This document shows, in pieces, positions 1-64,000 of a stretch of DNA of 64,000 nucleotides. Numbering within the stretch: the first letter of the stretch is position 1; every line of letters begins with the position of its first letter. The DNA lies in contig NZ_SMJZ01000002.1 of the NCBI RefSeq assembly GCF_004348345.1, positions 1 to 64,000 on the forward strand, in the 5' to 3' direction. This stretch comes from Nonomuraea longispora (lineage in GTDB: Bacteria; Actinomycetota; Actinomycetes; Streptosporangiales; Streptosporangiaceae). Made by a program: the position numbers and the translations under genes. The notes beneath the pieces are model-generated. The model saw only the letters and a list, made by a program, of their open reading frames with translations. It searched no databases and was not told the DNA's origin.

Positions 1-837
1 CCCGGAGACCACCCCGCCCACCACGTATTCCGGGCGGAAGCGGCCGTCGCGCACCCACTGGTCGGCCCACGCCCACCCGTGGGCGCTGAACAGCCTGGCC
101 AGCTCCTTGTAGGCCAGCAGCGGCGACACAGCGGGGTGGTCGACGCGTTTCAGCTCCCATGACCTGGTCGTCTTCAGCGTCACCCCCGCCGCCTTGAACG
201 CCTTGACCAGTTGCTGCACCGAGTCGGGGTTGACCGGGTGGCCGAACGCCGCAGCCACCTCGGAGGCCAGCGCCTGCAGCTTGGCCGGCCGCATGCCGTG
301 CACGGGCCGCGGGCCGAGCAGCTCGGTCAGCAGCTCGTCGTGCACGTCCGCACGCCACGGCATGCCGTCGTGCGCCATTTCGGCCGCGATGAGCGCCCCG
401 GCGGACTCGGCGGCGACCAGCAGCCGGAACCTTCCTGGCTCGGGCAGCGCCGCGATGCGCCTGAGCTGGTCGGCCAGCACCTCCGCCACCGCCTCCGCGC
501 CCGGCGGCTCGGGCGAGAACAGCGTGCCGGGCGCGCTCGGCTCGTCGTCGGGGACCGCCAGCCCGTGGAGCCTGGCGTACGCGGCCCTGGCGGAGCGCGC
601 CTCGCCGTAGCGGCCCTCGTGCGCGAGCAGCAGCCCCTCGGTGAGCGCGATGTCGTGGCAGCGCGCGACCCGCACCCCGCGCGCCACCAGGGGCGCGTAG
701 TCCTCACGGGCGTCGGCCCAGACCCAGCGCGGGCGCTCGGACGCCTCCAGCTCGGCGACCGCCCGCGCCGGATGGGCGGGACGGCGAGGGGCGCCACCGA
801 CCGGGAGCAGCGTCTCCCCCGCGACCACGACATGCAC
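1..837 (-). CDS. Bifunctional 3'-5' exonuclease/DNA polymerase (family A), N-terminal half
   Basis: The minus-strand frame is open from a GTG at 837 to the window edge, so about 279 N-terminal residues are visible and the polymerase core lies outside. The translation contains stretches typical of the actinobacterial stand-alone exonuclease/DNA polymerase: AESAGALIAAEMAHDGMPWR, DVHDELLTELLGPRP, and near the edge LLAYKELARLFSAHGWAW followed by RFRPEYVVGGVVSG. By family knowledge this is a PolA-related enzyme without the 5' nuclease domain. The frame stays open upstream into the end of the neighbouring phosphoesterase gene, so the start is uncertain. GTG at 837 (VHVVVAGETLL) is my choice because it avoids the overlap. 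Confidence 0.82.
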   Translation of the reverse strand, partial: MHVVVAGETLLPVGGAPRRPAHPARAVAELEASERPRWVWADAREDYAPLVARGVRVARCHDIALTEGLLLAHEGRYGEARSARAAYARLHGLAVPDDEPSAPGTLFSPEPPGAEAVAEVLADQLRRIAALPEPGRFRLLVAAESAGALIAAEMAHDGMPWRADVHDELLTELLGPRPVHGMRPAKLQALASEVAAAFGHPVNPDSVQQLVKAFKAAGVTLKTTRSWELKRVDHPAVSPLLAYKELARLFSAHGWAWADQWVRDGRFRPEYVVGGVVSG

Positions 838-886
838 GTGCTCAAGAGTGCCAAACGCCTCCGACAAAGCCGGGCCCGGGCCGGTC

Positions 887-2371
887 TCACCCCAGGCTGA
901 TGCGTACCTCGTCCTCCAGCGGCGGGTCCAGCTCCTGCCCCAGGCACCCGGTGGCGGCGTAGCAGCGCAGCGTCAGCTCATCGGGCGTGACCGTGACGTG
1001 CATCAGCTGCTTGAAGAACGGCGGGGTGTCCCAGTCGGACAACTCGGACAGGTAGCGGTGGAACACCCTGTCCACGGGCAGCCGGAACGGCCACGGCCAG
1101 CCGCCGAGCAGCCGCGCCGCCCACCGCATCCTGCGGGTGAGCGCGACGGTTCCCTCGGGTGTCCTGACCGGCTGGTTCCTGACGTGCTCCGACATGACGC
1201 ACGCGGCCTCGGCGGGGGTGAGGTAGAGCCATTTCATCCGCAGCCTGGTGGCGTAGAGCTGGCTGTAGAACGACAGCGAGTCGCCGCGCAGCGGGTAGCA
1301 CCGGAAGTCGTCCTCGTGCACGCCGGCCACGTCGACGCGCTGGATGGTGTGCGTCGCGTGCATGAACGCGCCGCCGCCTCCCGACACGATGTACTGGATC
1401 ACCCGGTCACCCACCTTGACCGGATAACGCTGGTAGTTGTGCACGTCTCCGCCGATGGCCGCGACGTACCGGTGTGCGGGGTCGCGCACGATGTCGTCGA
1501 TCGTGCCGCCCTCCTCCAGCGGCGACGGTTTGTACGCGTTGGCGGTGTAGATGGGCTTGCCCGTCACGAGGACCTTGGGACGGGGGTCGAGCGAGACCCG
1601 CCGCAGCCACGCGGTCTGCCCCTTGTCGATGGTGTTCCTGATGCCGGTGTCCACCCCCACGATCAGCAGGCTGTCGCTCTCGATCACCCAGTACGGCCCC
1701 GGCTGCTCCGCCTGCTGGGACGGCCTGCCCCTCAGCTCGCGCGCCTTGGCCAGCCGCGCATCGTCGATCGGCTCCGGTCTGCGCCACAGCAGCCCCCGCA
1801 GCCCGCGGTCGGGCTTCGGCTTGAGCCGGGCGTCGCAGAAGACCCGCATGAACCCGCCGAGGCCGTCGTACCAGTCGTGGTTGCCGGGGATGGCGTAAAT
1901 GGGGGCGTCATAATCCTTGTACGGACGGAAGAACTTGTCTTCGTACTCGTTGCCCGATCCCGTCGGATAGACCACATCACTCGCGATGACGGCGAACGAT
2001 GTCCCCTGGCCGACTTTTAACATCCCCGGAACAACGGCGTACTGGGAGGCATCTCCCTCACCGGTATCACCGAGCAGCAAGAAACTGAAATTTCCGCCAG
2101 CGGGTGCCTTGATGCGAAATTCCGGATCTATCCCGCGCGCTTCCTGAGCCTCCACCCACTGCGCCCGCACCTGCCCGGACGGATCACCGAACAACCCGGC
2201 CAGCACCTCGTTACGCGAGCGCCACAACGTCCGTAAATTGAGCCAGCTGAATCCCCTCCTGTCCGGTCTGAGCTGCGTGAACGTCCCCACTTGCGGACAC
2301 GCCCATCCGGCGCCCGCCTCCGACACCCGCGAGGAGAGCTGCTTTGCGCGTTCGGCCGCGACTTCCACCAT
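887..2371 (-). CDS. Calcineurin-like metallophosphoesterase
   Basis: A 494-residue protein with the metallophosphatase signature spread over the chain: GDTGEGD near residues 101-107, SDVVYP near 131, PGNHDWYDG near 162-170 and GGDVHNYQRY near 307-316. These give the Asp, Asn and His ligands expected for a dinuclear metal site. There is no signal peptide and no obvious membrane segment, so it is probably cytoplasmic. The long N-terminal extension and the C-terminal 130 residues are not part of the core fold and I do not recognise them. The substrate cannot be read from sequence. The ATG start is preceded by a TAAAGA-like -10 only 7 nt upstream, so the transcript may be leaderless. A 24-bp palindrome lies in the divergent spacer to the next gene. 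Confidence 0.85.
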   Translation of the reverse strand: MVEVAAERAKQLSSRVSEAGAGWACPQVGTFTQLRPDRRGFSWLNLRTLWRSRNEVLAGLFGDPSGQVRAQWVEAQEARGIDPEFRIKAPAGGNFSFLLLGDTGEGDASQYAVVPGMLKVGQGTSFAVIASDVVYPTGSGNEYEDKFFRPYKDYDAPIYAIPGNHDWYDGLGGFMRVFCDARLKPKPDRGLRGLLWRRPEPIDDARLAKARELRGRPSQQAEQPGPYWVIESDSLLIVGVDTGIRNTIDKGQTAWLRRVSLDPRPKVLVTGKPIYTANAYKPSPLEEGGTIDDIVRDPAHRYVAAIGGDVHNYQRYPVKVGDRVIQYIVSGGGGAFMHATHTIQRVDVAGVHEDDFRCYPLRGDSLSFYSQLYATRLRMKWLYLTPAEAACVMSEHVRNQPVRTPEGTVALTRRMRWAARLLGGWPWPFRLPVDRVFHRYLSELSDWDTPPFFKQLMHVTVTPDELTLRCYAATGCLGQELDPPLEDEVRISLG

Positions 2372-2435
2372 GTCAACATCTTTACCGGGATCTACCGATC
2401 ACGCATCTTGAACGCTCCGTGCAGCCAGGGACGCG

Positions 2436-2459
2436 GAGGGTGCACCATGGTGTACCCTC
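2436..2459. promoter_or_regulatory. 24-bp near-perfect palindrome, candidate operator
   Basis: The arms GAGGGTGCACCA and TGGTGTACCCTC match as an inverted repeat at 11 of 12 positions with no spacer. The site sits in the 131-bp divergent spacer between the metallophosphoesterase and the small helical protein, 44 bp before the latter's start. The position fits a dimeric regulator acting on one or both promoters. The regulator is unknown. Confidence 0.4.
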
Positions 2460-2502
2460 ACCACCCCAAGCAAGCGGTTGGGACCGCCGAGGGGAGGCTC
2501 CC

Positions 2503-2913
2503 ATGACCCGTAACGGCCCTGATGACGCGACCCGCAGAGGCACATCCGAAGTGGACGCTATTGAGGGTTTACTGGCTTATGCGCAGACTCGGCCCCGATG
2601 GGGTGGAGCGGCGTTCAAGAGCCTGAGCGAAGCCATCGCGAGGAGCCGGGTTCTGGTCGGGGAGTCTCCGGAGGAATACTCGGGTCTGCTGGCCAGGTGC
2701 CTGACCACGGGGGCTCGGCTGATGCTGCGGCGGGGGCGGCCCATGGAGGCGCTGCCGCTGGCGCAGGAGGCGGTGGCACTCACCCGTCCGGCGGGCGGCG
2801 CCCCGCTGGTGGCCTCGCTGCACCGGCTCGCCGCCGTGCTGGAGGCCCTCCACCGCTACAGCGAGGCCGCCGCGCTGGTGGCCGAGGCCGACCGGCTCCT
2901 CCCACCCGACTGA
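2503..2913 (+). CDS. Small all-helical protein, TPR-like, unknown function
   Basis: A 136-residue protein starting at an ATG 6 nt after a GGGGAGG ribosome binding site. It is rich in Ala, Leu and Arg. The second half (LMLRRGRPMEALPLAQEAVAL, then VASLHRLAAVLEALHRYSEAAALVAEADRLL) has the alternating helix pattern of one or two TPR-like hairpins. There is no signal peptide, transmembrane segment or catalytic motif. It is divergent from the metallophosphoesterase across a palindrome, which suggests shared control. I do not recognise the family. Confidence 0.7.
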   Translation: MTRNGPDDATRRGTSEVDAIEGLLAYAQTRPRWGGAAFKSLSEAIARSRVLVGESPEEYSGLLARCLTTGARLMLRRGRPMEALPLAQEAVALTRPAGGAPLVASLHRLAAVLEALHRYSEAAALVAEADRLLPPD

Positions 2914-2939
2914 CGGCCCCCCGACACCGGCCGGGAGGC

Positions 2940-4511
2940 TCAGCGGCCCCCGGCCGGGGGCACGAGCACGCCCGGGTTGAGCACGCCCGCGGGATCAAGC
3001 CGGGACTTGACCGCCTCCAGGACGCTCACGCCGACGGGACCCAGCTCGGCCGCGTACGCGTCGCGGTGGTCGCGGCCCACCCCGTGGTGGTGCGTGATGG
3101 TGCCGCCCGCCTCGACGATGGCCGTGTTCACCGCCGTCTTGGCCCGCTGCCACTGGGCGACCGGGTCGGCGTCCTGCGGGGTGACGACGGTGAAGTACAG
3201 GGAGGCGCCGGTCTCGTACACGTGGGAGATGTGGCACATCACCAGCGGTGAGCCGAGCGCCCCGAGCAGGGCGAGCCGCACGGCGTCGTAGAGGCGCGGC
3301 AGATTCGCCCAGAACCCGGCCGTCTCCAGTGTCTCGACCGTGGCGCCGGCCGCGAGCAGCGAGTCGCGCAGGTACGGCGCGGAGAACCGGCCGCGTTCCC
3401 ACGCCACGCCGGGGTCCGCGCCGAGCGGCTCGCCGCCCAGCCGCGCCAGCACGGCGGCTCCGGCCGCCTGCCGATCCCCCTCCGAAGCGCCTTCGTAGCC
3501 GGCGATCAGCAGGCAGCCGGAGCCGCCCGCTCCGATGGCGTCCGGCTTCGCCGGCCCGATCATGGTCTCGGTCTCGTCGGACAACCGCAGCACGGCCGGA
3601 AGGGGCCCCTCCTGCGCCAGCGCCCGCACGGCCGCGGAGCCCGCGGCGAACGACGGGAAGCGCCATCCCTCGTAGCGGCGCTCCGCGGGCGCGCGGCGCA
3701 CCCGCAGGCGCAGCGACGTGATGACCCCGAAGGCGCCTTCCGAGCCGAGGACGAGCTGCCGCAGGTCGGGCCCGGCCGCCGACCTGGGGGCGCGGCCGAG
3801 GTCGAGGGTGCCCGCCGGGGTGGCGACGGTGAAGCCCATGACCATGTCGTCGAAGCGCCCGTACCCGGCGGAGGCCTGGCCGCTCGAGCGGGCCGCCGCG
3901 AAACCGCCGAGCGTGGCGTACTCGAAGGACTGGGGGAAGTGCCCCAGCGTGAGCCCGCGCGCGGCGAGCAGCCGCTCGGCCTCGGAGGCCCGCACGCCCG
4001 GCTCGAACTCGGCCACCATCGACTCCGTGTCGACCGAGCGCAGCCGGTCGAACCTGGCCAGGTCGAGCGCGACGACCCCGGCGAACCCGGCGCGGGCGGC
4101 GGCGAGCCCGCCCACGACCGAGGTGCCGCCGCCGAAGGGCACGACCGCGATCCGCTCGGCGGAGCACAGCCGCAGCAGCTCGGCCACCTCCTCGTGCGAG
4201 CCGGGCAGCACCACGGCGTCGGGCGCGTCGGAGCCGTCTCCCGCGCGCATCCGCAGCAGGTCGGGAGTGGACTTGCCGCGCGTGTGCCGTACGCGGGCCT
4301 CGTGCGTGGTGAGGACGTGCTCCGCGCCTGTCACGCCGGCGAGGGCCTCGACCAGCGGCCCCGGCAGGGCGACCGGCGGGAGCCGCACCGACTCCAGCGA
4401 GGCGGCGGGGCCGGCGGGCGCGCGTACGCCGAGCAGGTCGCGCAGCAGCGTGCGGACCTGCTCGGGCAGCTCTCGAGCGCGGGCGGGGTCGCCCCAGCCC
4501 GACCAGGACAT
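2940..4511 (-). CDS. FAD-dependent oxidase, alkyldihydroxyacetonephosphate synthase (AGPS)-like
   Basis: From the ATG at 4511 (preceded by GGAGAACCC, a good ribosome binding site) the protein has 523 residues. It carries a VAO/PCMH-type FAD domain with the PP-loop PFGGGTSVVGG near residues 125-135, FPQSFEYATLGGFAAARSSG in the middle, and GGTITHHHGVGRDHRDAY near 469-486. The His-His-His motif is the one used by AGPS in forming the ether bond of alkyl-DHAP. AGPS replaces the acyl chain of acyl-DHAP with a fatty alcohol. The divergent TetR gene and the following GlpD, which makes DHAP, support a lipid role. A related VAO-family oxidase with another substrate remains possible. Longer in-frame starts at 4526 and 4544 exist, but 4544 would collide with the TetR start. 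Confidence 0.82.
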   Translation of the reverse strand: MSWSGWGDPARARELPEQVRTLLRDLLGVRAPAGPAASLESVRLPPVALPGPLVEALAGVTGAEHVLTTHEARVRHTRGKSTPDLLRMRAGDGSDAPDAVVLPGSHEEVAELLRLCSAERIAVVPFGGGTSVVGGLAAARAGFAGVVALDLARFDRLRSVDTESMVAEFEPGVRASEAERLLAARGLTLGHFPQSFEYATLGGFAAARSSGQASAGYGRFDDMVMGFTVATPAGTLDLGRAPRSAAGPDLRQLVLGSEGAFGVITSLRLRVRRAPAERRYEGWRFPSFAAGSAAVRALAQEGPLPAVLRLSDETETMIGPAKPDAIGAGGSGCLLIAGYEGASEGDRQAAGAAVLARLGGEPLGADPGVAWERGRFSAPYLRDSLLAAGATVETLETAGFWANLPRLYDAVRLALLGALGSPLVMCHISHVYETGASLYFTVVTPQDADPVAQWQRAKTAVNTAIVEAGGTITHHHGVGRDHRDAYAAELGPVGVSVLEAVKSRLDPAGVLNPGVLVPPAGGR

Positions 4512-4529
4512 GGGTTCTCCAGGCATGGG

Positions 4530-4561
4530 TACACTGTGACACATGAAGTCGATTCGTCACA
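4530..4561 (+). promoter_or_regulatory. Leaderless promoter and candidate TetR operator
   Basis: TACACT at 4530-4535 fits the TANNNT -10 consensus and ends 7 nt before the ATG of the TetR gene, the spacing expected for a leaderless transcript. An inverted repeat TGTGAC-N15-GTCACA (4535-4540 and 4556-4561) overlaps the -10 and the first codons. This is a plausible autoregulatory site controlling both divergent genes. The arms are short, so chance is not excluded. Confidence 0.4.
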
Positions 4562-5067
4562 ATGACGGCATTCTGGACGCCGCCCGCGACTGCGTGCTGG
4601 CCTACGGAGTGCGCAGGACGACGCTCACGGACGTGGCGCGCCGGGCGGGGGTGTCACGGATGACGCTCTACCGCCACTGGCCGGACGTGCGCACGCTGGT
4701 CGCCGACTTGATGACCAGGGAGTGGGTACGAGTGGTCGCGGAGCTTGACATGTCCGACCCTGTCCGCGCGGTCGTCGCGGGCGTGCGGGGGCTGCGCGCG
4801 CACCCGCTGTGGCGCAGGATCGTGGAGGTGGATCCCGAACTGCTGCTCCCCTACCTGCTCGACCGGCGCGGGGCGACCCACGAGGCCGTGCTGGAGGTGC
4901 TGGAGCGAGGATTCGGCGATGCGTGCAGGGCCAGAGCGGTGCTGCTGGTGGCCCAGTCGTTCCTGCTGTCGGCTCCGACCATGCTCGGCCCCGTGACCAT
5001 GGACGACCTCGACACCGAACTCGCCGCCTTGCTGGAGGGATACCTTGACCGACGAGAGAGCCGCTGA
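4543..5067 (+). CDS. TetR/AcrR-family transcriptional regulator
   Basis: A 174-residue protein with a classical N-terminal TetR helix-turn-helix. ILDAARDCVLAYGVRRTTLT is followed by DVARRAGVSRMTLYRHWPDV (about residues 9-50), including the Y-R-H-W signature after the recognition helix. The C-terminal ligand domain is short and helical. The gene is divergent from the AGPS-like enzyme, with about 31 bp between starts, and lies 51 bp before glpD, presumably in one operon. It most likely represses both flanking lipid genes in response to an acyl or glycerol-lipid ligand (inference). Confidence 0.88.
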   Translation: MKSIRHNDGILDAARDCVLAYGVRRTTLTDVARRAGVSRMTLYRHWPDVRTLVADLMTREWVRVVAELDMSDPVRAVVAGVRGLRAHPLWRRIVEVDPELLLPYLLDRRGATHEAVLEVLERGFGDACRARAVLLVAQSFLLSAPTMLGPVTMDDLDTELAALLEGYLDRRESR

Positions 5068-5118
5068 ACGTGCCGCCGCCGCGGTCGGCACCCGCAGCGC
5101 GGGAAAGGTGACGGGCTG

Positions 5119-6633
5119 ATGGCCGAGCCTGCCCCGGGGAGTTCGCTGAACGCCCGCAGACGGGGCCTTGAGCTGCTCCGGGTCGCCGAGGAGCGGGTGG
5201 ACGTGCTGGTGGTGGGGCTCGGCGCGACCGGCGCGGGCGCCGCGCTCGACGCCGCGTCCCGTGGGCTCCGCGTGGCCGCGATCGACGCCCACGACCTGGC
5301 GTTCGGCACGTCGAGATGGAGCTCGAAGCTCATCCACGGCGGGCTGCGCTACCTCGCCAGGGGGCAGGTCGGCGTGGCCTGCGAAAGCGCGGCCGAGCGT
5401 GGCGTCCTGCTCCGTACGACGGCTCCGCACCTGATCAAGGCGCACCCGTACGTGCTGCCGCTGACGCCCGCCGTCTCGCGGGGCCAGGAGCTCATGGCGG
5501 CGGCCGGCTACCGGCTGGGCGACGCGCTGCGGGCCGCCGCCCGCACCCCGCGACGCCTGCTGCCGGGCCCCACGCGGCTGACCGCGGCCCGCGCCCGCAC
5601 CCTCGCGCCCGTGCTCGACGGCGGCGGCCTGCGCGGCGCGCTGCTGTCGTGGGACGGCCGGGTGCTCGACGACGCGCGGCTGGTGGTGGCGATCGCGAGG
5701 ACCGCAGCCGCGCACGGCGCCCGCGTGCTGACCCGCTGCCGCGCGCTGCGGCTCACGCACGAGGGCGCCGACGTACGCGACGAGCTGACGGGCGAGGAGT
5801 TCGCCATCCGGGCCGGAGCGGTGATCAACGCGACGGGGGTGTGGGCGGGAACGCTGGATCCGCTGGTCAGACTGCGTCCGTCGCGCGGCACCCACGTCGT
5901 CCTGTCGCCGGGGACGCTGCCCGGGCTGATCGCGGGCATGCACGTGCCCATCCCGGGCGAGAGCAACCGGTTCGCCGTCGTGCTCCCCCAGCACGACGGC
6001 CGCATCCACGTCGGGCTCACGGACGAGCCGGTGGACGAGCCGGTGCCGGACGTGCCCGAGGCGCCCGAGGAAGACGTCAGAACGCTCCTGGAGGTGCTGA
6101 ACGGCGTTCTTGAGGCTCCGGTGACCAGAGAGGCGGTCGCGGGCGCGTACGCGGGCCTCAGGCCCCTCCTGGCGGCCGACGGGCGGACGGCCGACCTGTC
6201 CCGGAGGCACGCGGTGATGTCCGAGGGCAACGTCGTCACGGTCGTGGGTGGCAAGCTCACGACATATCGGCGTATGGCCGAGGACGCGGTGGAGCGGGCG
6301 GTCTCGGCCGCGAGGCTGCCGGGCCGGCGGAGCCGTACGAGGAAGATCCCGCTCGTGGGGGCGGGCCCGCAACCGGCGGGGGTGCCGGTGCGGCTGGCCG
6401 AGCGGTACGGCAGCGAGGCGGAGGCCGTGCACGAGCTCGTCAAGGCGCACCCAGAGGAGGCCGGGCTCGGCATCACCCAGGGCGAGCTGCTGTGGTCGGT
6501 CCTGCACGAGGGCGCGCTCGACGAGAGCGACCTGCTGGACCGGCGGACCAGGATCGGCCTGGTCGAGCAGGACAGGGAACGCGCACTGGCAGCGACACGG
6601 GACGTACTGCGCGGAACACCCCACGTCCGGTAG
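5119..6633 (+). CDS. glpD: Glycerol-3-phosphate dehydrogenase (FAD)
   Basis: A 504-residue flavoprotein oxidising sn-glycerol 3-phosphate to dihydroxyacetone phosphate at the membrane. It has the dinucleotide-binding motif VVGLGATGAGAALDA near residues 31-45, GTSRWSSKLIHGGLRYLARG near 63-82 (the family signature after the FAD fold), INATGVWA, and VVGGKLTTYRRMAEDAVE in the second half. The C-terminal GlpD cap domain is present. It follows the TetR gene by 51 bp in the same direction. Its product is the precursor for the AGPS reaction encoded divergently upstream, suggesting a local ether-lipid or glycerolipid module. Confidence 0.93.
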   Translation: MAEPAPGSSLNARRRGLELLRVAEERVDVLVVGLGATGAGAALDAASRGLRVAAIDAHDLAFGTSRWSSKLIHGGLRYLARGQVGVACESAAERGVLLRTTAPHLIKAHPYVLPLTPAVSRGQELMAAAGYRLGDALRAAARTPRRLLPGPTRLTAARARTLAPVLDGGGLRGALLSWDGRVLDDARLVVAIARTAAAHGARVLTRCRALRLTHEGADVRDELTGEEFAIRAGAVINATGVWAGTLDPLVRLRPSRGTHVVLSPGTLPGLIAGMHVPIPGESNRFAVVLPQHDGRIHVGLTDEPVDEPVPDVPEAPEEDVRTLLEVLNGVLEAPVTREAVAGAYAGLRPLLAADGRTADLSRRHAVMSEGNVVTVVGGKLTTYRRMAEDAVERAVSAARLPGRRSRTRKIPLVGAGPQPAGVPVRLAERYGSEAEAVHELVKAHPEEAGLGITQGELLWSVLHEGALDESDLLDRRTRIGLVEQDRERALAATRDVLRGTPHVR

Positions 6634-6639
6634 CACCAA

Positions 6640-6671
6640 CCCGTTAGATTAGGCTTACCTAATCTAACGGG
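6640..6671. promoter_or_regulatory. IdeR/DmdR-type iron box in a 14-bp perfect inverted repeat
   Basis: The arms CCCGTTAGATTAGG and CCTAATCTAACGGG flank a 4-nt centre CTTA. The core TTAGATTAGGCTTACCTAA (6644-6662) matches the known IdeR/DmdR iron-box consensus TTAGGTTAGGCTAACCTAA at 17 of 19 positions. It lies between the glpD stop codon and the ribosome binding site of the sucrase/ferredoxin-like gene, so iron-bound repressor would block that gene. The hairpin has no T tract. A secondary role as glpD terminator is possible but not required. Confidence 0.8.
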
Positions 6672-6685
6672 AAGGAGAACGGGCG

Positions 6686-7600
6686 TTGGCGAGGGGCTGC
6701 GAGCATCCCAGCGGGTGCCACACGGGGGAGGTGCCCACCTTGGCCAGTGCCACGGTGGGGGCCAGGCTCTGGCTGCTCATCGAATACACCGGCGCCTGGC
6801 CTTCCCGCCTGGAAAACTTCGAACTTCCTGAAGAAATCTCCGAACTCGTCCGCCGGGCGCTCGAACGCGGTATCAGACCCCAGCTGATCCGCCGCCCGGG
6901 AAAGCGGACCCGCCCGCAGAATCAGGGCATCCGTGTGCTACTGGGTCACGCCGCCGGTGATCGTCCGTGGCTCGCGGGGGGCGTCGTCGCAGGTCCCGAC
7001 GATCTTGACCTGGACGCTTTCGTGACCGGAGTGGTCCCGGAGTCCTGCATACTTGAAGACGAGCCGGTATTTCTGGTCTGCACGCACGCCAAGCGCAATG
7101 TGTGCTGCGCCCGCATTGGACTACCCCTCGCTCGGTCACTGGCCGAATCTTTGCCGGACAGAGTGTGGGAAACGTCACACGTTGGCGGCGATCGTTACGC
7201 CGCCAACCTCGTGTGCTTGCCACACGGAATTTTCTACGGCAGCATGTCTCAGGCTGCTGCACTGGCAGCGGCTAACGCGTACCGGTCGGGCGAGATCATT
7301 CTCGACCGCTACCGGGGACGCGCAGGCATCCCTGAGCCATTGCAAGCCGTGGAGCACTTCGCCCGAGCCCATACGGGAGAGTGCTCCGTCGGCGCGGTGG
7401 CCGTGGAATCCTCCAGGTCGGACGGCGACGTCACCGAAGCCATCGTGCGCTGCGGCGACGTCCGGTTCCAGGTTGTGGTTGAGCCATCGGCGTTCACAGC
7501 GCCGTGTGGCACGGCTTGCGCCGAGACGATCACCACCTACCGGCTGGTTTCACTGGACAGGCTCACGCCTGTGCAGTACACCACGCCTGCTCTCGCCTGA
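6686..7600 (+). CDS. Sucrase/ferredoxin-like family protein, probably iron-regulated
   Basis: A 304-residue protein starting with TTG, 8 nt after GGAAGGAG. It carries the Suc_Fer-like (thioredoxin-like ferredoxin) cysteine motif CTHAKRNVCCARIG (Cys132, Cys140, Cys141) and TSHVGGDRYAANLVCLPHG near 164-182, the family's second conserved block. Family members are thought to bind a 2Fe-2S cluster, and some sit in siderophore loci. The iron box directly upstream makes a role in iron-limited growth likely, for instance reduction of a ferric chelate (inference). Extra cysteines near the N-terminus (Cys5, Cys11) are unusual and depend on the TTG start being right. Confidence 0.85.
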   Translation: MARGCEHPSGCHTGEVPTLASATVGARLWLLIEYTGAWPSRLENFELPEEISELVRRALERGIRPQLIRRPGKRTRPQNQGIRVLLGHAAGDRPWLAGGVVAGPDDLDLDAFVTGVVPESCILEDEPVFLVCTHAKRNVCCARIGLPLARSLAESLPDRVWETSHVGGDRYAANLVCLPHGIFYGSMSQAAALAAANAYRSGEIILDRYRGRAGIPEPLQAVEHFARAHTGECSVGAVAVESSRSDGDVTEAIVRCGDVRFQVVVEPSAFTAPCGTACAETITTYRLVSLDRLTPVQYTTPALA

Positions 7601-7699
7601 CCAGGGAACATCACGGCCCTACCTTGCGTTGGAACAGTGACGCCAAAAGCGTCCAATGCGGCTCAATTCCGAAATACCTCTCACGAAGGTGGTTTTCTC

Positions 7700-8011
7700 A
7701 TGTCTCAGGTACGTCGGCAGCTCGCCCGCCCGCGCCCCAGCTGGGGTTGGCAGGATGATGCCGCGTGCCGGGGTGAGGACCTCGTGCTCTTCTTCGGCCC
7801 TGACGGGGAGCGGCAGCCCGAGCGTGACGTACGTGAGCGGAAGGCGAAGGCGATCTGCGCCCAGTGCCCCGTCCGCACCGAGTGCCTTGACTACGCGCTG
7901 TCCCGGCCCGAGAAGTACGGCACGTGGGGCGGTCTCAACGAGGACGAGCGCGCGAGCGAGCGTCGCCGTCGTATGCGCCGCGCGGCCAGCGCCGGCATCT
8001 CCGCCGCCTGA
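7700..8011 (+). CDS. WhiB-family iron-sulfur transcription factor
   Basis: A 103-residue Wbl protein with the four cluster cysteines Cys23, Cys53, Cys56 and Cys62 (DDAACRGED, then AICAQCPVRTEC). The turn GTWGGLNEDER and a basic tail ERRRRMRRA follow, which would contact DNA. It lacks the extended AT-hook tail of WhiB7-type proteins and differs from WblE/WhiB1 around the second cysteine, so I give no subfamily. A GAAGGTGG ribosome binding site precedes the ATG. The gene stands alone and is followed by strong inverted repeats. Confidence 0.93.
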   Translation: MSQVRRQLARPRPSWGWQDDAACRGEDLVLFFGPDGERQPERDVRERKAKAICAQCPVRTECLDYALSRPEKYGTWGGLNEDERASERRRRMRRAASAGISAA

Positions 8012-8039
8012 CACACCCGGCTGCGTCACCGGCATCGCG

Positions 8040-8124
8040 TGATCACGCAGTTGTCCCGATGAACCAGAGCCTGGCCCTCCATGCCCAGGCTCTGGCGAAC
8101 CCGGTCGGGACAACTGCCTGATCA
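8040..8124. repeat. Three-tier nested inverted repeat 3' of whiB
   Basis: Three perfect arm pairs are nested. TGATCA is at 8040-8045 and 8119-8124. CAGTTGTCCCGA (8048-8059) pairs with TCGGGACAACTG (8105-8116). CCAGAGCCTGG (8064-8074) pairs with CCAGGCTCTGG (8085-8095). Unpaired gaps are only 2, 4 and about 9 nt. The RNA would fold into an 85-nt rod starting 28 nt after the whiB stop codon. There is no T tract. It could be a terminator, an RNA-stabilising element, a short structured RNA, or a palindromic mobile repeat. Confidence 0.75.
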
Positions 8125-8158
8125 GGCACCTCACCTGGCACCATCAGCATCACCCAGC

Positions 8159-8187
8159 GGTCCGGCCGGGCAACGCCCGGCCGGACC
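8159..8187. terminator. 13-bp perfect GC hairpin
   Basis: GGTCCGGCCGGGC and GCCCGGCCGGACC pair perfectly around an AAC loop. There is no U tract on either strand, as is common for actinobacterial terminators. It lies 35 bp after the nested repeat, between whiB (plus) and the 3' end of the DUF397 gene (minus), so it can serve converging transcripts. Confidence 0.6.
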
Positions 8188-8442
8188 CGCGGCGACCGCC
8201 GGACAACCGGCGAGCCCGCCAGAACCCGACACCCGACACCCGGCACCCGGCGCGTCTCCGCGCGGGTCCGGGCTCGCTGCGTTGGAGCACACGCAGGCCG
8301 CGGCGACTGACGTTCGCGAACGCACTCCGGCCGCAGCGCACGCCGCCCGCGCCCGCACGTCCGAAGCTCAGCGGCGGCTCACCGACCGAAAAGAATCGCC
8401 GGGCAGGCCGTAACCCGGCCCACCCGGCGACGAAACCCCGCT

Positions 8443-8676
8443 TCAGACGATCAGGTCGTCGAACTCTCCGTCCTTCGCTCCGAGGACGAACGCGGTGATC
8501 TCAGCCTGCGTGTAGACGAGCGCGGGCCCGTCGGGAAAACGTGAGTTGCGCATCGCTATCTCCCCCGTGGGCAGGCTGGCGACCTCGACACAGTTGCCGT
8601 TGGGGTTGCTCTGCTTGCTCTTGCGCCAGTCGACGGGAAGGCGGCCGGCGGGCGTTCCGTTCCGGAACTCGTGCAT
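8443..8676 (-). CDS. DUF397 domain protein
   Basis: A 77-residue protein with the DUF397 pattern: WRKSKQSNPNGNCVEVA, then IAMRNSRFPDGPALVYTQAE and a C-terminal helix FVLGAKDGEFDD. The ATG at 8676 follows AGGAG with 8 nt spacing. Such proteins are partners of Scr1-type XRE regulators in actinomycetes, acting as small modulators. That regulator is the next gene upstream on the same strand, separated by 134 bp containing its own palindrome, so it may have a separate promoter. Confidence 0.88.
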   Translation of the reverse strand: MHEFRNGTPAGRLPVDWRKSKQSNPNGNCVEVASLPTGEIAMRNSRFPDGPALVYTQAEITAFVLGAKDGEFDDLIV

Positions 8677-8700
8677 GGGGGCGGCTCCTCGCGATCTTAC

Positions 8701-8716
8701 GGATGCACGTGCATCC
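8701..8716. promoter_or_regulatory. 16-bp palindrome upstream of the DUF397 gene
   Basis: GGATGCACGTGCATCC is a perfect palindrome, 24 bp upstream of the DUF397 start. It shares the core TGCACGTGCA with the palindrome at 9709-9726 in front of the XRE gene. The pair makes a convincing operator for the XRE regulator. Confidence 0.65.
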
Positions 8717-8810
8717 GCGCTTGCGAGTTGACAATACGACAGCCTGCCGAGGCGCATATACCGGACGACCAAAATCCTGGTATGCCGTGGATCACAGGCA
8801 TACCAGCAGC

Positions 8811-9692
8811 TCAACCGGAAATGAGCTGCTCCAGGAAACGCCGGGTCGCCTTGGGCTTTTCGGCCTGGATGCTGAGCCGGTCCATGACCTCCATGTAGTG
8901 GTCGGAGTCGGCGGGTTTGTCCAGGTAGAGGGCGCTGGTCAGCTGCTCCATGTACACCACGTCGGGCAGCTCGCGCTCCGGGAAGCGCAGGATGCTGAAG
9001 GGACCGCCGGCCGCCGCGTGCCCGCCGCGGTCGAACGGCATGAGCTGCACGGTGACGTTGCGCCCGGCCGTGACGTCGAGGAGGTGCGCGAGCTGCTCGC
9101 GCATCGTCCCGGGGCCGCCCAGCGTGCGGCGTACGACGGCCTCGTCGATCACCGCCCAGAGCGTCAGGCCGCCGTCCAGCCGCTTCTGACGGGCCATGCG
9201 CAGCGCCACCCGGCGGTCGAGCTCCGACCGCGCGGCCTTCTCGTGGGCCAGTTCGATGACGGCCCTGGCGTAGGCCGGCGTCTGGAGCAGCCCGGGGACG
9301 AACTGGTTCTCGTAGGTGCGGATGCTGGAGGCGGCGCCCTCCAGGCCGATGTAGACCTCGAACCACGACGGCAGCAGGTCGCCGTACTGGTGCCACCAGC
9401 CCGGGGCGTTGGCCTGCTCGGCCAGCGCGAGCAGCGGCTCGCGATCGGCGGGGTCGGTGACGCCGTACAGGGTGAGCAGATCGGCCACGTCACGCTTCTT
9501 GAAGCTGACCTGGCCGAGCTCCAGCCGGCTGATCTTGGCGTGAGATGCGCGAATCGAGTACCCGGCGTCCTCGCGCGAGATACCCTTCTCGGTGCGGAGC
9601 CTGCGGAGTTGGGTGCCGAGCAGGATGCGCAGCACCGTCGGGCTCCCGGGGGAATGGCTGAGCAGCCTTCCCTCCGTGCTCTGTGTGCTCAC
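8811..9692 (-). CDS. XRE-family regulator with DUF5753 (Scr1-type)
   Basis: A 293-residue protein with an N-terminal helix-turn-helix (LGTQLRRLRTEKGISREDAG, then HAKISRLELGQVSFKKRDV, about residues 25-70). A DUF5753 effector domain follows, containing YENQFVPGLLQTPAYARAVI and the LMPFDRGGHAAAGGPFSILRF block. The start is GTG at 9692 with AGGAG 8 nt upstream. It forms the usual cassette with DUF397 (downstream) and an HATPase gene (divergent upstream). Such regulators affect development and secondary metabolism in Streptomyces. The shared palindromes point to autoregulation. Confidence 0.9.
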   Translation of the reverse strand: MSTQSTEGRLLSHSPGSPTVLRILLGTQLRRLRTEKGISREDAGYSIRASHAKISRLELGQVSFKKRDVADLLTLYGVTDPADREPLLALAEQANAPGWWHQYGDLLPSWFEVYIGLEGAASSIRTYENQFVPGLLQTPAYARAVIELAHEKAARSELDRRVALRMARQKRLDGGLTLWAVIDEAVVRRTLGGPGTMREQLAHLLDVTAGRNVTVQLMPFDRGGHAAAGGPFSILRFPERELPDVVYMEQLTSALYLDKPADSDHYMEVMDRLSIQAEKPKATRRFLEQLISG

Positions 9693-9708
9693 TGCACCGC
9701 TCCTAGGT

Positions 9709-9737
9709 CATCTGCACGTGCAGATGCGATTCGCATC
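9709..9737. promoter_or_regulatory. Paired palindromes in the XRE/HATPase divergent promoter
   Basis: CATCTGCACGTGCAGATG (9709-9726) is a perfect 18-bp palindrome, 17 bp upstream of the XRE start. It overlaps a second palindrome, GATGCGATTCGCATC (9723-9737). The first shares TGCACGTGCA with the site at 8701-8716. A TAGTTT sequence on the minus strand close by could be the -10 of the XRE promoter. Confidence 0.6.
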
Positions 9738-9821
9738 CGTAAACTACGAAAAGTCTTGCATCAGTAAGCACTCCCCGTAAAGATGGGCATTGGATCACCA
9801 GACCGCGCTTCGGGGGCCTGA

Positions 9822-10289
9822 ATGACGACTTTCGACGCTCGGCCGCAAGCCGCCATCGGTTCCCGGCCTCCGCGCTGGCTCTGGTCTGTCCTGGTGGACG
9901 GCCGCGCCGGGGAGTGCGACGCCGTCTTCCCCTTCCACCAGCGCCTCGAGCCCTCGTGCGTGGCGACCGCGCGGCGGTTCGTCGACCAGACGCTCACCGC
10001 GTGGGGCGTGGTGGAGGTGGCCTTCGACGTCCAGCTCGTCGTCTCGGAGCTGGTGACCAACGCCATGCGGCACGGCGGCGGAGTGGCCCAGCTGCGCCTG
10101 CTCTCGCACGGCGCGGAGCTGGCCTGCGTGGTGGCCGACCACAGCCACACCGTGCCGGTGGCCGCCGCGCCCGACGTCTTCTCGGAGTTCGGGCGGGGGC
10201 TGCGGCTGGTGGACGCCCTCTGCACCGCCTGGGGCTGGCTCTCCCCCGGTGACCAGCGCAAGCTCGTCTGGGCCGTGCTCGTCGGCTGA
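9822..10289 (+). CDS. ATP-binding protein, anti-sigma-factor-like HATPase
   Basis: A 155-residue single-domain GHKL ATPase of the RsbW/SpoIIAB-like type. The N-box ELVTNAMRHGGG (about 68-79) and the G2 box FGRGLRLVDAL are clear. The G1 box is degenerate: VVADHSHTVP stands where D-x-G-x-G is expected, so ATP binding may be weakened. It is divergent from the XRE gene, in the usual XRE/DUF397/HATPase arrangement. By family it would be a serine kinase or decoy of an unlinked anti-sigma network. The partner is not in this window. Confidence 0.82.
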   Translation: MTTFDARPQAAIGSRPPRWLWSVLVDGRAGECDAVFPFHQRLEPSCVATARRFVDQTLTAWGVVEVAFDVQLVVSELVTNAMRHGGGVAQLRLLSHGAELACVVADHSHTVPVAAAPDVFSEFGRGLRLVDALCTAWGWLSPGDQRKLVWAVLVG

Positions 10290-10389
10290 GCCCGCCTCGC
10301 GCCGCCCACCGTGACCTCGCCTCCCGTCGCCCAGCTGCGTACGCATCACCCTAAGCCCGTACCCCACAGCCCACCGGCTCGGGCCCTCG

Positions 10390-11022
10390 TCATGATCGCG
10401 CCTCCCGGAGCAGTTCGAGCACGTCGTCGTCGCTGAGCTGGTCGAAGCGTTCGTACCACTGGCCGACGGCCCTGAAGTCGGCCGGCGTCAGCAGCACCTC
10501 CACCTCGTCGGCCTCCTCCCGCAGGGACGCGACGGTGTCGCGGGCCCCGACCGGAACGGCCAGCGTCACCCTGGCGGGCTTGGCCGTGGCGACCGCCCGG
10601 AGCGCCGCCCGCGCGGTGCCGCCGGTCGCCAGGCCGTCGTCCACCACGATCACCTCGCGTCCCCGCAGCGTGGGCAGCAGGCGCTCACCCCGGTAGGCCC
10701 GCACCCGGCGGGCCAGCTCGCGCCGCTCCTGCGCGACCACGTCGGAGATGGACTCGGGGGTCAGGCCCAGCCTGCGCAGCAGCGTCAGGTCGAACACGGG
10801 CTCACCGCCCTCGGCTATCGCGCCGACGCCCAGCTCGGGCTGCCCCGGGTAGCCGATCTTCCTGGTCACGAGCACGTCCAGCGCGGCACCGAGCCTGCGC
10901 GCGACGGGCACGGCCACCGCCACCCCTCCACGGGGCAGCGCGAGCACCACGGGATCGTGGGCATCCCGCAGCCGTTCGGCGAGCAGCGCTCCGGCCTCGG
11001 CCCGGTCTGCGAAAAGCATCAT
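10390..11022 (-). CDS. Phosphoribosyltransferase-family protein
   Basis: A 210-residue type I PRTase-like protein. The PRPP loop is EVIVVDDGLATGGTARAALR (about residues 123-142), and ALPRGGVAVAVPVARRLGAALDVLVTRKI lies near the N-terminus. Stand-alone actinobacterial members often sit near dienelactone hydrolase or universal stress genes, which are not seen here, so the substrate base is unknown. The start could be either of two consecutive ATG codons (11022 or 11019). A GC hairpin separates it from rsgA upstream. Confidence 0.85.
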   Translation of the reverse strand: MMLFADRAEAGALLAERLRDAHDPVVLALPRGGVAVAVPVARRLGAALDVLVTRKIGYPGQPELGVGAIAEGGEPVFDLTLLRRLGLTPESISDVVAQERRELARRVRAYRGERLLPTLRGREVIVVDDGLATGGTARAALRAVATAKPARVTLAVPVGARDTVASLREEADEVEVLLTPADFRAVGQWYERFDQLSDDDVLELLREARS

Positions 11023-11119
11023 GCCTTTCGCCTACCCGCCGACGCCGCCTCCTCGCCTCCGCACGCCCGCACCTGGGCGGCGAACGGCCGCCCCGGCGGG
11101 GACCGGCGGTACCGGGCGT

Positions 11120-11166
11120 ACCCGCTCGGCGACCCCGGCGGGGCCCGCCGGGGTCGCCGAGCGGGT
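11120..11166 (-). terminator. 23-bp perfect inverted repeat, terminator of rsgA
   Basis: The two 23-bp arms 11120-11142 and 11144-11166 are exact reverse complements around a single central G (11143), with arm core CTCGGCGACCCCGGCGGG. It starts 23 bp after the rsgA stop on the minus strand. There is no T tract, so it is an I-shaped GC terminator. The arm length and perfection exceed the usual range. Confidence 0.7.
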
Positions 11167-11188
11167 CAGCGATGAGGTGCGGCCGGTG

Positions 11189-12286
11189 TCAGGGGCGGTT
11201 GCGGCCCGAGCGGCGCATCTCCTTGGTGATGACCTTCCACCTGTTCTGCTGCTCCTTGCGCAGCCGCGCATCGGTCCTCGCGGCCATCCACGCCGCCTCC
11301 CGCTGCAGCTTGCGCCAGCTCTGCAGGCGCCGCTCGGGCAGCTCGCCGCTCTCCAGGGCGGCCAGCACCGCGCACCCTGGCTCCCCCGAGTGCCCGCAGT
11401 CGCCGAACCTGCACTGCTCCGCGAGCGCCTCGATGTCGGCGAAGACCAGGTCGACCCCCTCGCCGATGTCGTAGAGGCCGATCCTGCGGATGCCCGGCGT
11501 GTCGATGATCAGCCCGCCGCCGGTCAGCGGGATCAGCTCCCTGTGCACGGTGGTGTGCCTGCCGCGCCCGTCGGCGGCGCGCACCTGCTGGGTCTCCATG
11601 ACCGGCTCCCCGGCCAGAGCGTTGACCAGGGTGGACTTGCCGGCGCCCGAAGGGCCGAGGATGACGGCCGTACGGGAGCCTTCGAGGTAGTCGCCGGCCA
11701 GCCGCACGCCGTCGCCGTTCAGCGAGGAGACCGCGTGCACGTCGACGCCGGGCGCGGCCACCCGCACGTCGGCGAGCAGCTGGTCGAGGCCCTGCTCGAA
11801 CAGGTCGGACTTGGTGATGAGGACGACCGGCGTGCCCCCGGACTCCCAGGCCAGGGCGACGAGCCGCTCGATGCGGCCGAGGTCGGCGAAGTCGGTGGAG
11901 TGCATGGACGGCTCGGCCACGAAGACGACGTCGACGTTGGCCGCGAGCACCTGGCCCTGGCCGTCGCCTGACAGGCCGCCGACGGAGGTCCGGCTGACGC
12001 CTCCCCGGATGAACGCGGTCGTCCTCGGCAGGACCCGGTCGAGCTCGTAGCGGCCCTCGTCGAGCCAGGACAGCGCGACCCAGTCGCCGACGCACGGGAG
12101 TGCCACCGGGTCGGCGGCGGCCGCCCGGCGTACGCGGGCGGTGTATCTGGCCTGATGCTGGCCGTCGGCCGCGATCACGTCGGCGGCGCCGCGGTCGACG
12201 CGCGCGACCCGGCCGGGGACGGTGCCGGCGGGCAGCTGGGTGGCGCGCTGATCGCTCCAGCCCAGCAGAGAAAGATCGTAAGACAA
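11189..12286 (-). CDS. rsgA: Ribosome small-subunit-dependent GTPase A
   Basis: A 365-residue circularly permuted GTPase that checks late 30S subunit assembly. The OB-fold N-terminus is followed by VVLITKSDLF (G4), ILGPSGAGKSTLVNALAGE (G1), RGRHTTVHRELIP (G2), LIIDTPGIRRIGL (G3) and the zinc knuckle CRFGDCGHSGEPGCAV. The TTG at 12286 gives MSYDLSLLGWSD, the usual N-terminus of actinobacterial RsgA, with AAAGG upstream. The longer frame to 12445 would need an atypical N-terminal extension. A 17-codon ORF with a strong ribosome binding site precedes it in the leader. Confidence 0.9.
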   Translation of the reverse strand: MSYDLSLLGWSDQRATQLPAGTVPGRVARVDRGAADVIAADGQHQARYTARVRRAAAADPVALPCVGDWVALSWLDEGRYELDRVLPRTTAFIRGGVSRTSVGGLSGDGQGQVLAANVDVVFVAEPSMHSTDFADLGRIERLVALAWESGGTPVVLITKSDLFEQGLDQLLADVRVAAPGVDVHAVSSLNGDGVRLAGDYLEGSRTAVILGPSGAGKSTLVNALAGEPVMETQQVRAADGRGRHTTVHRELIPLTGGGLIIDTPGIRRIGLYDIGEGVDLVFADIEALAEQCRFGDCGHSGEPGCAVLAALESGELPERRLQSWRKLQREAAWMAARTDARLRKEQQNRWKVITKEMRRSGRNRP

Positions 12287-12324
12287 GGCAGTGAACCCTT
12301 TGATGCGAGAAGGTGCCGGGCAGC

Positions 12325-12378
12325 TCAGACGAGGGCCCGGAGGTGGACGGACGGCATGCCGAGCAGAACGGCCCGCAT
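12325..12378 (-). CDS. 17-residue upstream ORF in the rsgA leader
   Basis: ATG at 12378 follows AGGAGGTGAGGACCT, one of the strongest ribosome binding sites in the window. It encodes MRAVLLGMPSVHLRALV and stops at 12325, 38 nt before the rsgA TTG start. rsgA itself has a weak ribosome binding site, so translation of this peptide could control rsgA by coupling or attenuation. The peptide has no run of a single amino acid that would suggest a nutrient signal. Confidence 0.5.
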   Translation of the reverse strand: MRAVLLGMPSVHLRALV

Positions 12379-12465
12379 AGGTCCTCACCTCCTCGATCGG
12401 TTCTCGATGCGACTCTACGCACCCCGCCCCGACGTGCGCAATCACATTGAGTATCGCGATCTGTT

Positions 12466-12490
12466 GAACCGTGACATGGCGGCCGGCCGT
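12466..12490 (+). promoter_or_regulatory. Possible ECF-type promoter
   Basis: GAACC at 12466-12470, 16 bp, then CCGT at 12487-12490 resembles the -35 GAAC and -10 CGT elements of ECF promoters. It is about 34 bp upstream of the ECF sigma gene, so autoregulation is plausible. The match is short. Confidence 0.3.
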
Positions 12491-12523
12491 ACCACCTCCC
12501 GACGGACGCGAGAAAGGGGAATG

Positions 12524-13201
12524 ATGCGGATCAGCACGTATCCCCCGCCCTCGGCCGAGGGAGCCCTCCCGATGGGCAGGCCGCGCCTACGACACTGGCT
12601 CCGGCGGGTGCGACCGGACGACCCGGTGGGCGACCGAACCGGCGACCCGATGGGCGACGGCGTGGCGCCGCACGAGGTGCCGGACGACGAGGTGCCGGAC
12701 GACGAGGTGGTCGTGTCCGCGCTCTACCGGGAATATCACCGGCCGCTGCTGGCCTTCGTGATCAGGCTCACGGCCGGCGATCGGCAGTGGGCGGAAGACG
12801 TGGTGCAGGAGACCATGATCCGTGCCTGGCGCAGTGCGGAGCGGCTCGACCCTGACGCGGTCTCGCTCATGCCCTGGCTGGCCACGGTCGCCCGGCGTAT
12901 CGTGATCGACGACCGGCGGCGCAGGGACGCCCGCCCACAGGAGTCGGGCGACGGTCAGCTGGAGAGCATGTCCGTGCCCGACGGGATGGAGGGACTGCTG
13001 CACCAGGTGGTCGTGGCAGAGGCGCTGAAGGCGCTGTCGCCGGCGCATCGCGAGATCCTCAACGAGACGATCCTGCGGGATCGTTCGGTCAACGACGCCG
13101 CGCGGACGCTGGGCATCCCGGTGGGCACGGTGAAGTCCCGTGTCTACTACGCCGTCCGCGCGCTGCGGGTCGCGCTGGAGGAGCGGGGGGTGACGGCATG
13201 A
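12524..13201 (+). CDS. ECF RNA polymerase sigma factor
   Basis: A 225-residue ECF sigma factor. Region 2 is LYREYHRPLLAFVIRLTAGD followed by QWAEDVVQETMIRAWR. Region 4 is LSPAHREILNETILRDRSVN followed by DAARTLGIPVGTVKSRVYYA. An N-terminal extension of about 60 residues contains a near-duplicate acidic stretch, EVPDDEVPDDEVV. AAAGGGGA precedes two ATG codons (12521, 12524); spacing favours the second. The stop overlaps the anti-sigma start by four bases, so the two are translationally coupled. Confidence 0.9.
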   Translation: MRISTYPPPSAEGALPMGRPRLRHWLRRVRPDDPVGDRTGDPMGDGVAPHEVPDDEVPDDEVVVSALYREYHRPLLAFVIRLTAGDRQWAEDVVQETMIRAWRSAERLDPDAVSLMPWLATVARRIVIDDRRRRDARPQESGDGQLESMSVPDGMEGLLHQVVVAEALKALSPAHREILNETILRDRSVNDAARTLGIPVGTVKSRVYYAVRALRVALEERGVTA

Positions 13202-13926
13202 CCTCCCGCGTCGAGCACACCGACGTCGGCGCCTACGCCCTCGGCCTCCTGGAGGAGGACGACAGGTTCGCCTTCGAGGCCCACCTGCTCGGCTGCCCCT
13301 CGTGCCGGTCCGAGCTGGCCGACCTGGCCGGGGTGGCGAGCGTGCTGCACGGCATCGGCCACCTTCCCGAGGACCCCCGCCCGCCTTCCTCCGGCGACTT
13401 CCTCGCCCAGAGCGACGCGTCGGGCCGGCTTCGGCGCAGGAAGGCGGCGCACAGGCGGCGGCGCAAGGGGACGTTCGCCGCCGGGATGGCGGCGGCGGTC
13501 ACGCTGGTCGCCGGCGGGCTGACCATCGGCACGCAGCTGAGCGCGGGCGAGCCGCCGGTCGCGCAGGGTGAGGCGGAGAACATGGGCCCGGCCGAGCAGT
13601 TCTTCGCCGGCGGCACCCCCCTGGAGGGCAAGGGCGTCGACGGGGTGACGGGCGGGCTGGTCGTGGAGGCCAAGGCCTGGGGCACCCACGCGGCGCTCAA
13701 GCTGGCCGGGGTCAAGGGGCCGCTGGAGTGCGAGCTGATCTCGATCGGCAAGAAGGGAGAACGCCGGGTGATGACCGGATGGTCCGTGCCTCCAGCCGGG
13801 TACGGCGTGCCGGGCTCGCCCGACCCCCTCTACATGCACGGCGGCAGCGCCACGCCGCTGAAGGACGTGGACCACTTCGAGGTGGTCACCTCGACCGGCA
13901 GGAAACTGCTCACCATCGAGGCCTGA
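13198..13926 (+). CDS. Zinc-finger anti-sigma factor, membrane-anchored
   Basis: A 242-residue protein with an N-terminal ZAS motif: His7, then HLLGCPSC giving His29, Cys33 and Cys36. A very basic stretch RLRRRKAAHRRRRKGTF is followed by one membrane segment (AAGMAAAVTLVAGGLTIG, about residues 90-110). The extracytoplasmic domain ends in WSVPPAGYGVPGSPDPLYMH and an anti-sigma-K type C-terminal fold with TPLKDVDHFEVVTSTG. It binds and inhibits the coupled sigma factor until a signal releases it. The signal is unknown. Confidence 0.9.
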   Translation: MTSRVEHTDVGAYALGLLEEDDRFAFEAHLLGCPSCRSELADLAGVASVLHGIGHLPEDPRPPSSGDFLAQSDASGRLRRRKAAHRRRRKGTFAAGMAAAVTLVAGGLTIGTQLSAGEPPVAQGEAENMGPAEQFFAGGTPLEGKGVDGVTGGLVVEAKAWGTHAALKLAGVKGPLECELISIGKKGERRVMTGWSVPPAGYGVPGSPDPLYMHGGSATPLKDVDHFEVVTSTGRKLLTIEA

Positions 13927-13938
13927 CCATCGCCACCG

Positions 13939-13968
13939 CGAACGGGGCACTCCGGCCCGCCCCGTTCG
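13939..13968. terminator. Bidirectional terminator hairpin
   Basis: CGAACGGGGC (13939-13948) pairs perfectly with GCCCCGTTCG (13959-13968) around a 10-nt loop. It lies 12 bp after the anti-sigma stop and 46 bp from the end of the converging ABC transporter operon, so it can serve both. Confidence 0.7.
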
Positions 13969-14014
13969 CCCCGGCGCCCCGCCGCACCCCGAGCCCGTGC
14001 GGCGGGGCGCCGCT

Positions 14015-14989
14015 TCACGTCAGGGCGGCCACGTCCGACACCGGGAACAGGCAGGCCGCGGTGTGACCGGAATCGTCCTGGGGCGCCAGCTGCGGGCGGG
14101 TGGCCGCGCACTCGGCGCGGGCGGCCGGGCAGCGGGTGTGGAAGCTGCACCCGGACGGCGGGTCGGCCGGCGACGGCGGGTCGCCCTTGAGCACGATGCG
14201 CCGCCGGGTCCGCTCCACCTTCGGGTCGGCCACCGGCGCGGCCGACAGCAGGCTGTGCGTGTAGGGGTGGCGCGGCGCCGTGAACAGCGTCTCGGTGCCG
14301 GCCAGCTCGACGATCCTGCCGAGGTTCATGACGGCGACGCGGGTGGCGATCTGCCGCATGATCGACAGGTCGTGGGAGACGAACAGGTACGTCAGCCCGC
14401 GCTCGGCCTGCAGCCGCTTCATCAGGTTGACGATCTGGGCCTGGATGGACACGTCGAGCGCGCTGACCGGCTCGTCGCAGATAACCAGCTTCGGCTCCAG
14501 TGCCAGGGCGCGGGCGATGCCGATCCGCTGCCGCTGGCCGCCGGAGAACTCGTGCGGGAAGCGGTCCTCGCTGCCCGCCTCCAGCCCGACGGCGTCGAGC
14601 AGCTCGGCGACGCGCTCGCGGGCGGCGGCCGAGCGGCGGCGCACCCGGCCGTGGGTGACCAGGGGCTCGGCGACGATCTCGCCGACGCGCATGCGGGGGT
14701 TCAGGCTGGCGTACGGGTCCTGCAGCACGACCTGCATGTCCTCGCGCACCGCCAGCAGCTCCTTCTGGCGCAGGCCGAGGAGTTCCCGGCCGTCGAACCA
14801 GATCTCGCCGGCACTGGCCTCGACCAGCCGCAGGACGAGCCGGGTCAGCGTGGTCTTGCCGCAACCCGACTCGCCCACCAGGCCGAGCGTCTCACCCGGG
14901 TGCACGTCGAAGGACACGTCGTCCACGGCGACCACCTTCGAGCTGAACTCCTTGCGTACGTGGCGCAGCGACAGCAGCGGCTCGGCCAT
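14015..14989 (-). CDS. Peptide-type ABC transporter ATP-binding protein (DppF-like)
   Basis: A 324-residue ABC ATPase with Walker A GESGCGKTT, Q-loop VLQDPYASLNPR, signature FSGGQRQRIGIARAL, Walker B LVICDEPVSALD and H-loop SHDL. The oligopeptide-transporter C-terminal region is present (SGCSFHTRCPAARAEC, cysteines of the OppD/F-type extension). It is the last gene of the operon, and its ATG directly abuts the stop of the preceding ATPase gene. Confidence 0.92.
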   Translation of the reverse strand: MAEPLLSLRHVRKEFSSKVVAVDDVSFDVHPGETLGLVGESGCGKTTLTRLVLRLVEASAGEIWFDGRELLGLRQKELLAVREDMQVVLQDPYASLNPRMRVGEIVAEPLVTHGRVRRRSAAARERVAELLDAVGLEAGSEDRFPHEFSGGQRQRIGIARALALEPKLVICDEPVSALDVSIQAQIVNLMKRLQAERGLTYLFVSHDLSIMRQIATRVAVMNLGRIVELAGTETLFTAPRHPYTHSLLSAAPVADPKVERTRRRIVLKGDPPSPADPPSGCSFHTRCPAARAECAATRPQLAPQDDSGHTAACLFPVSDVAALT

Positions 14990-15961
14990 CTACGGGCTCC
15001 CTTCGAGCAGGCAGGCGGCGCTGTGCCCGGGCGCGCGCTCCAGCAGCGGCGGCACCTCGGTGGCGCACTCGGGCACGGCCAGGGAGCACCGGGGATGGAA
15101 CGCGCACCCGCCGGGCGGCGCGAACAGGTTCGGCGGGCTGCCGGGGATCGGGTCGAGCGGCGCCCCGCCCGGCACGTCGGAGCGGGGCATGGAGCGCAGC
15201 AACGCCTTCGTGTACGGCATGCGCGGCGCGTCGAAGAGGTCGTCCACGGCGGCCAGCTCGACCGGGCGGCCGCCGTACATGACCAGGACCTGGTCCGCGG
15301 AGCGGGCCACCACGCCGAGGTCGTGCGTGATGAGCACGATGGCCATGCCGAACCGTTCCTGCAGCGCCGCGAGCAGCTCCATGATCTGAGCCTGGACCGT
15401 CACGTCGAGCGCGGTCGTCGGCTCGTCGGCGATGAGGATCTTGGGCCGGCAGGCGAGCGCGATCGCGATCATGACACGCTGGCGCATGCCGCCGGAGAAC
15501 TGGTGCGGATATTCCCCCGCCCGCTGCTCGGGGTTGGGGATGCCCACCTCGCGCAGCGCCGGCACGGCCTGGGCCCTGGCCTCGGACCTCGACATGCCCT
15601 GGTGCAGGCGGAGCGACTCGGCGATCTGCGCGCCGACGGTCTTGAGCGGGTTGAGGCTGGTCATGGGGTCCTGGAACACCATGGCGATCTCGTTGCCGCG
15701 GATCCGGCGCATCTCCCGTTCGGGCAGCTTGAGCAGGTCGCGCCCGCCCGCGAGGATCTCGCCGCCGGTGTAGTGGCAGGGAGGGGTGGGGTGCAGGCGC
15801 AGGATCGACAGGGCGGTCGCGGTCTTGCCGCTGCCCGACTCGCCGACCACGGCCAGTGTCTGGCCGGCCTCGACCGACAACGACACCCCGTTGACCGGTT
15901 CGACCGTGCCCGCGTCAAGGCGGAACTCCACGTGCAGGTCGTTGATCTCCAGCAGGCTCAT
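14990..15961 (-). CDS. Peptide-type ABC transporter ATP-binding protein (DppD-like)
   Basis: A 323-residue partner ATPase with Walker A GESGSGKTATAL, Q-loop MVFQDPMTSLNPL, signature FSGGMRQRVMIAIAL, Walker B ILIADEPTTALD and ITHDLGVVARSAD. The C-terminal cysteine region CAFHPRCSLAVPEC is typical of DppD/OppD. Its start overlaps the stop of the threonine-synthase-like gene (ATGA), so it is coupled to it. Confidence 0.92.
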   Translation of the reverse strand: MSLLEINDLHVEFRLDAGTVEPVNGVSLSVEAGQTLAVVGESGSGKTATALSILRLHPTPPCHYTGGEILAGGRDLLKLPEREMRRIRGNEIAMVFQDPMTSLNPLKTVGAQIAESLRLHQGMSRSEARAQAVPALREVGIPNPEQRAGEYPHQFSGGMRQRVMIAIALACRPKILIADEPTTALDVTVQAQIMELLAALQERFGMAIVLITHDLGVVARSADQVLVMYGGRPVELAAVDDLFDAPRMPYTKALLRSMPRSDVPGGAPLDPIPGSPPNLFAPPGGCAFHPRCSLAVPECATEVPPLLERAPGHSAACLLEGSP

Positions 15962-17205
15962 CCGGCGCCTCCCCTGAAGATCCGCAGCAGCGCGGCGGGG
16001 TCGGCCTCGACCGTTCCCTGCGGCGGGAGAGCGGCCTGGGCGAGGGCGCTCGGCTGTTTGAGCGCGCCGCCGGTGACCACGCTGACCACGGTGTCGCTCT
16101 CCGACACCCAGCCCTGGGCACGGGCGCGCAGCAGCGCGGCGGTGGAGGCCGCGGCCGACGGCTCGGCCGAGATGCCCTCCTCGCCGAGCAGCCGCATCGC
16201 CTCGAACAGGTCGTTGTCGTCGACGGCGACGACCCGGCCGCCCGAGTCGTAGACGGCGCGCAACACGCGCGAGCCGCCCTGGATGGGCGCGTCGCCGGCG
16301 ATGCTCTGGGCGACGGTCTTGTTGGCGTCGCCGTGGCGGCCGGCGACCGTCTTCCCCTCGGCGAAGGCTCGTACGAGCGGCGCGGACGCGGCCGGCTGCA
16401 CGCCCACCATCTTCGGCAGCCGGTCGATCAGCCCGAGCCGCCTCAGCTCGCGAAAGCCCTTCCACGCGCCGTACAGCCCGCCGCCGGTGCCGACCGGGTG
16501 CACCATCACGTCGGGCGCGCGCCAGCCGAGCGCCTCGCAGATCTCGTACGCGTACGTCTTCATGCCCTCGTGGCGCACGGGGTTGATGAAGTTGACGAAG
16601 CAGTAGAACCCGGCCTCCGACAGGGCGCTCACCCCGGCGAAGATCTCCAGGCTCGACCGGTAGCGCAGGCGCAGCACGCGGGCCCCGCTGAGGCTGATGG
16701 CCGCGATCTTGGACTCGTTGGCGACGTCCTCGACGAGGACCGTGGCCTCGATCCCGGCCCTGGCCGCGTAGGCGGCGAAGGAGGCCCCGGCGTTGCCCGA
16801 GCTGTAGGTGAACGCCTGCGTCACGCCCAGCGCCCTGGCGAAGCCGACCGCGACGGAGAAGCCGCGGTCCTTGAAGCTGCCGGTGGGCATGAGCGTGTCG
16901 TTCTTGACCAGCAGGCCCGGCAGGCCGATGTGGCGGCCCAGCCGCCTGGTGCGCATCAGCGGGGTGTCACCCTCGCCGAGATGGAGGGGCTCGGCGTGCT
17001 CGGGCAGCGGCAGCAGATCCGACCAGCGCCACAACCCCAGGTGGCGGCGGCTCGCCGCGTTGTCCAGGATGTCCTGCGGCTTGGCGGGACCGAGGTCGTA
17101 GTCGATCTCGAGCAGGCCGCCGCACGCCTCGCAGAGCAGGGCGGGAGTCTTCAGCGGGAAGGTGGCGTGGCAGTCGTCGCACCTGTAGTGCGTGGCGAGG
17201 TTCAT
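15958..17205 (-). CDS. Threonine synthase-like PLP-dependent enzyme in a transporter operon
   Basis: A 415-residue fold-type II PLP enzyme. It has an N-terminal zinc-ribbon-like CDDC...CEAC segment as in some threonine synthases, and the PLP lysine motif NDTLMPTGSFKDRGFSVA. SSGNAGASFAAYAARAG and a glycine-rich phosphate loop VHPVGTGGGLYGAW follow. Its position between permease and ATPase genes, with four-base overlaps on both sides, argues for a catabolic job on the transported substrate, such as beta- or gamma-elimination from an amino acid. That makes biosynthetic ThrC unlikely. The reaction cannot be assigned from sequence. Confidence 0.8.
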   Translation of the reverse strand: MNLATHYRCDDCHATFPLKTPALLCEACGGLLEIDYDLGPAKPQDILDNAASRRHLGLWRWSDLLPLPEHAEPLHLGEGDTPLMRTRRLGRHIGLPGLLVKNDTLMPTGSFKDRGFSVAVGFARALGVTQAFTYSSGNAGASFAAYAARAGIEATVLVEDVANESKIAAISLSGARVLRLRYRSSLEIFAGVSALSEAGFYCFVNFINPVRHEGMKTYAYEICEALGWRAPDVMVHPVGTGGGLYGAWKGFRELRRLGLIDRLPKMVGVQPAASAPLVRAFAEGKTVAGRHGDANKTVAQSIAGDAPIQGGSRVLRAVYDSGGRVVAVDDNDLFEAMRLLGEEGISAEPSAAASTAALLRARAQGWVSESDTVVSVVTGGALKQPSALAQAALPPQGTVEADPAALLRIFRGGAG

Positions 17206-18056
17206 CGGGTGTATGCCTTCGGGTCGGCGACGTCGCGAAGGAGGTCGCCGGTGACGTTGATCGCGAGTGTTGTCATCATGATGGCAGCGCCGCTGAAGAC
17301 CGCGATCCACCAGGCGCTGCGCAGATAGAGCTGGCCGTCGGCCAGCAGACTGCCCCACGTGGGCACGTCGGGCGGCACGCCGAGCCCCAGATAGCTGAGC
17401 GACGCCTCCGCCACGATCATCGCGGCCACCTGGAGGGTGCCGATGGTGGCCAGGGGGGCGACGATGTTGGGGACGAGGTGGCGCACCATGATCTGCGGCC
17501 CGGTGTCGCCGATGGCCCTGGCCGCGGTGACGAACTCGCGTTCCCGCAGGGAGAGCACCTCGGCGCGGACCACGCGGGCGTACGCCACCCAACCGGTCAG
17601 CCCGAGCACCAGGATCATGAAGAGCAGGCTCGGCCCGAGCACGGCGATGATGGCCAGCGCCAGCAGGATCGACGGGAACGCCAGCTGCACGTCGGCCAGG
17701 CGCATGAACGCCTGCTCCCGCCAGCCCCGGTAATAGCCGCTGACGACGCCGATCACGGCGCCGACCACGCCGGACAGCAGGGTGGCGGCCAGGCCGACGA
17801 GGAGCGAGACGCGGGTGCCGTACATGATGCGGCTGAGCACGTCGCGGCCCAGTTTGTCGGTGCCGAGCAGGTACCCGGACTCGCTGCCGCTCATCCAGAA
17901 CGGCGGCCGCAGTTTCAGCTCGAGGTTCTGCAGGTTCGGGTCGTGCGGGGCGATCAGCGGCGCGAACAGGCCGACGAACACGACGAGGGCGATGACGCCC
18001 ACGGCGACCTTGGCGGCGTGGTTGCGGCGCAGCGCGCGCAGGACTGCGGTCGGCAT
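17202..18056 (-). CDS. ABC transporter permease (DppC-like)
   Basis: A 284-residue inner-membrane permease with an N-terminal OppC segment (VAVGVIALVVFVGLFAPLIA followed by PHDPN), LGTDKLGRDVLSRIMYGTR, and the EAA loop EFVTAARAIGDTGPQIMVRH followed by LVPN. About six membrane segments are visible. Its stop overlaps the start of the threonine-synthase-like gene (ATGA). Confidence 0.92.
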   Translation of the reverse strand: MPTAVLRALRRNHAAKVAVGVIALVVFVGLFAPLIAPHDPNLQNLELKLRPPFWMSGSESGYLLGTDKLGRDVLSRIMYGTRVSLLVGLAATLLSGVVGAVIGVVSGYYRGWREQAFMRLADVQLAFPSILLALAIIAVLGPSLLFMILVLGLTGWVAYARVVRAEVLSLREREFVTAARAIGDTGPQIMVRHLVPNIVAPLATIGTLQVAAMIVAEASLSYLGLGVPPDVPTWGSLLADGQLYLRSAWWIAVFSGAAIMMTTLAINVTGDLLRDVADPKAYTR

Positions 18057-18973
18057 CAGCTCAGCCTCACCCGGGGGTCCAGCAGGGCGTACGACAGGTC
18101 CACGATCAGGTTCACGACGACGAACACGGCCGCCAGGAAGAGCACCGTGGCCTGCATCAGCGGATAGTCCCGGTACGTGATCGCCTCCACGGTCAGCCGC
18201 CCGATGCCCGGCCAGGAGAACACCTGTTCGGTGAGGATGGCGCCGCCGAGCAGGCTGCCGACCTCCAGGCCGACGACGGTGACGACCGGCAGCGAAGCGT
18301 TGCGCAGGCCGTGCGAGGTGACGGCCCTGAACCCGGACAGGCCCTTGGCCCGGGCGGTGCGGATGTAGTCCTCGCCGAGCACGTCGATCAGCGAGGAGCG
18401 CAGCAGCCTCGCGATCATCGCGGCCGAGTAGAGGCCGAGCGTGATCGCGGGCAGCACCAGGTGGGCGGGCGAGCCGGTGCCCGAGGCGGGCAGCCACTGC
18501 AGGTGGACCGCGAAGACGAGGATGAGCAGGATGCCCACCCAGAACGCGGGCGTGGACTGGCCGACCAGCACCGAGGCCATGACGGAGGTGTCGGTCGCGC
18601 TGCCCCGCTTGACGGCGGCGACGATCCCGGCCGGGATCGACACGGCCAGGGTGAACGCCAGCGCGGCCACGGCCAGGTCGACCGTGAGCGGCAGCCGTTC
18701 CATGATGACCTCGAACGCGGGGCGGTGGAAGAACACCGACTGGCCGAAGTCGAGGCTCAGCAGGCCCGTCATGTAGGAGACGTACTGCTCGGGCAGCGGC
18801 CGGTCGAAGCCGAGGCTCGCCCGCAGCGTGGCCTCCTGCTCGGTGGTGGCCTCCGGGGGCAGCATCTGCTGCACGGGATCGCCGGCCAGCCGGACGATGA
18901 AGAACGAGACGGTGGCCACGCAGAACAGGACGAGCAGCGTGTGGCCGATCCGCCGGGCGACGAATCCGGTCAT
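18056..18973 (-). CDS. ABC transporter permease (DppB-like)
   Basis: A 305-residue permease beginning MTGFVARRIGHTLLVLFCVA, the usual DppB/OppB N-terminus. It has LGFDRPLPEQYVSYM, six membrane segments and the EAA loop DYIRTARAKGLSGFRAVTSH followed by GLRNA. It forms a heterodimeric channel with the following DppC. Its stop shares one base with the DppC start (TGATG). Confidence 0.92.
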   Translation of the reverse strand: MTGFVARRIGHTLLVLFCVATVSFFIVRLAGDPVQQMLPPEATTEQEATLRASLGFDRPLPEQYVSYMTGLLSLDFGQSVFFHRPAFEVIMERLPLTVDLAVAALAFTLAVSIPAGIVAAVKRGSATDTSVMASVLVGQSTPAFWVGILLILVFAVHLQWLPASGTGSPAHLVLPAITLGLYSAAMIARLLRSSLIDVLGEDYIRTARAKGLSGFRAVTSHGLRNASLPVVTVVGLEVGSLLGGAILTEQVFSWPGIGRLTVEAITYRDYPLMQATVLFLAAVFVVVNLIVDLSYALLDPRVRLS

Positions 18974-20523
18974 GAGGTCGCGAGCTTGGCGTTCGCCATC
19001 GCGAGGGTGCCGTTGGCGTTGGTCTTCCACTGCACCTTGTCGCTGACCGCGTACAGGATGCTCGCCTGATAGAGGTAGAGGAACGGCGACTCCTCGATCA
19101 GGATCTTCTGCAGCTCGGTGAACGCCTCCTTGCGCACCTCCGGGTCGACCGACTGCTCCTCCTTGTCGATGAGCGCGTCGGCCTCCGGGTTGTTCCAGCG
19201 GCTCTGGCGGCGGTCGTGCCGAACGAACGACTGCAGGTTGCTGGAGGCGTCCATGGTCCAGCCGGAGTTGCCGACGAAGTACATCGCGCCGAGCGCCTTG
19301 CGGTTGTCCGAGACCAGGCGGCCCTTGAACGTGGCCGGGTCCAGCAGCGACACCTCGGCCTTGACCCCAACCTCGGCGAGCTGGCCCGCGATCGCCTGGG
19401 CGATGTCCTTGTCGGCCGTGGAGGACGAGAGCTTCAGCGAGAACCCGTCCGGGTGCCCGGCCGCGGCGAGCAGGCTCTTGGCCTTGGCCACGTCGTGCTG
19501 GTACGGCTTGATCGCGGGGTCGAAGCCGAACGCCTGGCGCGGGATGAGGGTCGGGGTTCGTTCGGCGGCGCCGTTGAGCACCGAGGTGATGAGGCCGTCC
19601 ACGTCGAGCGCGTGGTTGAGCGCCCGGCGCACCCGCTTGTCCTTCAGCGGCCCCTCCTCGGTGTCGAGGGAGACGAAGAACGTGCGCACGCCCGGCGAGG
19701 TGACGATCTTGAAGCCGGGGGCGTCGCCGAGCTGCTGGGCGGCGTCGGGGGTCAGGCCGGTCACGATGTCCACCTCGCCCGACTGGAGCGCGGCCAGCGA
19801 CGACGACGGGTCCGGCATGACCTTGAAGACGAGCTGCTCGACGGCGGGCTTGCCGTTCCAGTGATCGGGATTGGCCTTGAGCGTGATCTGGCTGTCGCGC
19901 TGCCACTGCTCGAACGTGAACGGGCCGGTGCCGATCGGGTGCTCGGCGAAGGCCTTCTCACCCTTCTCCTTGATGTGCTTCGGCGGCACGATCACGCCGC
20001 CGAACAACGACAGCTTGGCCGGCAGGATCGGGTCGGGATCCTTGGTGACCAGGTCGACCGTGTGCGTGTCGATCACCTTCGCGCCGGTGACCAGGCGCAG
20101 CTCGACGATGGGCGACCGGGTGGCCGGGTCGATCAGGCGTTCGATGCTGTACGCGACGGCGGCGGCGTCGCAGGGCTCGCCGTTGTGGAAGCTGACGTTC
20201 TTGCGCAGGTGGAAGCGCCAGGTCTTGTCGTCCTTCGACTCCCAGCGCTCGGCCAGGCCGCCGGAGAGCTTGTCGTCGGTGTCCCGGACGGTGAGCGTGT
20301 CGAAGACGTTGATCAGCACGTTCATGGAGGGCAGGTCGCCCTGCTTCTGCGGGTCGAGGGTGGTGGCGTCGGAGGCGAGCGAAACTCGCAGGGCGGTCCC
20401 GGCGCTTCCCTGTCCGCCGCCGGAGGGCTTCGTGCTCGCGCAGGCCCCGAGGGAGGCCGTCGCCGCGGCCAGGCCGCCGATCTTGAACAGGTCCCGGCGG
20501 GCCAGCAACGCACGGTCGAACAT
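18970..20523 (-). CDS. ABC transporter solute-binding lipoprotein (family 5)
   Basis: A 517-residue extracytoplasmic binding protein. The N-terminus combines a twin-arginine motif (ARRDLFKIGG) with a lipobox (SLGAC), predicting Tat export and lipid anchoring. The family-5 signature region (YSIERLIDPATRSPI, GTGPFTFEQWQRDSQITLKA) is present. Such proteins bind peptides, opines, glycosides or nickel. GGGAGG lies 11 nt before the ATG. It is the first gene of the operon, divergent from the IclR regulator across two operator-like palindromes. Confidence 0.9.
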   Translation of the reverse strand: MFDRALLARRDLFKIGGLAAATASLGACASTKPSGGGQGSAGTALRVSLASDATTLDPQKQGDLPSMNVLINVFDTLTVRDTDDKLSGGLAERWESKDDKTWRFHLRKNVSFHNGEPCDAAAVAYSIERLIDPATRSPIVELRLVTGAKVIDTHTVDLVTKDPDPILPAKLSLFGGVIVPPKHIKEKGEKAFAEHPIGTGPFTFEQWQRDSQITLKANPDHWNGKPAVEQLVFKVMPDPSSSLAALQSGEVDIVTGLTPDAAQQLGDAPGFKIVTSPGVRTFFVSLDTEEGPLKDKRVRRALNHALDVDGLITSVLNGAAERTPTLIPRQAFGFDPAIKPYQHDVAKAKSLLAAAGHPDGFSLKLSSSTADKDIAQAIAGQLAEVGVKAEVSLLDPATFKGRLVSDNRKALGAMYFVGNSGWTMDASSNLQSFVRHDRRQSRWNNPEADALIDKEEQSVDPEVRKEAFTELQKILIEESPFLYLYQASILYAVSDKVQWKTNANGTLAMANAKLATS

Positions 20524-20547
20524 AAGCCCCCGCCTCCCTTTCTTGCG

Positions 20548-20584
20548 TTTCACATGGTGAAATGGCGTATCACGTGGTTGAATA
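20548..20584. promoter_or_regulatory. Two tandem operator-like palindromes in the IclR/ABC spacer
   Basis: TTTCACATGGTGAAA (20548-20562) is a perfect interrupted palindrome. TATCACGTGGTTGAATA (20568-20584) is a weaker relative. Their centres are about 20 bp apart, two helical turns on the same DNA face. They lie between the binding-protein start (20523) and the IclR gene, so IclR dimers could bind cooperatively and control both directions. Confidence 0.6.
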
Positions 20585-20629
20585 TGACCCGTTTCGGTTA
20601 TGTCCGTCAACCCTTTTGGGACAGTCACC

Positions 20630-21379
20630 ATGAATTCCGTGGAGAAGACGCTCGTCGTCTTAGGAGCGCTGGCAAGCCACGACCAACCCCGCCGCCTCGC
20701 CGACATCGCCCAGCGGACCGGCATCAACAAGACGACCGTGCACCGGATCCTGCAGATCTTCATCGCCCAGGGGTACGCCGTCTCGCACGGCGACGGCACG
20801 TACGCGTCGGGGCCTGCCGTCCTCGCGCTGGCCGGGGCGGCCCTCACCGACCGGGACATGACGACCCTCGTCCGGCCGATCCTGGAGAACCTGCAGCGCA
20901 ACACCTCGCACACCGTGCACTTCGCGATCCGCAGCGGCTCGTCGGCCGTCTACCTCGCCAAGGTCGAGTCGCAGCAGCCGTACCGGATGGCCTCACGGGT
21001 CGGGACGCAGATCCCGCTGCACTGCACGGCGATCGGCAAGGCGATCCTCGCCCACCTGCCGGAGGAGGAGGTGCGCGCGGTGCTGGCGGCGACCGCGCCG
21101 CTCATCAGCAACACGCCCGCCACGATCACCGACCCCGGCCTGCTCATGACCGAGCTGGAGGCGGTACGGCAGCGCGGGTACGCGATCGACGAGGAGGAGA
21201 ACGAGCCGAACGTGCGCTGCGTCGGAGCGGTGGTGCACGACGCGGCGGGGACGGCGGTGGGCGCGGTCAGCGTGGCCGGGTTGACGCTCAATCTCGATGA
21301 GGACGACGTGCCGCTGCTCGGCCCGCTGGTGGTGGCCGCCGCCGCCCGGGTCTCCGCGGCGCTGGGGAGGAACGTATGA
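20630..21379 (+). CDS. IclR-family transcriptional regulator
   Basis: A 249-residue regulator. The winged helix is MNSVEKTLVVLGALA, RRLADIAQRTGINKTTVHRI and LQIFIAQGYAV. The effector domain contains LHCTAIGKAILAHLPEEEV and NVRCVGAVVHDAAGTAVGAV, the IclR signature. I prefer the ATG at 20630 (MNSVEKT); an in-frame ATG at 20600 would add ten residues. It overlaps the serine hydrolase gene by four bases and faces the transporter operon, so it should control the whole island. Confidence 0.92.
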   Translation: MNSVEKTLVVLGALASHDQPRRLADIAQRTGINKTTVHRILQIFIAQGYAVSHGDGTYASGPAVLALAGAALTDRDMTTLVRPILENLQRNTSHTVHFAIRSGSSAVYLAKVESQQPYRMASRVGTQIPLHCTAIGKAILAHLPEEEVRAVLAATAPLISNTPATITDPGLLMTELEAVRQRGYAIDEEENEPNVRCVGAVVHDAAGTAVGAVSVAGLTLNLDEDDVPLLGPLVVAAAARVSAALGRNV

Positions 21380-22389
21380 CAGCCGGCCGCATTCTGGCCA
21401 GGGCCCACGACAAGGGTGAGTTCTCGGGCGCGGCCTGGGCCTACGGCACGTCCGCCGGACCGGTCGGGCGGGACATGCTCGGCACGCTGAGCCGGGACGG
21501 AGCCCCGGTGGGCGACGACACCCTGTGGGACCTCGCCTCGGTCACCAAGCCGATCGTAGGGCTCGCCGTGATGGCGCTGGTGGAGTCGGGTGAGCTCACC
21601 CTGGACGACACCGCCGCGTCCCAGCTGCCCGGGTACGCCGGAACGGACAAGGCGGGCATCACCGTGTTCGAGCTGCTCACCCACACCTCGCGCATCCCCG
21701 GCCGGCAGCCCCTCTACCGCCGCTGCCCCACCCGGGAGTCCCTGCTCGACGCGCTCATCGGGCTGCCGCTGCGCGAGCGGCCGGGCGTCGAGTACAGCTC
21801 GCAGGGTTTCATGATCCTCGGGCTGGTCGCGGAGAGCGCCGCCGGAGTCCCGCTCGACCAGCTCGTACGCGAGCGCGTCACCGCTCCCCTGGGCCTGGAC
21901 GAGACGCGCTTCCTGCTTCCCGAGCACGACCGGGCGCGGGCGGCGGCCACCGAGGACTGCCCGTGGCGGGGCCGCGTCGTGCAGGGCACCGTGCACGACG
22001 AGAACGCCGAGGTGCTCGGCGGCGTCGCCGGGCACGCGGGCATGTTCGGCACCCTGGACGACCTGGCCAGGCTGGGCCAGGCGCTGTGCAGGGGCGGCGA
22101 CGGCGTCGTCGCGCCGCGCACGCTGGCCGTCATGACCGGCACCAGGATCGGCGGACGCGCGCTGGCCTGGAAGGGCCACGAGCCCCGCCTGGGCAGCGGC
22201 GGCGACCTGCTCACCCCGGCGGCCTACGGGCACGACGGATTCACGGGGACGAGCCTGTGGGTGGATCCCGAGCTGGACTTCTACGCGGTGCTCCTGACCA
22301 ACCGCGTGCACCCGAGTCGTGCCTCGAACGGGATCGGCCGCATCCGCCGCACGTTCCACAACGCCGCCGTCACCAGGACCCTGCCATGA
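21376..22389 (+). CDS. Serine hydrolase, beta-lactamase/D-aminopeptidase-like
   Basis: A 337-residue class C beta-lactamase-fold protein without a signal peptide, so cytoplasmic. The catalytic SxxK is in LWDLASVTKPIVGLAVMAL and the Tyr-Ser pair in VEYSSQGFMILGLVA. HDGFTGTSLWVDP takes the place of the KTG triad. Cytoplasmic members of this fold include D-aminopeptidases and esterases. It is coupled to IclR upstream (ATGA) and to the amidohydrolase downstream (ATGA). Hydrolysis of an imported peptide-like or D-amino-acid compound is the likely job (inference). Confidence 0.87.
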   Translation: MTAGRILARAHDKGEFSGAAWAYGTSAGPVGRDMLGTLSRDGAPVGDDTLWDLASVTKPIVGLAVMALVESGELTLDDTAASQLPGYAGTDKAGITVFELLTHTSRIPGRQPLYRRCPTRESLLDALIGLPLRERPGVEYSSQGFMILGLVAESAAGVPLDQLVRERVTAPLGLDETRFLLPEHDRARAAATEDCPWRGRVVQGTVHDENAEVLGGVAGHAGMFGTLDDLARLGQALCRGGDGVVAPRTLAVMTGTRIGGRALAWKGHEPRLGSGGDLLTPAAYGHDGFTGTSLWVDPELDFYAVLLTNRVHPSRASNGIGRIRRTFHNAAVTRTLP

Positions 22390-23597
22390 TCCCGGCAGCC
22401 CTCGACACGCCCCTGCGCGTGCTGGGAGCACCGTCCTCCGCCGGCGCGGCCGGTCGCCTGACGCTGGTGAACGGCCATGCCCGCCTGACCTGGCCGGGGC
22501 AGGAGGAGGCGTCCGCGCCATGGGAGGGCGACGAGGTCGGCACGTCCCGGCCACCGGCCGGCACGGCGACCACTCCGTCGGTCCCGGTCGGCGGGACGGA
22601 CGCCGCTCCGGACCTCGGCGGCGAGCTCTACATCGGTCCCGGATGGGTGGACCTGCACACCCACGTCTACGACGCGATGACGCAGATCAGCGTGGCGCCC
22701 GACCGGGCCGGTCTGGATGCGGGCGTGCACGTGGTCGCCGACGCGGGCAGCGCGGGCCAGGCCACCATCGACGGCCTCGTCCGCTACGTCATCCCGGCGG
22801 CAGGCACACAGGTGCGCGCCTGGCTCAACATCGGCTCCCACGGCCTGGTCCATCTGCGCGAGACCGCCGATCCGGCGTTCATCGACGTGGACGCCACGCT
22901 CGCCGCCATCGACCGGCACAGGGAGGTCGTCTGCGGGGTGAAGGTGCGGTCGAGCGGCGCGATCGTGGGCGCGATGGGCCTGCAGCCGCTCCAGCTCGGC
23001 CGCCTGGTGGCCAGGGAGGCGGGCCTGCCGCTGCTGGTGCACGTGGGCGAGGCCCCGCCGCTGATCGGCGACGTGCTCGACCTCCTGGACGCCGGGGACG
23101 TCGTCACCCACTGCTACCACGGCAAGACCGGCGCTCCCTGGCTCGCCGAAGGCGCCCCCGCCCCGGCCCTGGCCCGCGCCCTCGATCGCGGCGTGCTGCT
23201 GGACGTGGGGCACGGCGCGGCCAGCTTCGGTTTCGACGTGGCCGCCCGGGCGCTGGCGGCCGGCTTCCCGCCGCACACGATCAGCACCGACCTCCACGTA
23301 CGCAACATCGCGGGCCCGGTGCACGACCTGGCCACCACGCTCACCAAGCTGCTGCACTGCGGCATGGAGCTGGAACGGGCGGTCGAGGCGGTCACGGTCA
23401 CACCACGACGGATCCTGCGCATGGACCAGCCGTGGCTCGGCGACGACGGCGCGATCCGCCACGCCACGATCTTCCGCCTGGCCGCCGCCGCACCCCCGGA
23501 CCGCGCCTACGTGGACGCGCGGGGCGACACCGCACGCCCGGATCGCCACGTGATTCCCGTCGCCACCGTCAGGGAGGGCGTCATCACGGAGTTGTGA
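22386..23597 (+). CDS. Amidohydrolase/deacetylase-family metallohydrolase
   Basis: A 403-residue TIM-barrel amidohydrolase: GPGWVDLHTHVY supplies the HxH metal ligands and VKVRSSGAIVG carries the lysine. Later histidines lie in PLLVHVGEAPP and VVTHCYHGKTG, and ISTDLHVRN supplies the metal aspartate. It resembles the EF_0837/AHA_3915 deacetylase group (family knowledge), whose members deacetylate N-acetylated amino acids such as acetyl-D-serine analogues. The N-terminal 75 residues are Gly/Ala/Pro-rich and less conserved. It ends the plus-strand operon with IclR and the serine hydrolase. Confidence 0.85.
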   Translation: MIPAALDTPLRVLGAPSSAGAAGRLTLVNGHARLTWPGQEEASAPWEGDEVGTSRPPAGTATTPSVPVGGTDAAPDLGGELYIGPGWVDLHTHVYDAMTQISVAPDRAGLDAGVHVVADAGSAGQATIDGLVRYVIPAAGTQVRAWLNIGSHGLVHLRETADPAFIDVDATLAAIDRHREVVCGVKVRSSGAIVGAMGLQPLQLGRLVAREAGLPLLVHVGEAPPLIGDVLDLLDAGDVVTHCYHGKTGAPWLAEGAPAPALARALDRGVLLDVGHGAASFGFDVAARALAAGFPPHTISTDLHVRNIAGPVHDLATTLTKLLHCGMELERAVEAVTVTPRRILRMDQPWLGDDGAIRHATIFRLAAAAPPDRAYVDARGDTARPDRHVIPVATVREGVITEL

Positions 23598-23860
23598 CCA
23601 GGCTGCCCACGCACCCGAAGTCCACCGCGAAGGCCGGGTTCAACGCCTACCTTGACCGGCCGGGCCCCGATCCGGTCGCGGACCGGGTGGGCTATCGGCA
23701 GGGGACGCTGTGGCTGAGCCCTGAGGAGATGGAGGAAACCGCCCATGAGTTGCAGGAGGTGTTCCGGGCGCGGACAGGAAACGGGCCCGGGCCGGAGCGC
23801 CGACCCTATGTGGTCAGCGCGATCTTCTTTCCGACGGAGGAGCGGAGCGGCTCAACCCCG
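23594..23860 (+). pseudogene. Truncated regulator, C-terminal fragment without DNA-binding domain
   Basis: The frame from GTG 23594 encodes AKAGFNAYLDRPGPDPVADR, GYRQGTLWLSPEEMEETAHE, LQEVFRART and YVVSAIFFPTEE. This resembles the C-terminal effector part of ArsR-like winged-helix regulators (a pattern recalled from related actinobacterial proteins). The DNA-binding half is missing because the amidohydrolase gene occupies the upstream DNA. After about 23850 the frame stays open to 24040 but the sequence becomes Gly/Arg/Pro-rich and repeat-like. Whether the stub is expressed is unknown; the GTGA overlap with the preceding gene would allow it. Confidence 0.45.
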
Positions 23861-24032
23861 GGAACGGATTCCGTCGCCGGAGGGGGCTCGGTCGTTCGAC
23901 AGGCGAACCGGCCGAGCCCATGCCACGACCATGGTCAGGCGTGCGCCGTTACGGCGGCCCGCCACGTGCGGGTCAGCGGGCGTCACCCTGGAGGCCCTCA
24001 GCAGGGTGCGGCGGCAGGCGTGCCGCCGGCAC

Positions 24033-24204
24033 CGCCGTAACGAAAAGTTCTTCGCAGATCAGAAACGGACGGGCGGCGCCCGCTCGGCTCCGCCGTCACG
24101 ATCAGATCCTCGCACACCGGAAACGGCCGGGCGGCGCCCACCCGGCCCGCCGAAACGAACAGATCCCCGCGGACCAGAACGCGCGATTGGCGCCCGCTTG
24201 GCTC
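24033..24204. repeat. Three diverged 58-bp direct repeats
   Basis: Three adjacent units of 57-58 bp start at 24033, 24091 and 24148. Each opens with CGCCG(T/A)(A/C)ACG, continues through a CAGATC/CCGC-like centre and ends GGCGCCC-(G/A)C-(T/C)(C/T)GG-C-(T/C)C. Units 1 and 2 are the closest pair. They lie just beyond the glyA stop codon, between convergent transcription units. No spacer sequences separate them, so this is not a CRISPR array. Confidence 0.7.
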
Positions 24205-24215
24205 AGCTGTGACCG

Positions 24216-25466
24216 CTACAGGCCCGGCGCGGGGAACTGCGCGGTGAGCTCGCTCACCTCGTGGTGGACGCGCGTGATGACGTCGTCGGCGTCGCCCTTG
24301 GCGACGGCGGTGACGACCTCGTCCATCCAGGCGCCGATCTGCCGCATCTCCGCCTCGCCCATGCCGCGCGAGGTGATCGACGGCGTGCCGATGCGGATGC
24401 CCGACGGGTCGAACGGCTTGCGCGTGTCGAACGGCACCGTGTTGTAGTTGGTCTCCAGGCCCGCGCGGTCGAGCGCCTGCGCGGCCGGCTTGCCGCCGAT
24501 GCCCTTGGGCGTCAGGTCGAGCAGGATCAGGTGGTTGTCGGTGCCGCCCGAGACGAGGTCGAAACCGCGCGAGGCCAGCTCGTCGGCCAGGGTCTTGGCG
24601 TTGGCGACGACCTGGTGGGCGTAGTCACGGAAGGCCGGCTGGGCGGCCTCGTGCAGCGCGACGGCGATGGCGGCCGTGGTGTGATTGTGCGGGCCACCCT
24701 GCAGGCCGGGGAAGACGGCCTTGTTGAGCGCCTTGGCGTGCTCTTCCGAGTCGGCCATGAGCATGGCGCCGCGCGGGCCGCGCAGCGTCTTGTGCGTGGT
24801 CGTGGAGATCACGTCGGCGTGGCCCGCCGGCGACGGGTGCGCGCCGCCCGCCACCAGGCCCGCGATGTGGGCGATGTCGGCGGCCAGCACGGCGCCGACC
24901 TCGCGGGCGATCGAGGCGAAGCCCTCGAAGTCGATGGTGCGCGGGATCGCGGTGCCGCCGCAGAAGATGAGCTTCGGCCGGTGCTCCAGGGCGAGCTGCC
25001 GCACCTCGTCGAGGTCGACGCGGCCGGTGTCCTTGCGTACGCCGTAGCGGACCGGGTTGAACCACTTGCCGGTGGCCGAGACGGACCAGCCGTGGGTGAG
25101 GTGGCCGCCGAACGGCAGGCCCATGCCCATCACGGTGTCGCCGGGCTCCAGGAACGCCATGTAGACGGCGAGGTTGGCGGGCGAGCCCGAATAGGGCTGG
25201 ACGTTGGCGTGGCCGACGCCGAAGACAGCCTTGGCGCGCTCGATGGCGAGGGTCTCGATCTGGTCGATGACCTGCTGGCCCTCGTAGTAGCGCTTGCCCG
25301 CGTAGCCTTCGGAGTATTTGTTCGTCAGGACGGTGCCGGTGGCCTGGAGCACGGCCTTGGACACGTAGTTCTCGGACGCGATGAGCTTGACGGTGTCGGC
25401 CTGCCGCCGCTCCTCCGCCTGGATGAGCTCGGCGAGCTGCGGGTCGACGCTGGAAAGAGAACTCAT
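24216..25466 (-). CDS. glyA: Serine hydroxymethyltransferase
   Basis: A 416-residue PLP enzyme interconverting serine plus tetrahydrofolate with glycine plus 5,10-methylene-THF. It has LIASENYVSKAVLQA, YSEGYAGKRYYEGQQVID, the PLP lysine motif ADVISTTTHKTLRGPRG and the C-terminal RIGTPSITSRGMGEAEM. Length and content are normal for GlyA. The leader contains a ZTP riboswitch, tying expression to folate one-carbon status. AGGGGA precedes the ATG. Confidence 0.96.
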   Translation of the reverse strand: MSSLSSVDPQLAELIQAEERRQADTVKLIASENYVSKAVLQATGTVLTNKYSEGYAGKRYYEGQQVIDQIETLAIERAKAVFGVGHANVQPYSGSPANLAVYMAFLEPGDTVMGMGLPFGGHLTHGWSVSATGKWFNPVRYGVRKDTGRVDLDEVRQLALEHRPKLIFCGGTAIPRTIDFEGFASIAREVGAVLAADIAHIAGLVAGGAHPSPAGHADVISTTTHKTLRGPRGAMLMADSEEHAKALNKAVFPGLQGGPHNHTTAAIAVALHEAAQPAFRDYAHQVVANAKTLADELASRGFDLVSGGTDNHLILLDLTPKGIGGKPAAQALDRAGLETNYNTVPFDTRKPFDPSGIRIGTPSITSRGMGEAEMRQIGAWMDEVVTAVAKGDADDVITRVHHEVSELTAQFPAPGL

Positions 25467-25494
25467 GATTCCCCTGTCATCGGTGACGATCTGC

Positions 25495-25572
25495 GAAGAC
25501 CCAGGCGCACGGCCTCCGCTCCTTTCGCTCCCCGGTGGTCGTTCCCACCCAATGCGCCAGTCGCGTCTCGTC
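25495..25572 (-). promoter_or_regulatory. ZTP (pfl) riboswitch upstream of glyA
   Basis: Read on the minus strand, the leader holds the conserved pfl-motif elements in order: GCGACTGGCGCATT, GGTGGGAACGACCACCGGGG, GAGCG, and the 3' half CCGTGCGCCTGGGTC. The first and last elements frame the aptamer pseudoknot. It ends about 30 nt before the glyA start. By family knowledge this RNA senses ZMP/ZTP, the alarmone of 10-formyl-THF shortage, and switches on one-carbon genes. The remaining 30 nt are short for a transcriptional terminator, so control of translation initiation is likely. Confidence 0.9.
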
Positions 25573-25716
25573 TAGACGATAGCGGATGCGGCAGGCTCTC
25601 ACTTCTGCGTGATCTTGACGTTCCAGGCCGACGGCCCTGACGGTGGCGCGGCGCGCTCACCGCGCCCGGCGAGGCCGGCGGGATCGGCGGGGCCGGTCGG
25701 CGGACCGGTCGGCGGA

Positions 25717-26655
25717 TCACGCGTTGTTCGTACGGCCCACGCCTGGCCAGAGCCGGTCGACCTCGGCGTTCAGGATGGCGCCGATGAGCACGGCCAGCGC
25801 CGTGATGTACAACCACAGCAGCAGCGCGATGGGTGCGGCCAGGGAGCCGTAGACGGAGACGGGCGAGATCCACGCGGCCAGCACGGCCCGCAGCACCGCC
25901 GCGCAGACGATCCACAGGAACAGCGCGAGGATGGCGCCCGGCAGCTCGCGGTACCACTTCGTGCGCACCGGCACGCTGACGTGGTAGAGCACGGTCAGGA
26001 ACAACACCGAGCCGACGATCACGACCGGCCAGTAGAGCAGGTCGATGAGGATGCCGTATTCGCCGGGCAGCGTGTCTCTCAGCAGCGTGGGGCCGATGAC
26101 CAGGATCGGCATGACGATGATCCCGATGACCAGGCCGACGACATAGAGGCCGAACGACATGAGCCTGGTGCGGATGATGCCGCGCTCCTCGCCGAGTCCG
26201 TAGGCGACGGAGATGAGGTCGACGTAGACATAGAGGGCCCTGGAACCGGACCACAGGGACACCAGGAAACCCAGCGAGATGATCGACACTTTGCCGGCGT
26301 CGTCGCTGAGCACGTCGGTGATGAGCGGGTTGACGATCTTGGTGACGGCGTCGTCGGTGAACAGCAGCCCTGCCTGTGCGATCACCCACGTCTTGACCTG
26401 GGTGACCACGCTGGGCCCCAGCCAGGTGCCGAGCTTGCCGATCACACCGATCAGGCCCAGCACGAATGGCGGCAGCGACAGCAGCGCGAAGAACGCCGCC
26501 TCACCGGCGAGTCCGGTGACCCGGTAGTTGACTCCGGCGCTGGCCGACGCACGGACGATCGCCCACGACTTGGTGTCGAGCACCCAGCTCAGCCTGGCCC
26601 GGGCATTGGAGGCGAGCCCCCTTTTTGGCCGGGAAGGCGCTTCGGTGGACGTCAT
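25717..26655 (-). CDS. YihY/virulence factor BrkB-family membrane protein
   Basis: A 312-residue polytopic protein with about six membrane segments. It has the family start AGVNYRVTGLAGEAAFFALL, SLWSGSRALYVYVDLISVAY and the final pair SLAAPIALLLWLYITALAVL followed by IGAILNAEVD. Despite the old RNase BN name, the family are membrane proteins of unknown transport or envelope role. I prefer ATG 26655; an in-frame TTG at 26664 would add three residues. Confidence 0.9.
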   Translation of the reverse strand: MTSTEAPSRPKRGLASNARARLSWVLDTKSWAIVRASASAGVNYRVTGLAGEAAFFALLSLPPFVLGLIGVIGKLGTWLGPSVVTQVKTWVIAQAGLLFTDDAVTKIVNPLITDVLSDDAGKVSIISLGFLVSLWSGSRALYVYVDLISVAYGLGEERGIIRTRLMSFGLYVVGLVIGIIVMPILVIGPTLLRDTLPGEYGILIDLLYWPVVIVGSVLFLTVLYHVSVPVRTKWYRELPGAILALFLWIVCAAVLRAVLAAWISPVSVYGSLAAPIALLLWLYITALAVLIGAILNAEVDRLWPGVGRTNNA

Positions 26656-26796
26656 GGCACCCAACGGTGTTCGCAGTTACTCTTCGGCACAGCCTAGCCA
26701 ATGGAAACTGCCCATCGACCCGCCGCCCTACCAGAGTGCCTGGCCGAACCCGTGGTGGCGGTTGCCCCCATTAGACGCCCCGCACCCTGCCCGTGG

Positions 26797-27171
26797 CTAG
26801 TCGTTGTCGACGATGCGCGCGCCCAGCGGGAGGAGGGAGACGGGGATGAGCTTGATGTTGGCCACCCCCAGCGGGATGCCGATGATGGAGATGAACAGCG
26901 GGATCGAGGTGACGACGTGGCCGATGGCCAGCCAGATCCCGGCGACCACGCACCAGATGATGTTGCCCAGCAAAGAGAACACGCCCGCGTCGGGATCGCG
27001 CACGACGGTCCTGCCGAACGGCCACAGCGCGTACGCCGCGATCCTGAACGAGGCGATGCCAAAGGGAATCGTGATGATCAGGATGCAGCAGATGACTCCG
27101 GCCAGTGCGTAGCCCATGGCCAGCCAGATCCCGGCGAACACGAGCCAGATGACGTTCAGGATTGTGCGCAT
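26797..27171 (-). CDS. YccF domain membrane protein
   Basis: A 124-residue protein with two repeats of the YccF unit: LNVIWLVFAGIWLAMGYALA with PFGIASFRIAAYALWPFG, then LGNIIWCVVAGIWLAIGHVV with PLGVANIKLIPVSLLPLG. Each carries a hydrophobic hairpin, giving four membrane segments. The internal duplication is complete. Function is unknown. ATG at 27171 (MRTILNV) is preferred over GTG at 27177. Confidence 0.88.
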   Translation of the reverse strand: MRTILNVIWLVFAGIWLAMGYALAGVICCILIITIPFGIASFRIAAYALWPFGRTVVRDPDAGVFSLLGNIIWCVVAGIWLAIGHVVTSIPLFISIIGIPLGVANIKLIPVSLLPLGARIVDND

Positions 27172-27226
27172 GTTCACAGCATGTCACTGATCCTGCCGTT
27201 CGCGTCATCCGTTGTCGACCCTGAGA

Positions 27227-28003
27227 TCACCCCGAGACGGGAGCGCGTCCCCTTCCTGGAGGACCCGCGAACGCCTGCGCGATCTCCATCCACTCCCTCG
27301 CCGGGCGCCCCGTCATCTCCAGCGCGGTGTCCGACAGGTGGACGCGTTGCGTGACGGCGAGGCAGAAGTCGAGCACCGGCCCGCGTACGACGCTCTCCGC
27401 GTCGCCGGGTCCGGCCGTCCACGTGGTTCCGTCCGGCATGGTGAGCTCCGCGCGCACCGGCTCGGCGGGCAGGGGCAGCCCGCGTACGGCGAAGCTGTAC
27501 GGCCTGGCCCTGAAGCCGATGGAGGCCACGTGCCGGAGCCGGGCCGTGGGCGGCCTGGTGACGCCGAGCGCGTCGGCCACGTCCTGACCGTGGGCCCACG
27601 TCTCCATCAGCCGCGCGGTCACGAACGAGGCCGCGGACATGTCGGGCCCGTACCACGGCACGCGGTCGCGGGCGTCCAGCGTGGCGAACACCTCGATGCT
27701 GCGGGCCCGCGCCGTACGGAACCAGGCGAGCAGGCCGGCGGGCGTCCTCACGCGAGCCTCCCGCACCAGGCGGTCGACCCAGTCGCCGGCCGAGCCGAGG
27801 GTGGCGAGCGCGGCGCGGTGGCCGTCCGGGTCGGTGACCGCACGAACCGCCGCGTCGTCGAACCAGGCCAGGTGGCTCACCTGGTCGCGGATCGCCCACC
27901 CCTCGGCGGGCGTGGGCCGTTCCCAGTCGTCGTCGCGCAGGGGCCGCAGCAGCGTCTCGAAGGACGCGGTCTCGGCACGTAGGTCGTCGAGCAGTCCGGC
28001 CAT
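27227..28003 (-). CDS. TIGR03084-family DinB/MDMPI protein
   Basis: A 258-residue protein with an N-terminal mycothiol-dependent maleylpyruvate isomerase-like four-helix domain (LLRPLRDDDWERPTPAEGWA followed by IRDQVSHLAWFDDAA). ARLMETWAHGQDVADALG follows, supplying the conserved Glu and His metal ligands. A C-terminal domain of TIGR03084 type comes next (PDGTTWTAGPGDAES). It probably binds a divalent metal and uses or transfers mycothiol. The substrate is unknown. ATG at 28003 is preferred to an in-frame GTG at 28012. Confidence 0.85.
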   Translation of the reverse strand: MAGLLDDLRAETASFETLLRPLRDDDWERPTPAEGWAIRDQVSHLAWFDDAAVRAVTDPDGHRAALATLGSAGDWVDRLVREARVRTPAGLLAWFRTARARSIEVFATLDARDRVPWYGPDMSAASFVTARLMETWAHGQDVADALGVTRPPTARLRHVASIGFRARPYSFAVRGLPLPAEPVRAELTMPDGTTWTAGPGDAESVVRGPVLDFCLAVTQRVHLSDTALEMTGRPAREWMEIAQAFAGPPGRGRAPVSG

Positions 28004-28058
28004 GAGGTCCACCCGCGCCAGCCTAACCGGAACAACCTTCTAGGAGAATAATGCAGGT

Positions 28059-28184
28059 GTGATCTGCGAGAGCTGCAAGGACAAGCGCCACGACGACTGC
28101 CGCGGCGGATCATGGTGCGACTGCCAGCACCAGACCGCGGAGCAGGCCAAGGAGACGGACCTGGACTGGCCGCGCCAGGGCTGA
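28059..28184 (+). CDS. Small Cys-rich protein (41 aa)
   Basis: GTG at 28059 encodes MICESCKDKRHDDCRGGSWC then DCQHQTAEQAKETDLDWPRQG. Five cysteines and two histidines lie in the first 25 residues (CESC, DDC, WCDCQH), forming a likely zinc knuckle. AGGAG lies 12 nt upstream, a long spacing; the tiny in-frame-independent ORF ATG-CAG-GTG-TGA overlaps the start. It lies upstream of the cysteine-responsive leader and codes on the same strand. The protein is known to me only as a conserved hypothetical of actinomycetes. Confidence 0.6.
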   Translation: MICESCKDKRHDDCRGGSWCDCQHQTAEQAKETDLDWPRQG

Positions 28185-28210
28185 ACGGATCCCACACTCT
28201 GGACCCCTTC

Positions 28211-28239
28211 TTGGACATCCCGGACGCTCGGGGTATCTT
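28211..28239 (+). promoter_or_regulatory. Promoter of the sulfate assimilation operon
   Basis: TTGGAC (28211-28216) and TATCTT (28234-28239) are separated by 17 bp, a good sigma-A/HrdB-type promoter. Transcription would begin near 28246, about 15 nt before the Cys leader peptide and 190 nt before the sulfite reductase start, which leaves room for attenuation. Confidence 0.65.
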
Positions 28240-28260
28240 CGTTGTATGCCAGCGGACCCC

Positions 28261-28329
28261 ATGCTTGTCGGTCGACGCCACGTCGACCTCCTGCGTGTCC
28301 GCAGTGCCATCTGTTGCGACGCCCGCTAA
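28261..28329 (+). CDS. Cysteine-containing leader peptide of the sulfur operon
   Basis: An ORF of 22 codons from ATG 28261 to TAA 28329. The peptide begins MLVGRRHVDLLRV and ends RSAICCDAR, with adjacent Cys codons just before the stop. It matches the form of leader peptides found upstream of actinobacterial sulfur genes. Cys-rich short ORFs upstream of cysteine genes act as cysteine-responsive attenuators in mycobacteria. With little Cys-tRNA the ribosome would pause at TGT-TGC and change the fold of the downstream RNA. Confidence 0.8.
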   Translation: MLVGRRHVDLLRVRSAICCDAR

Positions 28330-28406
28330 CCGCAATCTTTCTTTTGCCGCTGAGCGCGTCGCATCCCTTCCTGCACCCCTGCCCTCGATGACGAGGCTGG
28401 AGGACC

Positions 28407-28440
28407 ATTGCGCGCGCCCATGAACCGAAGGACGCGCAAT
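28407..28440 (+). promoter_or_regulatory. Hairpin sequestering the sulfite reductase ribosome binding site
   Basis: ATTGCGCG (28407-28414) pairs with CGCGCAAT (28433-28440), whose last two bases are part of the sulfite reductase ATG. The ribosome binding site GAAGGA (28427-28432) is in the loop. A second hairpin, CCTCG-ATGA-CGAGG, lies at about 28383-28396. With the Cys leader upstream this looks like a translational attenuator. Confidence 0.55.
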
Positions 28441-30127
28441 GAGCACTCCTGCCGGCCGCACTCCCGCCAGCCGTCATCACCGGCGCCCGCGCGGCGAAGG
28501 CCAGTGGGCTCTCGGTTACCGCGAGCCGCTCAACAAGAACGAAGAGAACAAGAAGAACGACGACGGCCTCAACGTCCGCCAGCGCATCATCGACGTCTAT
28601 TCCAAGCGGGGCTTCGACTCCATCGACCCGGCCGACCTGCGCGGACGCATGCGGTGGTACGGCCTCTACACCCAGCGCAAACCCGGCATCGACGGCGGCA
28701 AGACCGCGATTCTGGAGCCGGAGGAGCTCGACGACCGCTACTTCATGCTGCGCGTGCGCATCGACGGCGGGCAGCTCGACCTGGCCCAGCTGCGCACGAT
28801 CGCCGACATCGCCAACGAGTACGCCCGCGGCACCGCCGACCTGACCGACCGCCAGAACATCCAGCTCCACTGGATCGAGATCGAGTCGGTGCCCGACATC
28901 TGGGAGCGCCTGGAGGCGGTGGGCCTGTCCACCACGGAGGCGTGCGGCGACACCCCGCGCGTGATCCTGGGGTGCCCGCTGGCCGGCATCGACACCGAAG
29001 AGGTGCTGGACGCCACGGAGCAGATCCGTGAGCTGAAGGAACGTGTCGTCGGCAACCCCGCTTACTCCAACCTGCCGCGCAAGTTCAAGACGGCTCTGAG
29101 CGGCTGCCCCGCCCACTGCACGGTCCACGAGATCAACGACGTGGCGTTCGTCGGCGTGGTCAACGAGCACGGCGAGGCGGGCTACGACCTGTGGGTCGGC
29201 GGCGGCCTGTCGACCAACCCGATGCTGGCCAAGCGGCTCGGTGTGTTCGTCCGGCCCGACCGGGTGGGCGACGTGCACGAGGGCGTCACCGGGATCTTCC
29301 GCGACTACGGCTACCGGCGGCTGCGGCACAGGGCCAGGCTCAAGTTCCTGGTCAACGACTGGGGCGTGGAGAAGTTCCGCGAGGTGCTGGAGCTGGAATA
29401 CCTCAAAGAGCCGCTGCCCGACGGGCCGGCCCCGGAGCCGCCGCGCGGCAGCCGCCGCGACCACGTCGGCGTCTTCCCGCAGAAGGACGGCACCTTCTAT
29501 GTCGGCTTCGCCCCCAAGGTGGGCAGGGTCGACGGCGACAAGCTCCATCAGATCGCCGACATCGCCGAGCGGCACGGCTCCGGCCGGGTCCGCACGACCA
29601 TCGAGCAGAAGATGGTCGTGCTCGACGTCGCGCCCGACCAGGTCGACTCCATCGTGGCCGAGCTGGAGGCCGCCGACCTGCGGGTCAGGCCGTCCACGTT
29701 CCGCCGCCAGACGATGGCCTGCACCGGCATCGAGTTCTGCAAGCTGGCCATCGTCGAGACGAAGACGAGGGCCGCCGACCTGATCGACGAGCTGGAGCGC
29801 CGGCTGCCGTCGTTCGACGAGCCGCTGACCATCAACGTCAACGGCTGCCCCAACGCGTGCGCCCGCACCCAGACCGCCGACATCGGCCTGAAGGGCCAGC
29901 TCGTGGTCGACGAGAACGGCGAGCAGGTCGAGGGATTCCAGATCCACCTGGGCGGCTCGCTGGGCGTCGACTCCGGTTTCGGCCGTAAGGTCAGAGGCCT
30001 GAAGACCACGGCCAAGGCGCTGCCCGACTACGTCGCGCGGGTCGTGTCCCACTACGACGACCAGAAGAAGGAAGGCGAGTCGTTCGCCGACTGGGTGCAG
30101 CGAGCGGACGAGGCCGACCTGAAATGA
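28439..30127 (+). CDS. sirA: Ferredoxin-dependent sulfite/nitrite reductase, SirA type
   Basis: A 562-residue siroheme/4Fe-4S enzyme reducing sulfite to sulfide with six electrons from ferredoxin. It has two pseudosymmetric halves: RMRWYGLYTQRKPG, DLTDRQNIQLHWIEIESVPD and ALSGCPAHCTVHEINDVAFV in the first, and FYVGFAPKVGRVDGD in the second. The cluster motifs MACTGIEFCKLAIVETK and INVNGCPNACARTQTADIGL supply the four cysteine ligands. Context with CysH and a sirohydrochlorin chelatase favours sulfite over nitrite. Expression is probably controlled by the Cys leader and hairpin upstream. Confidence 0.93.
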   Translation: MSTPAGRTPASRHHRRPRGEGQWALGYREPLNKNEENKKNDDGLNVRQRIIDVYSKRGFDSIDPADLRGRMRWYGLYTQRKPGIDGGKTAILEPEELDDRYFMLRVRIDGGQLDLAQLRTIADIANEYARGTADLTDRQNIQLHWIEIESVPDIWERLEAVGLSTTEACGDTPRVILGCPLAGIDTEEVLDATEQIRELKERVVGNPAYSNLPRKFKTALSGCPAHCTVHEINDVAFVGVVNEHGEAGYDLWVGGGLSTNPMLAKRLGVFVRPDRVGDVHEGVTGIFRDYGYRRLRHRARLKFLVNDWGVEKFREVLELEYLKEPLPDGPAPEPPRGSRRDHVGVFPQKDGTFYVGFAPKVGRVDGDKLHQIADIAERHGSGRVRTTIEQKMVVLDVAPDQVDSIVAELEAADLRVRPSTFRRQTMACTGIEFCKLAIVETKTRAADLIDELERRLPSFDEPLTINVNGCPNACARTQTADIGLKGQLVVDENGEQVEGFQIHLGGSLGVDSGFGRKVRGLKTTAKALPDYVARVVSHYDDQKKEGESFADWVQRADEADLK

Positions 30128-30294
30128 CCACGCGAGCGGTTCCCTTCCACTGCCCCTACTGCGGCGACGAGGACCTCGAACCCTACGAGGGCGAGCTCGA
30201 CTCCGCCGGGCACGGCACGGGCGGCAGCTGGTACTGCCGCGCGTGCGCTCGTGCTTTCAAGCTGAAGTTTCTCGGGATCGGGGTGAGGATATGA
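30124..30294 (+). CDS. Small zinc-ribbon protein between sirA and cysH
   Basis: A 56-residue protein, coupled at both ends by ATGA overlaps. It begins MTTRAVPFHCPYCGDEDLEP and contains CPYC and CRAC pairs 26 residues apart, a zinc-ribbon. The rest is short and ends in KLKFLGIGVRI. I know it only as a conserved passenger of actinobacterial sulfite reductase operons. A role in cluster or siroheme insertion, or in electron transfer, is possible but unproved. Confidence 0.8.
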   Translation: MTTRAVPFHCPYCGDEDLEPYEGELDSAGHGTGGSWYCRACARAFKLKFLGIGVRI

Positions 30295-31019
30295 CGCTGG
30301 TCGACCTCGAGGTCGCATTTAGAGATCAGCGCGGCGAGCTCGACCTGCGGGACATCGTCGAGTCCGCCGCGACCGCTCTGGAAGGCGCTCCCGCGCGTGA
30401 GATCATCCGGTGGGCGGCGGCGACCTTCGGTGAGCGCTTGTGCCTGACGTCCTCCATGAGCGACGCGCTGCTCATCGACCTGGTGAGCCGGGTCAGACCC
30501 GGCGTCGACGTGTTGTTCATCGACACCGGCTACCACTTCGCCGAGACGGTCGGCACGCGGGACGCCGTACGGCAGGTCTATGACGTCAACGTGATCGACA
30601 TCAAGCCGTCGCGGACGGTCGAGGAGCAGGATCGCGACCTCGGGCCGCGCCTGTTCGGCCGCAACCCCGACCTGTGCTGCTACCTGCGCAAGGTGGAGCC
30701 GCTCAACCGGGCGCTGGAGCCCTACCTCGCGTGGATCTCCGGCATCCGCCGCGACGAGTCGCCGAGCCGGGTGGGCACCAGGGTCGTCGAGTGGGACGCC
30801 AAACGGCAGATGGTCAAGGTCAACCCGATCGCCGCCTGGACCCAGGACGACGTCGACAACTACATCGCCGACAACGGTGTGCTGATCAACCCGTTGCACT
30901 ACGACAACTACCCCTCGATCGGCTGCGCGCCCTGCACGCGGCAGGTCACGGAGGGCGAGGATCCGCGCAGCGGTCGCTGGGCGGGACTGGGGAAGGTCGA
31001 ATGCGGCATTCACCTGTGA
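30291..31019 (+). CDS. cysH: Adenylyl-sulfate (APS) reductase
   Basis: A 242-residue enzyme reducing APS to sulfite with thioredoxin. It contains LTSSMSDALLIDLVSRV (PP-loop-like nucleotide site), DTGYHFAETVGTRDAV and the 4Fe-4S cysteines in RNPDLCCYLRKVEPL and SIGCAPCTR. The C-terminal catalytic cysteine is in GKVECGIHL. The two cysteine pairs mark the APS-specific bacterial type rather than the cluster-free PAPS type. Confidence 0.94.
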   Translation: MTLVDLEVAFRDQRGELDLRDIVESAATALEGAPAREIIRWAAATFGERLCLTSSMSDALLIDLVSRVRPGVDVLFIDTGYHFAETVGTRDAVRQVYDVNVIDIKPSRTVEEQDRDLGPRLFGRNPDLCCYLRKVEPLNRALEPYLAWISGIRRDESPSRVGTRVVEWDAKRQMVKVNPIAAWTQDDVDNYIADNGVLINPLHYDNYPSIGCAPCTRQVTEGEDPRSGRWAGLGKVECGIHL

Positions 31020-31792
31020 TCCCCGACAGGGGGCGCATCCCGTTGGCAGGCGGGACGCCCCCCGGCCGCGTGCCACTGGTGGCGGTGGCGCACGGGTCCC
31101 GCGACCCGCGCGCCGCCGCCACCGTGGCCGCGCTGCTCGACCGCGTACGCCTGGAGCGGCCCGACGTGCCCGTACGCGACGCCTATCTCGACCACTGCGC
31201 CCCCGCGCTCGGGCAGGCGCTGGCCGGGCTCGGCGAGGCGGTGGTGCTGCCGCTGCTGCTCACCGAGGCCTACCACAGCCGGGTCGACCTGCCCGCGGCG
31301 CTCAACGAGGTGAGAGCGCGCAGGCCGCGCCTGCGCGTGCACTACGGCGCCACGCTCGGGCCGCACCCGCTGCTGCTGTCCGCGCTGGAGCGGCGGCTGG
31401 GCGGGGCGGGTGTGCCCGCGGGCGATCCGGACACGGCGGTGGTGCTGGTGTCGGCCGGTTCGAGCGACGCCAGAGCCAACGCGGTGGTCGCGGGGATGGC
31501 CCGGCGGTGGCGGCGCTCCGGATGGTGGTCGGTGTCGGCCGCCTACGCCTCCGCGGCCGATCCGTCCCCTGCCGAGGCGGTCTCCGCGCTCCTGCGCGCC
31601 GGCGCGCCGCGGGTGGTCGTCGCTCCCTACCTGCTGGCGCCCGGCTACTTCGCCGACAAGGTGCGGCAGGCCACGCTGGAGGCCGGCGCGCAGGTCGTGG
31701 CCGACGTGCTCGGGCCGGCTCCCGAGCTGGTGAGCGTGCTGCTCGAACGGTACGCGGCGGCCCAGCGGCGGCCGGTGTCCGTCGCGGGCTGA
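31001..31792 (+). CDS. Sirohydrochlorin chelatase, CbiX-like
   Basis: A 263-residue double-domain CbiX protein: PLVAVAHGSRDPRAAATVA with YLDHCAPALGQAL in the first half, and AVVLVSAGSSDARANAV with VVVAPYLLAPGYFADKV in the second. The first domain keeps the metal-binding HGSRD; the second has SAGSSD, so only one site may be active. It would insert iron to make siroheme for the sulfite reductase of the same operon. ATG 31001 lies inside the cysH end (19-bp overlap) behind GGGGAAGG. Confidence 0.88.
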   Translation: MRHSPVIPDRGRIPLAGGTPPGRVPLVAVAHGSRDPRAAATVAALLDRVRLERPDVPVRDAYLDHCAPALGQALAGLGEAVVLPLLLTEAYHSRVDLPAALNEVRARRPRLRVHYGATLGPHPLLLSALERRLGGAGVPAGDPDTAVVLVSAGSSDARANAVVAGMARRWRRSGWWSVSAAYASAADPSPAEAVSALLRAGAPRVVVAPYLLAPGYFADKVRQATLEAGAQVVADVLGPAPELVSVLLERYAAAQRRPVSVAG

Positions 31793-31832
31793 CGGTCACT
31801 CACCCCTGCCGGCGTCCGGCCGGGTGGCGGGG

Positions 31833-32552
31833 TCAGTAGCCCCGGCCGAGGTCGCGGTTCATGTCGCGCACCTGCCGGTTCAGCTCGCGGGTCTCGTGGC
31901 GGAGCTGCCTGCCCAGCTCGCGCCAGTCCTCTCCGTGCAACATCCGCCAGTGCTCCCGCCAGGCCGACAGCTTGTGCTTGATCGGCTTCGCGCGGGAGTC
32001 GCCGACCACCTTGACGTCGCCCATCACGGCGTACGCCTGTACGCGCACGACGGGCACGTTCGCCCCCGAAGCGCCCTCCAGGACGTGCACCTTCTTGTCG
32101 CCCATGATGGCCACGCCGTCGAGGTCCACGTTCACCCCGTCGGGCACGATGATCTTGACGTCGCCCATCACGGAGACGGCCATGATGTCGACCGAGCTGG
32201 TCCGCACCTCCGCCTCGCGCAGGTCGAGCACGACGTCCCCCATCACGGCGACCGCGCCGAGCTCCTGGTCGATCCGCCAGGTGCCGCGCCGCTTGGAGTC
32301 GCCCATGATGCCCACGAACCAGCGCCGCTTGCGTCCCGTGGCGGCGGGCGGCGCGGGTGCGGGGGCGACGCCCGCGGGCAGGTCCTGGGTGAGCATGGCC
32401 AGTTCGGCTTGCGTGGCCGCGGTGTACGCGGCCTCCGTGCGGTCGGTCAGCTCGGCGAGTGTGAGCCGGCCCTCCACGGAGGCGACACGGAGTTGTTCGA
32501 CGACGGCCTCACGCTCGGCGTCCGACGCACGGATCTCACCCGGATCAGTCAT
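31833..32552 (-). CDS. DUF1707 protein with LiaF-like C-terminal region
   Basis: A 239-residue soluble protein. The N-terminal DUF1707 domain is IRASDAEREAVVEQLRVASV followed by EGRLTLAELTDRTEAAYTA. After a Pro/Ala linker come four iterations of a beta-strand unit around V(A/S)VMGDV or VAIMGDK (VAVMGDVVLDL, VSVMGDVKIIV, VAIMGDKKVHV, YAVMGDVKVVG), the stacked repeat of LiaF-type C-terminal domains. A basic helical tail ends LNRQVRDMNRDLGRGY. Probably an envelope-stress or cell-surface associated protein. The exact role is unknown. Confidence 0.85.
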   Translation of the reverse strand: MTDPGEIRASDAEREAVVEQLRVASVEGRLTLAELTDRTEAAYTAATQAELAMLTQDLPAGVAPAPAPPAATGRKRRWFVGIMGDSKRRGTWRIDQELGAVAVMGDVVLDLREAEVRTSSVDIMAVSVMGDVKIIVPDGVNVDLDGVAIMGDKKVHVLEGASGANVPVVRVQAYAVMGDVKVVGDSRAKPIKHKLSAWREHWRMLHGEDWRELGRQLRHETRELNRQVRDMNRDLGRGY

Positions 32553-32720
32553 ACTCGCAACATATCGCGTCTTGTCCGGCATCGCGCTGCGAGGGAAGGA
32601 AACTGTCTCACGCACGTCGCCGTCGGCGTTGAACCTTTCCTGGCCGGTACGCGTACCACGCCATGACACGGGGCCCTGGCATGGCCCGGGGCGCGGCCGG
32701 ACCAGGCTAGGGTCCCTGTC

Positions 32721-34070
32721 ATGCATGAGGAACAGCTCTACCGCGCGGCGTTGAACGGCGATTCCGAGACCGTGGGCAAGCTGCTGGCCGGCGGCACCGA
32801 CCCCAACACACCCAGCGAGGGCGAGGAGGCAGGCCTGGCGCTGTGCGCGGCCGCCGCCTGGGACCGCACGGAGGTGGCCGCGACGCTGCTGACGTCCGGG
32901 GCCGAGGTCGACGGCAGGGAGACCGGCGGCTGGACGGCGCTGCTGTGGGCCGCCGCCAACGGGCACGCCGCCACCGCCAGAGTGCTGATCGAGGCGGGCG
33001 CCGAGGTCGACGCGGCCAACGACGACGGCGACACCCCGCTGTCGCTGGCCGCCAGGCGCGGCGCGCTGGGTGTGGTGCAGGCGCTGCTGGAGGCGGGCGC
33101 CGACCCCGAGAAATACGACGGCGACGGCGACGCGCCGCTCGACATCGCGGCCGACTGGGTGGGTGTGCACTTGGAGAGCGCACTGCTCGACCAGGTCGAA
33201 CAGGAGGGCTGGGAATACTCCGTGACCCGCCGGCACACCAAGGACGGCACCGAGCTGGTCACCGTGACCGGCAGTTCGGCCGACGGCTCGCAGACGGAAC
33301 AGGTGCAGGCGCAGCGCGGCCACGCGGCCGTCACGACCCTGCTGGAGGACGCGACGAACGTCTACACGCCGGTCGACCGGCTCGTGGCGCGGGCCGTCGC
33401 GCACCGCGACCTCGACGAAGACGCCGAGACGTGGTGGATCGTCGCCGACTCGCTGGCCAGGCGCGGCGACGAGGAGACGTACGAAGTCCTGTCGCGGCTG
33501 TGCGTGAGCGAGGACCCCAGGGAGCGCGAGTTCGGGGTGGACGCCATCGCCCAGTTCGGCGTCTCCGAGGACGACAAGCCCTACGTCGACAGGACGCTGC
33601 CACTGCTGCAGAGGATGGTCACCACGGAGGGCCACCCGCAGGTGCTGCGCTCGGTCCTGGCGGCGCTCGGCCATCAGGGCGATCCGAGGGCGCTGCCGTA
33701 CGTGCTGGACATCCTCGGGCGTCCCGGGCACACGCGGACGGCGACCGACGCGATCGCGCTGGCCGACGTGCTGCCGCCCGACGACGAGGAGGGCCTCGCG
33801 CTGCTCATCGAGATGACGCAGGACGACGTCTCCGACATCCGTGACTGGGCGACCGCCGGGCTCGCGGGCCTGCAGGCCGACACGCCCGCCGTCCGGGAGG
33901 CGCTGGCGGCCCGGCTCACCGACACGGATCTTCGTACGGTGGCCGAGGCCACGCGCGGGCTCGCGGCCCGCGGCGACGAGCGAGCGGCGCAGGGGGCGGA
34001 GCGGGTTCTGGCCGAGAGCGACGACGAGTACGCCAGAGACCTCGTCAGCCGGCCGCCCGCGGACGGGTGA
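32721..34070 (+). CDS. Ankyrin-repeat plus HEAT-like repeat protein
   Basis: A 449-residue soluble protein. The N-terminal 140 residues hold four ankyrin repeats (LYRAALNGDSETVGKLLAGG, TALLWAAANGHAATARVLIE, TPLSLAARRGALGVVQALLE, APLDIAADW). A central stretch (TRRHTKDGTELVTVTGSSAD) is followed by a helical C-terminal half with HEAT-like pairs (RSVLAALGHQGDPRALPYVL, LADVLPPDDEEGLALLIEMT, IRDWATAGLAGLQ). No signal peptide or catalytic motif is visible. The combination of two protein-binding solenoids suggests a scaffold. It is transcribed alone. Confidence 0.87.
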   Translation: MHEEQLYRAALNGDSETVGKLLAGGTDPNTPSEGEEAGLALCAAAAWDRTEVAATLLTSGAEVDGRETGGWTALLWAAANGHAATARVLIEAGAEVDAANDDGDTPLSLAARRGALGVVQALLEAGADPEKYDGDGDAPLDIAADWVGVHLESALLDQVEQEGWEYSVTRRHTKDGTELVTVTGSSADGSQTEQVQAQRGHAAVTTLLEDATNVYTPVDRLVARAVAHRDLDEDAETWWIVADSLARRGDEETYEVLSRLCVSEDPREREFGVDAIAQFGVSEDDKPYVDRTLPLLQRMVTTEGHPQVLRSVLAALGHQGDPRALPYVLDILGRPGHTRTATDAIALADVLPPDDEEGLALLIEMTQDDVSDIRDWATAGLAGLQADTPAVREALAARLTDTDLRTVAEATRGLAARGDERAAQGAERVLAESDDEYARDLVSRPPADG

Positions 34071-34122
34071 GCGCGGACAGGTGAGCGCGGACAGGTGAGC
34101 GCGGACGGGTGAGTGCCGGCAG
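34067..34122 (+). repeat. Four 14-bp tandem repeats at the 3' end of the ankyrin gene
   Basis: GTGAGCGCGGACAG occurs twice exactly (34067-34080, 34081-34094), then as GTGAGCGCGGACGG (34095-34108) and GTGAGTGCCGGCAG (34109-34122). The first copy contains the TGA stop of the ankyrin/HEAT gene, so copy-number change would leave the protein intact but alter the 3' end. A slippage-prone array. Confidence 0.8.
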
Positions 34123-34132
34123 GCGGGCGCGG

Positions 34133-34720
34133 TCAGTCGCCGTTGAGCACGCGGGTCACCCATTCCAGGGTTCCCGTGCTCAACGCCTCCTCCGCCAGGC
34201 GCTTGCCCGTCGTGGTCGTGATCGCGGCGAGCGAGCTGTCGATCCAGCCCTGCACGTTCTGGTGCCCCTGCTCGCGGTATTCGACCGCCTGGAGGAGGCA
34301 CTCCAGTTTGTCGGCGTCGCGTGCGCAGACCGCCTCGAGGCTCGCCTTCTCCTCGTACTCGGCCACCGCGTCGCCCACCATGTCCGCCACCGTCGGGGAG
34401 ACGCCCCGCACCTGGTCGGCCGTGACGTCTTCGTTGGAGGCCGCCTTGAGGTAGCGCTTGCCGATGTAGGGGATGTCGGTGATGCGGGTTTCCTGGGTGT
34501 CGTGGAACAGGCTCATGAACGCGGCCCGCTCGGGGTCGCCGCCCTCCAGCCGGGCGATCATGGCCGCGATGACGGCGGCGCGGAACGAGTGCTCGGCGAT
34601 GCTCTCGGGGTCGCGTACGCCGGCGACCAGCCACCCGGTCCTCTTGTAGCGCTTGAGCAACCCGAACTCGTACAGCAGCCCGGCCAGTCCCGTCACGTCT
34701 CCCATCACGTCGTCAGTCAT
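34133..34720 (-). CDS. HD-domain hydrolase
   Basis: A 195-residue HD-superfamily phosphohydrolase of the YfbR/nucleotidase-like type. SIAEHSFRAAVIAAMIARLE provides the first His, SLFHDTQETRITDIPYIGK the HD pair, and CARDADKLECLLQAVEYREQ the final Asp. It most likely hydrolyses a nucleotide 5'-monophosphate, but the substrate is not certain. The ATG at 34720 follows GAGAGGGG. Confidence 0.87.
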   Translation of the reverse strand: MTDDVMGDVTGLAGLLYEFGLLKRYKRTGWLVAGVRDPESIAEHSFRAAVIAAMIARLEGGDPERAAFMSLFHDTQETRITDIPYIGKRYLKAASNEDVTADQVRGVSPTVADMVGDAVAEYEEKASLEAVCARDADKLECLLQAVEYREQGHQNVQGWIDSSLAAITTTTGKRLAEEALSTGTLEWVTRVLNGD

Positions 34721-34876
34721 GTGGCCCCCTCTCGTCGTGCGCGGCGGGCAGGTCCTGGATCGGCGCCGCCCGCCCGCCAAGGATTCATCAGGATGAAGGA
34801 GTTCGCCCAGATTCGCAACTTTTGACCATATTTCATTCCCTGCCCACATTTATCCTTCCTGGCGGGCCGGATAAAT

Positions 34877-34918
34877 GAACGAATGCCGCGACCGGCCATC
34901 CGGCCACGGCATTCGTTC
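34877..34918. terminator. Intrinsic-type terminator hairpin
   Basis: GAACGAATGCCG (34877-34888) pairs perfectly with CGGCATTCGTTC (34907-34918), with an inner GGCC/GGCC pairing in the loop. The plus strand continues TTTCCC; the minus strand continues ATTTATCC. It lies 39 bp past the stop of the His-rich secreted protein gene (minus), which it most likely terminates, insulating the HD hydrolase downstream. Confidence 0.7.
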
Positions 34919-34957
34919 TTTCCCGATGGACGGCGATGAATCCGCCCGTGATGGGTG

Positions 34958-35419
34958 TTACTGGTCGACCGGCCACCAGTCGAAGAAGTCGAACCCGCCC
35001 TCGTTGTCGTCGTGGTGCGGCCTCTCCGTCCTCGTGGGCGTCGGGGACGGCGTGGGCGTCGGCGTCGGCGTCACCACGACGACGCGCGGACGGACCGGCT
35101 CGTCATGGTGGCGCTTGTGACGGAACTTGCGGTGGTGGCGGTGATGGTCATCGTGATGGTGGTGATGACCGCCCCACCAGGGGCCCCTGGGCCAGCGGTT
35201 GCAGTGGCGCTTGCACCCGAGCACCGGCTTCTCTCCGGCGACGACCCCGACCCCGGCCGGGACGACGGCAGCGCCTGCGCTCGCGCCGGCGATCCCCTGG
35301 CTCACGGGAAGGAGCATGACGCTGGCGGCCGCGCCGGCCAGGGCCACTGACATGATGCGCCTTTTTCTCGGCGCGCGCGGTTGCCGACTTTCTGTATTCA
35401 CGTGCATCTTTCCGTTCAT
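34958..35419 (-). CDS. Secreted His-rich protein with Thr/Pro linker
   Basis: A protein of about 153 residues. The N-terminus (RAPRKRRIMSVALAGAAASV followed by MLLPVSQGIAGASA) is a signal peptide with a basic start. The mature part has one Cys pair (LGCKRHCNRW), then a dense histidine block (about 13 His in 21 residues around GGHHHHHDDHHRHH). A TPTPTPTPSPTPTR linker and an acidic aromatic tail (HHDDNEGGFDFFDWW) follow. The composition suggests metal binding outside the cell. I know no family. ATG 35419 or the in-frame ATG 35407 could be the start. Confidence 0.7.
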   Translation of the reverse strand: MNGKMHVNTESRQPRAPRKRRIMSVALAGAAASVMLLPVSQGIAGASAGAAVVPAGVGVVAGEKPVLGCKRHCNRWPRGPWWGGHHHHHDDHHRHHRKFRHKRHHDEPVRPRVVVVTPTPTPTPSPTPTRTERPHHDDNEGGFDFFDWWPVDQ

Positions 35420-35644
35420 GGGTAGATCGACCCAGAAAATCCGGCACCCATCATGATCGAGCGTCCGGACAGAGGCAGACTTACCCAGGAACGGAATCTC
35501 GTTTAACCCCATGAACCCAAACAACACGTCAAATCAAAGGACTCTGGAGGAGGGGTGATTCAACAAGCCTTTTGCCGTTGATTGCCCGACAGGGAACACG
35601 GCGCGGGGGTGATCTACCCGCGATCCGCCGGGAGCGCGGCCCGG

Positions 35645-36538
35645 CTACGGCCCGGACAGCGCGGGTGCGGCGGTCAGGACGTCCCTCGCCAGAGCGAGGT
35701 CGCCGCCCAGCTCCGCGGGGAATGTCGCCGGCTCTCTCCTGCCGCCGAGCAGGAAGCAGAACGCCACCACGTCCGCCGTGATGCTCACGTCCGGAGTGCC
35801 GGGGGCGGTGTCCCCCACGCCCAGGGCGATGCGCCACTCGCCGCCGCCGTCGCCCGTCAAGGTCAGGTGCAGGGTGTGGCCCGCGCCTGTGTCCATCCCC
35901 GACAGGAGCATCGTCCAGGGCAGCAGGCGGGCGCACAGGTCGGCGGTCGGGCGGATGTGCTCCGCGACAGGGTCGGGCAGGCGGATCCTCGCCGTAGTCG
36001 CGGCGTCGGCCGTGTGGATCCAGGTCTCCAGGCCCCGGCCGAGGATGTGGTCGCCCAGCCTCGTCTCCAGGCCGTCGAGGGTGGCCGCCGTCGCCGGGTC
36101 CAGATCCGCCAGGTGGCGGCAGAGCGCGTCCGCCTGGGCCCGCCAGTCCCTGCGTGTCTGCTCGGGGCTGCGTGAGCGCTCGTACGCCTGCAGATCACGT
36201 GTACGGGCCAGCGAGTCGGTTGTGTCGATGGGCGGCCCGAGCACGGGGGCGCCGACGGAGGCGGCCAGCAGCCCGTCCTTGGCGGCCAGGTGCGCGACCA
36301 GCTCCTGCAGGGTCCAGCCCTCGACGATCACGCGCGACCAGTCGTCATCGGCGGCCTCGGCCAGCAGGGCGTCCATGGCGGCGACCCGGCCCGCGTACGG
36401 CTTCGCCCAGGCGGCGGTGGGCGCCGCGGGCCTGCGCCGGGCTCTGGCGCCGGCCAGGAGTTGGGGACGCAACGTATGGGCCGGCACCGCCGGTTCCGCC
36501 ATCAGCGCGTCCAGATAGAGACGCTCGACGGGGTCCAT
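35645..36538 (-). CDS. MDMPI/DinB-domain protein coupled to an ECF sigma factor
   Basis: A 297-residue protein. An N-terminal segment (MDPVERLYLDALMAEPAVPA, about 45 residues) precedes a mycothiol-dependent maleylpyruvate isomerase-like domain. The domain signature is RVIVEGWTLQELVAHLAAKD, with ILGRGLETWIHTADAATTAR later supplying Glu and His ligands. The C-terminal MDMPI domain ends in PDVSITADVVAFCFLLGGRR. Its ATG overlaps the stop of the ECF sigma gene by four bases, the position normally taken by an anti-sigma factor. There is no membrane segment. A cytoplasmic thiol- or metal-responsive anti-sigma role is inferred. Confidence 0.8.
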   Translation of the reverse strand: MDPVERLYLDALMAEPAVPAHTLRPQLLAGARARRRPAAPTAAWAKPYAGRVAAMDALLAEAADDDWSRVIVEGWTLQELVAHLAAKDGLLAASVGAPVLGPPIDTTDSLARTRDLQAYERSRSPEQTRRDWRAQADALCRHLADLDPATAATLDGLETRLGDHILGRGLETWIHTADAATTARIRLPDPVAEHIRPTADLCARLLPWTMLLSGMDTGAGHTLHLTLTGDGGGEWRIALGVGDTAPGTPDVSITADVVAFCFLLGGRREPATFPAELGGDLALARDVLTAAPALSGP

Positions 36539-37095
36539 CACACCTCTTCCTCCGCGAGCGCGTCCGCCAGGCGCCGCAGCGCCAGCCGGATGCGCGATTT
36601 CGCCGTGCCCTCGGGCATACCGAGTTCCTCGCCGACCTGCCGGTAGGTCCTGCCGCGGAAATAGGCGAGCTCGAGAGCCTCCCGCAGGCTGCCGGGTAAC
36701 GCCGTCACGGCCTGGCGCACCCGCTCGGCCTCGTCGGCGGCGAGCACCGTGTCCTCCGGCCTGGCGGGTTCGCGCTCGAACAACCGCGGCCCGAGCGCCG
36801 AGACCCGGCGCCGTTCCTCCGCGCGCACGTGATCGACCGCGCGCCGGTGCGCGATCGTGGCCAGCCAGGCGCGCAGGGTGCCTCGCTCCGGGTCGTAGGC
36901 CAGCGGGCGTTCCCAGAAGACCAGGAACACCTCCTGCGTGATGTCCTCGGCGATCACCCGGTCCCTGGTGACCCGGAGGGAGAGACCGAAGATCAGCGAG
37001 GAGAGCCGGTCGTAGATCTCCCCCAGAGCGGACTCGTCGCCGCCGACCACCCGCTGGTGCAGCACGCGGTCGTCGTACGGTGCCTCCACTGGCAC
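36538..37095 (-). CDS. ECF RNA polymerase sigma factor
   Basis: About 185 residues. Region 2 reads LSSLIFGLSLRVTRDRVIAE, DITQEVFLVFWERPLAYDPE and RGTLRAWLATIAHRRAVDHV, and region 4 reads LPGSLREALELAYFRGRTYR, QVGEELGMPEGTAKSRIRLA and LRRL, a SigK/SigJ-like pattern. The GTG at 37095 follows GGGAG with 5 nt spacing; an in-frame GTG at 37128 lacks a ribosome binding site. It is coupled to the MDMPI-domain gene and is divergent from an OsmC gene 179 bp away. Confidence 0.88.
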   Translation of the reverse strand: MPVEAPYDDRVLHQRVVGGDESALGEIYDRLSSLIFGLSLRVTRDRVIAEDITQEVFLVFWERPLAYDPERGTLRAWLATIAHRRAVDHVRAEERRRVSALGPRLFEREPARPEDTVLAADEAERVRQAVTALPGSLREALELAYFRGRTYRQVGEELGMPEGTAKSRIRLALRRLADALAEEEV

Positions 37096-37273
37096 CACAC
37101 TCCCGTTTGTTCCGGACCAAGGCGGCACGTGCGCCGCGACCCGAGCATGTCACTATTCGCCCGAAATGTAGAGCCGGATGAGGGGCAGATGTCACCGTGT
37201 GCCGGTGCGCCCTTTCCTGCGCGTGGCCTGGTGCGCGATAGGTTCGGAGATCCACGACGGAGGGAGCACCACC

Positions 37274-37699
37274 ATGGCCACCACTCGCACCGCCACCACC
37301 CAGTGGAAGGGCGCTCTGCTCAACGGCTCGGGCAGCGTCTCGCTCGACTCCTCGGCCGCCGGCACTTTCGAGATCTCCTGGGCGTCCAGGGCCGAGACTG
37401 CGGGCGGCAAGACGTCGCCGGAGGAGCTCATCGCGGCCGCCCACTCGTCGTGCTTCTCGATGGCGCTCTCCCACGGGCTGGCCGGCGCCGGCACGCCTCC
37501 CGCGTCGCTGCAGACCAGCGCCGACGTGACGTTCCAGCCGGGCGAGGGCATCACGGGCATCGTGCTGACGGTGAAGGGTCAGGTCCCCGGCATCACGGCC
37601 GAGCAGTTCCAGCGGGCCGCCGAGACGGCCAAGGCCACCTGCCCGGTCAGCAAGGCGCTGGCGGGCACCACGATCTCGCTCGACGCCGAGCTGCTCTAG
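37274..37699 (+). CDS. OsmC-family peroxiredoxin
   Basis: A 141-residue OsmC/Ohr fold protein: KTSPEELIAAAHSSCFSMAL contains the first catalytic Cys and TAKATCPVSKALAGTTISLD the second. These two reduce organic hydroperoxides. GGAGGGAGCACCACC precedes the ATG. Divergence from the ECF sigma gene suggests it is a target of that sigma factor. Confidence 0.92.
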   Translation: MATTRTATTQWKGALLNGSGSVSLDSSAAGTFEISWASRAETAGGKTSPEELIAAAHSSCFSMALSHGLAGAGTPPASLQTSADVTFQPGEGITGIVLTVKGQVPGITAEQFQRAAETAKATCPVSKALAGTTISLDAELL

Positions 37700-37800
37700 G
37701 AGCGTGCCGGCCGGCGCACACGCGCGTGGCCGGCCGGGTACGAAGGGCGATCGTCTCAGTGCGGGGCCAAGAGCGCGTCAACGTGCGACAATCAGTTCAC

Positions 37801-39921
<2,121 letters not shown>

Positions 39922-39976
39922 CGAGGGCGGAAGGCTCCGTGAGCCGGTTGTCGGTGGGGTGTGCCAAGGTAGAGGA

Positions 39977-40699
39977 GTGCGGCGCATCTATCCCGACATA
40001 CAGGACAACCCGGACATCGCGCAGGCGTACGCCTACCCCGGCGACCGGCCGTGGCTGCGCGTCAACATGGTCGCCAGCACCGACGGCGCGGCCTGGCTGA
40101 AAGGCCGCTCGCGGGGGCTGTCGAGCAAGGGCGACCGGCGGATCTTCCAGACCCTGCGCGGGCTGTCCGACGTGATCGTCGCCGGCGCGGCGACCGTCCG
40201 CACCGAGGGCTACGGCCCCGTGCCGCCCCGCGACTGGTGGGCCGAGCTGCGCGAGGGCCGGCCCGAGGTGCCGCCGATCGCCGTCGTCACCCGCAGCCTC
40301 GGCTTCGACCTCGACGCCGAGCTGTTCACCGACGCTCCCAGCCGCACCATCGTGATCACCTGTGAGTCCGCGCCCCACGAGCGTCGCAAGGCGGCGGCCA
40401 GGCACTGCGACCTGATCGTCGCCGGCGACGACGAGGTCGACCTTCCGCTGGCCATGGCGGAGCTGCACCAGCGCGGGCTGACCAAGGTGTTGTGCGAGGG
40501 CGGCCCCCGCGTCAACGCGCAGTTGTCGGCCTGCCGGCTGATCGACGAGCTGTGCCTGTCGATCAGCCCGATGCTCGTCGGGGGCGGCGCCGCGCGCATT
40601 CTCAACGGCGAGCCCGCCCGGGTTTCACTCGATCTCAGCCAGGTGCTGGAGGAGGAGGGCGTCCTCTTCTGCACATACACGAGGGAGCAGAGCAGATGA
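39977..40699 (+). CDS. RibD C-terminal/dihydrofolate reductase-fold pyrimidine reductase-like protein
   Basis: A 240-residue protein with the RibD reductase fold: WLRVNMVASTDGAAWLKGRS, LRGLSDVIVAGAATVRTEGY, LTKVLCEGGPRVNAQLSACR and LIDELCLSISPMLVGGGAAR. It would use NADPH on a deaminated pyrimidine or related substrate. No deaminase domain is attached and no other riboflavin gene is near, so a biosynthetic RibD role is doubtful. It is coupled (ATGA) to a DNA ligase gene. The GTG start is tentative; an in-frame GTG at 39959 is possible. Confidence 0.85.
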   Translation: MRRIYPDIQDNPDIAQAYAYPGDRPWLRVNMVASTDGAAWLKGRSRGLSSKGDRRIFQTLRGLSDVIVAGAATVRTEGYGPVPPRDWWAELREGRPEVPPIAVVTRSLGFDLDAELFTDAPSRTIVITCESAPHERRKAAARHCDLIVAGDDEVDLPLAMAELHQRGLTKVLCEGGPRVNAQLSACRLIDELCLSISPMLVGGGAARILNGEPARVSLDLSQVLEEEGVLFCTYTREQSR

Positions 40700-41841
40700 G
40701 CGAACCCGTCATCGCGGCCGAGGAGGAGCCGGAGCCGGTGCCCAACCTGCCGGTGCGCCCGCCGGTGCCACCGATGCTGGCCAAACCGGTCAAGACCATG
40801 CCGAAGCAGAACGGCACGCTTTTCTACGAGCCGAAGTGGGATGGCTTCCGCTGCATCATCTTCCGCGACGGCGACGAGGTCTATCTGGGCAGCCGCAAGG
40901 AGCGGCCGTTCACCCGCTACTTCCCCGAGCTGGTCGAGGCGGCCAGGGCCGAGCTGCCCGACGGGTGCGTGGTCGACGGCGAGATCGTGTTGCCGATGGG
41001 CTCCCAGCTCGACTTCGACGCGTTGCAGCAGCGCATCCATCCCGCCAAGTCGCGGGTGACGATGTTGTCGGAGCGCACGCCGGCCCAGTTCATCGCCTTC
41101 GACCTGCTGGCACTGGGCGACGAGTCGCTGATGGAGGCGCCGTTCTCCGAACGCCGTGCCCGGCTGGAGACTCTCTTCCCCGCCAGGGGCGGGTCCATCC
41201 GGCTGACGCCGGTCACGACGAGCGACGAGCAGGCGCACGAGTGGTTCGAGACGTTCGAGGGCGCGGGGCTCGACGGCGTCATCGTCAAACCGGGCGACCA
41301 GCCCTACATCCCCGACAAGCGCACCATGTTCAAGGTCAAGCACGAGCGCACGGCCGACGTCGTCATCTGCGGCTACCGCGAGCACAAGTCGGGGCCGATC
41401 GTGGGGTCGCTGCTGCTCGGCCTCTACGCCGACGACGGCCGGCTGCACCACGTGGGCGTCGCGGCGTCCTTCCCCATGGCCCGAAGGGCCGAGCTGGTCG
41501 AGGAGCTCAGGCCCTACCACGCGGAGCTGAGCGAGCACCCGTGGGGCCACTGGGCCGAGCAGGCGGCTGCCAACATCGGCGAGCCGGCCGCCGGGCCCGC
41601 GAGGGGCGGGCAGCGGGTGCCCGGCGCGGTGTCACGGTGGAACGCCAAGAAGGACCTGTCCTTCATCCCGTTGCGGCCGGAGCTGGTGATCGAGGTGGCC
41701 TACGACCAGATGGAGGGTGACCGGTTCCGGCACACCGCGCAGTGGCGGCGGTGGCGACCCGATCGCACGCCCGAATCGTGCACGTACGAGCAGCTTGAGC
41801 GTCCAGTTAGTTACAACCTCGACGACATCCTTGCCCGCTAA
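40696..41841 (+). CDS. ligC: ATP-dependent DNA ligase (LigC-like)
   Basis: A 381-residue ligase. Motif I is YEPKWDGFRCIIFRDGD (adenylated Lys), followed by LGSRKERPFTRYFPELVEAA, DGCVVDGEIVLP (motif III) and FIAFDLLALGDESLM. LDGVIVKPGDQPYIP (motif IV) and FKVKHERTADVVICGYREHK (motif V) complete the core. An OB domain follows, ending in EVAYDQMEGDRFRHTAQWRR. No LigD polymerase or nuclease domain is fused. By family it can act in base excision repair or as a backup of end joining. It overlaps the RibD-like gene by four bases. Confidence 0.93.
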   Translation: MSEPVIAAEEEPEPVPNLPVRPPVPPMLAKPVKTMPKQNGTLFYEPKWDGFRCIIFRDGDEVYLGSRKERPFTRYFPELVEAARAELPDGCVVDGEIVLPMGSQLDFDALQQRIHPAKSRVTMLSERTPAQFIAFDLLALGDESLMEAPFSERRARLETLFPARGGSIRLTPVTTSDEQAHEWFETFEGAGLDGVIVKPGDQPYIPDKRTMFKVKHERTADVVICGYREHKSGPIVGSLLLGLYADDGRLHHVGVAASFPMARRAELVEELRPYHAELSEHPWGHWAEQAAANIGEPAAGPARGGQRVPGAVSRWNAKKDLSFIPLRPELVIEVAYDQMEGDRFRHTAQWRRWRPDRTPESCTYEQLERPVSYNLDDILAR

Positions 41842-41860
41842 CCGAATATCCCGTTATATC
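41831..41860 (+). promoter_or_regulatory. Promoter for a leaderless message
   Basis: TTGCCC (41831-41836), an 18-bp spacer and TATATC (41855-41860) end 7 nt before the ATG at 41868. No ribosome binding site is present between them, so transcription should start at the initiation codon. Confidence 0.5.
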
Positions 41861-41867
41861 TCGATAC

Positions 41868-42209
41868 ATGAGTACTGGCGATGAGCTGAAGGCAGCCATG
41901 TCCGCCCGCCGCGATCTCGGGCCCGACTTCGAAGACGCCGTCGTGGAGTCCTTCCTCGACAAGATGGGCCAGGAGATCGACCGGCGGGTGGACGAGCGCC
42001 TGGCCGCGTCGCCGCAGGGCCGGCAGGCGGCCCGTTCCGGCCCCAATGACGCACAACGACTGGCCCTGGCCATCGTCTCCCTCAGCCTGGGCACGGTGAT
42101 CACTCTGGTGCTCGTGCTGGCCGGAGCCGGCGGGTCCTACCTGATCCCGATCTGGCTCGGCATCATCATCGTGAACGCCATCTTCAACGGCTCCCGGGGC
42201 AAGGGCTAG
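41868..42209 (+). CDS. Small membrane protein of unknown function
   Basis: A 113-residue protein. The acidic, helical N-terminal half (LGPDFEDAVVESFLDKMGQE followed by IDRRVDERLAA) would be cytoplasmic. It is followed by two membrane segments (LALAIVSLSLGTVITLVLVL and YLIPIWLGIIIVNAIFNG) separated by a short turn. The N-terminal pattern resembles small actinobacterial membrane proteins without assigned function. Confidence 0.8.
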   Translation: MSTGDELKAAMSARRDLGPDFEDAVVESFLDKMGQEIDRRVDERLAASPQGRQAARSGPNDAQRLALAIVSLSLGTVITLVLVLAGAGGSYLIPIWLGIIIVNAIFNGSRGKG

Positions 42210-42272
42210 CGCGGCTGTGGGGCCATGCCGCCGCAGGTCTTGAGGCACTGATCGCTCACGCCGACGCCGGCG

Positions 42273-42980
42273 CTAGGCCAGCCAGATGAGCCCGGCGAAC
42301 CTGCCTCCCGGCTGTTCCCGGCGGTGGGAGTAGAGCTCCTCCGACTCGATCGTGCAGCGCGCGTCATGGCGCACGTCCGACAGCCCCGCCGCCCGCAGCT
42401 GGGCCTCGATCCCCGCACGCAGGTCGAGCGCGGGCGTCTGCCACGACGTCGTCGACCAGGTCTGCGGCATCCTGGCCGCCACCCGCTCACGCAGGTCGGC
42501 CGGCACTTCGTAGCAGCGGCCGCAGGCCCCGGGCCCGATCAGGGCGACCATCCGCCCCGGGTCGGCGCCCTTGCCGGTCATCGCCTCCACCAGGGCGGTC
42601 GCGATGCCCGCTTCGGTGCCCGGACGGCCCGAATGCGCGGCGCCGACCATACGCGCCGTGGGGTCGGCCAGCAGCACCGCCGGGCAGTCGGCCCCGAGCG
42701 AGGCCAGCGCCAGCCCAGGCTCGGTGGTGAACACGCCGTCGAGCGCCGGCGGCTCGTCGCCGAACGGCTCGCTCACGAAGGCGACGTCGGCGCTGTGAAC
42801 CTGGCGCATGTAGACCACGGCGCGCACCTGCAGCTCGGCCGCCAGGGCCGCGCGGTTGGCCCGCACGGCCGCCGGGTCGTCGCCGACCATCCCACCGAGA
42901 TTGCGCGAACCGTAGGGCGGGGCGCTGACCCCTCCGTGCCGATCGGTGATGGCGACATGCACTCCAGGGGCCAGCAGCAT
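42273..42980 (-). CDS. pgeF: Peptidoglycan editing factor PgeF/multicopper polyphenol oxidase-like (YfiH family)
   Basis: A 235-residue YfiH-fold protein: VAITDRHGGVSAPPYGSRNL, VVYMRQVHSADVAFVSE, LGADCPAVLLADPTARMVGA followed by AHSGRPGTEAGIATALVEAM, LIGPGACGRCYEVP and IESEELYSHRREQPGGRFAG. These carry the conserved His, Cys and His of the metal site. YfiH proteins remove misincorporated serine from peptidoglycan precursors in E. coli. In actinomycetes they usually lie near ftsZ and ylm genes, which are absent here, so this may be a second copy. Confidence 0.87.
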   Translation of the reverse strand: MLLAPGVHVAITDRHGGVSAPPYGSRNLGGMVGDDPAAVRANRAALAAELQVRAVVYMRQVHSADVAFVSEPFGDEPPALDGVFTTEPGLALASLGADCPAVLLADPTARMVGAAHSGRPGTEAGIATALVEAMTGKGADPGRMVALIGPGACGRCYEVPADLRERVAARMPQTWSTTSWQTPALDLRAGIEAQLRAAGLSDVRHDARCTIESEELYSHRREQPGGRFAGLIWLA

Positions 42981-42992
42981 GCCTCCGATCCT

Positions 42993-43066
42993 AGAGGCAG
43001 GGCCGGACGATCCATCGCGGAGGCAGGGCCGGACGACCCGTCCTGGAGGCAGGGCCGGGTTGTGGG
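42993..43066. repeat. 26-bp tandem repeat, about 2.8 copies
   Basis: GAGGCAGGGCCGGACGA with a following variable 9-bp tail recurs at 42993 and 43019, and a partial third copy starts at 43045. The array lies directly upstream of the pgeF start on the minus strand, where its promoter should be. Confidence 0.75.
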
Positions 43067-43198
43067 AGGCTCCCGCTGCTCGGCCGGTGGGTGAGCTACG
43101 GTGGCAGTGATCTGCGGCACGACCCGCCTCCGCGCCGCTGGGCGTGTGACGACCAGGGCGGCGCCGGCCGGCGCGCAGCCACGCGGAAGGAGACCTCG

Positions 43199-44128
43199 AT
43201 GACCAGCCTTGCCGACCTGCACGCGCTGATGGCCCGGCTCGGGCATCCGGTGGCGCAGGCCGCCGTTCCTTCGGTGTCCCGGTTCGCGGACGGCCCACCT
43301 TACCGGTTCGAGATTCCCAGCGTTGAGGGGCCCGAGGTGCTGGAGGCGGTGGTCGCCGAGGCCGACAGGCTGAACGTGCCGGTCGCCAGGACGTCGCAGG
43401 GCAGCGGCGTGATGATGCTGACCGATGCCGAGATCACGCAGATGGCGCGCATCGGCGCCGAACGCGGCATCGAGGTGAACCTGTTCCTCGGTCCGCGGGC
43501 TGCCTGGGACACGGGCGGGCAGGCCAAGCTGACGCAGGCCGTGGCCGCGGCGGCGCGCGGGAACACCATGGTGGCGGCGTGCGTGGCCGACGCCCTGCGG
43601 GCCTGCTCGCTGGGCATCCGCAGCCTGCTCGTCGGCGACCTCGGCGTCCTGGACGTGCTGCGGCGGCTCAAGGAGGACGGCACGTTGCCGGCCGGTCTGG
43701 TGCTGAAGACGTCCGTGCTGATGCCGCTCACGAACGCGCCCACCGCGGCGGTCTACGAGCGGCTGGGCGCGACCACGGTCAACGTCGGCACCGACCTGAC
43801 CGTGCCCCACCTGGCCGAGGTCAGGGCCGCCACCAGGCTGCCGATCGACCTCTACCTGGAGGTGCCCGACGACCAGGGCGGGTTCGTACGCTTCTACGAG
43901 GCGGTCGAGATCATCCGCGCCGCGGCCCCCGTCTACCTCAAGATGGGGCTGCGCAACGCCCCGAACATCTACCCGTCGGGTGGGCACCTCGGCGTGATCC
44001 CGAAGGACCTGGGCCGCGAGCGGGTGCGCCGGGCGGCTCTGGTGCAGCGGCTGATCGAGCAGCTCGACCCCGAGCTGAAGCGTCCGGACGGCGGGCCCGC
44101 GGCCGACCTGGGCGTACCGGTGATCTGA
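43199..44128 (+). CDS. Peptidase U32-like TIM-barrel protein
   Basis: A 309-residue protein that resembles actinobacterial proteins annotated as U32 peptidases (recalled family pattern): HPVAQAAVPSVSRFADG, VARTSQGSGVMMLTDAEITQ, LLVGDLGVLDVLRRLKEDG, VLKTSVLMPLTNAPTAAVYE, LPIDLYLEVPDDQGGFVRFY and PVYLKMGLRNAPNIYPSGGH. The repeated beta-strand/helix alternation fits a TIM barrel. The classic U32 signature cysteines are not evident, so protease activity is unproved. GGAAGGAG precedes the ATG. Confidence 0.78.
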   Translation: MTSLADLHALMARLGHPVAQAAVPSVSRFADGPPYRFEIPSVEGPEVLEAVVAEADRLNVPVARTSQGSGVMMLTDAEITQMARIGAERGIEVNLFLGPRAAWDTGGQAKLTQAVAAAARGNTMVAACVADALRACSLGIRSLLVGDLGVLDVLRRLKEDGTLPAGLVLKTSVLMPLTNAPTAAVYERLGATTVNVGTDLTVPHLAEVRAATRLPIDLYLEVPDDQGGFVRFYEAVEIIRAAAPVYLKMGLRNAPNIYPSGGHLGVIPKDLGRERVRRAALVQRLIEQLDPELKRPDGGPAADLGVPVI

Positions 44129-44189
44129 GCGGATCGCGACCGGGCGCGCGTCCGGGCCGGGGTTCAGCGGTGGCTGCTCGGCGGGGCGG

Positions 44190-45263
44190 TCAGGTGTCGA
44201 ACCGGTGGACCGTGAGCGGGCCGCCGCCCCAGCGGCCGATCGCCTCCTCGTCGGCGAAGGCCAGCACGCGCATCATGTTGCCCCCGTCGCTGAGCTCCAC
44301 GTTGCGGCGCAGTCTGCGGCGCAGGTCCTCCGGCAGGGCGGTGGTGCCCGCCTCGATCGTGTCACCGTAGTGCGGGGCGAAGGCCACTCCCGCGAAGCCG
44401 GTGCGGCGCAGCAGCGTGGGCACGGTCTCGGACGAGTAGAACATCAGGTGGTTCTTGGTGAAGCCGCTCCACTCGCTCCCATACGCCTTGAGCAGCAGTG
44501 ACCGCGCGTTCACCGTCAGGATGAGCAGCACCCCACCGGGCGCGAGCAGGCTGCGGAACTTCGCGAAATCGTCCAGCGGCCTGGGCAGGTGGGCGAGCAC
44601 CGACCATAGCGTGATCACGTCGAACCCGCCGGCGGCGATCTCCGGTACGTCCTCGGGCGCGCCGTGGAAGGTCCTGGCCTTGCTCAGCCGTTCGTTCGCC
44701 TGGGCGACGGACTCGGGTGACAGGTCCACCCCGAAGGACTCGAACCCGCGCTGCTCGGCCAGTTCCAGGAAAAGGCCGACACCCGAGCCGAAGTCGAGCA
44801 GCCGGCGTTCCTTGCCCTCGTCGAAGACCGGCGAGAACGCCTTCATGGTCAGGTCGTAGCGGCGTTGCCGATTGGCGGCGTACTTGCCGGTCAGGAAGGA
44901 GTTGTAGCCGGTGGCGTACAGGTCGCCGAGGCGTTCGGGGCGCACGTTCGGGTTGCGGTAGAGGAAGCCGCAGGAGGGGCAGCGTACGACGTGGTAGCGC
45001 CAGCCGTTGCCGCCGGTGGGCTCGAAAAGCGGCTGCTGGCGAGACTCCCCGCACATCATGCAGCTCAGGAACTCCTCGATCTCGCCCAGGGGCCTGCTGC
45101 GCTCGTAGTCGGCCAGCGCCATGACGGGCGCGCTTCTGATCAGCCGCTTCCACTGCGCCTCTCTGATCAGCCGTTCCCCGGGCCGGACGTAGACGCGCTG
45201 CCCCCAGGGAACGCGGTTGTAGCGCTTGCCGTACATCAGCCGGCCCAGCAATCTTTTCGTCAT
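44190..45263 (-). CDS. Class I SAM methyltransferase with N-terminal zinc ribbon
   Basis: A 357-residue protein. A basic N-terminus leads into a zinc-ribbon (SCMMCGE, then VRCPSCGFLYRNPNVRPE). The Rossmann methyltransferase core follows, with RRLLDFGSGVGLFLELAEQR (SAM motif I), VDLSPESVAQANERL, FDVITLWSVLAHLPRPLDDF and LAPGGVLLILTVNARSLLLK. The zinc-binding-plus-methyltransferase layout is found in sugar or natural-product C-methyltransferases, but no such cluster lies nearby. ATG 45263 is preferred over GTG 45272. Confidence 0.85.
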   Translation of the reverse strand: MTKRLLGRLMYGKRYNRVPWGQRVYVRPGERLIREAQWKRLIRSAPVMALADYERSRPLGEIEEFLSCMMCGESRQQPLFEPTGGNGWRYHVVRCPSCGFLYRNPNVRPERLGDLYATGYNSFLTGKYAANRQRRYDLTMKAFSPVFDEGKERRLLDFGSGVGLFLELAEQRGFESFGVDLSPESVAQANERLSKARTFHGAPEDVPEIAAGGFDVITLWSVLAHLPRPLDDFAKFRSLLAPGGVLLILTVNARSLLLKAYGSEWSGFTKNHLMFYSSETVPTLLRRTGFAGVAFAPHYGDTIEAGTTALPEDLRRRLRRNVELSDGGNMMRVLAFADEEAIGRWGGGPLTVHRFDT

Positions 45264-45385
45264 CTCCACCACCCTGCGGGCGTTCTGCCCTCACAGAGAC
45301 GACGTAATGCATCCAGTTTCGCGCGCTTTACGGGATCTTTGGCGTACGTACCTTCCGTCCGATGCGCTGGCCCCCGTATCCAAGC

Positions 45386-45397
45386 AAGCATATGCTT
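45386..45397. promoter_or_regulatory. 12-bp palindrome over the aldehyde dehydrogenase -10
   Basis: AAGCATATGCTT is a perfect palindrome. TATGCT within it (45391-45396) is a TANNNT -10 ending 7 nt before the GTG at 45404. A regulator bound here would block the leaderless promoter. Flanking CCAAGC (45380-45385) and GCTTGG (45394-45399) form a second, offset inverted repeat. Confidence 0.5.
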
Positions 45398-45403
45398 GGG
45401 CTC

Positions 45404-46837
45404 GTGGCTGACTTCCGTAACCTCATCGGCGGCGAGCTGGTGGCCGCCACCCGGACGATCGACTCGGTGAACCCGGCCACCGGCGAGGTCTGGGCCCGCG
45501 TCCCGGCCGGCGGCGCCGCCGAGGCGCAGGCCGCCGTGACCACGGCCACGCAGGCGTTCCCCTCCTGGTCCGGCCGACCCGCGGCGGCCAGGGCGCGCGT
45601 CCTGCGCAAGGTCTCCGAGGTGTTCGGCCGTCACGCCGAGGAACTGGCCCGGCTGGAGACCCGCGACAACGGCAGGATCCTGCGCGACACGCTCAAACGG
45701 GACCTGCCGGGCATGGCGTACCTGTGGCAGCTCGCCGCCGGGCAGTGCCTCGACGCGGTCAAGGGCGACACCGTCATCCTCGGCCCCGACACGCTCGGGC
45801 TGACCCGGCGGGAGCCGTACGGCGTGGTGGTCTGCATCATCCCGTGGAACTCCCCCATCTCGACCTTCTCGGCCAAGGCCGCGTACGCGCTGGCGGCCGG
45901 CAACACGGTGATCGTCAAACCCGCCGAGCAGGCCGCCGCGTCCGTGCTGCGGCTCGGCGAGCTGCTGGCGGACGTGTTCCCGCCCGGCGTGCTGAACATC
46001 GTCAGCGGCCTCGGCGAGGACGTCGGCGACGCCCTGGTACGCCACCGCGGCGTCGGCAAGGTCAGCCTCACCGGCTCGACGGCCACCGGCCAGGCGATCA
46101 CGCGGGCATCGGCCGACTCGCTGAAGCCGCTGACGTTCGAGCTGGGCGGCAAGTCGCCCAACATCGTCTTCCCCGACGCCGACCTGGACGCGGCGGCGAA
46201 GGGCGTGACGGTCGACTCGGTGTACACCGGCAACGCCGGCCAGGTGTGCGTGGCCGGCTCGCGCATCCTCGTCCACCACTCGATCTGGGACGAGATGCTC
46301 GGCCGCATCCAGCACATCTGCGCGGACCTCGTCCTGGACGACCCGCTCGACCTGCGGACCACGATGGGGCCGATCGTCTCCGCCGGCCAGTACGAGCGCG
46401 TGACGTCGTACCTCGAACTGGCCGCGAAGGAAGGCGCCGAGCTCGTCTTCGGCGGCCGGACGGGCGCCGACGTGGTGCCCGGGCTGCCCGGCGGCTACTG
46501 GGTCGAGCCCACCCTCTACACCACCACGGACAACTCGCTGCGTGTCTGCCAGGAGGAGGTCTTCGGGCCGGTGGCGGTGGCCATCCCGTTCGGTTCCGAC
46601 GAGGAGGCGCTGGCCATCGCGAACGACTCACCGTACGGGCTGGCGGCCGGCGTGTGGACCCGCGACCTGGGCCGCGCCCACCGCTTCGTCCGCGATCTGC
46701 GCAGCGGCACCGTCTGGGTGAACACCTTCCGCCAGATGCCTCCGGGGCTCCCGTTCGGCGGCGTGAAGGACAGCGGGTACGGCCACGACGCGGTGCTCGA
46801 GTTCACCCGCGAGAAGGCGGCCATTATCCAGATCTAG
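45404..46837 (+). CDS. NAD(P)-dependent aldehyde dehydrogenase
   Basis: A 477-residue ALDH: FRNLIGGELVAATRTIDSVN, GVVVCIIPWNSPISTFSAKA (NAD site with catalytic Asn), FELGGKSPNIVFPDAD (general base Glu) and VYTGNAGQVCVAGSRILVHH (catalytic Cys). EEVFGPVAVAIPFGSDEEAL and LPFGGVKDSGYGHDAVLEF follow. Substrate unknown; aromatic or betaine-type aldehydes are common for this subgroup. I chose the GTG at 45404 because it fits a leaderless promoter. An ATG at 45392 would place the palindrome in the coding region. Confidence 0.92.
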   Translation: MADFRNLIGGELVAATRTIDSVNPATGEVWARVPAGGAAEAQAAVTTATQAFPSWSGRPAAARARVLRKVSEVFGRHAEELARLETRDNGRILRDTLKRDLPGMAYLWQLAAGQCLDAVKGDTVILGPDTLGLTRREPYGVVVCIIPWNSPISTFSAKAAYALAAGNTVIVKPAEQAAASVLRLGELLADVFPPGVLNIVSGLGEDVGDALVRHRGVGKVSLTGSTATGQAITRASADSLKPLTFELGGKSPNIVFPDADLDAAAKGVTVDSVYTGNAGQVCVAGSRILVHHSIWDEMLGRIQHICADLVLDDPLDLRTTMGPIVSAGQYERVTSYLELAAKEGAELVFGGRTGADVVPGLPGGYWVEPTLYTTTDNSLRVCQEEVFGPVAVAIPFGSDEEALAIANDSPYGLAAGVWTRDLGRAHRFVRDLRSGTVWVNTFRQMPPGLPFGGVKDSGYGHDAVLEFTREKAAIIQI

Positions 46838-46856
46838 TTGGATAGATTTACCTCCC

Positions 46857-47732
46857 ATGAGCGAGGGGATCAAGGAACAGTCCAGGCTGTCGGAGGCGGC
46901 GGCGCAGTCGCGCGCGGCGGTGCTGCGCAGCCGCGCGGAGTCGTACATCGCACTGTCGCGGCACGACGCCGCGATCGCGGACCTGACGGAGTCGATCGCG
47001 CTGGTGCCGGACAACGCGCGCGCGTGGCGGCTGCGCGGCGAGAGTCACCGCGTCACCGAACGGTACGAGGCCGCGCTGGAGGACTTCGACGAGGCGCTGA
47101 AGCTCGAACCGGACAGCGCGTACGCCCTGGGCTCGCGCGGCCAGACCTACGCGGCGCTCGCCCGCCTCGACGAGGCCATGGCCGACTTCGAGCACGCGCT
47201 GACCCTCACCCCCGACTCGTTGTGGATCCTGGAGGCGAAGGCGGACGTCCTGGTGGACCTGGACCGGCTCGACGAGGCGCTGGCCGAGCACGCCAAGATC
47301 ATCTCCTTGGACGAGGACCTGGCGTACTCGTGGGTGGCCCGCGGCGACCTCTACCAGCGCATGCAGCTGTACACCGAGGCCATCGACGACTACACGAAGG
47401 CGCTGGAGGCCGACCCCGCCTACGTACGGGCGCTGAGCAGGAGGGGCGAGGCGTACCGCATGACCGACCAGTATGACGAGGCGCTGGCCGACCTGAACCG
47501 CGCGCTCGAACTGGACCCGGGCAACGACCGCGCCTACGGCAGCCGCGGCGCGGTGCTGAGCGAGATGGGCAACGACGAGGCGGCGCTCGAGGACCTGGAC
47601 CGGGCGATCGAGCTGGACGCCGGCTACATCTGGGCGTACCGCGTGCGCGGGGAGATCCTCCAGGAACTGGACCGCCATGAGGAGGCCGTCGCCGACTTCT
47701 CCCAGGCCCTGCACCTGGAGTTCGGCGACTGA
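46857..47732 (+). CDS. Tetratricopeptide-repeat protein
   Basis: A 291-residue protein made of about eight TPR units of 34 residues (for instance YEAALEDFDEALKLEPDSAY, YTEAIDDYTKALEADPAYVR, YDEALADLNRALELDPGNDR). The A/D/Y and P positions of the TPR consensus are kept in almost every unit. There is no signal peptide or catalytic domain. It starts 20 bp after the aldehyde dehydrogenase stop. A TAGATT sequence 8 nt before the ATG could be a leaderless -10, so it need not be cotranscribed. Confidence 0.9.
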   Translation: MSEGIKEQSRLSEAAAQSRAAVLRSRAESYIALSRHDAAIADLTESIALVPDNARAWRLRGESHRVTERYEAALEDFDEALKLEPDSAYALGSRGQTYAALARLDEAMADFEHALTLTPDSLWILEAKADVLVDLDRLDEALAEHAKIISLDEDLAYSWVARGDLYQRMQLYTEAIDDYTKALEADPAYVRALSRRGEAYRMTDQYDEALADLNRALELDPGNDRAYGSRGAVLSEMGNDEAALEDLDRAIELDAGYIWAYRVRGEILQELDRHEEAVADFSQALHLEFGD

Positions 47733-47750
47733 GTTCGGCGACCGGTTCGG

Positions 47751-48137
47751 TCAGCGCGGGTCGCGGCGCAGCGGATGGCCGGGCGGCACCTGCACCAGCA
47801 CGATGCGGTGGCCGTCGGGGTCGGCGACCCACGCCTCGATGAGCCCCCACGGCTCGGTGCGCGCCTCGCGCAGGACGTCCACCCCCGCCTGCCGCAGCCG
47901 CTCCTGCTCGACGGCGACGTCACGCACCTGCAACCAGAGCGAAGCCCCCGCGCCCGCGCCGTCGCCCGCGCCGCCGGAGAGCTCCAGGAACCCCTGGCCG
48001 AGGAAGAACACGACCCCCGGATGGTCGGGCGGGCCGAACTCGCGGTAGACGGCCAGGCCGAGCGTCTCGGCGTAGAAACGGCGGCTGCGGTCGAACTCGG
48101 TCGGCCGCAGCAGGATCCGGCTGCTCAGCACCTCCAC
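47751..48137 (-). CDS. VOC-family (glyoxalase/bleomycin-resistance fold) protein
   Basis: A 128-residue single VOC domain: SSRILLRPTEFDRSRRFYAE (strand plus helix with Y), GVVFFLGQGFLELSGGAGDG, ASLWLQVRDVAVEQERLRQA, GVDVLREARTEPWGLIEAWV, and DPDGHRIVLVQVPPGHP with the usual C-terminal metal region. Such proteins act as dioxygenases, isomerases or antibiotic-binding proteins; the substrate is unknown. GAGDGAGAGA in the middle is a low-complexity loop. Confidence 0.87.
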   Translation of the reverse strand: MEVLSSRILLRPTEFDRSRRFYAETLGLAVYREFGPPDHPGVVFFLGQGFLELSGGAGDGAGAGASLWLQVRDVAVEQERLRQAGVDVLREARTEPWGLIEAWVADPDGHRIVLVQVPPGHPLRRDPR

Positions 48138-48170
48138 GCCCGGCCTCTACCCACTCCGGCCGAGCGCACG

Positions 48171-48205
48171 CAGGGCCTCCGCACGAGTGGTGTACGGAGG
48201 CCCTG
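48171..48205 (-). terminator. Terminator hairpin after the RNHCP genes
   Basis: CAGGGCCTCCG (48171-48181) pairs perfectly with CGGAGGCCCTG (48195-48205) around a 13-nt loop. It lies 12 bp after the stop of the second RNHCP gene and before the VOC gene on the same strand. Confidence 0.7.
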
Positions 48206-48216
48206 ATCGCGACCCG

Positions 48217-48615
48217 TCAGAGGGCCAGCAGGGCGCTGACCGGCAGGCGGGTGTCGTACAGCGGGCGGATGGCGATGCGCAGCAGCGCCAGCGCGTTGTC
48301 GTCACCCGCGATGCGGTTGGCGCTCAGCTCACCGCAGGACCGGCAGAGATGGATGATCAGCCACTCACCGTCCTGCCGCACGCTGACGCTGAGCGCCGCC
48401 ATCCGGCCCCGGCAGGCGGCCCGCCTGTCTCCGGGGATCCGGTGGTCGACGTGCAGGCTCGTCAGGCAGTGCGGGCAGTGGTTGCGGTGCGCGGTGCCCG
48501 GGGCGGTCATCGGCACGTCAAGGCGGCACCCGACGCAGCGGAACGCGTCGCCCCGGGCCTGATGGTGTGCCTTGCGCCGTTGCGGGCGTACCCGCTCCGC
48601 TTTCCTGCGCGGCAT
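48217..48615 (-). CDS. RNHCP domain protein, second of a tandem pair
   Basis: A 132-residue protein with a very basic N-terminus (MPRRKAERVRPQRRKAHHQA). It has CVGCRLDVP, HRNHCPHCLTSLHVD (the RNHCP motif), RRAACRGRMAALSVSV and HLCRSCGELSANRIAGDDNA, about eight cysteines in four pairs for zinc. Function unknown. Its ATG shares one base with the stop of the upstream paralogue (TGATG), so the two are coupled. The basic leader is absent from the other copy and may bind nucleic acid. Confidence 0.88.
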   Translation of the reverse strand: MPRRKAERVRPQRRKAHHQARGDAFRCVGCRLDVPMTAPGTAHRNHCPHCLTSLHVDHRIPGDRRAACRGRMAALSVSVRQDGEWLIIHLCRSCGELSANRIAGDDNALALLRIAIRPLYDTRLPVSALLAL

Positions 48616-48974
48616 CACAGGTCGCCGAACGCTTCGAGCGGGAACGGCGGCTGCGCCAGCGGGCGTACGGCCATGCGCATGAGAATGAGCTGGTTGTCGT
48701 CCCCGCAGATGGGGTTGGACGTCAGCTCGCCGCAGCGGGTGCAGCGGTGGATGAGCATCCACTCCCCCGTACGCAGGACGGCGATCGAGATGGGGACCAT
48801 CCGCGACCCGCACTCCGACGGGCCGCCGTCCACGTGGTCGAGCACGTGCTGCGAGTGCAGGCAGCTCGGGCAGTGGTTGCGGCGGGTGCCGTCGGGCGCG
48901 CTCGCGGTCACGGTCAGCCCGCAGCGCACGCACGGGAACGTCTCAGTGGTGGTGATGGAACGGTGGATGGACAA
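48615..48974 (-). CDS. RNHCP domain protein, first of a tandem pair
   Basis: A 119-residue protein with FPCVRCGLTV, TRRNHCPSCLHSQHVLDHVD, PSECGSRMVPISIAVL and HRCTRCGELTSNPICGDDNQ. It shares the cysteine layout and the GDDN box with the following gene, and the pair are clear paralogues. The start is TTG at 48974, with AAGGAG 8 nt upstream. Several HRCTRCGE-type zinc knuckles make an RNA- or DNA-contact role plausible (inference). Confidence 0.88.
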   Translation of the reverse strand: MSIHRSITTTETFPCVRCGLTVTASAPDGTRRNHCPSCLHSQHVLDHVDGGPSECGSRMVPISIAVLRTGEWMLIHRCTRCGELTSNPICGDDNQLILMRMAVRPLAQPPFPLEAFGDL

Positions 48975-49342
48975 CCTGGGTACTCCTTGCCGAACGGATC
49001 ATGAAAGAGCAGCAAGGGTGCGCCGAGCGAGCCTCGCGGGCACGCGGCTGGTACGGCAGGCGGTCCGGCGGGTCAGGAGCTGACCTCAGAGGCGGAAGCC
49101 GCCCATGCCGTGGCGAGGCGCGCAAGGCGCGATGGCAGGCATTCGTCCCTCCACTTCCTGGGCCACAACGGCCCTGCAGACGTCGCTGTCCGGACGGAGC
49201 GAGCGTAACGAGCGTGAGGGGCGTTGGCGAATGGTTTTCGCCGGCCTGGATCCGTACGCACGGGCATCGGGCCGACCGAGGAACACCAGGCGCTCGGCGG
49301 CTCCCTACGGAGGTGCACCGAGGGGCTCGCGCCGCCCCCTGA
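48975..49342. other. Gene-free 368 bp between RNHCP and sortase genes
   Basis: No convincing gene, tRNA or strong terminator. Open frames on both strands (for example on the minus strand around 49073-49318) have no ribosome binding site and translate to low-complexity sequence. The promoter of the RNHCP pair should lie just beyond 48974. Confidence 0.5.
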
Positions 49343-50041
49343 TCAGCTACCGGGACGGTACGGCGCCGCCAGGTGCGCGTACACGATCGTGTTGTCCTCA
49401 TAGCTGTGCGCCCGCCGGTCGAACGCGCCGCCGCAGGTCACCAGCCGCAACCCCGGGTAGGGGAGCTTGGCGTAGACCTTCTTCGCGGGGAAGCGGCGCT
49501 TCGGGGTGTGCTCGACCCTGTCGACGACGAAGACGGCCACCGAACGGTCGGCGCGCAGCACCTGCACCTGGTCGCCGCGCTTGACGTCCTTGAGGCGCGC
49601 GAAGACGGCGGGGCCGGTCCTGGTGTCGAGGTGCCCGGTGATCACTGCCGCGCCGCGCCCGCCGGGGACGGGTCCGTAGCGGTACCAGCCGGCCTGGTTC
49701 GGTGGGTCGAACGGCGGGTTCTCGATGGCTCCGGCGGCGTCGAGGCCCAGCTCGATGAGCGGGGCGGCCACTCCGATGGACGGGATGTAGACGGCCGTGG
49801 GCCGGACGGCTCGCATGGGCTTGGCCACCTGGGACAGCGGCACGTCGGACAGCGGCACGTCCTTGAACGGCGCGCCGCCGGACGGGGCCGGCGGCTCCCG
49901 GCGTACGGTGGCGGCGGGCTCCGGGGTCATGATGCCGCTGAGCCCGAGGCCGATGAGCAGCACTCCCGCCAGCGACACCACGGTCGCCACCAGCACGATG
50001 GTGCGCTGTCCCGGCGCCCGGCCCCCCGTGGGTCCGGCCAC
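49343..50041 (-). CDS. Class F sortase
   Basis: A 232-residue membrane-anchored transpeptidase. One N-terminal membrane segment (IVLVATVVSLAGVLLIGLGL) is followed by a Pro-rich linker and the sortase barrel. The catalytic His is in AAVITGHLDTRTGPAVFARL, the Cys in GLRLVTCGGAFDRRAHSYED, and the Arg in that same stretch. The GTG at 50041 is 1 bp past the stop of the upstream gene, which encodes a likely substrate. Class F sortases are typical of actinobacteria. Confidence 0.9.
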   Translation of the reverse strand: MAGPTGGRAPGQRTIVLVATVVSLAGVLLIGLGLSGIMTPEPAATVRREPPAPSGGAPFKDVPLSDVPLSQVAKPMRAVRPTAVYIPSIGVAAPLIELGLDAAGAIENPPFDPPNQAGWYRYGPVPGGRGAAVITGHLDTRTGPAVFARLKDVKRGDQVQVLRADRSVAVFVVDRVEHTPKRRFPAKKVYAKLPYPGLRLVTCGGAFDRRAHSYEDNTIVYAHLAAPYRPGS

Positions 50042-50042
50042 C

Positions 50043-50495
50043 CTAGGCGACACCCTTGCGGCGGCGCACCGCGAGCCCGGCGAGCCCGGCTCCGGCGAGC
50101 AGCGCCGTCCCGCCGAGGGCGAACGGCCACACCGGCTCGCCGGACGCGAGCCCCCCGCCGCCGGTCTCCGGATGCCCCTTCGGCACGCGGTGCTCGTGTT
50201 CACTGGCCGGGCGCCAGGGTTCCCCTGATTCCACCGTCCTGGGCCAGGAGCCGCCCGGTTCGGGCTCGTGCGACCAGGAGGTGTCAGGCTCGTGATCGCC
50301 CGGCCGAGGCTCGGGCGCGGGTTCCTCGGGGGCCTCGTCGCACAGGATCGGCAGCGGGAGCAGGCAGGTGGGCAGCTCGACCGGCACCAGGTCGTCGGAC
50401 GAGGCGGCGGCGGGGCCGAGGCCCATCGCCAGGCTCGCGCCCGCGACCGCGAAGGCGGTCATCGCGCCGGCCACGAGACGTCGCGCTCTTGCCAT
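50043..50495 (-). CDS. Putative class F sortase substrate with HPETG sorting signal
   Basis: A 150-residue secreted protein. The signal peptide is LVAGAMTAFAVAGASLAMGL followed by GPAAA. The mature part is short, Pro/Glu-rich (PEEPAPEPRPGDHEPDTSWS) with two cysteines (TCLLPLPILC). The C-terminus is a sorting signal: HPETGGGG, then WPFALGGTALLAGAGLAGLA, then RRRKG. HPETG is a variant of LPXTG, and the adjacent sortase gene supports anchoring to peptidoglycan. No fold family recognised. Confidence 0.75.
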   Translation of the reverse strand: MARARRLVAGAMTAFAVAGASLAMGLGPAAASSDDLVPVELPTCLLPLPILCDEAPEEPAPEPRPGDHEPDTSWSHEPEPGGSWPRTVESGEPWRPASEHEHRVPKGHPETGGGGLASGEPVWPFALGGTALLAGAGLAGLAVRRRKGVA

Positions 50496-50673
50496 GGAAA
50501 GGCTCCAAGATCGGTTGGACGTCCCCCGATACACAAGAGAGCCTTGCGAACTATTAGATCCTGAGTCAAGTTATGTGATCGAAGTGAAACCGACCGGACA
50601 CAGAGGGTTTGGGCTCGTCTTCAGGTGGCAGAAGAGAAGGCCGCACAGGGACGAAGGTCAGGGGTGAGCCGCC

Positions 50674-51483
50674 GTGAAGGGCAGCCTGCAGTTCATCGGC
50701 AACGCGACCGTGCTGATCCGCTACAACGGCTTCACGCTGCTGACGGATCCCAACTTCCTGCACCGGGGACAGTTCGCCTACCTGGGCTACGGCCTGGTCT
50801 CACGCCGCCTCTCCGACCCTGCCGTCCCGATCGAGGAGCTGCCGCCGCTCGACGCGGTGGTGCTGTCCCACATGCACGGCGACCACTGGGACCGGGTGGC
50901 GCGCAGGGGACTGGACAGGGCGACGCCGATCGTCACGACGAGAGCGGCGGCCGGCCGGCTGCGACGCGGCGGCTTCCGGGCGAGCGTGGGGCTGGAGGAA
51001 TGGCAGCAGCACGAGCTGCACGGCCCCGGCGGCACGGTGCGACTCACCGCACTGCCCGCCAGGCACGCGCCGGGCCCGGCCGAGGCGCTGCTGCCGCCCG
51101 TGATCGGCACGATGCTGGAGTTCTGCAACCAGGACGAGCGCGTGGAGCTGACCATGCACATCAGCGGCGACACCCTGCTCGACCGCCGCCTCGACGCGAT
51201 CCCGCGCCGCTTCCCCGACATCGACCTGGCCGTCGTGCACCTGGGCGGCACGAAGCTGCTCGGCACGCTGCTGGTCACCATGGACGGCGAGCAGGGGGCC
51301 GCGTGGGTGGACCTGATCCACCCGCACACGGTAGTGCCCGTGCACTACGACGACTACACCGTCTTCTCGTCCCCGCTCGACGACTTCCGCCACCACATCG
51401 AGCGGGCCGGGCTGTCGGACAAGGTCGTCTACCTGGGCAGGGGCGAGGTGCGCGAGCTGGCCCCGCACCAGCTCCTGCGCTGA
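50674..51483 (+). CDS. MBL-fold metallo-hydrolase (UlaG/RomA-like)
   Basis: A 269-residue metallo-beta-lactamase-fold enzyme: LQFIGNATVLIRYNGFTLLT followed by DPNF, and AVVLSHMHGDHWD (zinc motif HxHxDH). LTALPARHAPGP, HISGDTLLDRRLDAIPRRFP and DLIHPHTVVPVHYDDY supply the remaining His and Asp ligands. Homologues are lactonases or nucleic-acid phosphodiesterases; the substrate is open. GTG start at 50674. Confidence 0.9.
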   Translation: MKGSLQFIGNATVLIRYNGFTLLTDPNFLHRGQFAYLGYGLVSRRLSDPAVPIEELPPLDAVVLSHMHGDHWDRVARRGLDRATPIVTTRAAAGRLRRGGFRASVGLEEWQQHELHGPGGTVRLTALPARHAPGPAEALLPPVIGTMLEFCNQDERVELTMHISGDTLLDRRLDAIPRRFPDIDLAVVHLGGTKLLGTLLVTMDGEQGAAWVDLIHPHTVVPVHYDDYTVFSSPLDDFRHHIERAGLSDKVVYLGRGEVRELAPHQLLR

Positions 51484-51554
51484 CCCGTCGCCACGCGCCC
51501 GCACGACTGCACGCGGTGGACGCCGTCCGCGCCCCCCGGACAACGCGCCCGCGT

Positions 51555-52562
51555 CTACTCCTCCTTGCCGGACCTGGCCCGGCTCGGCTGCACCCGCATC
51601 GGCTCGCCCGGCATCTTCGGGTAGTTGGGCGGGTAGGGCATGTCGCCGCGGTCGTCCTCGGCGAACAGGTCGAGCAGCGGCTCGATGGAGTGGGCGCGGT
51701 CCTCGACGGCCGCGTGCACGTCGCCCAGCTCGGCGAAGCGGGCCGGCACCGTGCGCAGGTCGAAGTCGCGCGGGTCGGCGTCGGCCAGCTCGTCCCAGGT
51801 GAGCGGCGTCGAGACGGGCGCGTGCGGCTTGGCCCTGACGGAGTAGGCGCTGACCACCGTACGGTCTCTGGCGTTCTGGTTGTAGTCGATGAAGACCCGC
51901 TCGCCGCGCTCCTCCTTCCACCACGCCGTGGTCACCAGGCCGGGGTCGCGCTCCTCCACGGCCCTGGCCAGGGCGATGCCGGCGTGGCGCACCTGGATGA
52001 AGTCCCAGCGCGGCTCGATGCGCACGGCGATGTGCGCGCCGCGGTTGCCCGACGTCTTGACGAACCCGTCCATCCCCAGGCCGGCCAGCACCTCGCGGGT
52101 GAGGAAGGCCGCCTTGCGCGCCGCGTCGAACTCGAGCCCAGGCTGTGGGTCGAGGTCGATGCGCAGCTCGTCGGGGTGCTCCACGTCGTCGGCGCGCACC
52201 TGCCACGGGTGGAAGTCGATGGTGCCGAGATTGGCGCAGTAGGCGATGGCGGCCACCTCGGTCACCAGCAGCGACTGGGCGGTGCGCCCGCTCGGGAAGG
52301 TCACCGTCACCGACCGGAGCCAGTCGGGATGCCGGGGCGGCATGCGCTTCTGGTAGATCGCGTCGGTCTGCACGCCGTCGGGGTGGCGCTTCAGGTTGGT
52401 CGGCCGGTCCTGGAGCGCCCTCAGCGCTCCCTCGCCGACGCTCACGTAATATTCCACCAGCTCCCGCTTGGTGGCGCCGATCCCAGGAAAATAGACCTTG
52501 TCTGGGTTGGTGACCTTGACGGTCCGCTCCCCCACCTCGAGTTCTATGTACGGCGATGCCAT
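51555..52562 (-). CDS. LigD-type DNA polymerase/primase (NHEJ polymerase domain)
   Basis: A 335-residue stand-alone polymerase domain of the archaeo-eukaryotic primase type: LRIDLDPQPGLEFDAARKAA (catalytic Asp pair), GFVKTSGNRGAHIAVRIEPR and VFIDYNQNARDRTVVSAYSV. RAKPHAPVSTPLTWDEL is the LigD-Pol signature. It adds nucleotides at double-strand-break ends in non-homologous end joining. No ligase or nuclease domain is fused and Ku is not nearby. The separate ATP-dependent ligase at 40.7 kb could be a functional partner. Confidence 0.93.
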   Translation of the reverse strand: MASPYIELEVGERTVKVTNPDKVYFPGIGATKRELVEYYVSVGEGALRALQDRPTNLKRHPDGVQTDAIYQKRMPPRHPDWLRSVTVTFPSGRTAQSLLVTEVAAIAYCANLGTIDFHPWQVRADDVEHPDELRIDLDPQPGLEFDAARKAAFLTREVLAGLGMDGFVKTSGNRGAHIAVRIEPRWDFIQVRHAGIALARAVEERDPGLVTTAWWKEERGERVFIDYNQNARDRTVVSAYSVRAKPHAPVSTPLTWDELADADPRDFDLRTVPARFAELGDVHAAVEDRAHSIEPLLDLFAEDDRGDMPYPPNYPKMPGEPMRVQPSRARSGKEE

Positions 52563-52888
52563 GCCACAGAACCTACTCCCCTCCTCCGACAAGGCGGGGT
52601 GGGCCCGTCCCGGAGCCTCCTCGGTGGCGGGACCGAGGGCTCGACGGGACGGACCGCCAGACCGTCCGCCGCCGTTCCGGGCGCTGGCGCGCCACCCGGC
52701 CGGCCGTGTCGATCCTCCGGCGGCGCCAGCACGGGCGTGGGCTGTGCCGCTCGGCGGGATCCGCGGACGATCTCACCCCTTGGCAGGAGGCGATGAACAC
52801 CCCCTTGCCGACAAAGACGCGAATTCGCACCAGAATGGATGCTTCCCCGGCGGAGATCTCTTTTTGCCGGAAGTCGTACTCTGGAGAC
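52563..52888. other. Gene-free 326 bp between LigD-Pol and msrB
   Basis: No gene I can support. The promoter for msrB should lie at its right end, where TACTCT (52878-52883) is 5 nt before the msrB ATG. Plus-strand open frames here are Arg/Pro-rich shadows without ribosome binding sites. Confidence 0.5.
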
Positions 52889-53290
52889 ATGGACAAGGTC
52901 GTCAAGAGCGAGGCCGAGTGGCGGGCACAGTTGTCACCCGAGGAGTACCAGGTCCTCAGGGAGGCCGGGACCGAGCGCCCGTTCACGGGGGAATACGTCG
53001 ACACCAAGACCGAAGGGGTCTATTCGTGCCGCGCCTGCGGTGCGGAGCTCTTCCGGTCCGACACCAAGTTCGAGTCGCACTGTGGCTGGCCGAGCTTCTT
53101 CGAGCCGTCCGACTCGGATGCGGTGAAGCTCATCGAGGACCGCAGCCTCGGGATGGTGCGTACGGAGGTACGCTGCGCCCAATGTGACTCGCATCTGGGG
53201 CATGTGTTCCACGGCGAGGGTTATGCGACGCCGACAGATGACCGGTACTGCATCAACTCGATCTCCCTTACCCTTGTACCCAAGGGGTGA
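52889..53290 (+). CDS. msrB: Peptide-methionine (R)-S-oxide reductase
   Basis: A 133-residue MsrB that repairs R-methionine sulfoxide. VYSCRACGAELF and VRCAQCDSHLGHVFHG form the zinc site, CGWPSFFEP is the substrate pocket, and RYCINSISLTLVPKG carries the catalytic Cys. The ATG follows GGAG with only 2 nt, and TACTCT five nt upstream could be the -10 of a near-leaderless message. Confidence 0.95.
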   Translation: MDKVVKSEAEWRAQLSPEEYQVLREAGTERPFTGEYVDTKTEGVYSCRACGAELFRSDTKFESHCGWPSFFEPSDSDAVKLIEDRSLGMVRTEVRCAQCDSHLGHVFHGEGYATPTDDRYCINSISLTLVPKG

Positions 53291-53340
53291 TCGGATCACG
53301 ACAGTGCGTGCCGATCGCCTCCACGGGGTAGGAGAATCGT

Positions 53341-53448
53341 GTGCGTCTTGTCCATCTTCGCCACCGCTGGGTGACGATCGAGACCATCGGACGCGTGGTG
53401 ACGCAGCGGTGCGAACGGTGCGCCAAGACCCGGGTGCGGGTCCGCTAG
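53341..53448 (+). CDS. Conserved 35-residue basic protein with a CxxC pair
   Basis: GTG at 53341 follows TAGGAGAATC (spacing 7). The peptide is MRLVHLRHRWVTIETIGRVV followed by TQRCERCAKTRVRVR. The CERC pair and eight Arg make a nucleic-acid or zinc contact plausible. I recall similar short CERCGKTR-type peptides in actinomycetes, but no function. It could also be part of the msrB transcript. Confidence 0.55.
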   Translation: MRLVHLRHRWVTIETIGRVVTQRCERCAKTRVRVR

Positions 53449-53460
53449 CCCGGCGCCCGC

Positions 53461-54339
53461 TCAGCCCGGGGCCGGATAGGTGATCCGGCAGCTGGTGTCG
53501 GAGGGTCCCAGGATGTTGGCCAGCACCGGGTTGCCGTTCTCCCCGAACTCCGCCTGCACGAACACCACGGGGCGGTCCACCCCCCGGGCGCGCAGGTAGG
53601 CGAGGCCGCGCTCGCAGAGCGTAAGGGCGGTGGCGGAGTTCCCCGCCGACTCCGGCAGATCCGTGTAGATCCGCAAATATCCGCCGACCATGCGGATGTC
53701 CTTGAGCCGCTTCAGCGCCTTGTCGTCCGCGCCCCAACGCGTACGGAAGAACTCCGCCGCCTCGCGGTCCGTGTGCCGCGACGGCCCGTCGGCGCGGTGC
53801 CCCGCGGTGTCACCCGTCTCCGGGTCGCCCGCCACGTCGGCGCCCGCCACGTCAGGGTCGCCCGTGCCCGCCACCAGCCCCGGCTCGGCAGCCTCCGGGC
53901 TCGCGGCTCCCGCTTCGCGACCGGCGGCGCCGGTGGCCCTGGGCCGCGCGGGCGTGCGTACCTCACGTGAGGTGACCCGCGCGCCGGCCTCCGCGGTCGC
54001 GCTCGCCCCCGCGCCGGACCGGCCGGGCGACGAGCCGCTTCCCCGTTCCACGGTCGTCCGCGTGGATGGTGGCGTGGGGCCGTCCGCGGCGGTGGACGGC
54101 CCGGCGGAAATGGCGGTCAGCGCGCCGCCGAAGGCCTGGTTGACAGCGAGCAGCGCGGCGGCCCCCAGCGTGATCGCGCCCGCCAGCAGCCCGCGCCTGT
54201 GGGTGCGGCGCCGGTGGCGCAGTCCGCGCCTGCGGACCGCCCGGTGCCCGGGTCGACTCCAAGCGTGTCGGCTCCGGGCGTGCGCCGCCGCGTGACGGCC
54301 GGCCGCGCGCCGCCGGCCGGACCTGCCCGACTCGTCCAC
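53461..54339 (-). CDS. Single-pass membrane protein with Ala/Gly/Pro-rich linker and C-terminal domain
   Basis: A 292-residue protein. A strongly basic cytoplasmic N-terminus (RAVRRRGLRHRRRTHRRG) leads into one membrane segment (LLAGAITLGAAALLAVNQAF). About 120 residues of Ala/Gly/Pro/Thr/Asp-rich linker follow. A folded C-terminal domain follows (FFRTRWGADDKALKRLKDIR, YLRIYTDLPESAGNSATALT, YLRARGVDRPVVFVQAEFGE). The last Cys pair could form a disulfide. Function unknown. GTG 54339 is preceded by GGGAGG. Confidence 0.75.
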   Translation of the reverse strand: MDESGRSGRRRAAGRHAAAHARSRHAWSRPGHRAVRRRGLRHRRRTHRRGLLAGAITLGAAALLAVNQAFGGALTAISAGPSTAADGPTPPSTRTTVERGSGSSPGRSGAGASATAEAGARVTSREVRTPARPRATGAAGREAGAASPEAAEPGLVAGTGDPDVAGADVAGDPETGDTAGHRADGPSRHTDREAAEFFRTRWGADDKALKRLKDIRMVGGYLRIYTDLPESAGNSATALTLCERGLAYLRARGVDRPVVFVQAEFGENGNPVLANILGPSDTSCRITYPAPG

Positions 54340-54495
54340 CCCGCCTCCCTGCCCGGACCCGCACGGATCCGCCGATGGGACGTACCGGCCCCGCGCACGC
54401 CCGACGAACTGGGGTTTTCCCTGATTGTGACAAGGCGGCCCGTGCAAAACAGGTGGATCGCCGACTCGGGTCTTGATCTTTTCCGGCGGGCGCGT

Positions 54496-55197
54496 TCAGG
54501 GAAGGGCGGCGACGAGCTCCTGCACCGGCTTGCGGGCCCCGGTGTAGAACGGGATCTCCACCCGGGTGTGCCTGCGGGCCTTCGCGCCGCGCAACGTGCG
54601 CATCAGGTCGACGATCCTGTGCAGTTCGTCGGCCTCGAACGCCAGCATCCACTCGTAGTCGTTGAGCGAGAAGCACGCCACCGTGTTGGCCCGCACGTCG
54701 GGATAGTCGCGCGCCATCCTGCCGTGCTCGGCCAGCATCGCCCGCCGCTCGGAGTCCTCCAGGAGATACCACTCGTACGAGCGGACGAACGGGTAGACGC
54801 TCACGTAGGCCCGCGGCTCCTCCTCGGCGAGGAAGGCCGGGATGTGCGACTTGTTGAACTCGGCCGGCCGGTGCAGCGCCATCGCCGACCAGACCGGCCT
54901 GCTGTGCCGGCCGAGCGCGGTGCGGCGGAACCCGGCGTAGACGTCCTGGAGGTCCTCGGGCGTGGGCGCGTGCCACCAGAACATGTAGTCGGCGTCGGCC
55001 CGGAAACCCGACACGTCGTAGACCCCCCTGGTCACGACGTCCTTCCCGGCCGCCTGGTCGAGCAGCTCGGTGACCTCGCGCGCGAGGCCGTCGCGGTCGC
55101 TCGGGCACGGCCCGGTCGCCTGGAAGACCGACCACATCGTGTAACGGATCACCTGGTTGAGATCGCGGGCCTTGAGCCGCGCGGCGCCCTCTGTCAT
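54496..55197 (-). CDS. chdC: Hydrogen peroxide-dependent haem synthase (coproheme decarboxylase)
   Basis: A 233-residue chlorite-dismutase-fold enzyme that converts coproheme to haem b in the coproporphyrin-dependent pathway: [60 protein letters not shown] (haem-ligand His), [17 protein letters not shown] and [20 protein letters not shown]. Its start lies 5 bp past the cgoX stop, so the two form an operon. This places the organism among coproporphyrin-pathway actinobacteria. Confidence 0.95.
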
Positions 55198-55202
55198 GGT
55201 CC

Positions 55203-56606
55203 TCATTCTCCTCGCAGTGACAGGTGGTCCAGAATCTGGGCGGCCGCCGTACGCGCGGCGCCGACGCACGCCGGGACGCCGATGCCGTCGTAGGCCGCGC
55301 CGCACACGGCCAGCCCGGGCTGCACGGCCACCGCCGAGCGCACCCTGGCCACCCGGTCGAGGTGGCCCACGTTGTACTGCGGCAGCGCGCCTCCCCAGCG
55401 CGTCACCCGGCTGTCCACGGGCAGCCCGCGCACGCCCATCACGTCGCCCATCTCGGCCATGGCCAGCGACACCAGCTCGGTGTCCTCGCGCTGGAGCAGG
55501 TGCTCCTCGCCGATCCTGCCGATCGAGCAGCGCAGGATCACCAGGTCTCTCGCCAGGTGGGGCCACTTCACCGAGCTGAACGTGACCGCCTTGACCGGCC
55601 GGCCCTCCACGGGCGGCACCAGGTAGCCGCTGACGGCGGGCGGCTCGGGGAAGGCGTCGACCGGGTAGGCGAGCGTGACGACGGCCATGCTGGCGTAGTC
55701 GATCCTGGCCAGCTCGTTCGCCGCCTTGGGCGCCTCGTGCCCGAGCAGCCGGCTCGCCGCGGGCCCCGGCACGGCCACGATCACCGCGTCCGCCTCGATG
55801 GCCTCGGGCCTTGGCACGGGGCCCGTCACGAGCCGCCAGCCGTGCTCCGTCCTGTGCAGTTCGCGGGCGGTCACACCGGTCCTGACGTCGGCGCCGGACG
55901 CCTTCGCGACCGCCTCGGGCAGGCCGCCGACGCCGTTCTTGAGCGAGGTGAAGACGGGCCCCGCGTCCTTCGGCGCGTCCTCGACGAGCTGCCGGGCCGC
56001 GGACAACAGCGAGCGCTCAGAACGTGCCACGGCCGCCACGCGCGGCATCGTGGCCTCCAGCGACAACATGTCGGAACGGCCCGCGTACACGCCTCCGAGC
56101 AGCGGCTCCACCAGCCGCTCCACCACCTCCGAACCCATCCTGGCCCGGATGTAGGCGGCCACCGACACGTCGGTGCGCACCAGGGTGGGCGGCAGGAGTT
56201 GGTCGAGCGGCACGCGCAGCAGCCCGCCGGGCGAGACGATGCCGGACCTCGCCAGCTCGGCCAGGTCCGACGGCACGCCCATGACCTGGCCCTTCGGCAG
56301 GTGACGCAGCGTGCCCCTGGTGTAGACGGCCGAGCGCGTCGTGCCGGGGAACACCAGCTCCTCACCGAGCCCGACCGCCCTGGCCAGCTCGGCGCCCTCG
56401 GGCCGGCGGGCCAGCATGGCCTCCGCTCCCGCGTCGACGCTGACCCCGGCGACCTCCGAGGCGTACAGCTTGCCGCCGATGCGCGGCGAACCCTCGAGGA
56501 CCGTCACCTTCACTTGCTCGCCGGCGCCCTGGCGGAGGTGCCAGGCGGCGGCCAGACCGGAGATCCCGCCACCGACCACGACCACGTGCGTCCTGTTCCC
56601 TTCCAC
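55203..56606 (-). CDS. cgoX: Coproporphyrinogen III oxidase / protoporphyrinogen oxidase-type flavoprotein
   Basis: A 467-residue flavoprotein of the HemY fold: [20 protein letters not shown] (FAD site), [40 protein letters not shown]-like central region, and [20 protein letters not shown] followed by VGAARTAA at the C-terminus. In the coproporphyrin pathway it makes coproporphyrin III for ferrochelatase and ChdC. The GTG start at 56606 gives [14 protein letters not shown]. hemE lies upstream on the same strand. Confidence 0.92.
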
Positions 56607-56982
56607 GCCTCCCGACGCTACCGCCTGACGGCACCGCCCACCCGCCCGGGTAGGGGGACAACACAGCGAATCGGGGAGTGACGCCCCGGCCATGGGCTCC
56701 GCCCAGGCCCGGCCCGAGCAGCACGACGCCCGCCGGTCCCCAGAGCAGTCCACCGAGCGGTCCGGCTCGCAGGCGGACGGTGACGGCGTCGTCTCCGGCG
56801 TGACCGGTGCTGCCGTGGGTGGTCGCCCCGCTTCCGCTCGTCCTCCTGGTGGTCTATCTGGTACGCCGTGACCGCGCCGCGCGTACCCACGTCGTGTCCC
56901 CTCCCCGGGCCCGAAACCCGGCGGCCCGGACCCCACGGCCGCCTGAACAGCCGCCGGCTTGTCAGCTGTGGGGTGGGGCGGG
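56607..56982. other. Gene-free 376 bp between hemE and cgoX
   Basis: No gene I can support with confidence. A plus-strand frame from GTG 56807 has one hydrophobic run (LPWVVAPLPLVLLVVYLVRR) but no ribosome binding site and a low-complexity continuation. Minus-strand frames here run into the cgoX start without a plausible initiator. The cgoX promoter should be near 56650. Confidence 0.45.
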
Positions 56983-58008
56983 TCAGGCCGCGCCGGATTC
57001 GTGGACGAGGTCGGTGAGGCGTCTGAGCTGGTGGGGGTCGGTCGAGGGCAGGACGCCGTGCCCGAGGTTGAACACGTGCCCCTCCGCCGCGCGCCCGCGC
57101 CGCAGCACGTCGCGGGCCTTGCGTTCGACGACGTCCCACGGCGCGAGCAGGATCGCGGGGTCGAGGTTGCCCTGCAGCGCCCTGCCGGGCCCGACCCGGC
57201 GGGCGGCCTCGTCGAGCGGCACCCGCCAGTCGACCCCCACCACGTCGGCCCCCGCCTCGCCCAGCACGCCCAGCAGCTCGCCGGTGCCCACGCCGAAGTG
57301 GATGCGGGGCACGTCCTGGACGCCTTCGAGAATGCGCCGGGTGTGCGGCAGGACGAACTCGCGGTAGTCGTCCGGCGCCACCGCCCCCACCCAGGAGTCG
57401 AAGAGCTGCACGGCCGAGGCGCCCGCCGCGATCTGGATGCGCAGGTGTTCCAGGACGATGACGGACAGGCGCTCCATGAGGGCGTGCCACAACTCGGGCG
57501 CGCCGTACATCATGGCCTTGGTCTTGTCGTGGTTCTTCGACGGGCCGCCCTCGATCAGGTAGGAGCCGAGGGTGAAGGGCGCGCCGGCGAAGCCGATCAG
57601 CGGCGTGCCGCCCAGTTCTCCGGTGAGCGCCTGGACGGCCTCGGTGACGTAGGGCACGTCGCCGGGCTCCAGCGGGCGCAGCGCGTCGAGGTCCTTGGCG
57701 TCGCGGACGGGGTCGGCCACGACGGGACCGACGCCCGGCTTGATGTCGAGGTCGATGCCGATGGCCTTGAGGGGGACGACGATGTCGCTGAAGAAGATGG
57801 CCGCGTCCACGCCGTAGCGGCGGACCGGCTGCATGGTGATCTCGACGATCAGCTCGGGCGTCGCGCACGCGGTGAGCATGGGCACGCCCTCGCGGACCTT
57901 GAGATATTCCGGCAGCGAGCGCCCGGCCTGGCGCATGTACCAGACCGGTGTGTGCGGGACGGGCTGACGGCGGCAGGCACGCAGGAACGCTGAGTCGGCG
58001 AGGTTCAC
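56983..58008 (-). CDS. hemE: Uroporphyrinogen decarboxylase
   Basis: A 341-residue enzyme turning uroporphyrinogen III into coproporphyrinogen III. It has [20 protein letters not shown] (substrate-binding Arg), [80 protein letters not shown] followed by [13 protein letters not shown], and the C-terminal [17 protein letters not shown] chose GTG 58008, because the longer upstream frame has no ribosome binding site and CACGCT lies 7 nt before it, as for a leaderless start. Confidence 0.95.
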
Positions 58009-58395
58009 CCCCCAAGCGTGCCACGACGGGGCACCGGTCCGGCCGGCAGGAGGGCGTACGGCGTGAGGCGGCGTACGGAGTGGTTCTGTGCCGGGTGACG
58101 GATTCCACGACACGACACGAAGCGACCGTGTCGGAAAAACATCCATTGGACCTAGCAAATCATGATCAGATAGCCAGATGAAGGTTTACCGGTCCGCTCG
58201 GCGCGGCATCCCACTCGGGTCGAACACACCCCATGCCCACCCAGAGAGCCGGTCTCGACTGAGCCAAATGTTCGCCAAGCAACCGCGCGGCATCGATTCA
58301 GCGACCACTTTCAGGACACGCCGAGCGCGTTGCGGGGAAATGTGAGCGGCTCGTGCCAACGTCGGAGCCACAACCCGAAGAAAGGCCCCGCTTCG
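58009..58395. other. Gene-free 387 bp with lower GC
   Basis: The part from about 58130 to 58390 is visibly less GC-rich than its neighbours. A minus-strand open frame (58186-58551) contains AHISPQRARRVLKVVAESM and NIWLSRDRLSGWAWGVFDPS. It overlaps the Cys-rich gene opposite and has codon use unlike its surroundings. It may be a remnant of an acquired gene or chance. I assign nothing here. Confidence 0.4.
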
Positions 58396-58617
58396 ATGAC
58401 TCGTGCGATGCCCGCGTTGTGGAGTTTCCCAGAGCGCCGCAGTGAGTGTTGCCCGTCCTGTGCCGGTGTGCGCCCGTTCGAGCAGCCACCGTGTGCCGAC
58501 GGGCACGAGCAGGGCGAGTGCCCCGAGTGGGCCTGCGCCGGGTGCGGCCACGCGATCCTGCTCGGCTCCGCCGAGTCCACCCGGCCCGTTCGCCAGCCTG
58601 TTACGGCAGCGGCTTGA
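58396..58617 (+). CDS. Small Cys-rich zinc-binding protein
   Basis: A 73-residue protein from ATG 58396: MTRAMPALWSFPERRSECCP followed by SCAGVRPFEQPPCADGHEQG and ECPEWACAGCGHAILLG. Seven cysteines plus a His in CCPSC, PPCADGH, ECPEWAC and AGCGHA arrangement indicate a double zinc site. AAAGG lies 11 nt upstream. I recall similar short proteins in streptosporangia without function. Confidence 0.6.
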   Translation: MTRAMPALWSFPERRSECCPSCAGVRPFEQPPCADGHEQGECPEWACAGCGHAILLGSAESTRPVRQPVTAAA

Positions 58618-58677
58618 TCACTAAAGATGAGCACCCCCGTGGTCCCCTTCCGCCCGTCTTCGACCTACGCTTCGGCT

Positions 58678-59259
58678 ATGACACTCGGTGACCAACCACC
58701 GCCCCCCGCCGAGTTCACGCGCGCGGCGGAGAGTCTGCGGCTGTGCGAGGTCCGGCCGGAGATCGAGCTCGAGGACCTGCCCGCGCCGCAGCGGCTGGCC
58801 CCCTACTCCGCCGCCATCGGCGCCTCGGTCTACCGCGACGACGACGAGCTCGCCGTGGGCCGACTGATCCTGCTCTACGACCCCGACGGCCAGCGCGGCT
58901 GGGAGGGCCCGTTCCGCCTGGTCGCCTACGTCAGGGCCGACATGGAGCCGGAGATCACCTCCGACCCGCTGCTCGGCCCCGTCGTCTGGAGCTGGCTGAC
59001 CGAGGCGCTCGACGCCTACCAGGCCGGCTACTCCGCCGCCGGCGGCACGGTGACGCGAGCCGTGTCCGAGGGGTTCGGCAACAAGGCCGACGACCCGGTC
59101 ACGACCGAGCTGGAGCTGCGGGCCTCGTGGTCGCCGGCGCAGGAGGACCTCTCCGGCCATGTCGCCGCCTGGTGCGACCTGATGTGCCTGGCTGCGGGAA
59201 TGCCACCGCTCCCGCCCGACGTGGCCGCGCTGCCCCGCCGACATGACGACCAGACATGA
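58678..59259 (+). CDS. DUF3000 domain protein
   Basis: A 193-residue protein of the DUF3000 family: FTRAAESLRLCEVRPEIELE, APQRLAPYSAAIGASVYRDD, RLILLYDPDGQRGWEGPFRL, GPVVWSWLTEALDAYQAGYS and LELRASWSPAQEDLSGHVAA followed by WCDLMCLAAGMPPLPPDV. Function unknown; the family is actinobacterial and usually precedes RNase D, as here. TACGCT lies 6 nt before ATG 58678, fitting a leaderless start; an in-frame ATG at 58627 exists. Confidence 0.9.
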   Translation: MTLGDQPPPPAEFTRAAESLRLCEVRPEIELEDLPAPQRLAPYSAAIGASVYRDDDELAVGRLILLYDPDGQRGWEGPFRLVAYVRADMEPEITSDPLLGPVVWSWLTEALDAYQAGYSAAGGTVTRAVSEGFGNKADDPVTTELELRASWSPAQEDLSGHVAAWCDLMCLAAGMPPLPPDVAALPRRHDDQT

Positions 59260-59370
59260 GGCGCGCTCCGACGCCGGCCCGACCGGGCACGCACCACGTT
59301 TCCCCGCCTCGCTACGCTGGAATGCGCTTCCTCTCCGGCTGTGGGTCGGAGTAGCCACGGAAAAGGTCGA

Positions 59371-60597
59371 ATGACAGAAGAACGCACAGTCGAGCCGCTG
59401 CTCGAACCCCGCGAAGGCATCCCGCCGGTCGTCGCGGACGCGGCCGGGCTGGCCACGGTCGTGGAGCGGTTCGCCGCGGGAGACGGCCCCGTCGCCGTCG
59501 ACGCCGAGCGTGCCTCGGGCTACCGCTACGGCAACCGCGCCTACCTGGTGCAACTGCGCAGGGCCGGCGCCGGCACCGCGCTGATCGACCCGGTCGGCTG
59601 CCCGGACCTGTCCGCGCTCGATCGGGCCGTGGCCGACGCGGAGATCGTGTTGCACGCCGCCTCCCAGGACCTGCCGTGCCTCATGGAGCTGGGGTTCAGG
59701 CCGCGGGAGATGTTCGACACCGAGCTGGCCGGGCGGCTGCTCGGCTACGAGCGCGTGGGGCTCGGCACGATGGTCGAGACCGTGCTCGGGCTGCGGCTGG
59801 AGAAGGGCCATTCGGCGGCCGACTGGTCCACCAGGCCGTTGCCCGAAGACTGGCTGCGTTACGCGGCGCTCGACGTGGAGGTGCTGGTCGAGCTCCGCGA
59901 CGTGCTCCACGAGCAGCTGGCGGAGAGCGGGAAGCTGGAGTGGGCGCGCGAGGAGTTCGCCGCCGTGCTCAACACCCCGCCGCCGGTGCCGCGGTCCGAC
60001 CCGTGGCGCCGCACCTCGGGCATCCACAAGGTACGCAACGTACGCGCGCTGGCCATCGTGCGCGAGTTGTGGACCATGCGCGATCGCATCGCCCGCGAGG
60101 CCGACCTTGCGCCCGGCAGGGTGCTGCCCGACGCTGCGATCGTCACGGCGGCGCTCGAAGGACCCCGTACGAAGAAGGCATTGACCGAAATTTCGGCATT
60201 CACCGGGAGAAGTGCGCGACGGCACATGAGCGACTGGCTCGCCGCGGTGGCCAGGGCCCGCACGTTGCCCGACAGCCAGCTTCCCCAGCCCAGCACGCCG
60301 GGCGACGGGCCGCCGCCGCCCAACCGGTGGGCCGATCGCGATCCGGCCGCCGCCAAGCGGCTGGCGGCGGCGCGGGCGGTGGTTTCCACGCTGGCCGACG
60401 AGCTCCACATGCCGACGGAGAACCTGCTTCAGCCCGACGCCGTCCGCAGGCTGACCTGGGAACCGCCGGCCGAGATCACCGACGAGAGCGTGACCGCGCG
60501 GCTGCGAGAGCTCGGGGCGCGCGAGTGGCAGCTCTCACTCGCCGCCCACCCCATCGCCAAGGCGCTGGCCCGGCTGGAGCCGCGCGGCGAGCGCTGA
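59371..60597 (+). CDS. rnd: Ribonuclease D with HRDC domain
   Basis: A 408-residue 3'-5' exoribonuclease: GDGPVAVDAERASGYRYGNR (DExD exo I, here D-A-E), IVLHAASQDLPCLMELGFRP (exo II), GHSAADWSTRPLPEDWLRYA and ALDVEVLVELRDVL (exo III). HRDC-type helices follow around VRALAIVRELWTMRDRIARE. It trims tRNA and other structured RNA 3' ends. Strong GGAAAAGG ribosome binding site at 59358-59366. Confidence 0.92.
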   Translation: MTEERTVEPLLEPREGIPPVVADAAGLATVVERFAAGDGPVAVDAERASGYRYGNRAYLVQLRRAGAGTALIDPVGCPDLSALDRAVADAEIVLHAASQDLPCLMELGFRPREMFDTELAGRLLGYERVGLGTMVETVLGLRLEKGHSAADWSTRPLPEDWLRYAALDVEVLVELRDVLHEQLAESGKLEWAREEFAAVLNTPPPVPRSDPWRRTSGIHKVRNVRALAIVRELWTMRDRIAREADLAPGRVLPDAAIVTAALEGPRTKKALTEISAFTGRSARRHMSDWLAAVARARTLPDSQLPQPSTPGDGPPPPNRWADRDPAAAKRLAAARAVVSTLADELHMPTENLLQPDAVRRLTWEPPAEITDESVTARLRELGAREWQLSLAAHPIAKALARLEPRGER

Positions 60598-60659
60598 GCA
60601 CGGGCGGCTCCGAGCGGGGCCGCCGGCGGGCGTCCGGGCCTCCTGAGGGCCCGCGCCCC

Positions 60660-60706
60660 TTGACGCCTCGGGCCGCACAGCCGTACGGTTCGGGAAAGCG
60701 CTTTCC
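60660..60706 (+). promoter_or_regulatory. Promoter with LacI-type operator
   Basis: TTGACG (60660-60665), 18 bp, TACGGT (60684-60689) gives a good promoter. A 14-bp perfect palindrome GGAAAGCGCTTTCC (60693-60706) lies 4 bp downstream of the -10, over the expected transcription start. CG-centred palindromes of this type are LacI/GalR-family operators. The repressor gene is not in the window. Confidence 0.75.
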
Positions 60707-60731
60707 ATCCGTTTGCCCTGAAGGGATCCTC

Positions 60732-61877
60732 ATGAGCGTGCGCACCATAGGCGTCGTGATGAACGGCGTCACCGGACGAATGGGCTATCGCCAGCATTTG
60801 GTCCGCTCCGTTCTGGCCATCAACGAGCAGGGCGGTGTCGCGCTCTCGGACGGCGCAAAGGTCAGGCTCAAGCCCGTACTGGTCGGCCGTAATGCCGACA
60901 AACTTGCAGACATTGCTTCTAAACACAACATTTCGGATTTCACTACGGAACTGGATGCGGCCCTCGCCGACGACGACAACCTCATTTACTTCGACGCCCA
61001 GGTCACCAGCGCCCGCGTCAAGTCCGTGCTCAAGGCCATCGAGGCGGGCAAGCACATCTACGCGGAGAAGCCGACCGCCGAGTCGACCCAGGAGGCGCTC
61101 GCGCTGGCCGAGGCCGCCGCGGCCAAGGGCGTCAAGAACGGCGTCGTGCAGGACAAACTGTTCCTGCCGGGCCTGCTCAAGCTGAAGCGGCTGATCGACG
61201 GCGGCTTCTTCGGCCGGATCCTGTCGGTGCGCGGCGAATTCGGCTACTGGGTGTTCGAAGGCGACTGGCAGGAGGCGCAGCGGCCGTCGTGGAACTACCG
61301 GGCCGAGGAAGGCGGCGGCATCGTGCTCGACATGTTCCCGCACTGGCACTACGTGATGGAGAACCTGTTCGGCCGGGTCGAGTCGGTCTATGCCAGGGCG
61401 GTGACGCACATCCCCGCCCGCGTGGACGAGCAGGGCGCCACGTACCAGGCCACCGCCGACGACGCCGCGTACGGGATCTTCGAGCTTGCAGGCGGCGTCA
61501 TCGCGCAGATCAACTCCTCATGGGCGGTCCGGGTGAACCGGGACGAGCTGGTCGAGTTCCAGGTGGACGGCACGCACGGCAGCGCCGTGGCGGGCCTGCG
61601 CAACTGCCGCGCGCAGCACCGCTCGGCCACCCCCAAACCCGTCTGGAACCCCGACCTGCCGGCCACGGCCCGCTTCCGCGACGGCTGGCAGGAGGTGCCG
61701 GACAACGCCGAGTTCGACAACGGGTTCAAGGTCCAGTGGGAGGCGTTCGTCCGGCACGTGGCGGAGGACGCGCCCTTCCCCAACGACTTCGCCTCGGGCG
61801 CCCGTGGCGTGCAGCTCGCCGAGCTGGGCATGCGTTCCAACGCCGAGGGCCGCAGGATCGAGGTGCCGCAACTGTGA
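60732..61877 (+). CDS. Gfo/Idh/MocA-family NAD(P)-dependent oxidoreductase
   Basis: A 381-residue enzyme with an N-terminal Rossmann fold (VRTIGVVMNGVTGRMGYRQH) and KHIYAEKPTAESTQEALALA (the EKP motif). YRAEEGGGIVLDMFPHWHYV supplies the catalytic His region. The substrate is a sugar, inositol or derivative. It is the first gene of an operon with LacI-type control and is coupled (GTGA overlap) to a DUF993 gene. Confidence 0.9.
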   Translation: MSVRTIGVVMNGVTGRMGYRQHLVRSVLAINEQGGVALSDGAKVRLKPVLVGRNADKLADIASKHNISDFTTELDAALADDDNLIYFDAQVTSARVKSVLKAIEAGKHIYAEKPTAESTQEALALAEAAAAKGVKNGVVQDKLFLPGLLKLKRLIDGGFFGRILSVRGEFGYWVFEGDWQEAQRPSWNYRAEEGGGIVLDMFPHWHYVMENLFGRVESVYARAVTHIPARVDEQGATYQATADDAAYGIFELAGGVIAQINSSWAVRVNRDELVEFQVDGTHGSAVAGLRNCRAQHRSATPKPVWNPDLPATARFRDGWQEVPDNAEFDNGFKVQWEAFVRHVAEDAPFPNDFASGARGVQLAELGMRSNAEGRRIEVPQL

Positions 61878-63040
61878 GGATCGACCTGCCCGGCATCGGG
61901 GCGTACACCCTGAACGAGCGCACGTCCTGGCCGGCGCCGGACGCCCCGGCCACCAGCCGCGTCGTGTACGCCGCCGCGCACGTGGCGGCCGACCCGCTGG
62001 GCGACAACACGCCCGGCTCCCCCGCCGCCGTCGACTGGGAGGCCACCCTCCGCTTCCGCCACCACCTGTGGTCGTACGGAATGCGCGTCGCGGACGCCAT
62101 GGACACCGCGCAGCGCAACATGGGCCTGGACTGGGCGGCCACCAAGGAGCTCATCCGCCGCAGCGCCGCCGAGGCGCGCACCGTCGGCGACCCCGCGACG
62201 CTGATCTCCTGCGGCGCGGGCACCGACCACGCGCCCCAGGCCACCGACCTCGGCACGATCACGGCCGCGTACGCCGAGCAGATCGAGACCGTGCAGTCCG
62301 CCGGTGCCGGTGTGATCATCATGGCCTCCCGGCAGCTCGCCCGCGCCGCGAGCGGCCCCCACGACTACCACCAGGTGTACGGCAAGCTGTTCGGCCTGGC
62401 GGACCGGCCGGTGATCCTGCACTGGCTGGGCGAGATGTTCGATCCGCAGCTGGCCGGCTACTGGGGCTCACGCGACGTGGCGGCGGCCACCGCGTCGTTC
62501 CTCGAACTCGTCCACGCGCACGCGCCCATGGTGGACGGCGTGAAGGTGTCGCTGCTGGACGAGGAGCACGAGGTGGGGTTGCGCGCCGCGCTGCCCGGCG
62601 GCGTCAGGCTGTACACCGGCGACGACTTCAACTACCCGTCGCTGATCAGGTCCGGCTCCCACGCGCTGCTGGGCATCTTCGACGCCATCGCCCCGGCGGC
62701 GGCGGCCGCGCTGCAGTCCCTCGACGCGGCCGCGGCCGCCCCTGACGACGCGGGCCGCGACCGGCTGCTGGCCTCGTACGACGAGATCCTGGCCCCCACC
62801 GTCCCGCTGTCCAGGAAGATCTTCGAGACGCCCACGTACCACTACAAGACCGGCATCGTCTTCCTGGCCTGGCTGAACGGTCACCAGGACGCGTTCGCCA
62901 TGGTGAACGGCGCCCAGTCGGCGCGCTCGCTGCTCCACCTGTCGGAGGTGTTCCGCCTGGCCGACCAGGCGGGGCTGCTGACCGACCAGGAGCTGGCCGT
63001 ACGCCGCATGAAGGCGCTGCTGGAGGTGAACGGACTGTGA
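61874..63040 (+). CDS. DUF993 protein, dihydrodipicolinate-synthase-like aldolase fold
   Basis: A 388-residue TIM-barrel protein of the DUF993/DHDPS superfamily group: AVDWEATLRFRHHLWSYGMR, VADAMDTAQRNMGLDWAATK, GVIIMASRQLARAAS, PVILHWLGEMFDPQLAGYWG, VDGVKVSLLDEEHEVGLRAA (a Lys in VKVSLLD fits the Schiff-base position) and LYTGDDFNYPSLI. Aldol cleavage of an oxidised sugar acid is likely (inference). GTG 61874 overlaps the stop of the oxidoreductase, and its stop overlaps the next gene. Confidence 0.85.
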   Translation: MRIDLPGIGAYTLNERTSWPAPDAPATSRVVYAAAHVAADPLGDNTPGSPAAVDWEATLRFRHHLWSYGMRVADAMDTAQRNMGLDWAATKELIRRSAAEARTVGDPATLISCGAGTDHAPQATDLGTITAAYAEQIETVQSAGAGVIIMASRQLARAASGPHDYHQVYGKLFGLADRPVILHWLGEMFDPQLAGYWGSRDVAAATASFLELVHAHAPMVDGVKVSLLDEEHEVGLRAALPGGVRLYTGDDFNYPSLIRSGSHALLGIFDAIAPAAAAALQSLDAAAAAPDDAGRDRLLASYDEILAPTVPLSRKIFETPTYHYKTGIVFLAWLNGHQDAFAMVNGAQSARSLLHLSEVFRLADQAGLLTDQELAVRRMKALLEVNGL

Positions 63041-64000
63041 GCCTGTCACTCAACCAGCGGACGACGCAGCGCTGGACCGTGGCCGAGGCCGTGGACGGAT
63101 GCGTACGGCACGGGCTGGAAGCGGTCGGGTTGTGGCGGGAGGACGTCGCCGGGCAGGGCCTCGCGGAGAGCGTGAAGCTGGTCAGGGCGGCGGGGCTGCG
63201 TGTGTCGTCGCTGTGCAGGGGCGGATTCCTCACGGCCGGCGGGCTGCCGGGCGACGAGGGCCGCCGTGCCTTCGCCCGCGCGCTCGACGACAACCGGCGG
63301 GCCGTCGACGAGGCGGCCGAGCTGGGGGCGGCCTGCCTGGTGATGGTGGTGGGCGGCCTGCCGGGCGTGACCCCGGGCGAGCCGCTGCCGGCAGGCCTCC
63401 GGGACACGCGCGGCGCTCCGAGGGCGGGCGGCACGGGTGACGGTGGCGCGGGCGGCACCGGCGGCGGGAGTTACGGCGGCGTGGCGGCGGGCGGTTTCTC
63501 GCGGGACCTGGCCGGGGCGCGGGAGCGGGTGGCCGAGGCGCTGGCGGAGCTCGCCCCCTACGCCGGGGAGCGGGGCGTCAAGCTCGCCCTCGAGCCGCTG
63601 CACCCGGTCTACTGTCCCGACCGGGCCGTGCTGTCCACCCTCGGGCAGGCGCTCGACCTGAGCCTGGCCCACCCGGAGGAGCAGGTCGGCGTGGTGGTGG
63701 ACACCTTCCACGTCTGGTGGGACCCGAGGCTGTCCGACGACATCGCCCGCGCGGGCCGCCGGATCGCCTCGTACCAGGTGTGCGACTACCTGCACCCGCT
63801 GCCCGCCGACGTGCTGCTCGGGCGGGGCATGATGGGTGACGGCGTGATCGCCTTCCCGCCGATCACGCAGGCGGTGCTGGCCGCCGGATACACCGGCGAC
63901 ATCGAGGTGGAGATCTTCAACGCCGACGTCTGGGCCGCCGACCCTGACGAGGTGGTGGCCACGATGAAGGCCCGCTACGAGGACGTGGTGCTCGCCGCCC
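63037..64000 (+). CDS. Sugar phosphate isomerase/epimerase-family protein, partial
   Basis: An AP-endonuclease-2-fold TIM barrel running past the end of the window (about 321 codons visible). Recognisable parts are SLNQRTTQRWTVAEAVDGCV followed by RHGLEAVGLWREDV, LAPYAGERGVKLALEPLHPV, VGVVVDTFHVWWDPRLSDDI, GDIEVEIFNADVWAADPDEV. An insertion of about 30 residues between helix 3 and strand 4 is Gly-rich (GTGDGGAGGTGGGSYGG) and unusual for the family. The GTG start overlaps the DUF993 stop by four bases, so it belongs to the same operon. Likely substrate: the keto-sugar or cyclitol of the pathway. Confidence 0.86.
   Translation, partial: MSLSLNQRTTQRWTVAEAVDGCVRHGLEAVGLWREDVAGQGLAESVKLVRAAGLRVSSLCRGGFLTAGGLPGDEGRRAFARALDDNRRAVDEAAELGAACLVMVVGGLPGVTPGEPLPAGLRDTRGAPRAGGTGDGGAGGTGGGSYGGVAAGGFSRDLAGARERVAEALAELAPYAGERGVKLALEPLHPVYCPDRAVLSTLGQALDLSLAHPEEQVGVVVDTFHVWWDPRLSDDIARAGRRIASYQVCDYLHPLPADVLLGRGMMGDGVIAFPPITQAVLAAGYTGDIEVEIFNADVWAADPDEVVATMKARYEDVVLAA

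Follow-up and report, generated by a model that had tools for sequence, protein, structure and literature searches.

Several described pairs of sigma factor and anti-sigma factor bear comparison with the locus analysed here. RskA, which goes with the ECF19 sigma factor SigK in M. tuberculosis, is a membrane protein, CnrY belongs to a membrane metal-resistance system, and RsrA is a zinc-finger protein without an MDMPI domain. For anti-sigma factors of the AS19-1 group helix 1 is given the consensus HTLAGAYALDAL, ending in LDAL (PMC7406223). In general helix 1 binds sigma4 and helix 4 sigma2, and in the class II anti-sigma factor CnrY two helices alone bind sigma4 and sigma2 (PMC7406223). ChrR, which goes with RpoE (SigE) in Rhodobacter sphaeroides (ECF11), is soluble and joins an N-terminal anti-sigma domain to a C-terminal metal-binding sensor domain (PMC8999054), and for RsrA, with SigR, the paper title given by Park and Roe (2008) points to a mycothiol-linked thiol-stress anti-sigma factor. 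Certain ECF19 members, such as WP_016472479.1 of Streptomyces albus, are also described with a soluble anti-sigma factor in a review that cites the 2021 reclassification, in an entry that names no sensor domain and makes no mention of a lost zinc finger (PMC8999054).

The window, a stretch of 64,000 nucleotides from Nonomuraea longispora (positions 1 to 64,000 of contig NZ_SMJZ01000002.1), holds a pair of genes that is not a new kind of system, because the soluble anti-sigma factors of some Streptomyces ECF19 members have already been tabulated in review; these members are likely to be of the same family as the window pair. What is seen here is a ChrR-like layout with a SigK-like sigma factor, an MDMPI domain in the place of the sensor and a putative clamp reduced to two helices. 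A literature search combining ECF or anti-sigma factors with MDMPI, DinB or mycothiol returned no paper that could be recognised as treating an MDMPI anti-sigma factor, as judged mostly without the full text, and PMC3489674 was matched through its reference list only.

The sigma factor gene and its MDMPI partner

The host genome (9.16 Mb in 465 contigs) encodes the SigK (ECF19)-like sigma factor at 36,538–37,098 on the minus strand, its GTG start at 37,098 being placed from the conserved alignment of relatives, with alternatives at 37,095 and 37,089. A leaderless ATG start at the conserved ATGCTCGGG was set aside, since by hand count it is out of frame in the window. Directly downstream on the same strand is the gene for the putative soluble anti-sigma factor (35,645–36,538, 297 aa), the sigma stop and the start of this second gene overlapping as TGATG, and osmC, for an OsmC-family peroxiredoxin of 141 aa (TIGR03562, 166 bits), is divergent at 37,274–37,699 on the plus strand. 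Open reading frames and domain scans therefore confirm the layout given by the sequence-only reading, an ECF sigma factor gene with a soluble MDMPI-domain gene and a divergent OsmC peroxiredoxin. The MDMPI protein scores 45.9 bits with MDMPI_N (cut-off 24.2) and 53.2 with TIGR03083 (cut-off 50), and MDMPI_C is under its cut-off (20.6 against 29.5). Its counterpart in Nonomuraea deserti, a species close to that of the window, is 93% identical. It has no membrane-like stretch (top 19-residue Kyte-Doolittle mean 1.31) and so by sequence would be soluble, in contrast to the membrane-bound RskA.

The sigma protein carries Sigma70_r2 and r4_2 domains, and its nearest solved chain is SigK of M. tuberculosis (4nqw_A, E 8e-33, 116.8 bits, the next chain having 75.4); SigK is also its best NCBIfam model, yet under the curated cut-off (162 against 226 bits). 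SigK is in addition under the control of a cysteine pair (PMC8103513), whereas the window sigma factor has no cysteine at all. In Actinomadura craniellae (L094) a sigma factor 57% identical to that of the window has as its partner the full zinc-finger form discussed below.

That the MDMPI gene sits in the anti-sigma position, as had been claimed, was borne out across genomes. A sigma gene is next upstream on the same strand in all 52 named loci, which were found by exact peptide patterns and so are close relatives only (in Nonomuraea, Thermocatellispora, Planomonospora, Planobispora, Spongiactinospora, Sphaerisporangium, Acrocarpospora and Actinomadura). With starts as chosen, some of them by script, the two genes overlap or lie within 5 nt in 37 of the 52, the largest gap being 290 nt. 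Within the genus a close homologue of the MDMPI protein (at least 71% identity) is present in 28 of 36 genomes, that of the window included, and absent from 8. In the window's genome 11 further proteins match MDMPI_N, and the 1.5 kb around their genes holds a similar sigma gene (E 1e-3) in no case. Distances for sigma and MDMPI proteins correlate at 0.95 over 51 loci (L088 left out), a value that shared descent alone would also give. Among more distant relatives an ECF sigma gene is upstream in 26 of 26 loci of genus g20, with a 4-nt overlap in 20; at paralogous loci of the window's own genus a sigma gene is found in 15 of 17, there downstream and with the match covering about residues 8–93 only, and the loci of other distant relatives have a sigma neighbour in 15 of 17. 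Many of these rows are close relatives and the counts are thus not independent. A distant-homologue search of 296 genomes across the class gave matches (E 1e-8) in at least 44 genomes and at least 13 of 114 genera, which are lower bounds as the six best candidates per genome were scored. A plasmid search for named members returned two records, with weak and unannotated matches.

N-terminal helices and MDMPI domain of the partner

Relatives of the window protein outside its own type have, in the g20 loci and most others, about 90 N-terminal residues holding an HxxxCxxC motif, which is present in 55 of 57 such rows and in 0 of 52 rows of the window type (tallied on 110 rows after removal of L088, duplicate places, L118, L137 and L170, with the orphan L119 counted in no group). 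The earlier description of the partner as something other than a zinc-finger anti-sigma factor is thus right for the window member, which is without the zinc finger, but it misses the kinship with zinc-finger anti-sigma factors that these relatives reveal. Pfam zf-HC2 is above its cut-off in six of seven zinc-finger relatives tested, and an NCBIfam anti-sigma model also finds six of the seven, at E 6e-4 to 1e-8 and all under the curated cut-off; the one miss in both scans is L121, from the same-genus paralogs. Compared with solved chains, a profile of ten zinc-finger N-termini matches ChrR (3e-5), RslA (6e-5), RsiW (0.005) and, weakly, RskA (0.13). A model of the zinc-finger domain of L094 has helices at 3–16, 22–32, 36–53 and 60–72 with a short one at 82–88, and in Foldseek the first 15 of its 24 matches are anti-sigma factors, all at E above 0.1. 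The likeness of these relatives to ChrR is therefore one of sequence profile and, weakly, of fold; the ChrR sensor is a cupin-like domain, in contrast to the MDMPI domain here, and the zinc finger is lost in the window member. Two other loci, L182 and L183, by eye keep only a helix-4-like start, apparently through an independent reduction.

Domain library scans gave no direct anti-sigma match for the window MDMPI protein itself. Its AlphaFold2 model (mean pLDDT 93.9) places two helices ahead of the MDMPI fold, at residues 3–13 (36,500–36,532, minus strand, pLDDT about 75, including RLYLDAL) and 24–34 (36,437–36,469, minus strand, RPQLLAGARAR), and this is not the four-helix layout of a class I anti-sigma domain (ASDI), in which a three-helix bundle is joined by helix 4. 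HHalign pairs the second helix with helix 4 of the relatives that keep the zinc finger (probability 95.6), the aligned region also taking in a few residues from the beginning of the MDMPI domain. The profile comparison with these relatives did not reach the first helix, for which position and the LDAL that it has in common with the end of AS19-1 helix 1 (PMC7406223) suggest a counterpart of anti-sigma helix 1. Within the window type mean conservation (53 rows, with the broken L088 included) is 0.86 for residues 5–12 and 0.88 for 23–37, against 0.41 for the linker between them and 0.73 for the MDMPI part. The window lineage is accordingly taken to have lost the zinc finger and kept two helices, which are taken to be ASDI helices 1 and 4, and unlike that of CnrY this two-helix form would derive from a class I domain. 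On such comparative evidence the MDMPI protein probably acts as a soluble anti-sigma factor.

The rest of the protein has the DinB/MDMPI fold, which by the sequence-only reading normally binds metal and mycothiol, and the metal ligands are kept. The nearest solved folds in Foldseek are those of mycothiol-dependent maleylpyruvate isomerase (2nsg, E 2e-7; 2nsf, E 4e-7), and VIA-align superposes 218 residues of the model, within residues 41–294 (35,657–36,418, minus strand), on 2nsf with Z 15.0 and rmsd 4.3. This match begins at model residue 41, so that 2nsf, which has the fold and the metal triad in common with the protein, offers nothing that corresponds to the two N-terminal helices. The zinc-and-mycothiol-bound mycothiol S-transferase 8f5v comes at rank 22 with Z 10.9, a score that helical bundles may reach without kinship. 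Aligned to the 2nsf chain, H83, E171 and H175 fall on His, Glu and His residues that we take to be its zinc ligands, and in 109 rows H83, H175 and C261 are each present in all and E171 in 107; in a 43-row alignment the triad and C261 are invariant. R267, presumably the counterpart of a catalytic arginine, is kept as Arg in 83 of the 109 rows and replaced by His in 25 and by Ala in 1, with His in 25 of 27 rows of group D (genus g20). C202 is present in all 52 window-type rows and no other, and C140 in 51 of the 52 as well as in L094 and 4 of 14 rows of group E. The idea of C261 as a unique sensing cysteine was weakened, in that two of the ten ordinary MDMPI proteins of the window's genome that were aligned (L001 and L002) also carry it, so that it is not specific to a sensor role. 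L001 is a TIGR03084 protein at 27,227–28,012, about 8 kb away within the window, and among the 11 further MDMPI_N proteins it alone matches the window protein in tblastn.

With its fold, three metal ligands and one cysteine almost invariant, the MDMPI domain looks functional and is a plausible sensor. MshC, an enzyme of mycothiol biosynthesis, is encoded in the genome (630 bits, cut-off 485), and mycothiol S-transferases of the DinB family couple electrophiles to mycothiol (PMC4360819); together with the kept MDMPI site these make a thiol or electrophile signal, as put forward by the sequence-only reading, a reasonable proposal by analogy.

Promoter motif and proposed mechanism

Mycobacterial SigK promoters have the consensus CCATCC-N16/17-CGAATA, and it is by this consensus that we take the element TCATCC-N16-CGAATA at 37,154–37,181 (minus strand), 56 nt ahead of the sigma start, to be promoter-like and of SigK type. 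Within 250 bp before the sigma gene YCATCC-N16-CGAAYA is exact in 35 of the 52 loci and has at most one mismatch in 41, against 0 and 0.0008 respectively in shuffled sequence that kept base composition only. Even with one mismatch allowed it is missing from 11 of the 52, which include each of the five loci from Planobispora and Planomonospora. Before the sigma gene of the 26 loci in g20 a looser motif has no exact match, with upstream sequence lacking for one of them (L154). Over the window's whole genome YCATCC-N15-17-CGAAYA has 15 sites, against two for the reversed pattern. All but two of the 15 (L106 and L107), the self site included, lie in a same-strand frame of more than 100 codons; this context of reading frames does not settle which sites matter, and therefore recurrence in the genus was relied on, with YCATCC-N16-CGAATA scanned over 34 genomes and three recurrent non-self sites looked at. 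One of them, which precedes a gene judged by eye to be WecA/MraY-like, is the end of the coding sequence of the gene upstream, with a frame ending on it in four of five loci looked at, and it also occurs in two genomes (G001 and G014) that have no sigma-MDMPI pair; the second is inside a long frame (L192, L205), and the third inside that of L108, by eye a cytochrome P450. In this comparison of recurrent sites the self site alone has evidence of a conserved non-coding place and the three others looked at are coding, so that the prediction, within the limits of one motif, is of autoregulation by the sigma factor and not of a wide regulon.

Starting from the observed gene pairing, domain homology, predicted fold, conserved residues and promoter motif, the binding, release and signal of such a module may be pictured as follows. 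The sigma factor would be held by the pair of short helices at the N-terminus, left over from a class I domain minus its zinc-finger middle, with by homology one helix on region 4 of sigma and the other on region 2. The MDMPI/DinB-fold domain, with its intact metal site and invariant cysteine, would be the likely cytoplasmic sensor. Most likely an electrophile that reacts with thiols, or else a mycothiol adduct that arises or binds at the metal site, would change this domain so that the two-helix clamp releases the sigma factor, and the operon of the sigma factor itself would then be transcribed from the TCATCC-N16-CGAATA promoter. Taken jointly, an autoregulated module of ECF sigma factor and soluble anti-sigma factor, with a two-helix clamp, an MDMPI sensor and osmC outside the core, seems to us a fairly likely description of the locus.

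Divergent genes and rival readings

The sequence-only reading had the switch control the divergent osmC, and there is some basis for this in that osmC faces the pair within 700 bp in 34 of the 52 loci, all of them Nonomuraea if L047 ([Actinomadura] parvosata) is so counted, and in that a distant genome (L129/L179) holds an MDMPI gene, a sigma gene and an OsmC 67% identical in one stretch, apparently with another small gene between. However osmC is 1.8–3.4 kb off in five of the 52 loci, of which two are from Nonomuraea, and the stretches fetched for 13 others do not include it. In none of 39 loci does the osmC strand carry a sigma-type motif in the 300 bp before the gene, even if one mismatch is allowed. 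Furthermore seven of eight same-genus genomes without the pair have this osmC, in all seven beside glgX, and the 1.5-kb flanks of these osmC-glgX sites hold no similar sigma gene. In other genera the divergent place is taken by aidB, an identity confirmed by Pfam AidB_N: it is directly divergent in eight of the 52 named loci and in L181, with L078 a ninth named locus that has a gene between, and it occurs so in Sphaerisporangium, Acrocarpospora, Spongiactinospora and one further genus of the family. Control of osmC by the switch thus appears improbable, and osmC is probably a divergent neighbour outside it. As an alternative target aidB did not hold up either, motif-like matches on its strand having two mismatches (three of eight loci tested), and it is absent from the window's genome at E 1e-100. 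OsmC and AidB are both stress genes, and because of this a loose functional theme is possible.

The two other rivals concern the MDMPI protein itself. It could be an autoregulated detoxification enzyme, a target of the sigma factor that does not bind it, as fits with a complete metal site on an enzyme fold, a place in the same operon under the sigma-type motif, and the conjugation of electrophiles by DinB-family mycothiol S-transferases (PMC4360819); set against this, its relatives begin with an anti-sigma domain and within its own N-terminus conservation is highest in the two helices, which makes a purely enzymatic role unlikely, and the protein may be both enzyme and anti-sigma factor. A closer competitor keeps the anti-sigma role and has the MDMPI domain sense a signal other than mycothiol chemistry, such as a metal or an acyl-type metabolite, or else has the domain serve a structural purpose only, with release by proteolysis. 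The DinB fold is common to proteins of many functions, R267 is His in nearly all the group D rows counted above (25 of 27), and the nearest ordinary relative found is of the uncharacterised TIGR03084 family, and so this would be a real possibility, if a somewhat doubtful one given that the metal ligands and C261 are almost invariant over distant families and that a mycothiol synthesis gene is in the genome.

The preferred reading, an autoregulated module with a two-helix clamp and an MDMPI sensor, can be taken a step further. In this more speculative and rather doubtful form a zinc-finger class I anti-sigma factor would in a single lineage have been worn down to a CnrY-like two-helix clamp. 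All sensing would have gone over to a mycothiol-using enzyme domain that is still catalytically competent, and whether its active site is occupied or has reacted would directly set the activity of the sigma factor, in the manner of a trigger enzyme. If true, a mycothiol-type enzyme pocket would be coupled directly to transcription in actinobacteria, and the series from the full zinc-finger domain to the two-helix clamp would show what an anti-sigma domain can do without. The signal of this SigK-like branch of sigma factors would moreover be directly testable in a soluble two-protein system.

Other MDMPI genes in the genome and the genus

The only other MDMPI gene of the Nonomuraea longispora genome to match the window protein (the putative soluble anti-sigma factor) by tblastn lies in the window itself, at 27227-28012 on the minus strand and about 8 kb from the gene of the window protein, and it encodes a member of the TIGR03084 family. 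A gene of the sulfite/nitrite reductase type and one for phosphoadenylyl-sulfate reductase are found near it.

Fifteen Nonomuraea genomes (fetched loci L120-L128, L130-L132 and L134-L136) carry a second MDMPI/sigma system with the gene order reversed, in which a zinc-finger MDMPI protein with the HxxxCxxC motif comes first and is followed by a gene matching sigma region 2.

Changing neighbours of the sigma gene

At nine loci from other genera of the family (L084-L087, L089-L092 and L181) aidB takes the place of osmC as the divergent neighbour of the sigma gene; the aidB copy of L078 scores 214 bits against the Pfam model AidB_N. A search of the window's genome for aidB found no close copy. In a distant genome (L129/L179) the gene for an MDMPI protein, that for a sigma factor, what appears to be a small gene, and that for OsmC follow one another on the same strand, the OsmC being 67% identical.

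Unpartnered and irregular members

Three MDMPI paralogs (L118, L119 and L170), some 40% identical, have an N-terminus resembling anti-sigma helix 4, and no similar sigma gene was found adjoining them; they are candidates for either orphan anti-sigma factors or enzymes.

In Nonomuraea lactucae (L088, 5001-6031) the MDMPI match is broken up between two frames, and a stretch of it is repeated. The putative anti-sigma protein of N. soli (L077) contains a long repeat of HPLPGG units placed after the first N-terminal helix, as if the linker would tolerate insertions.
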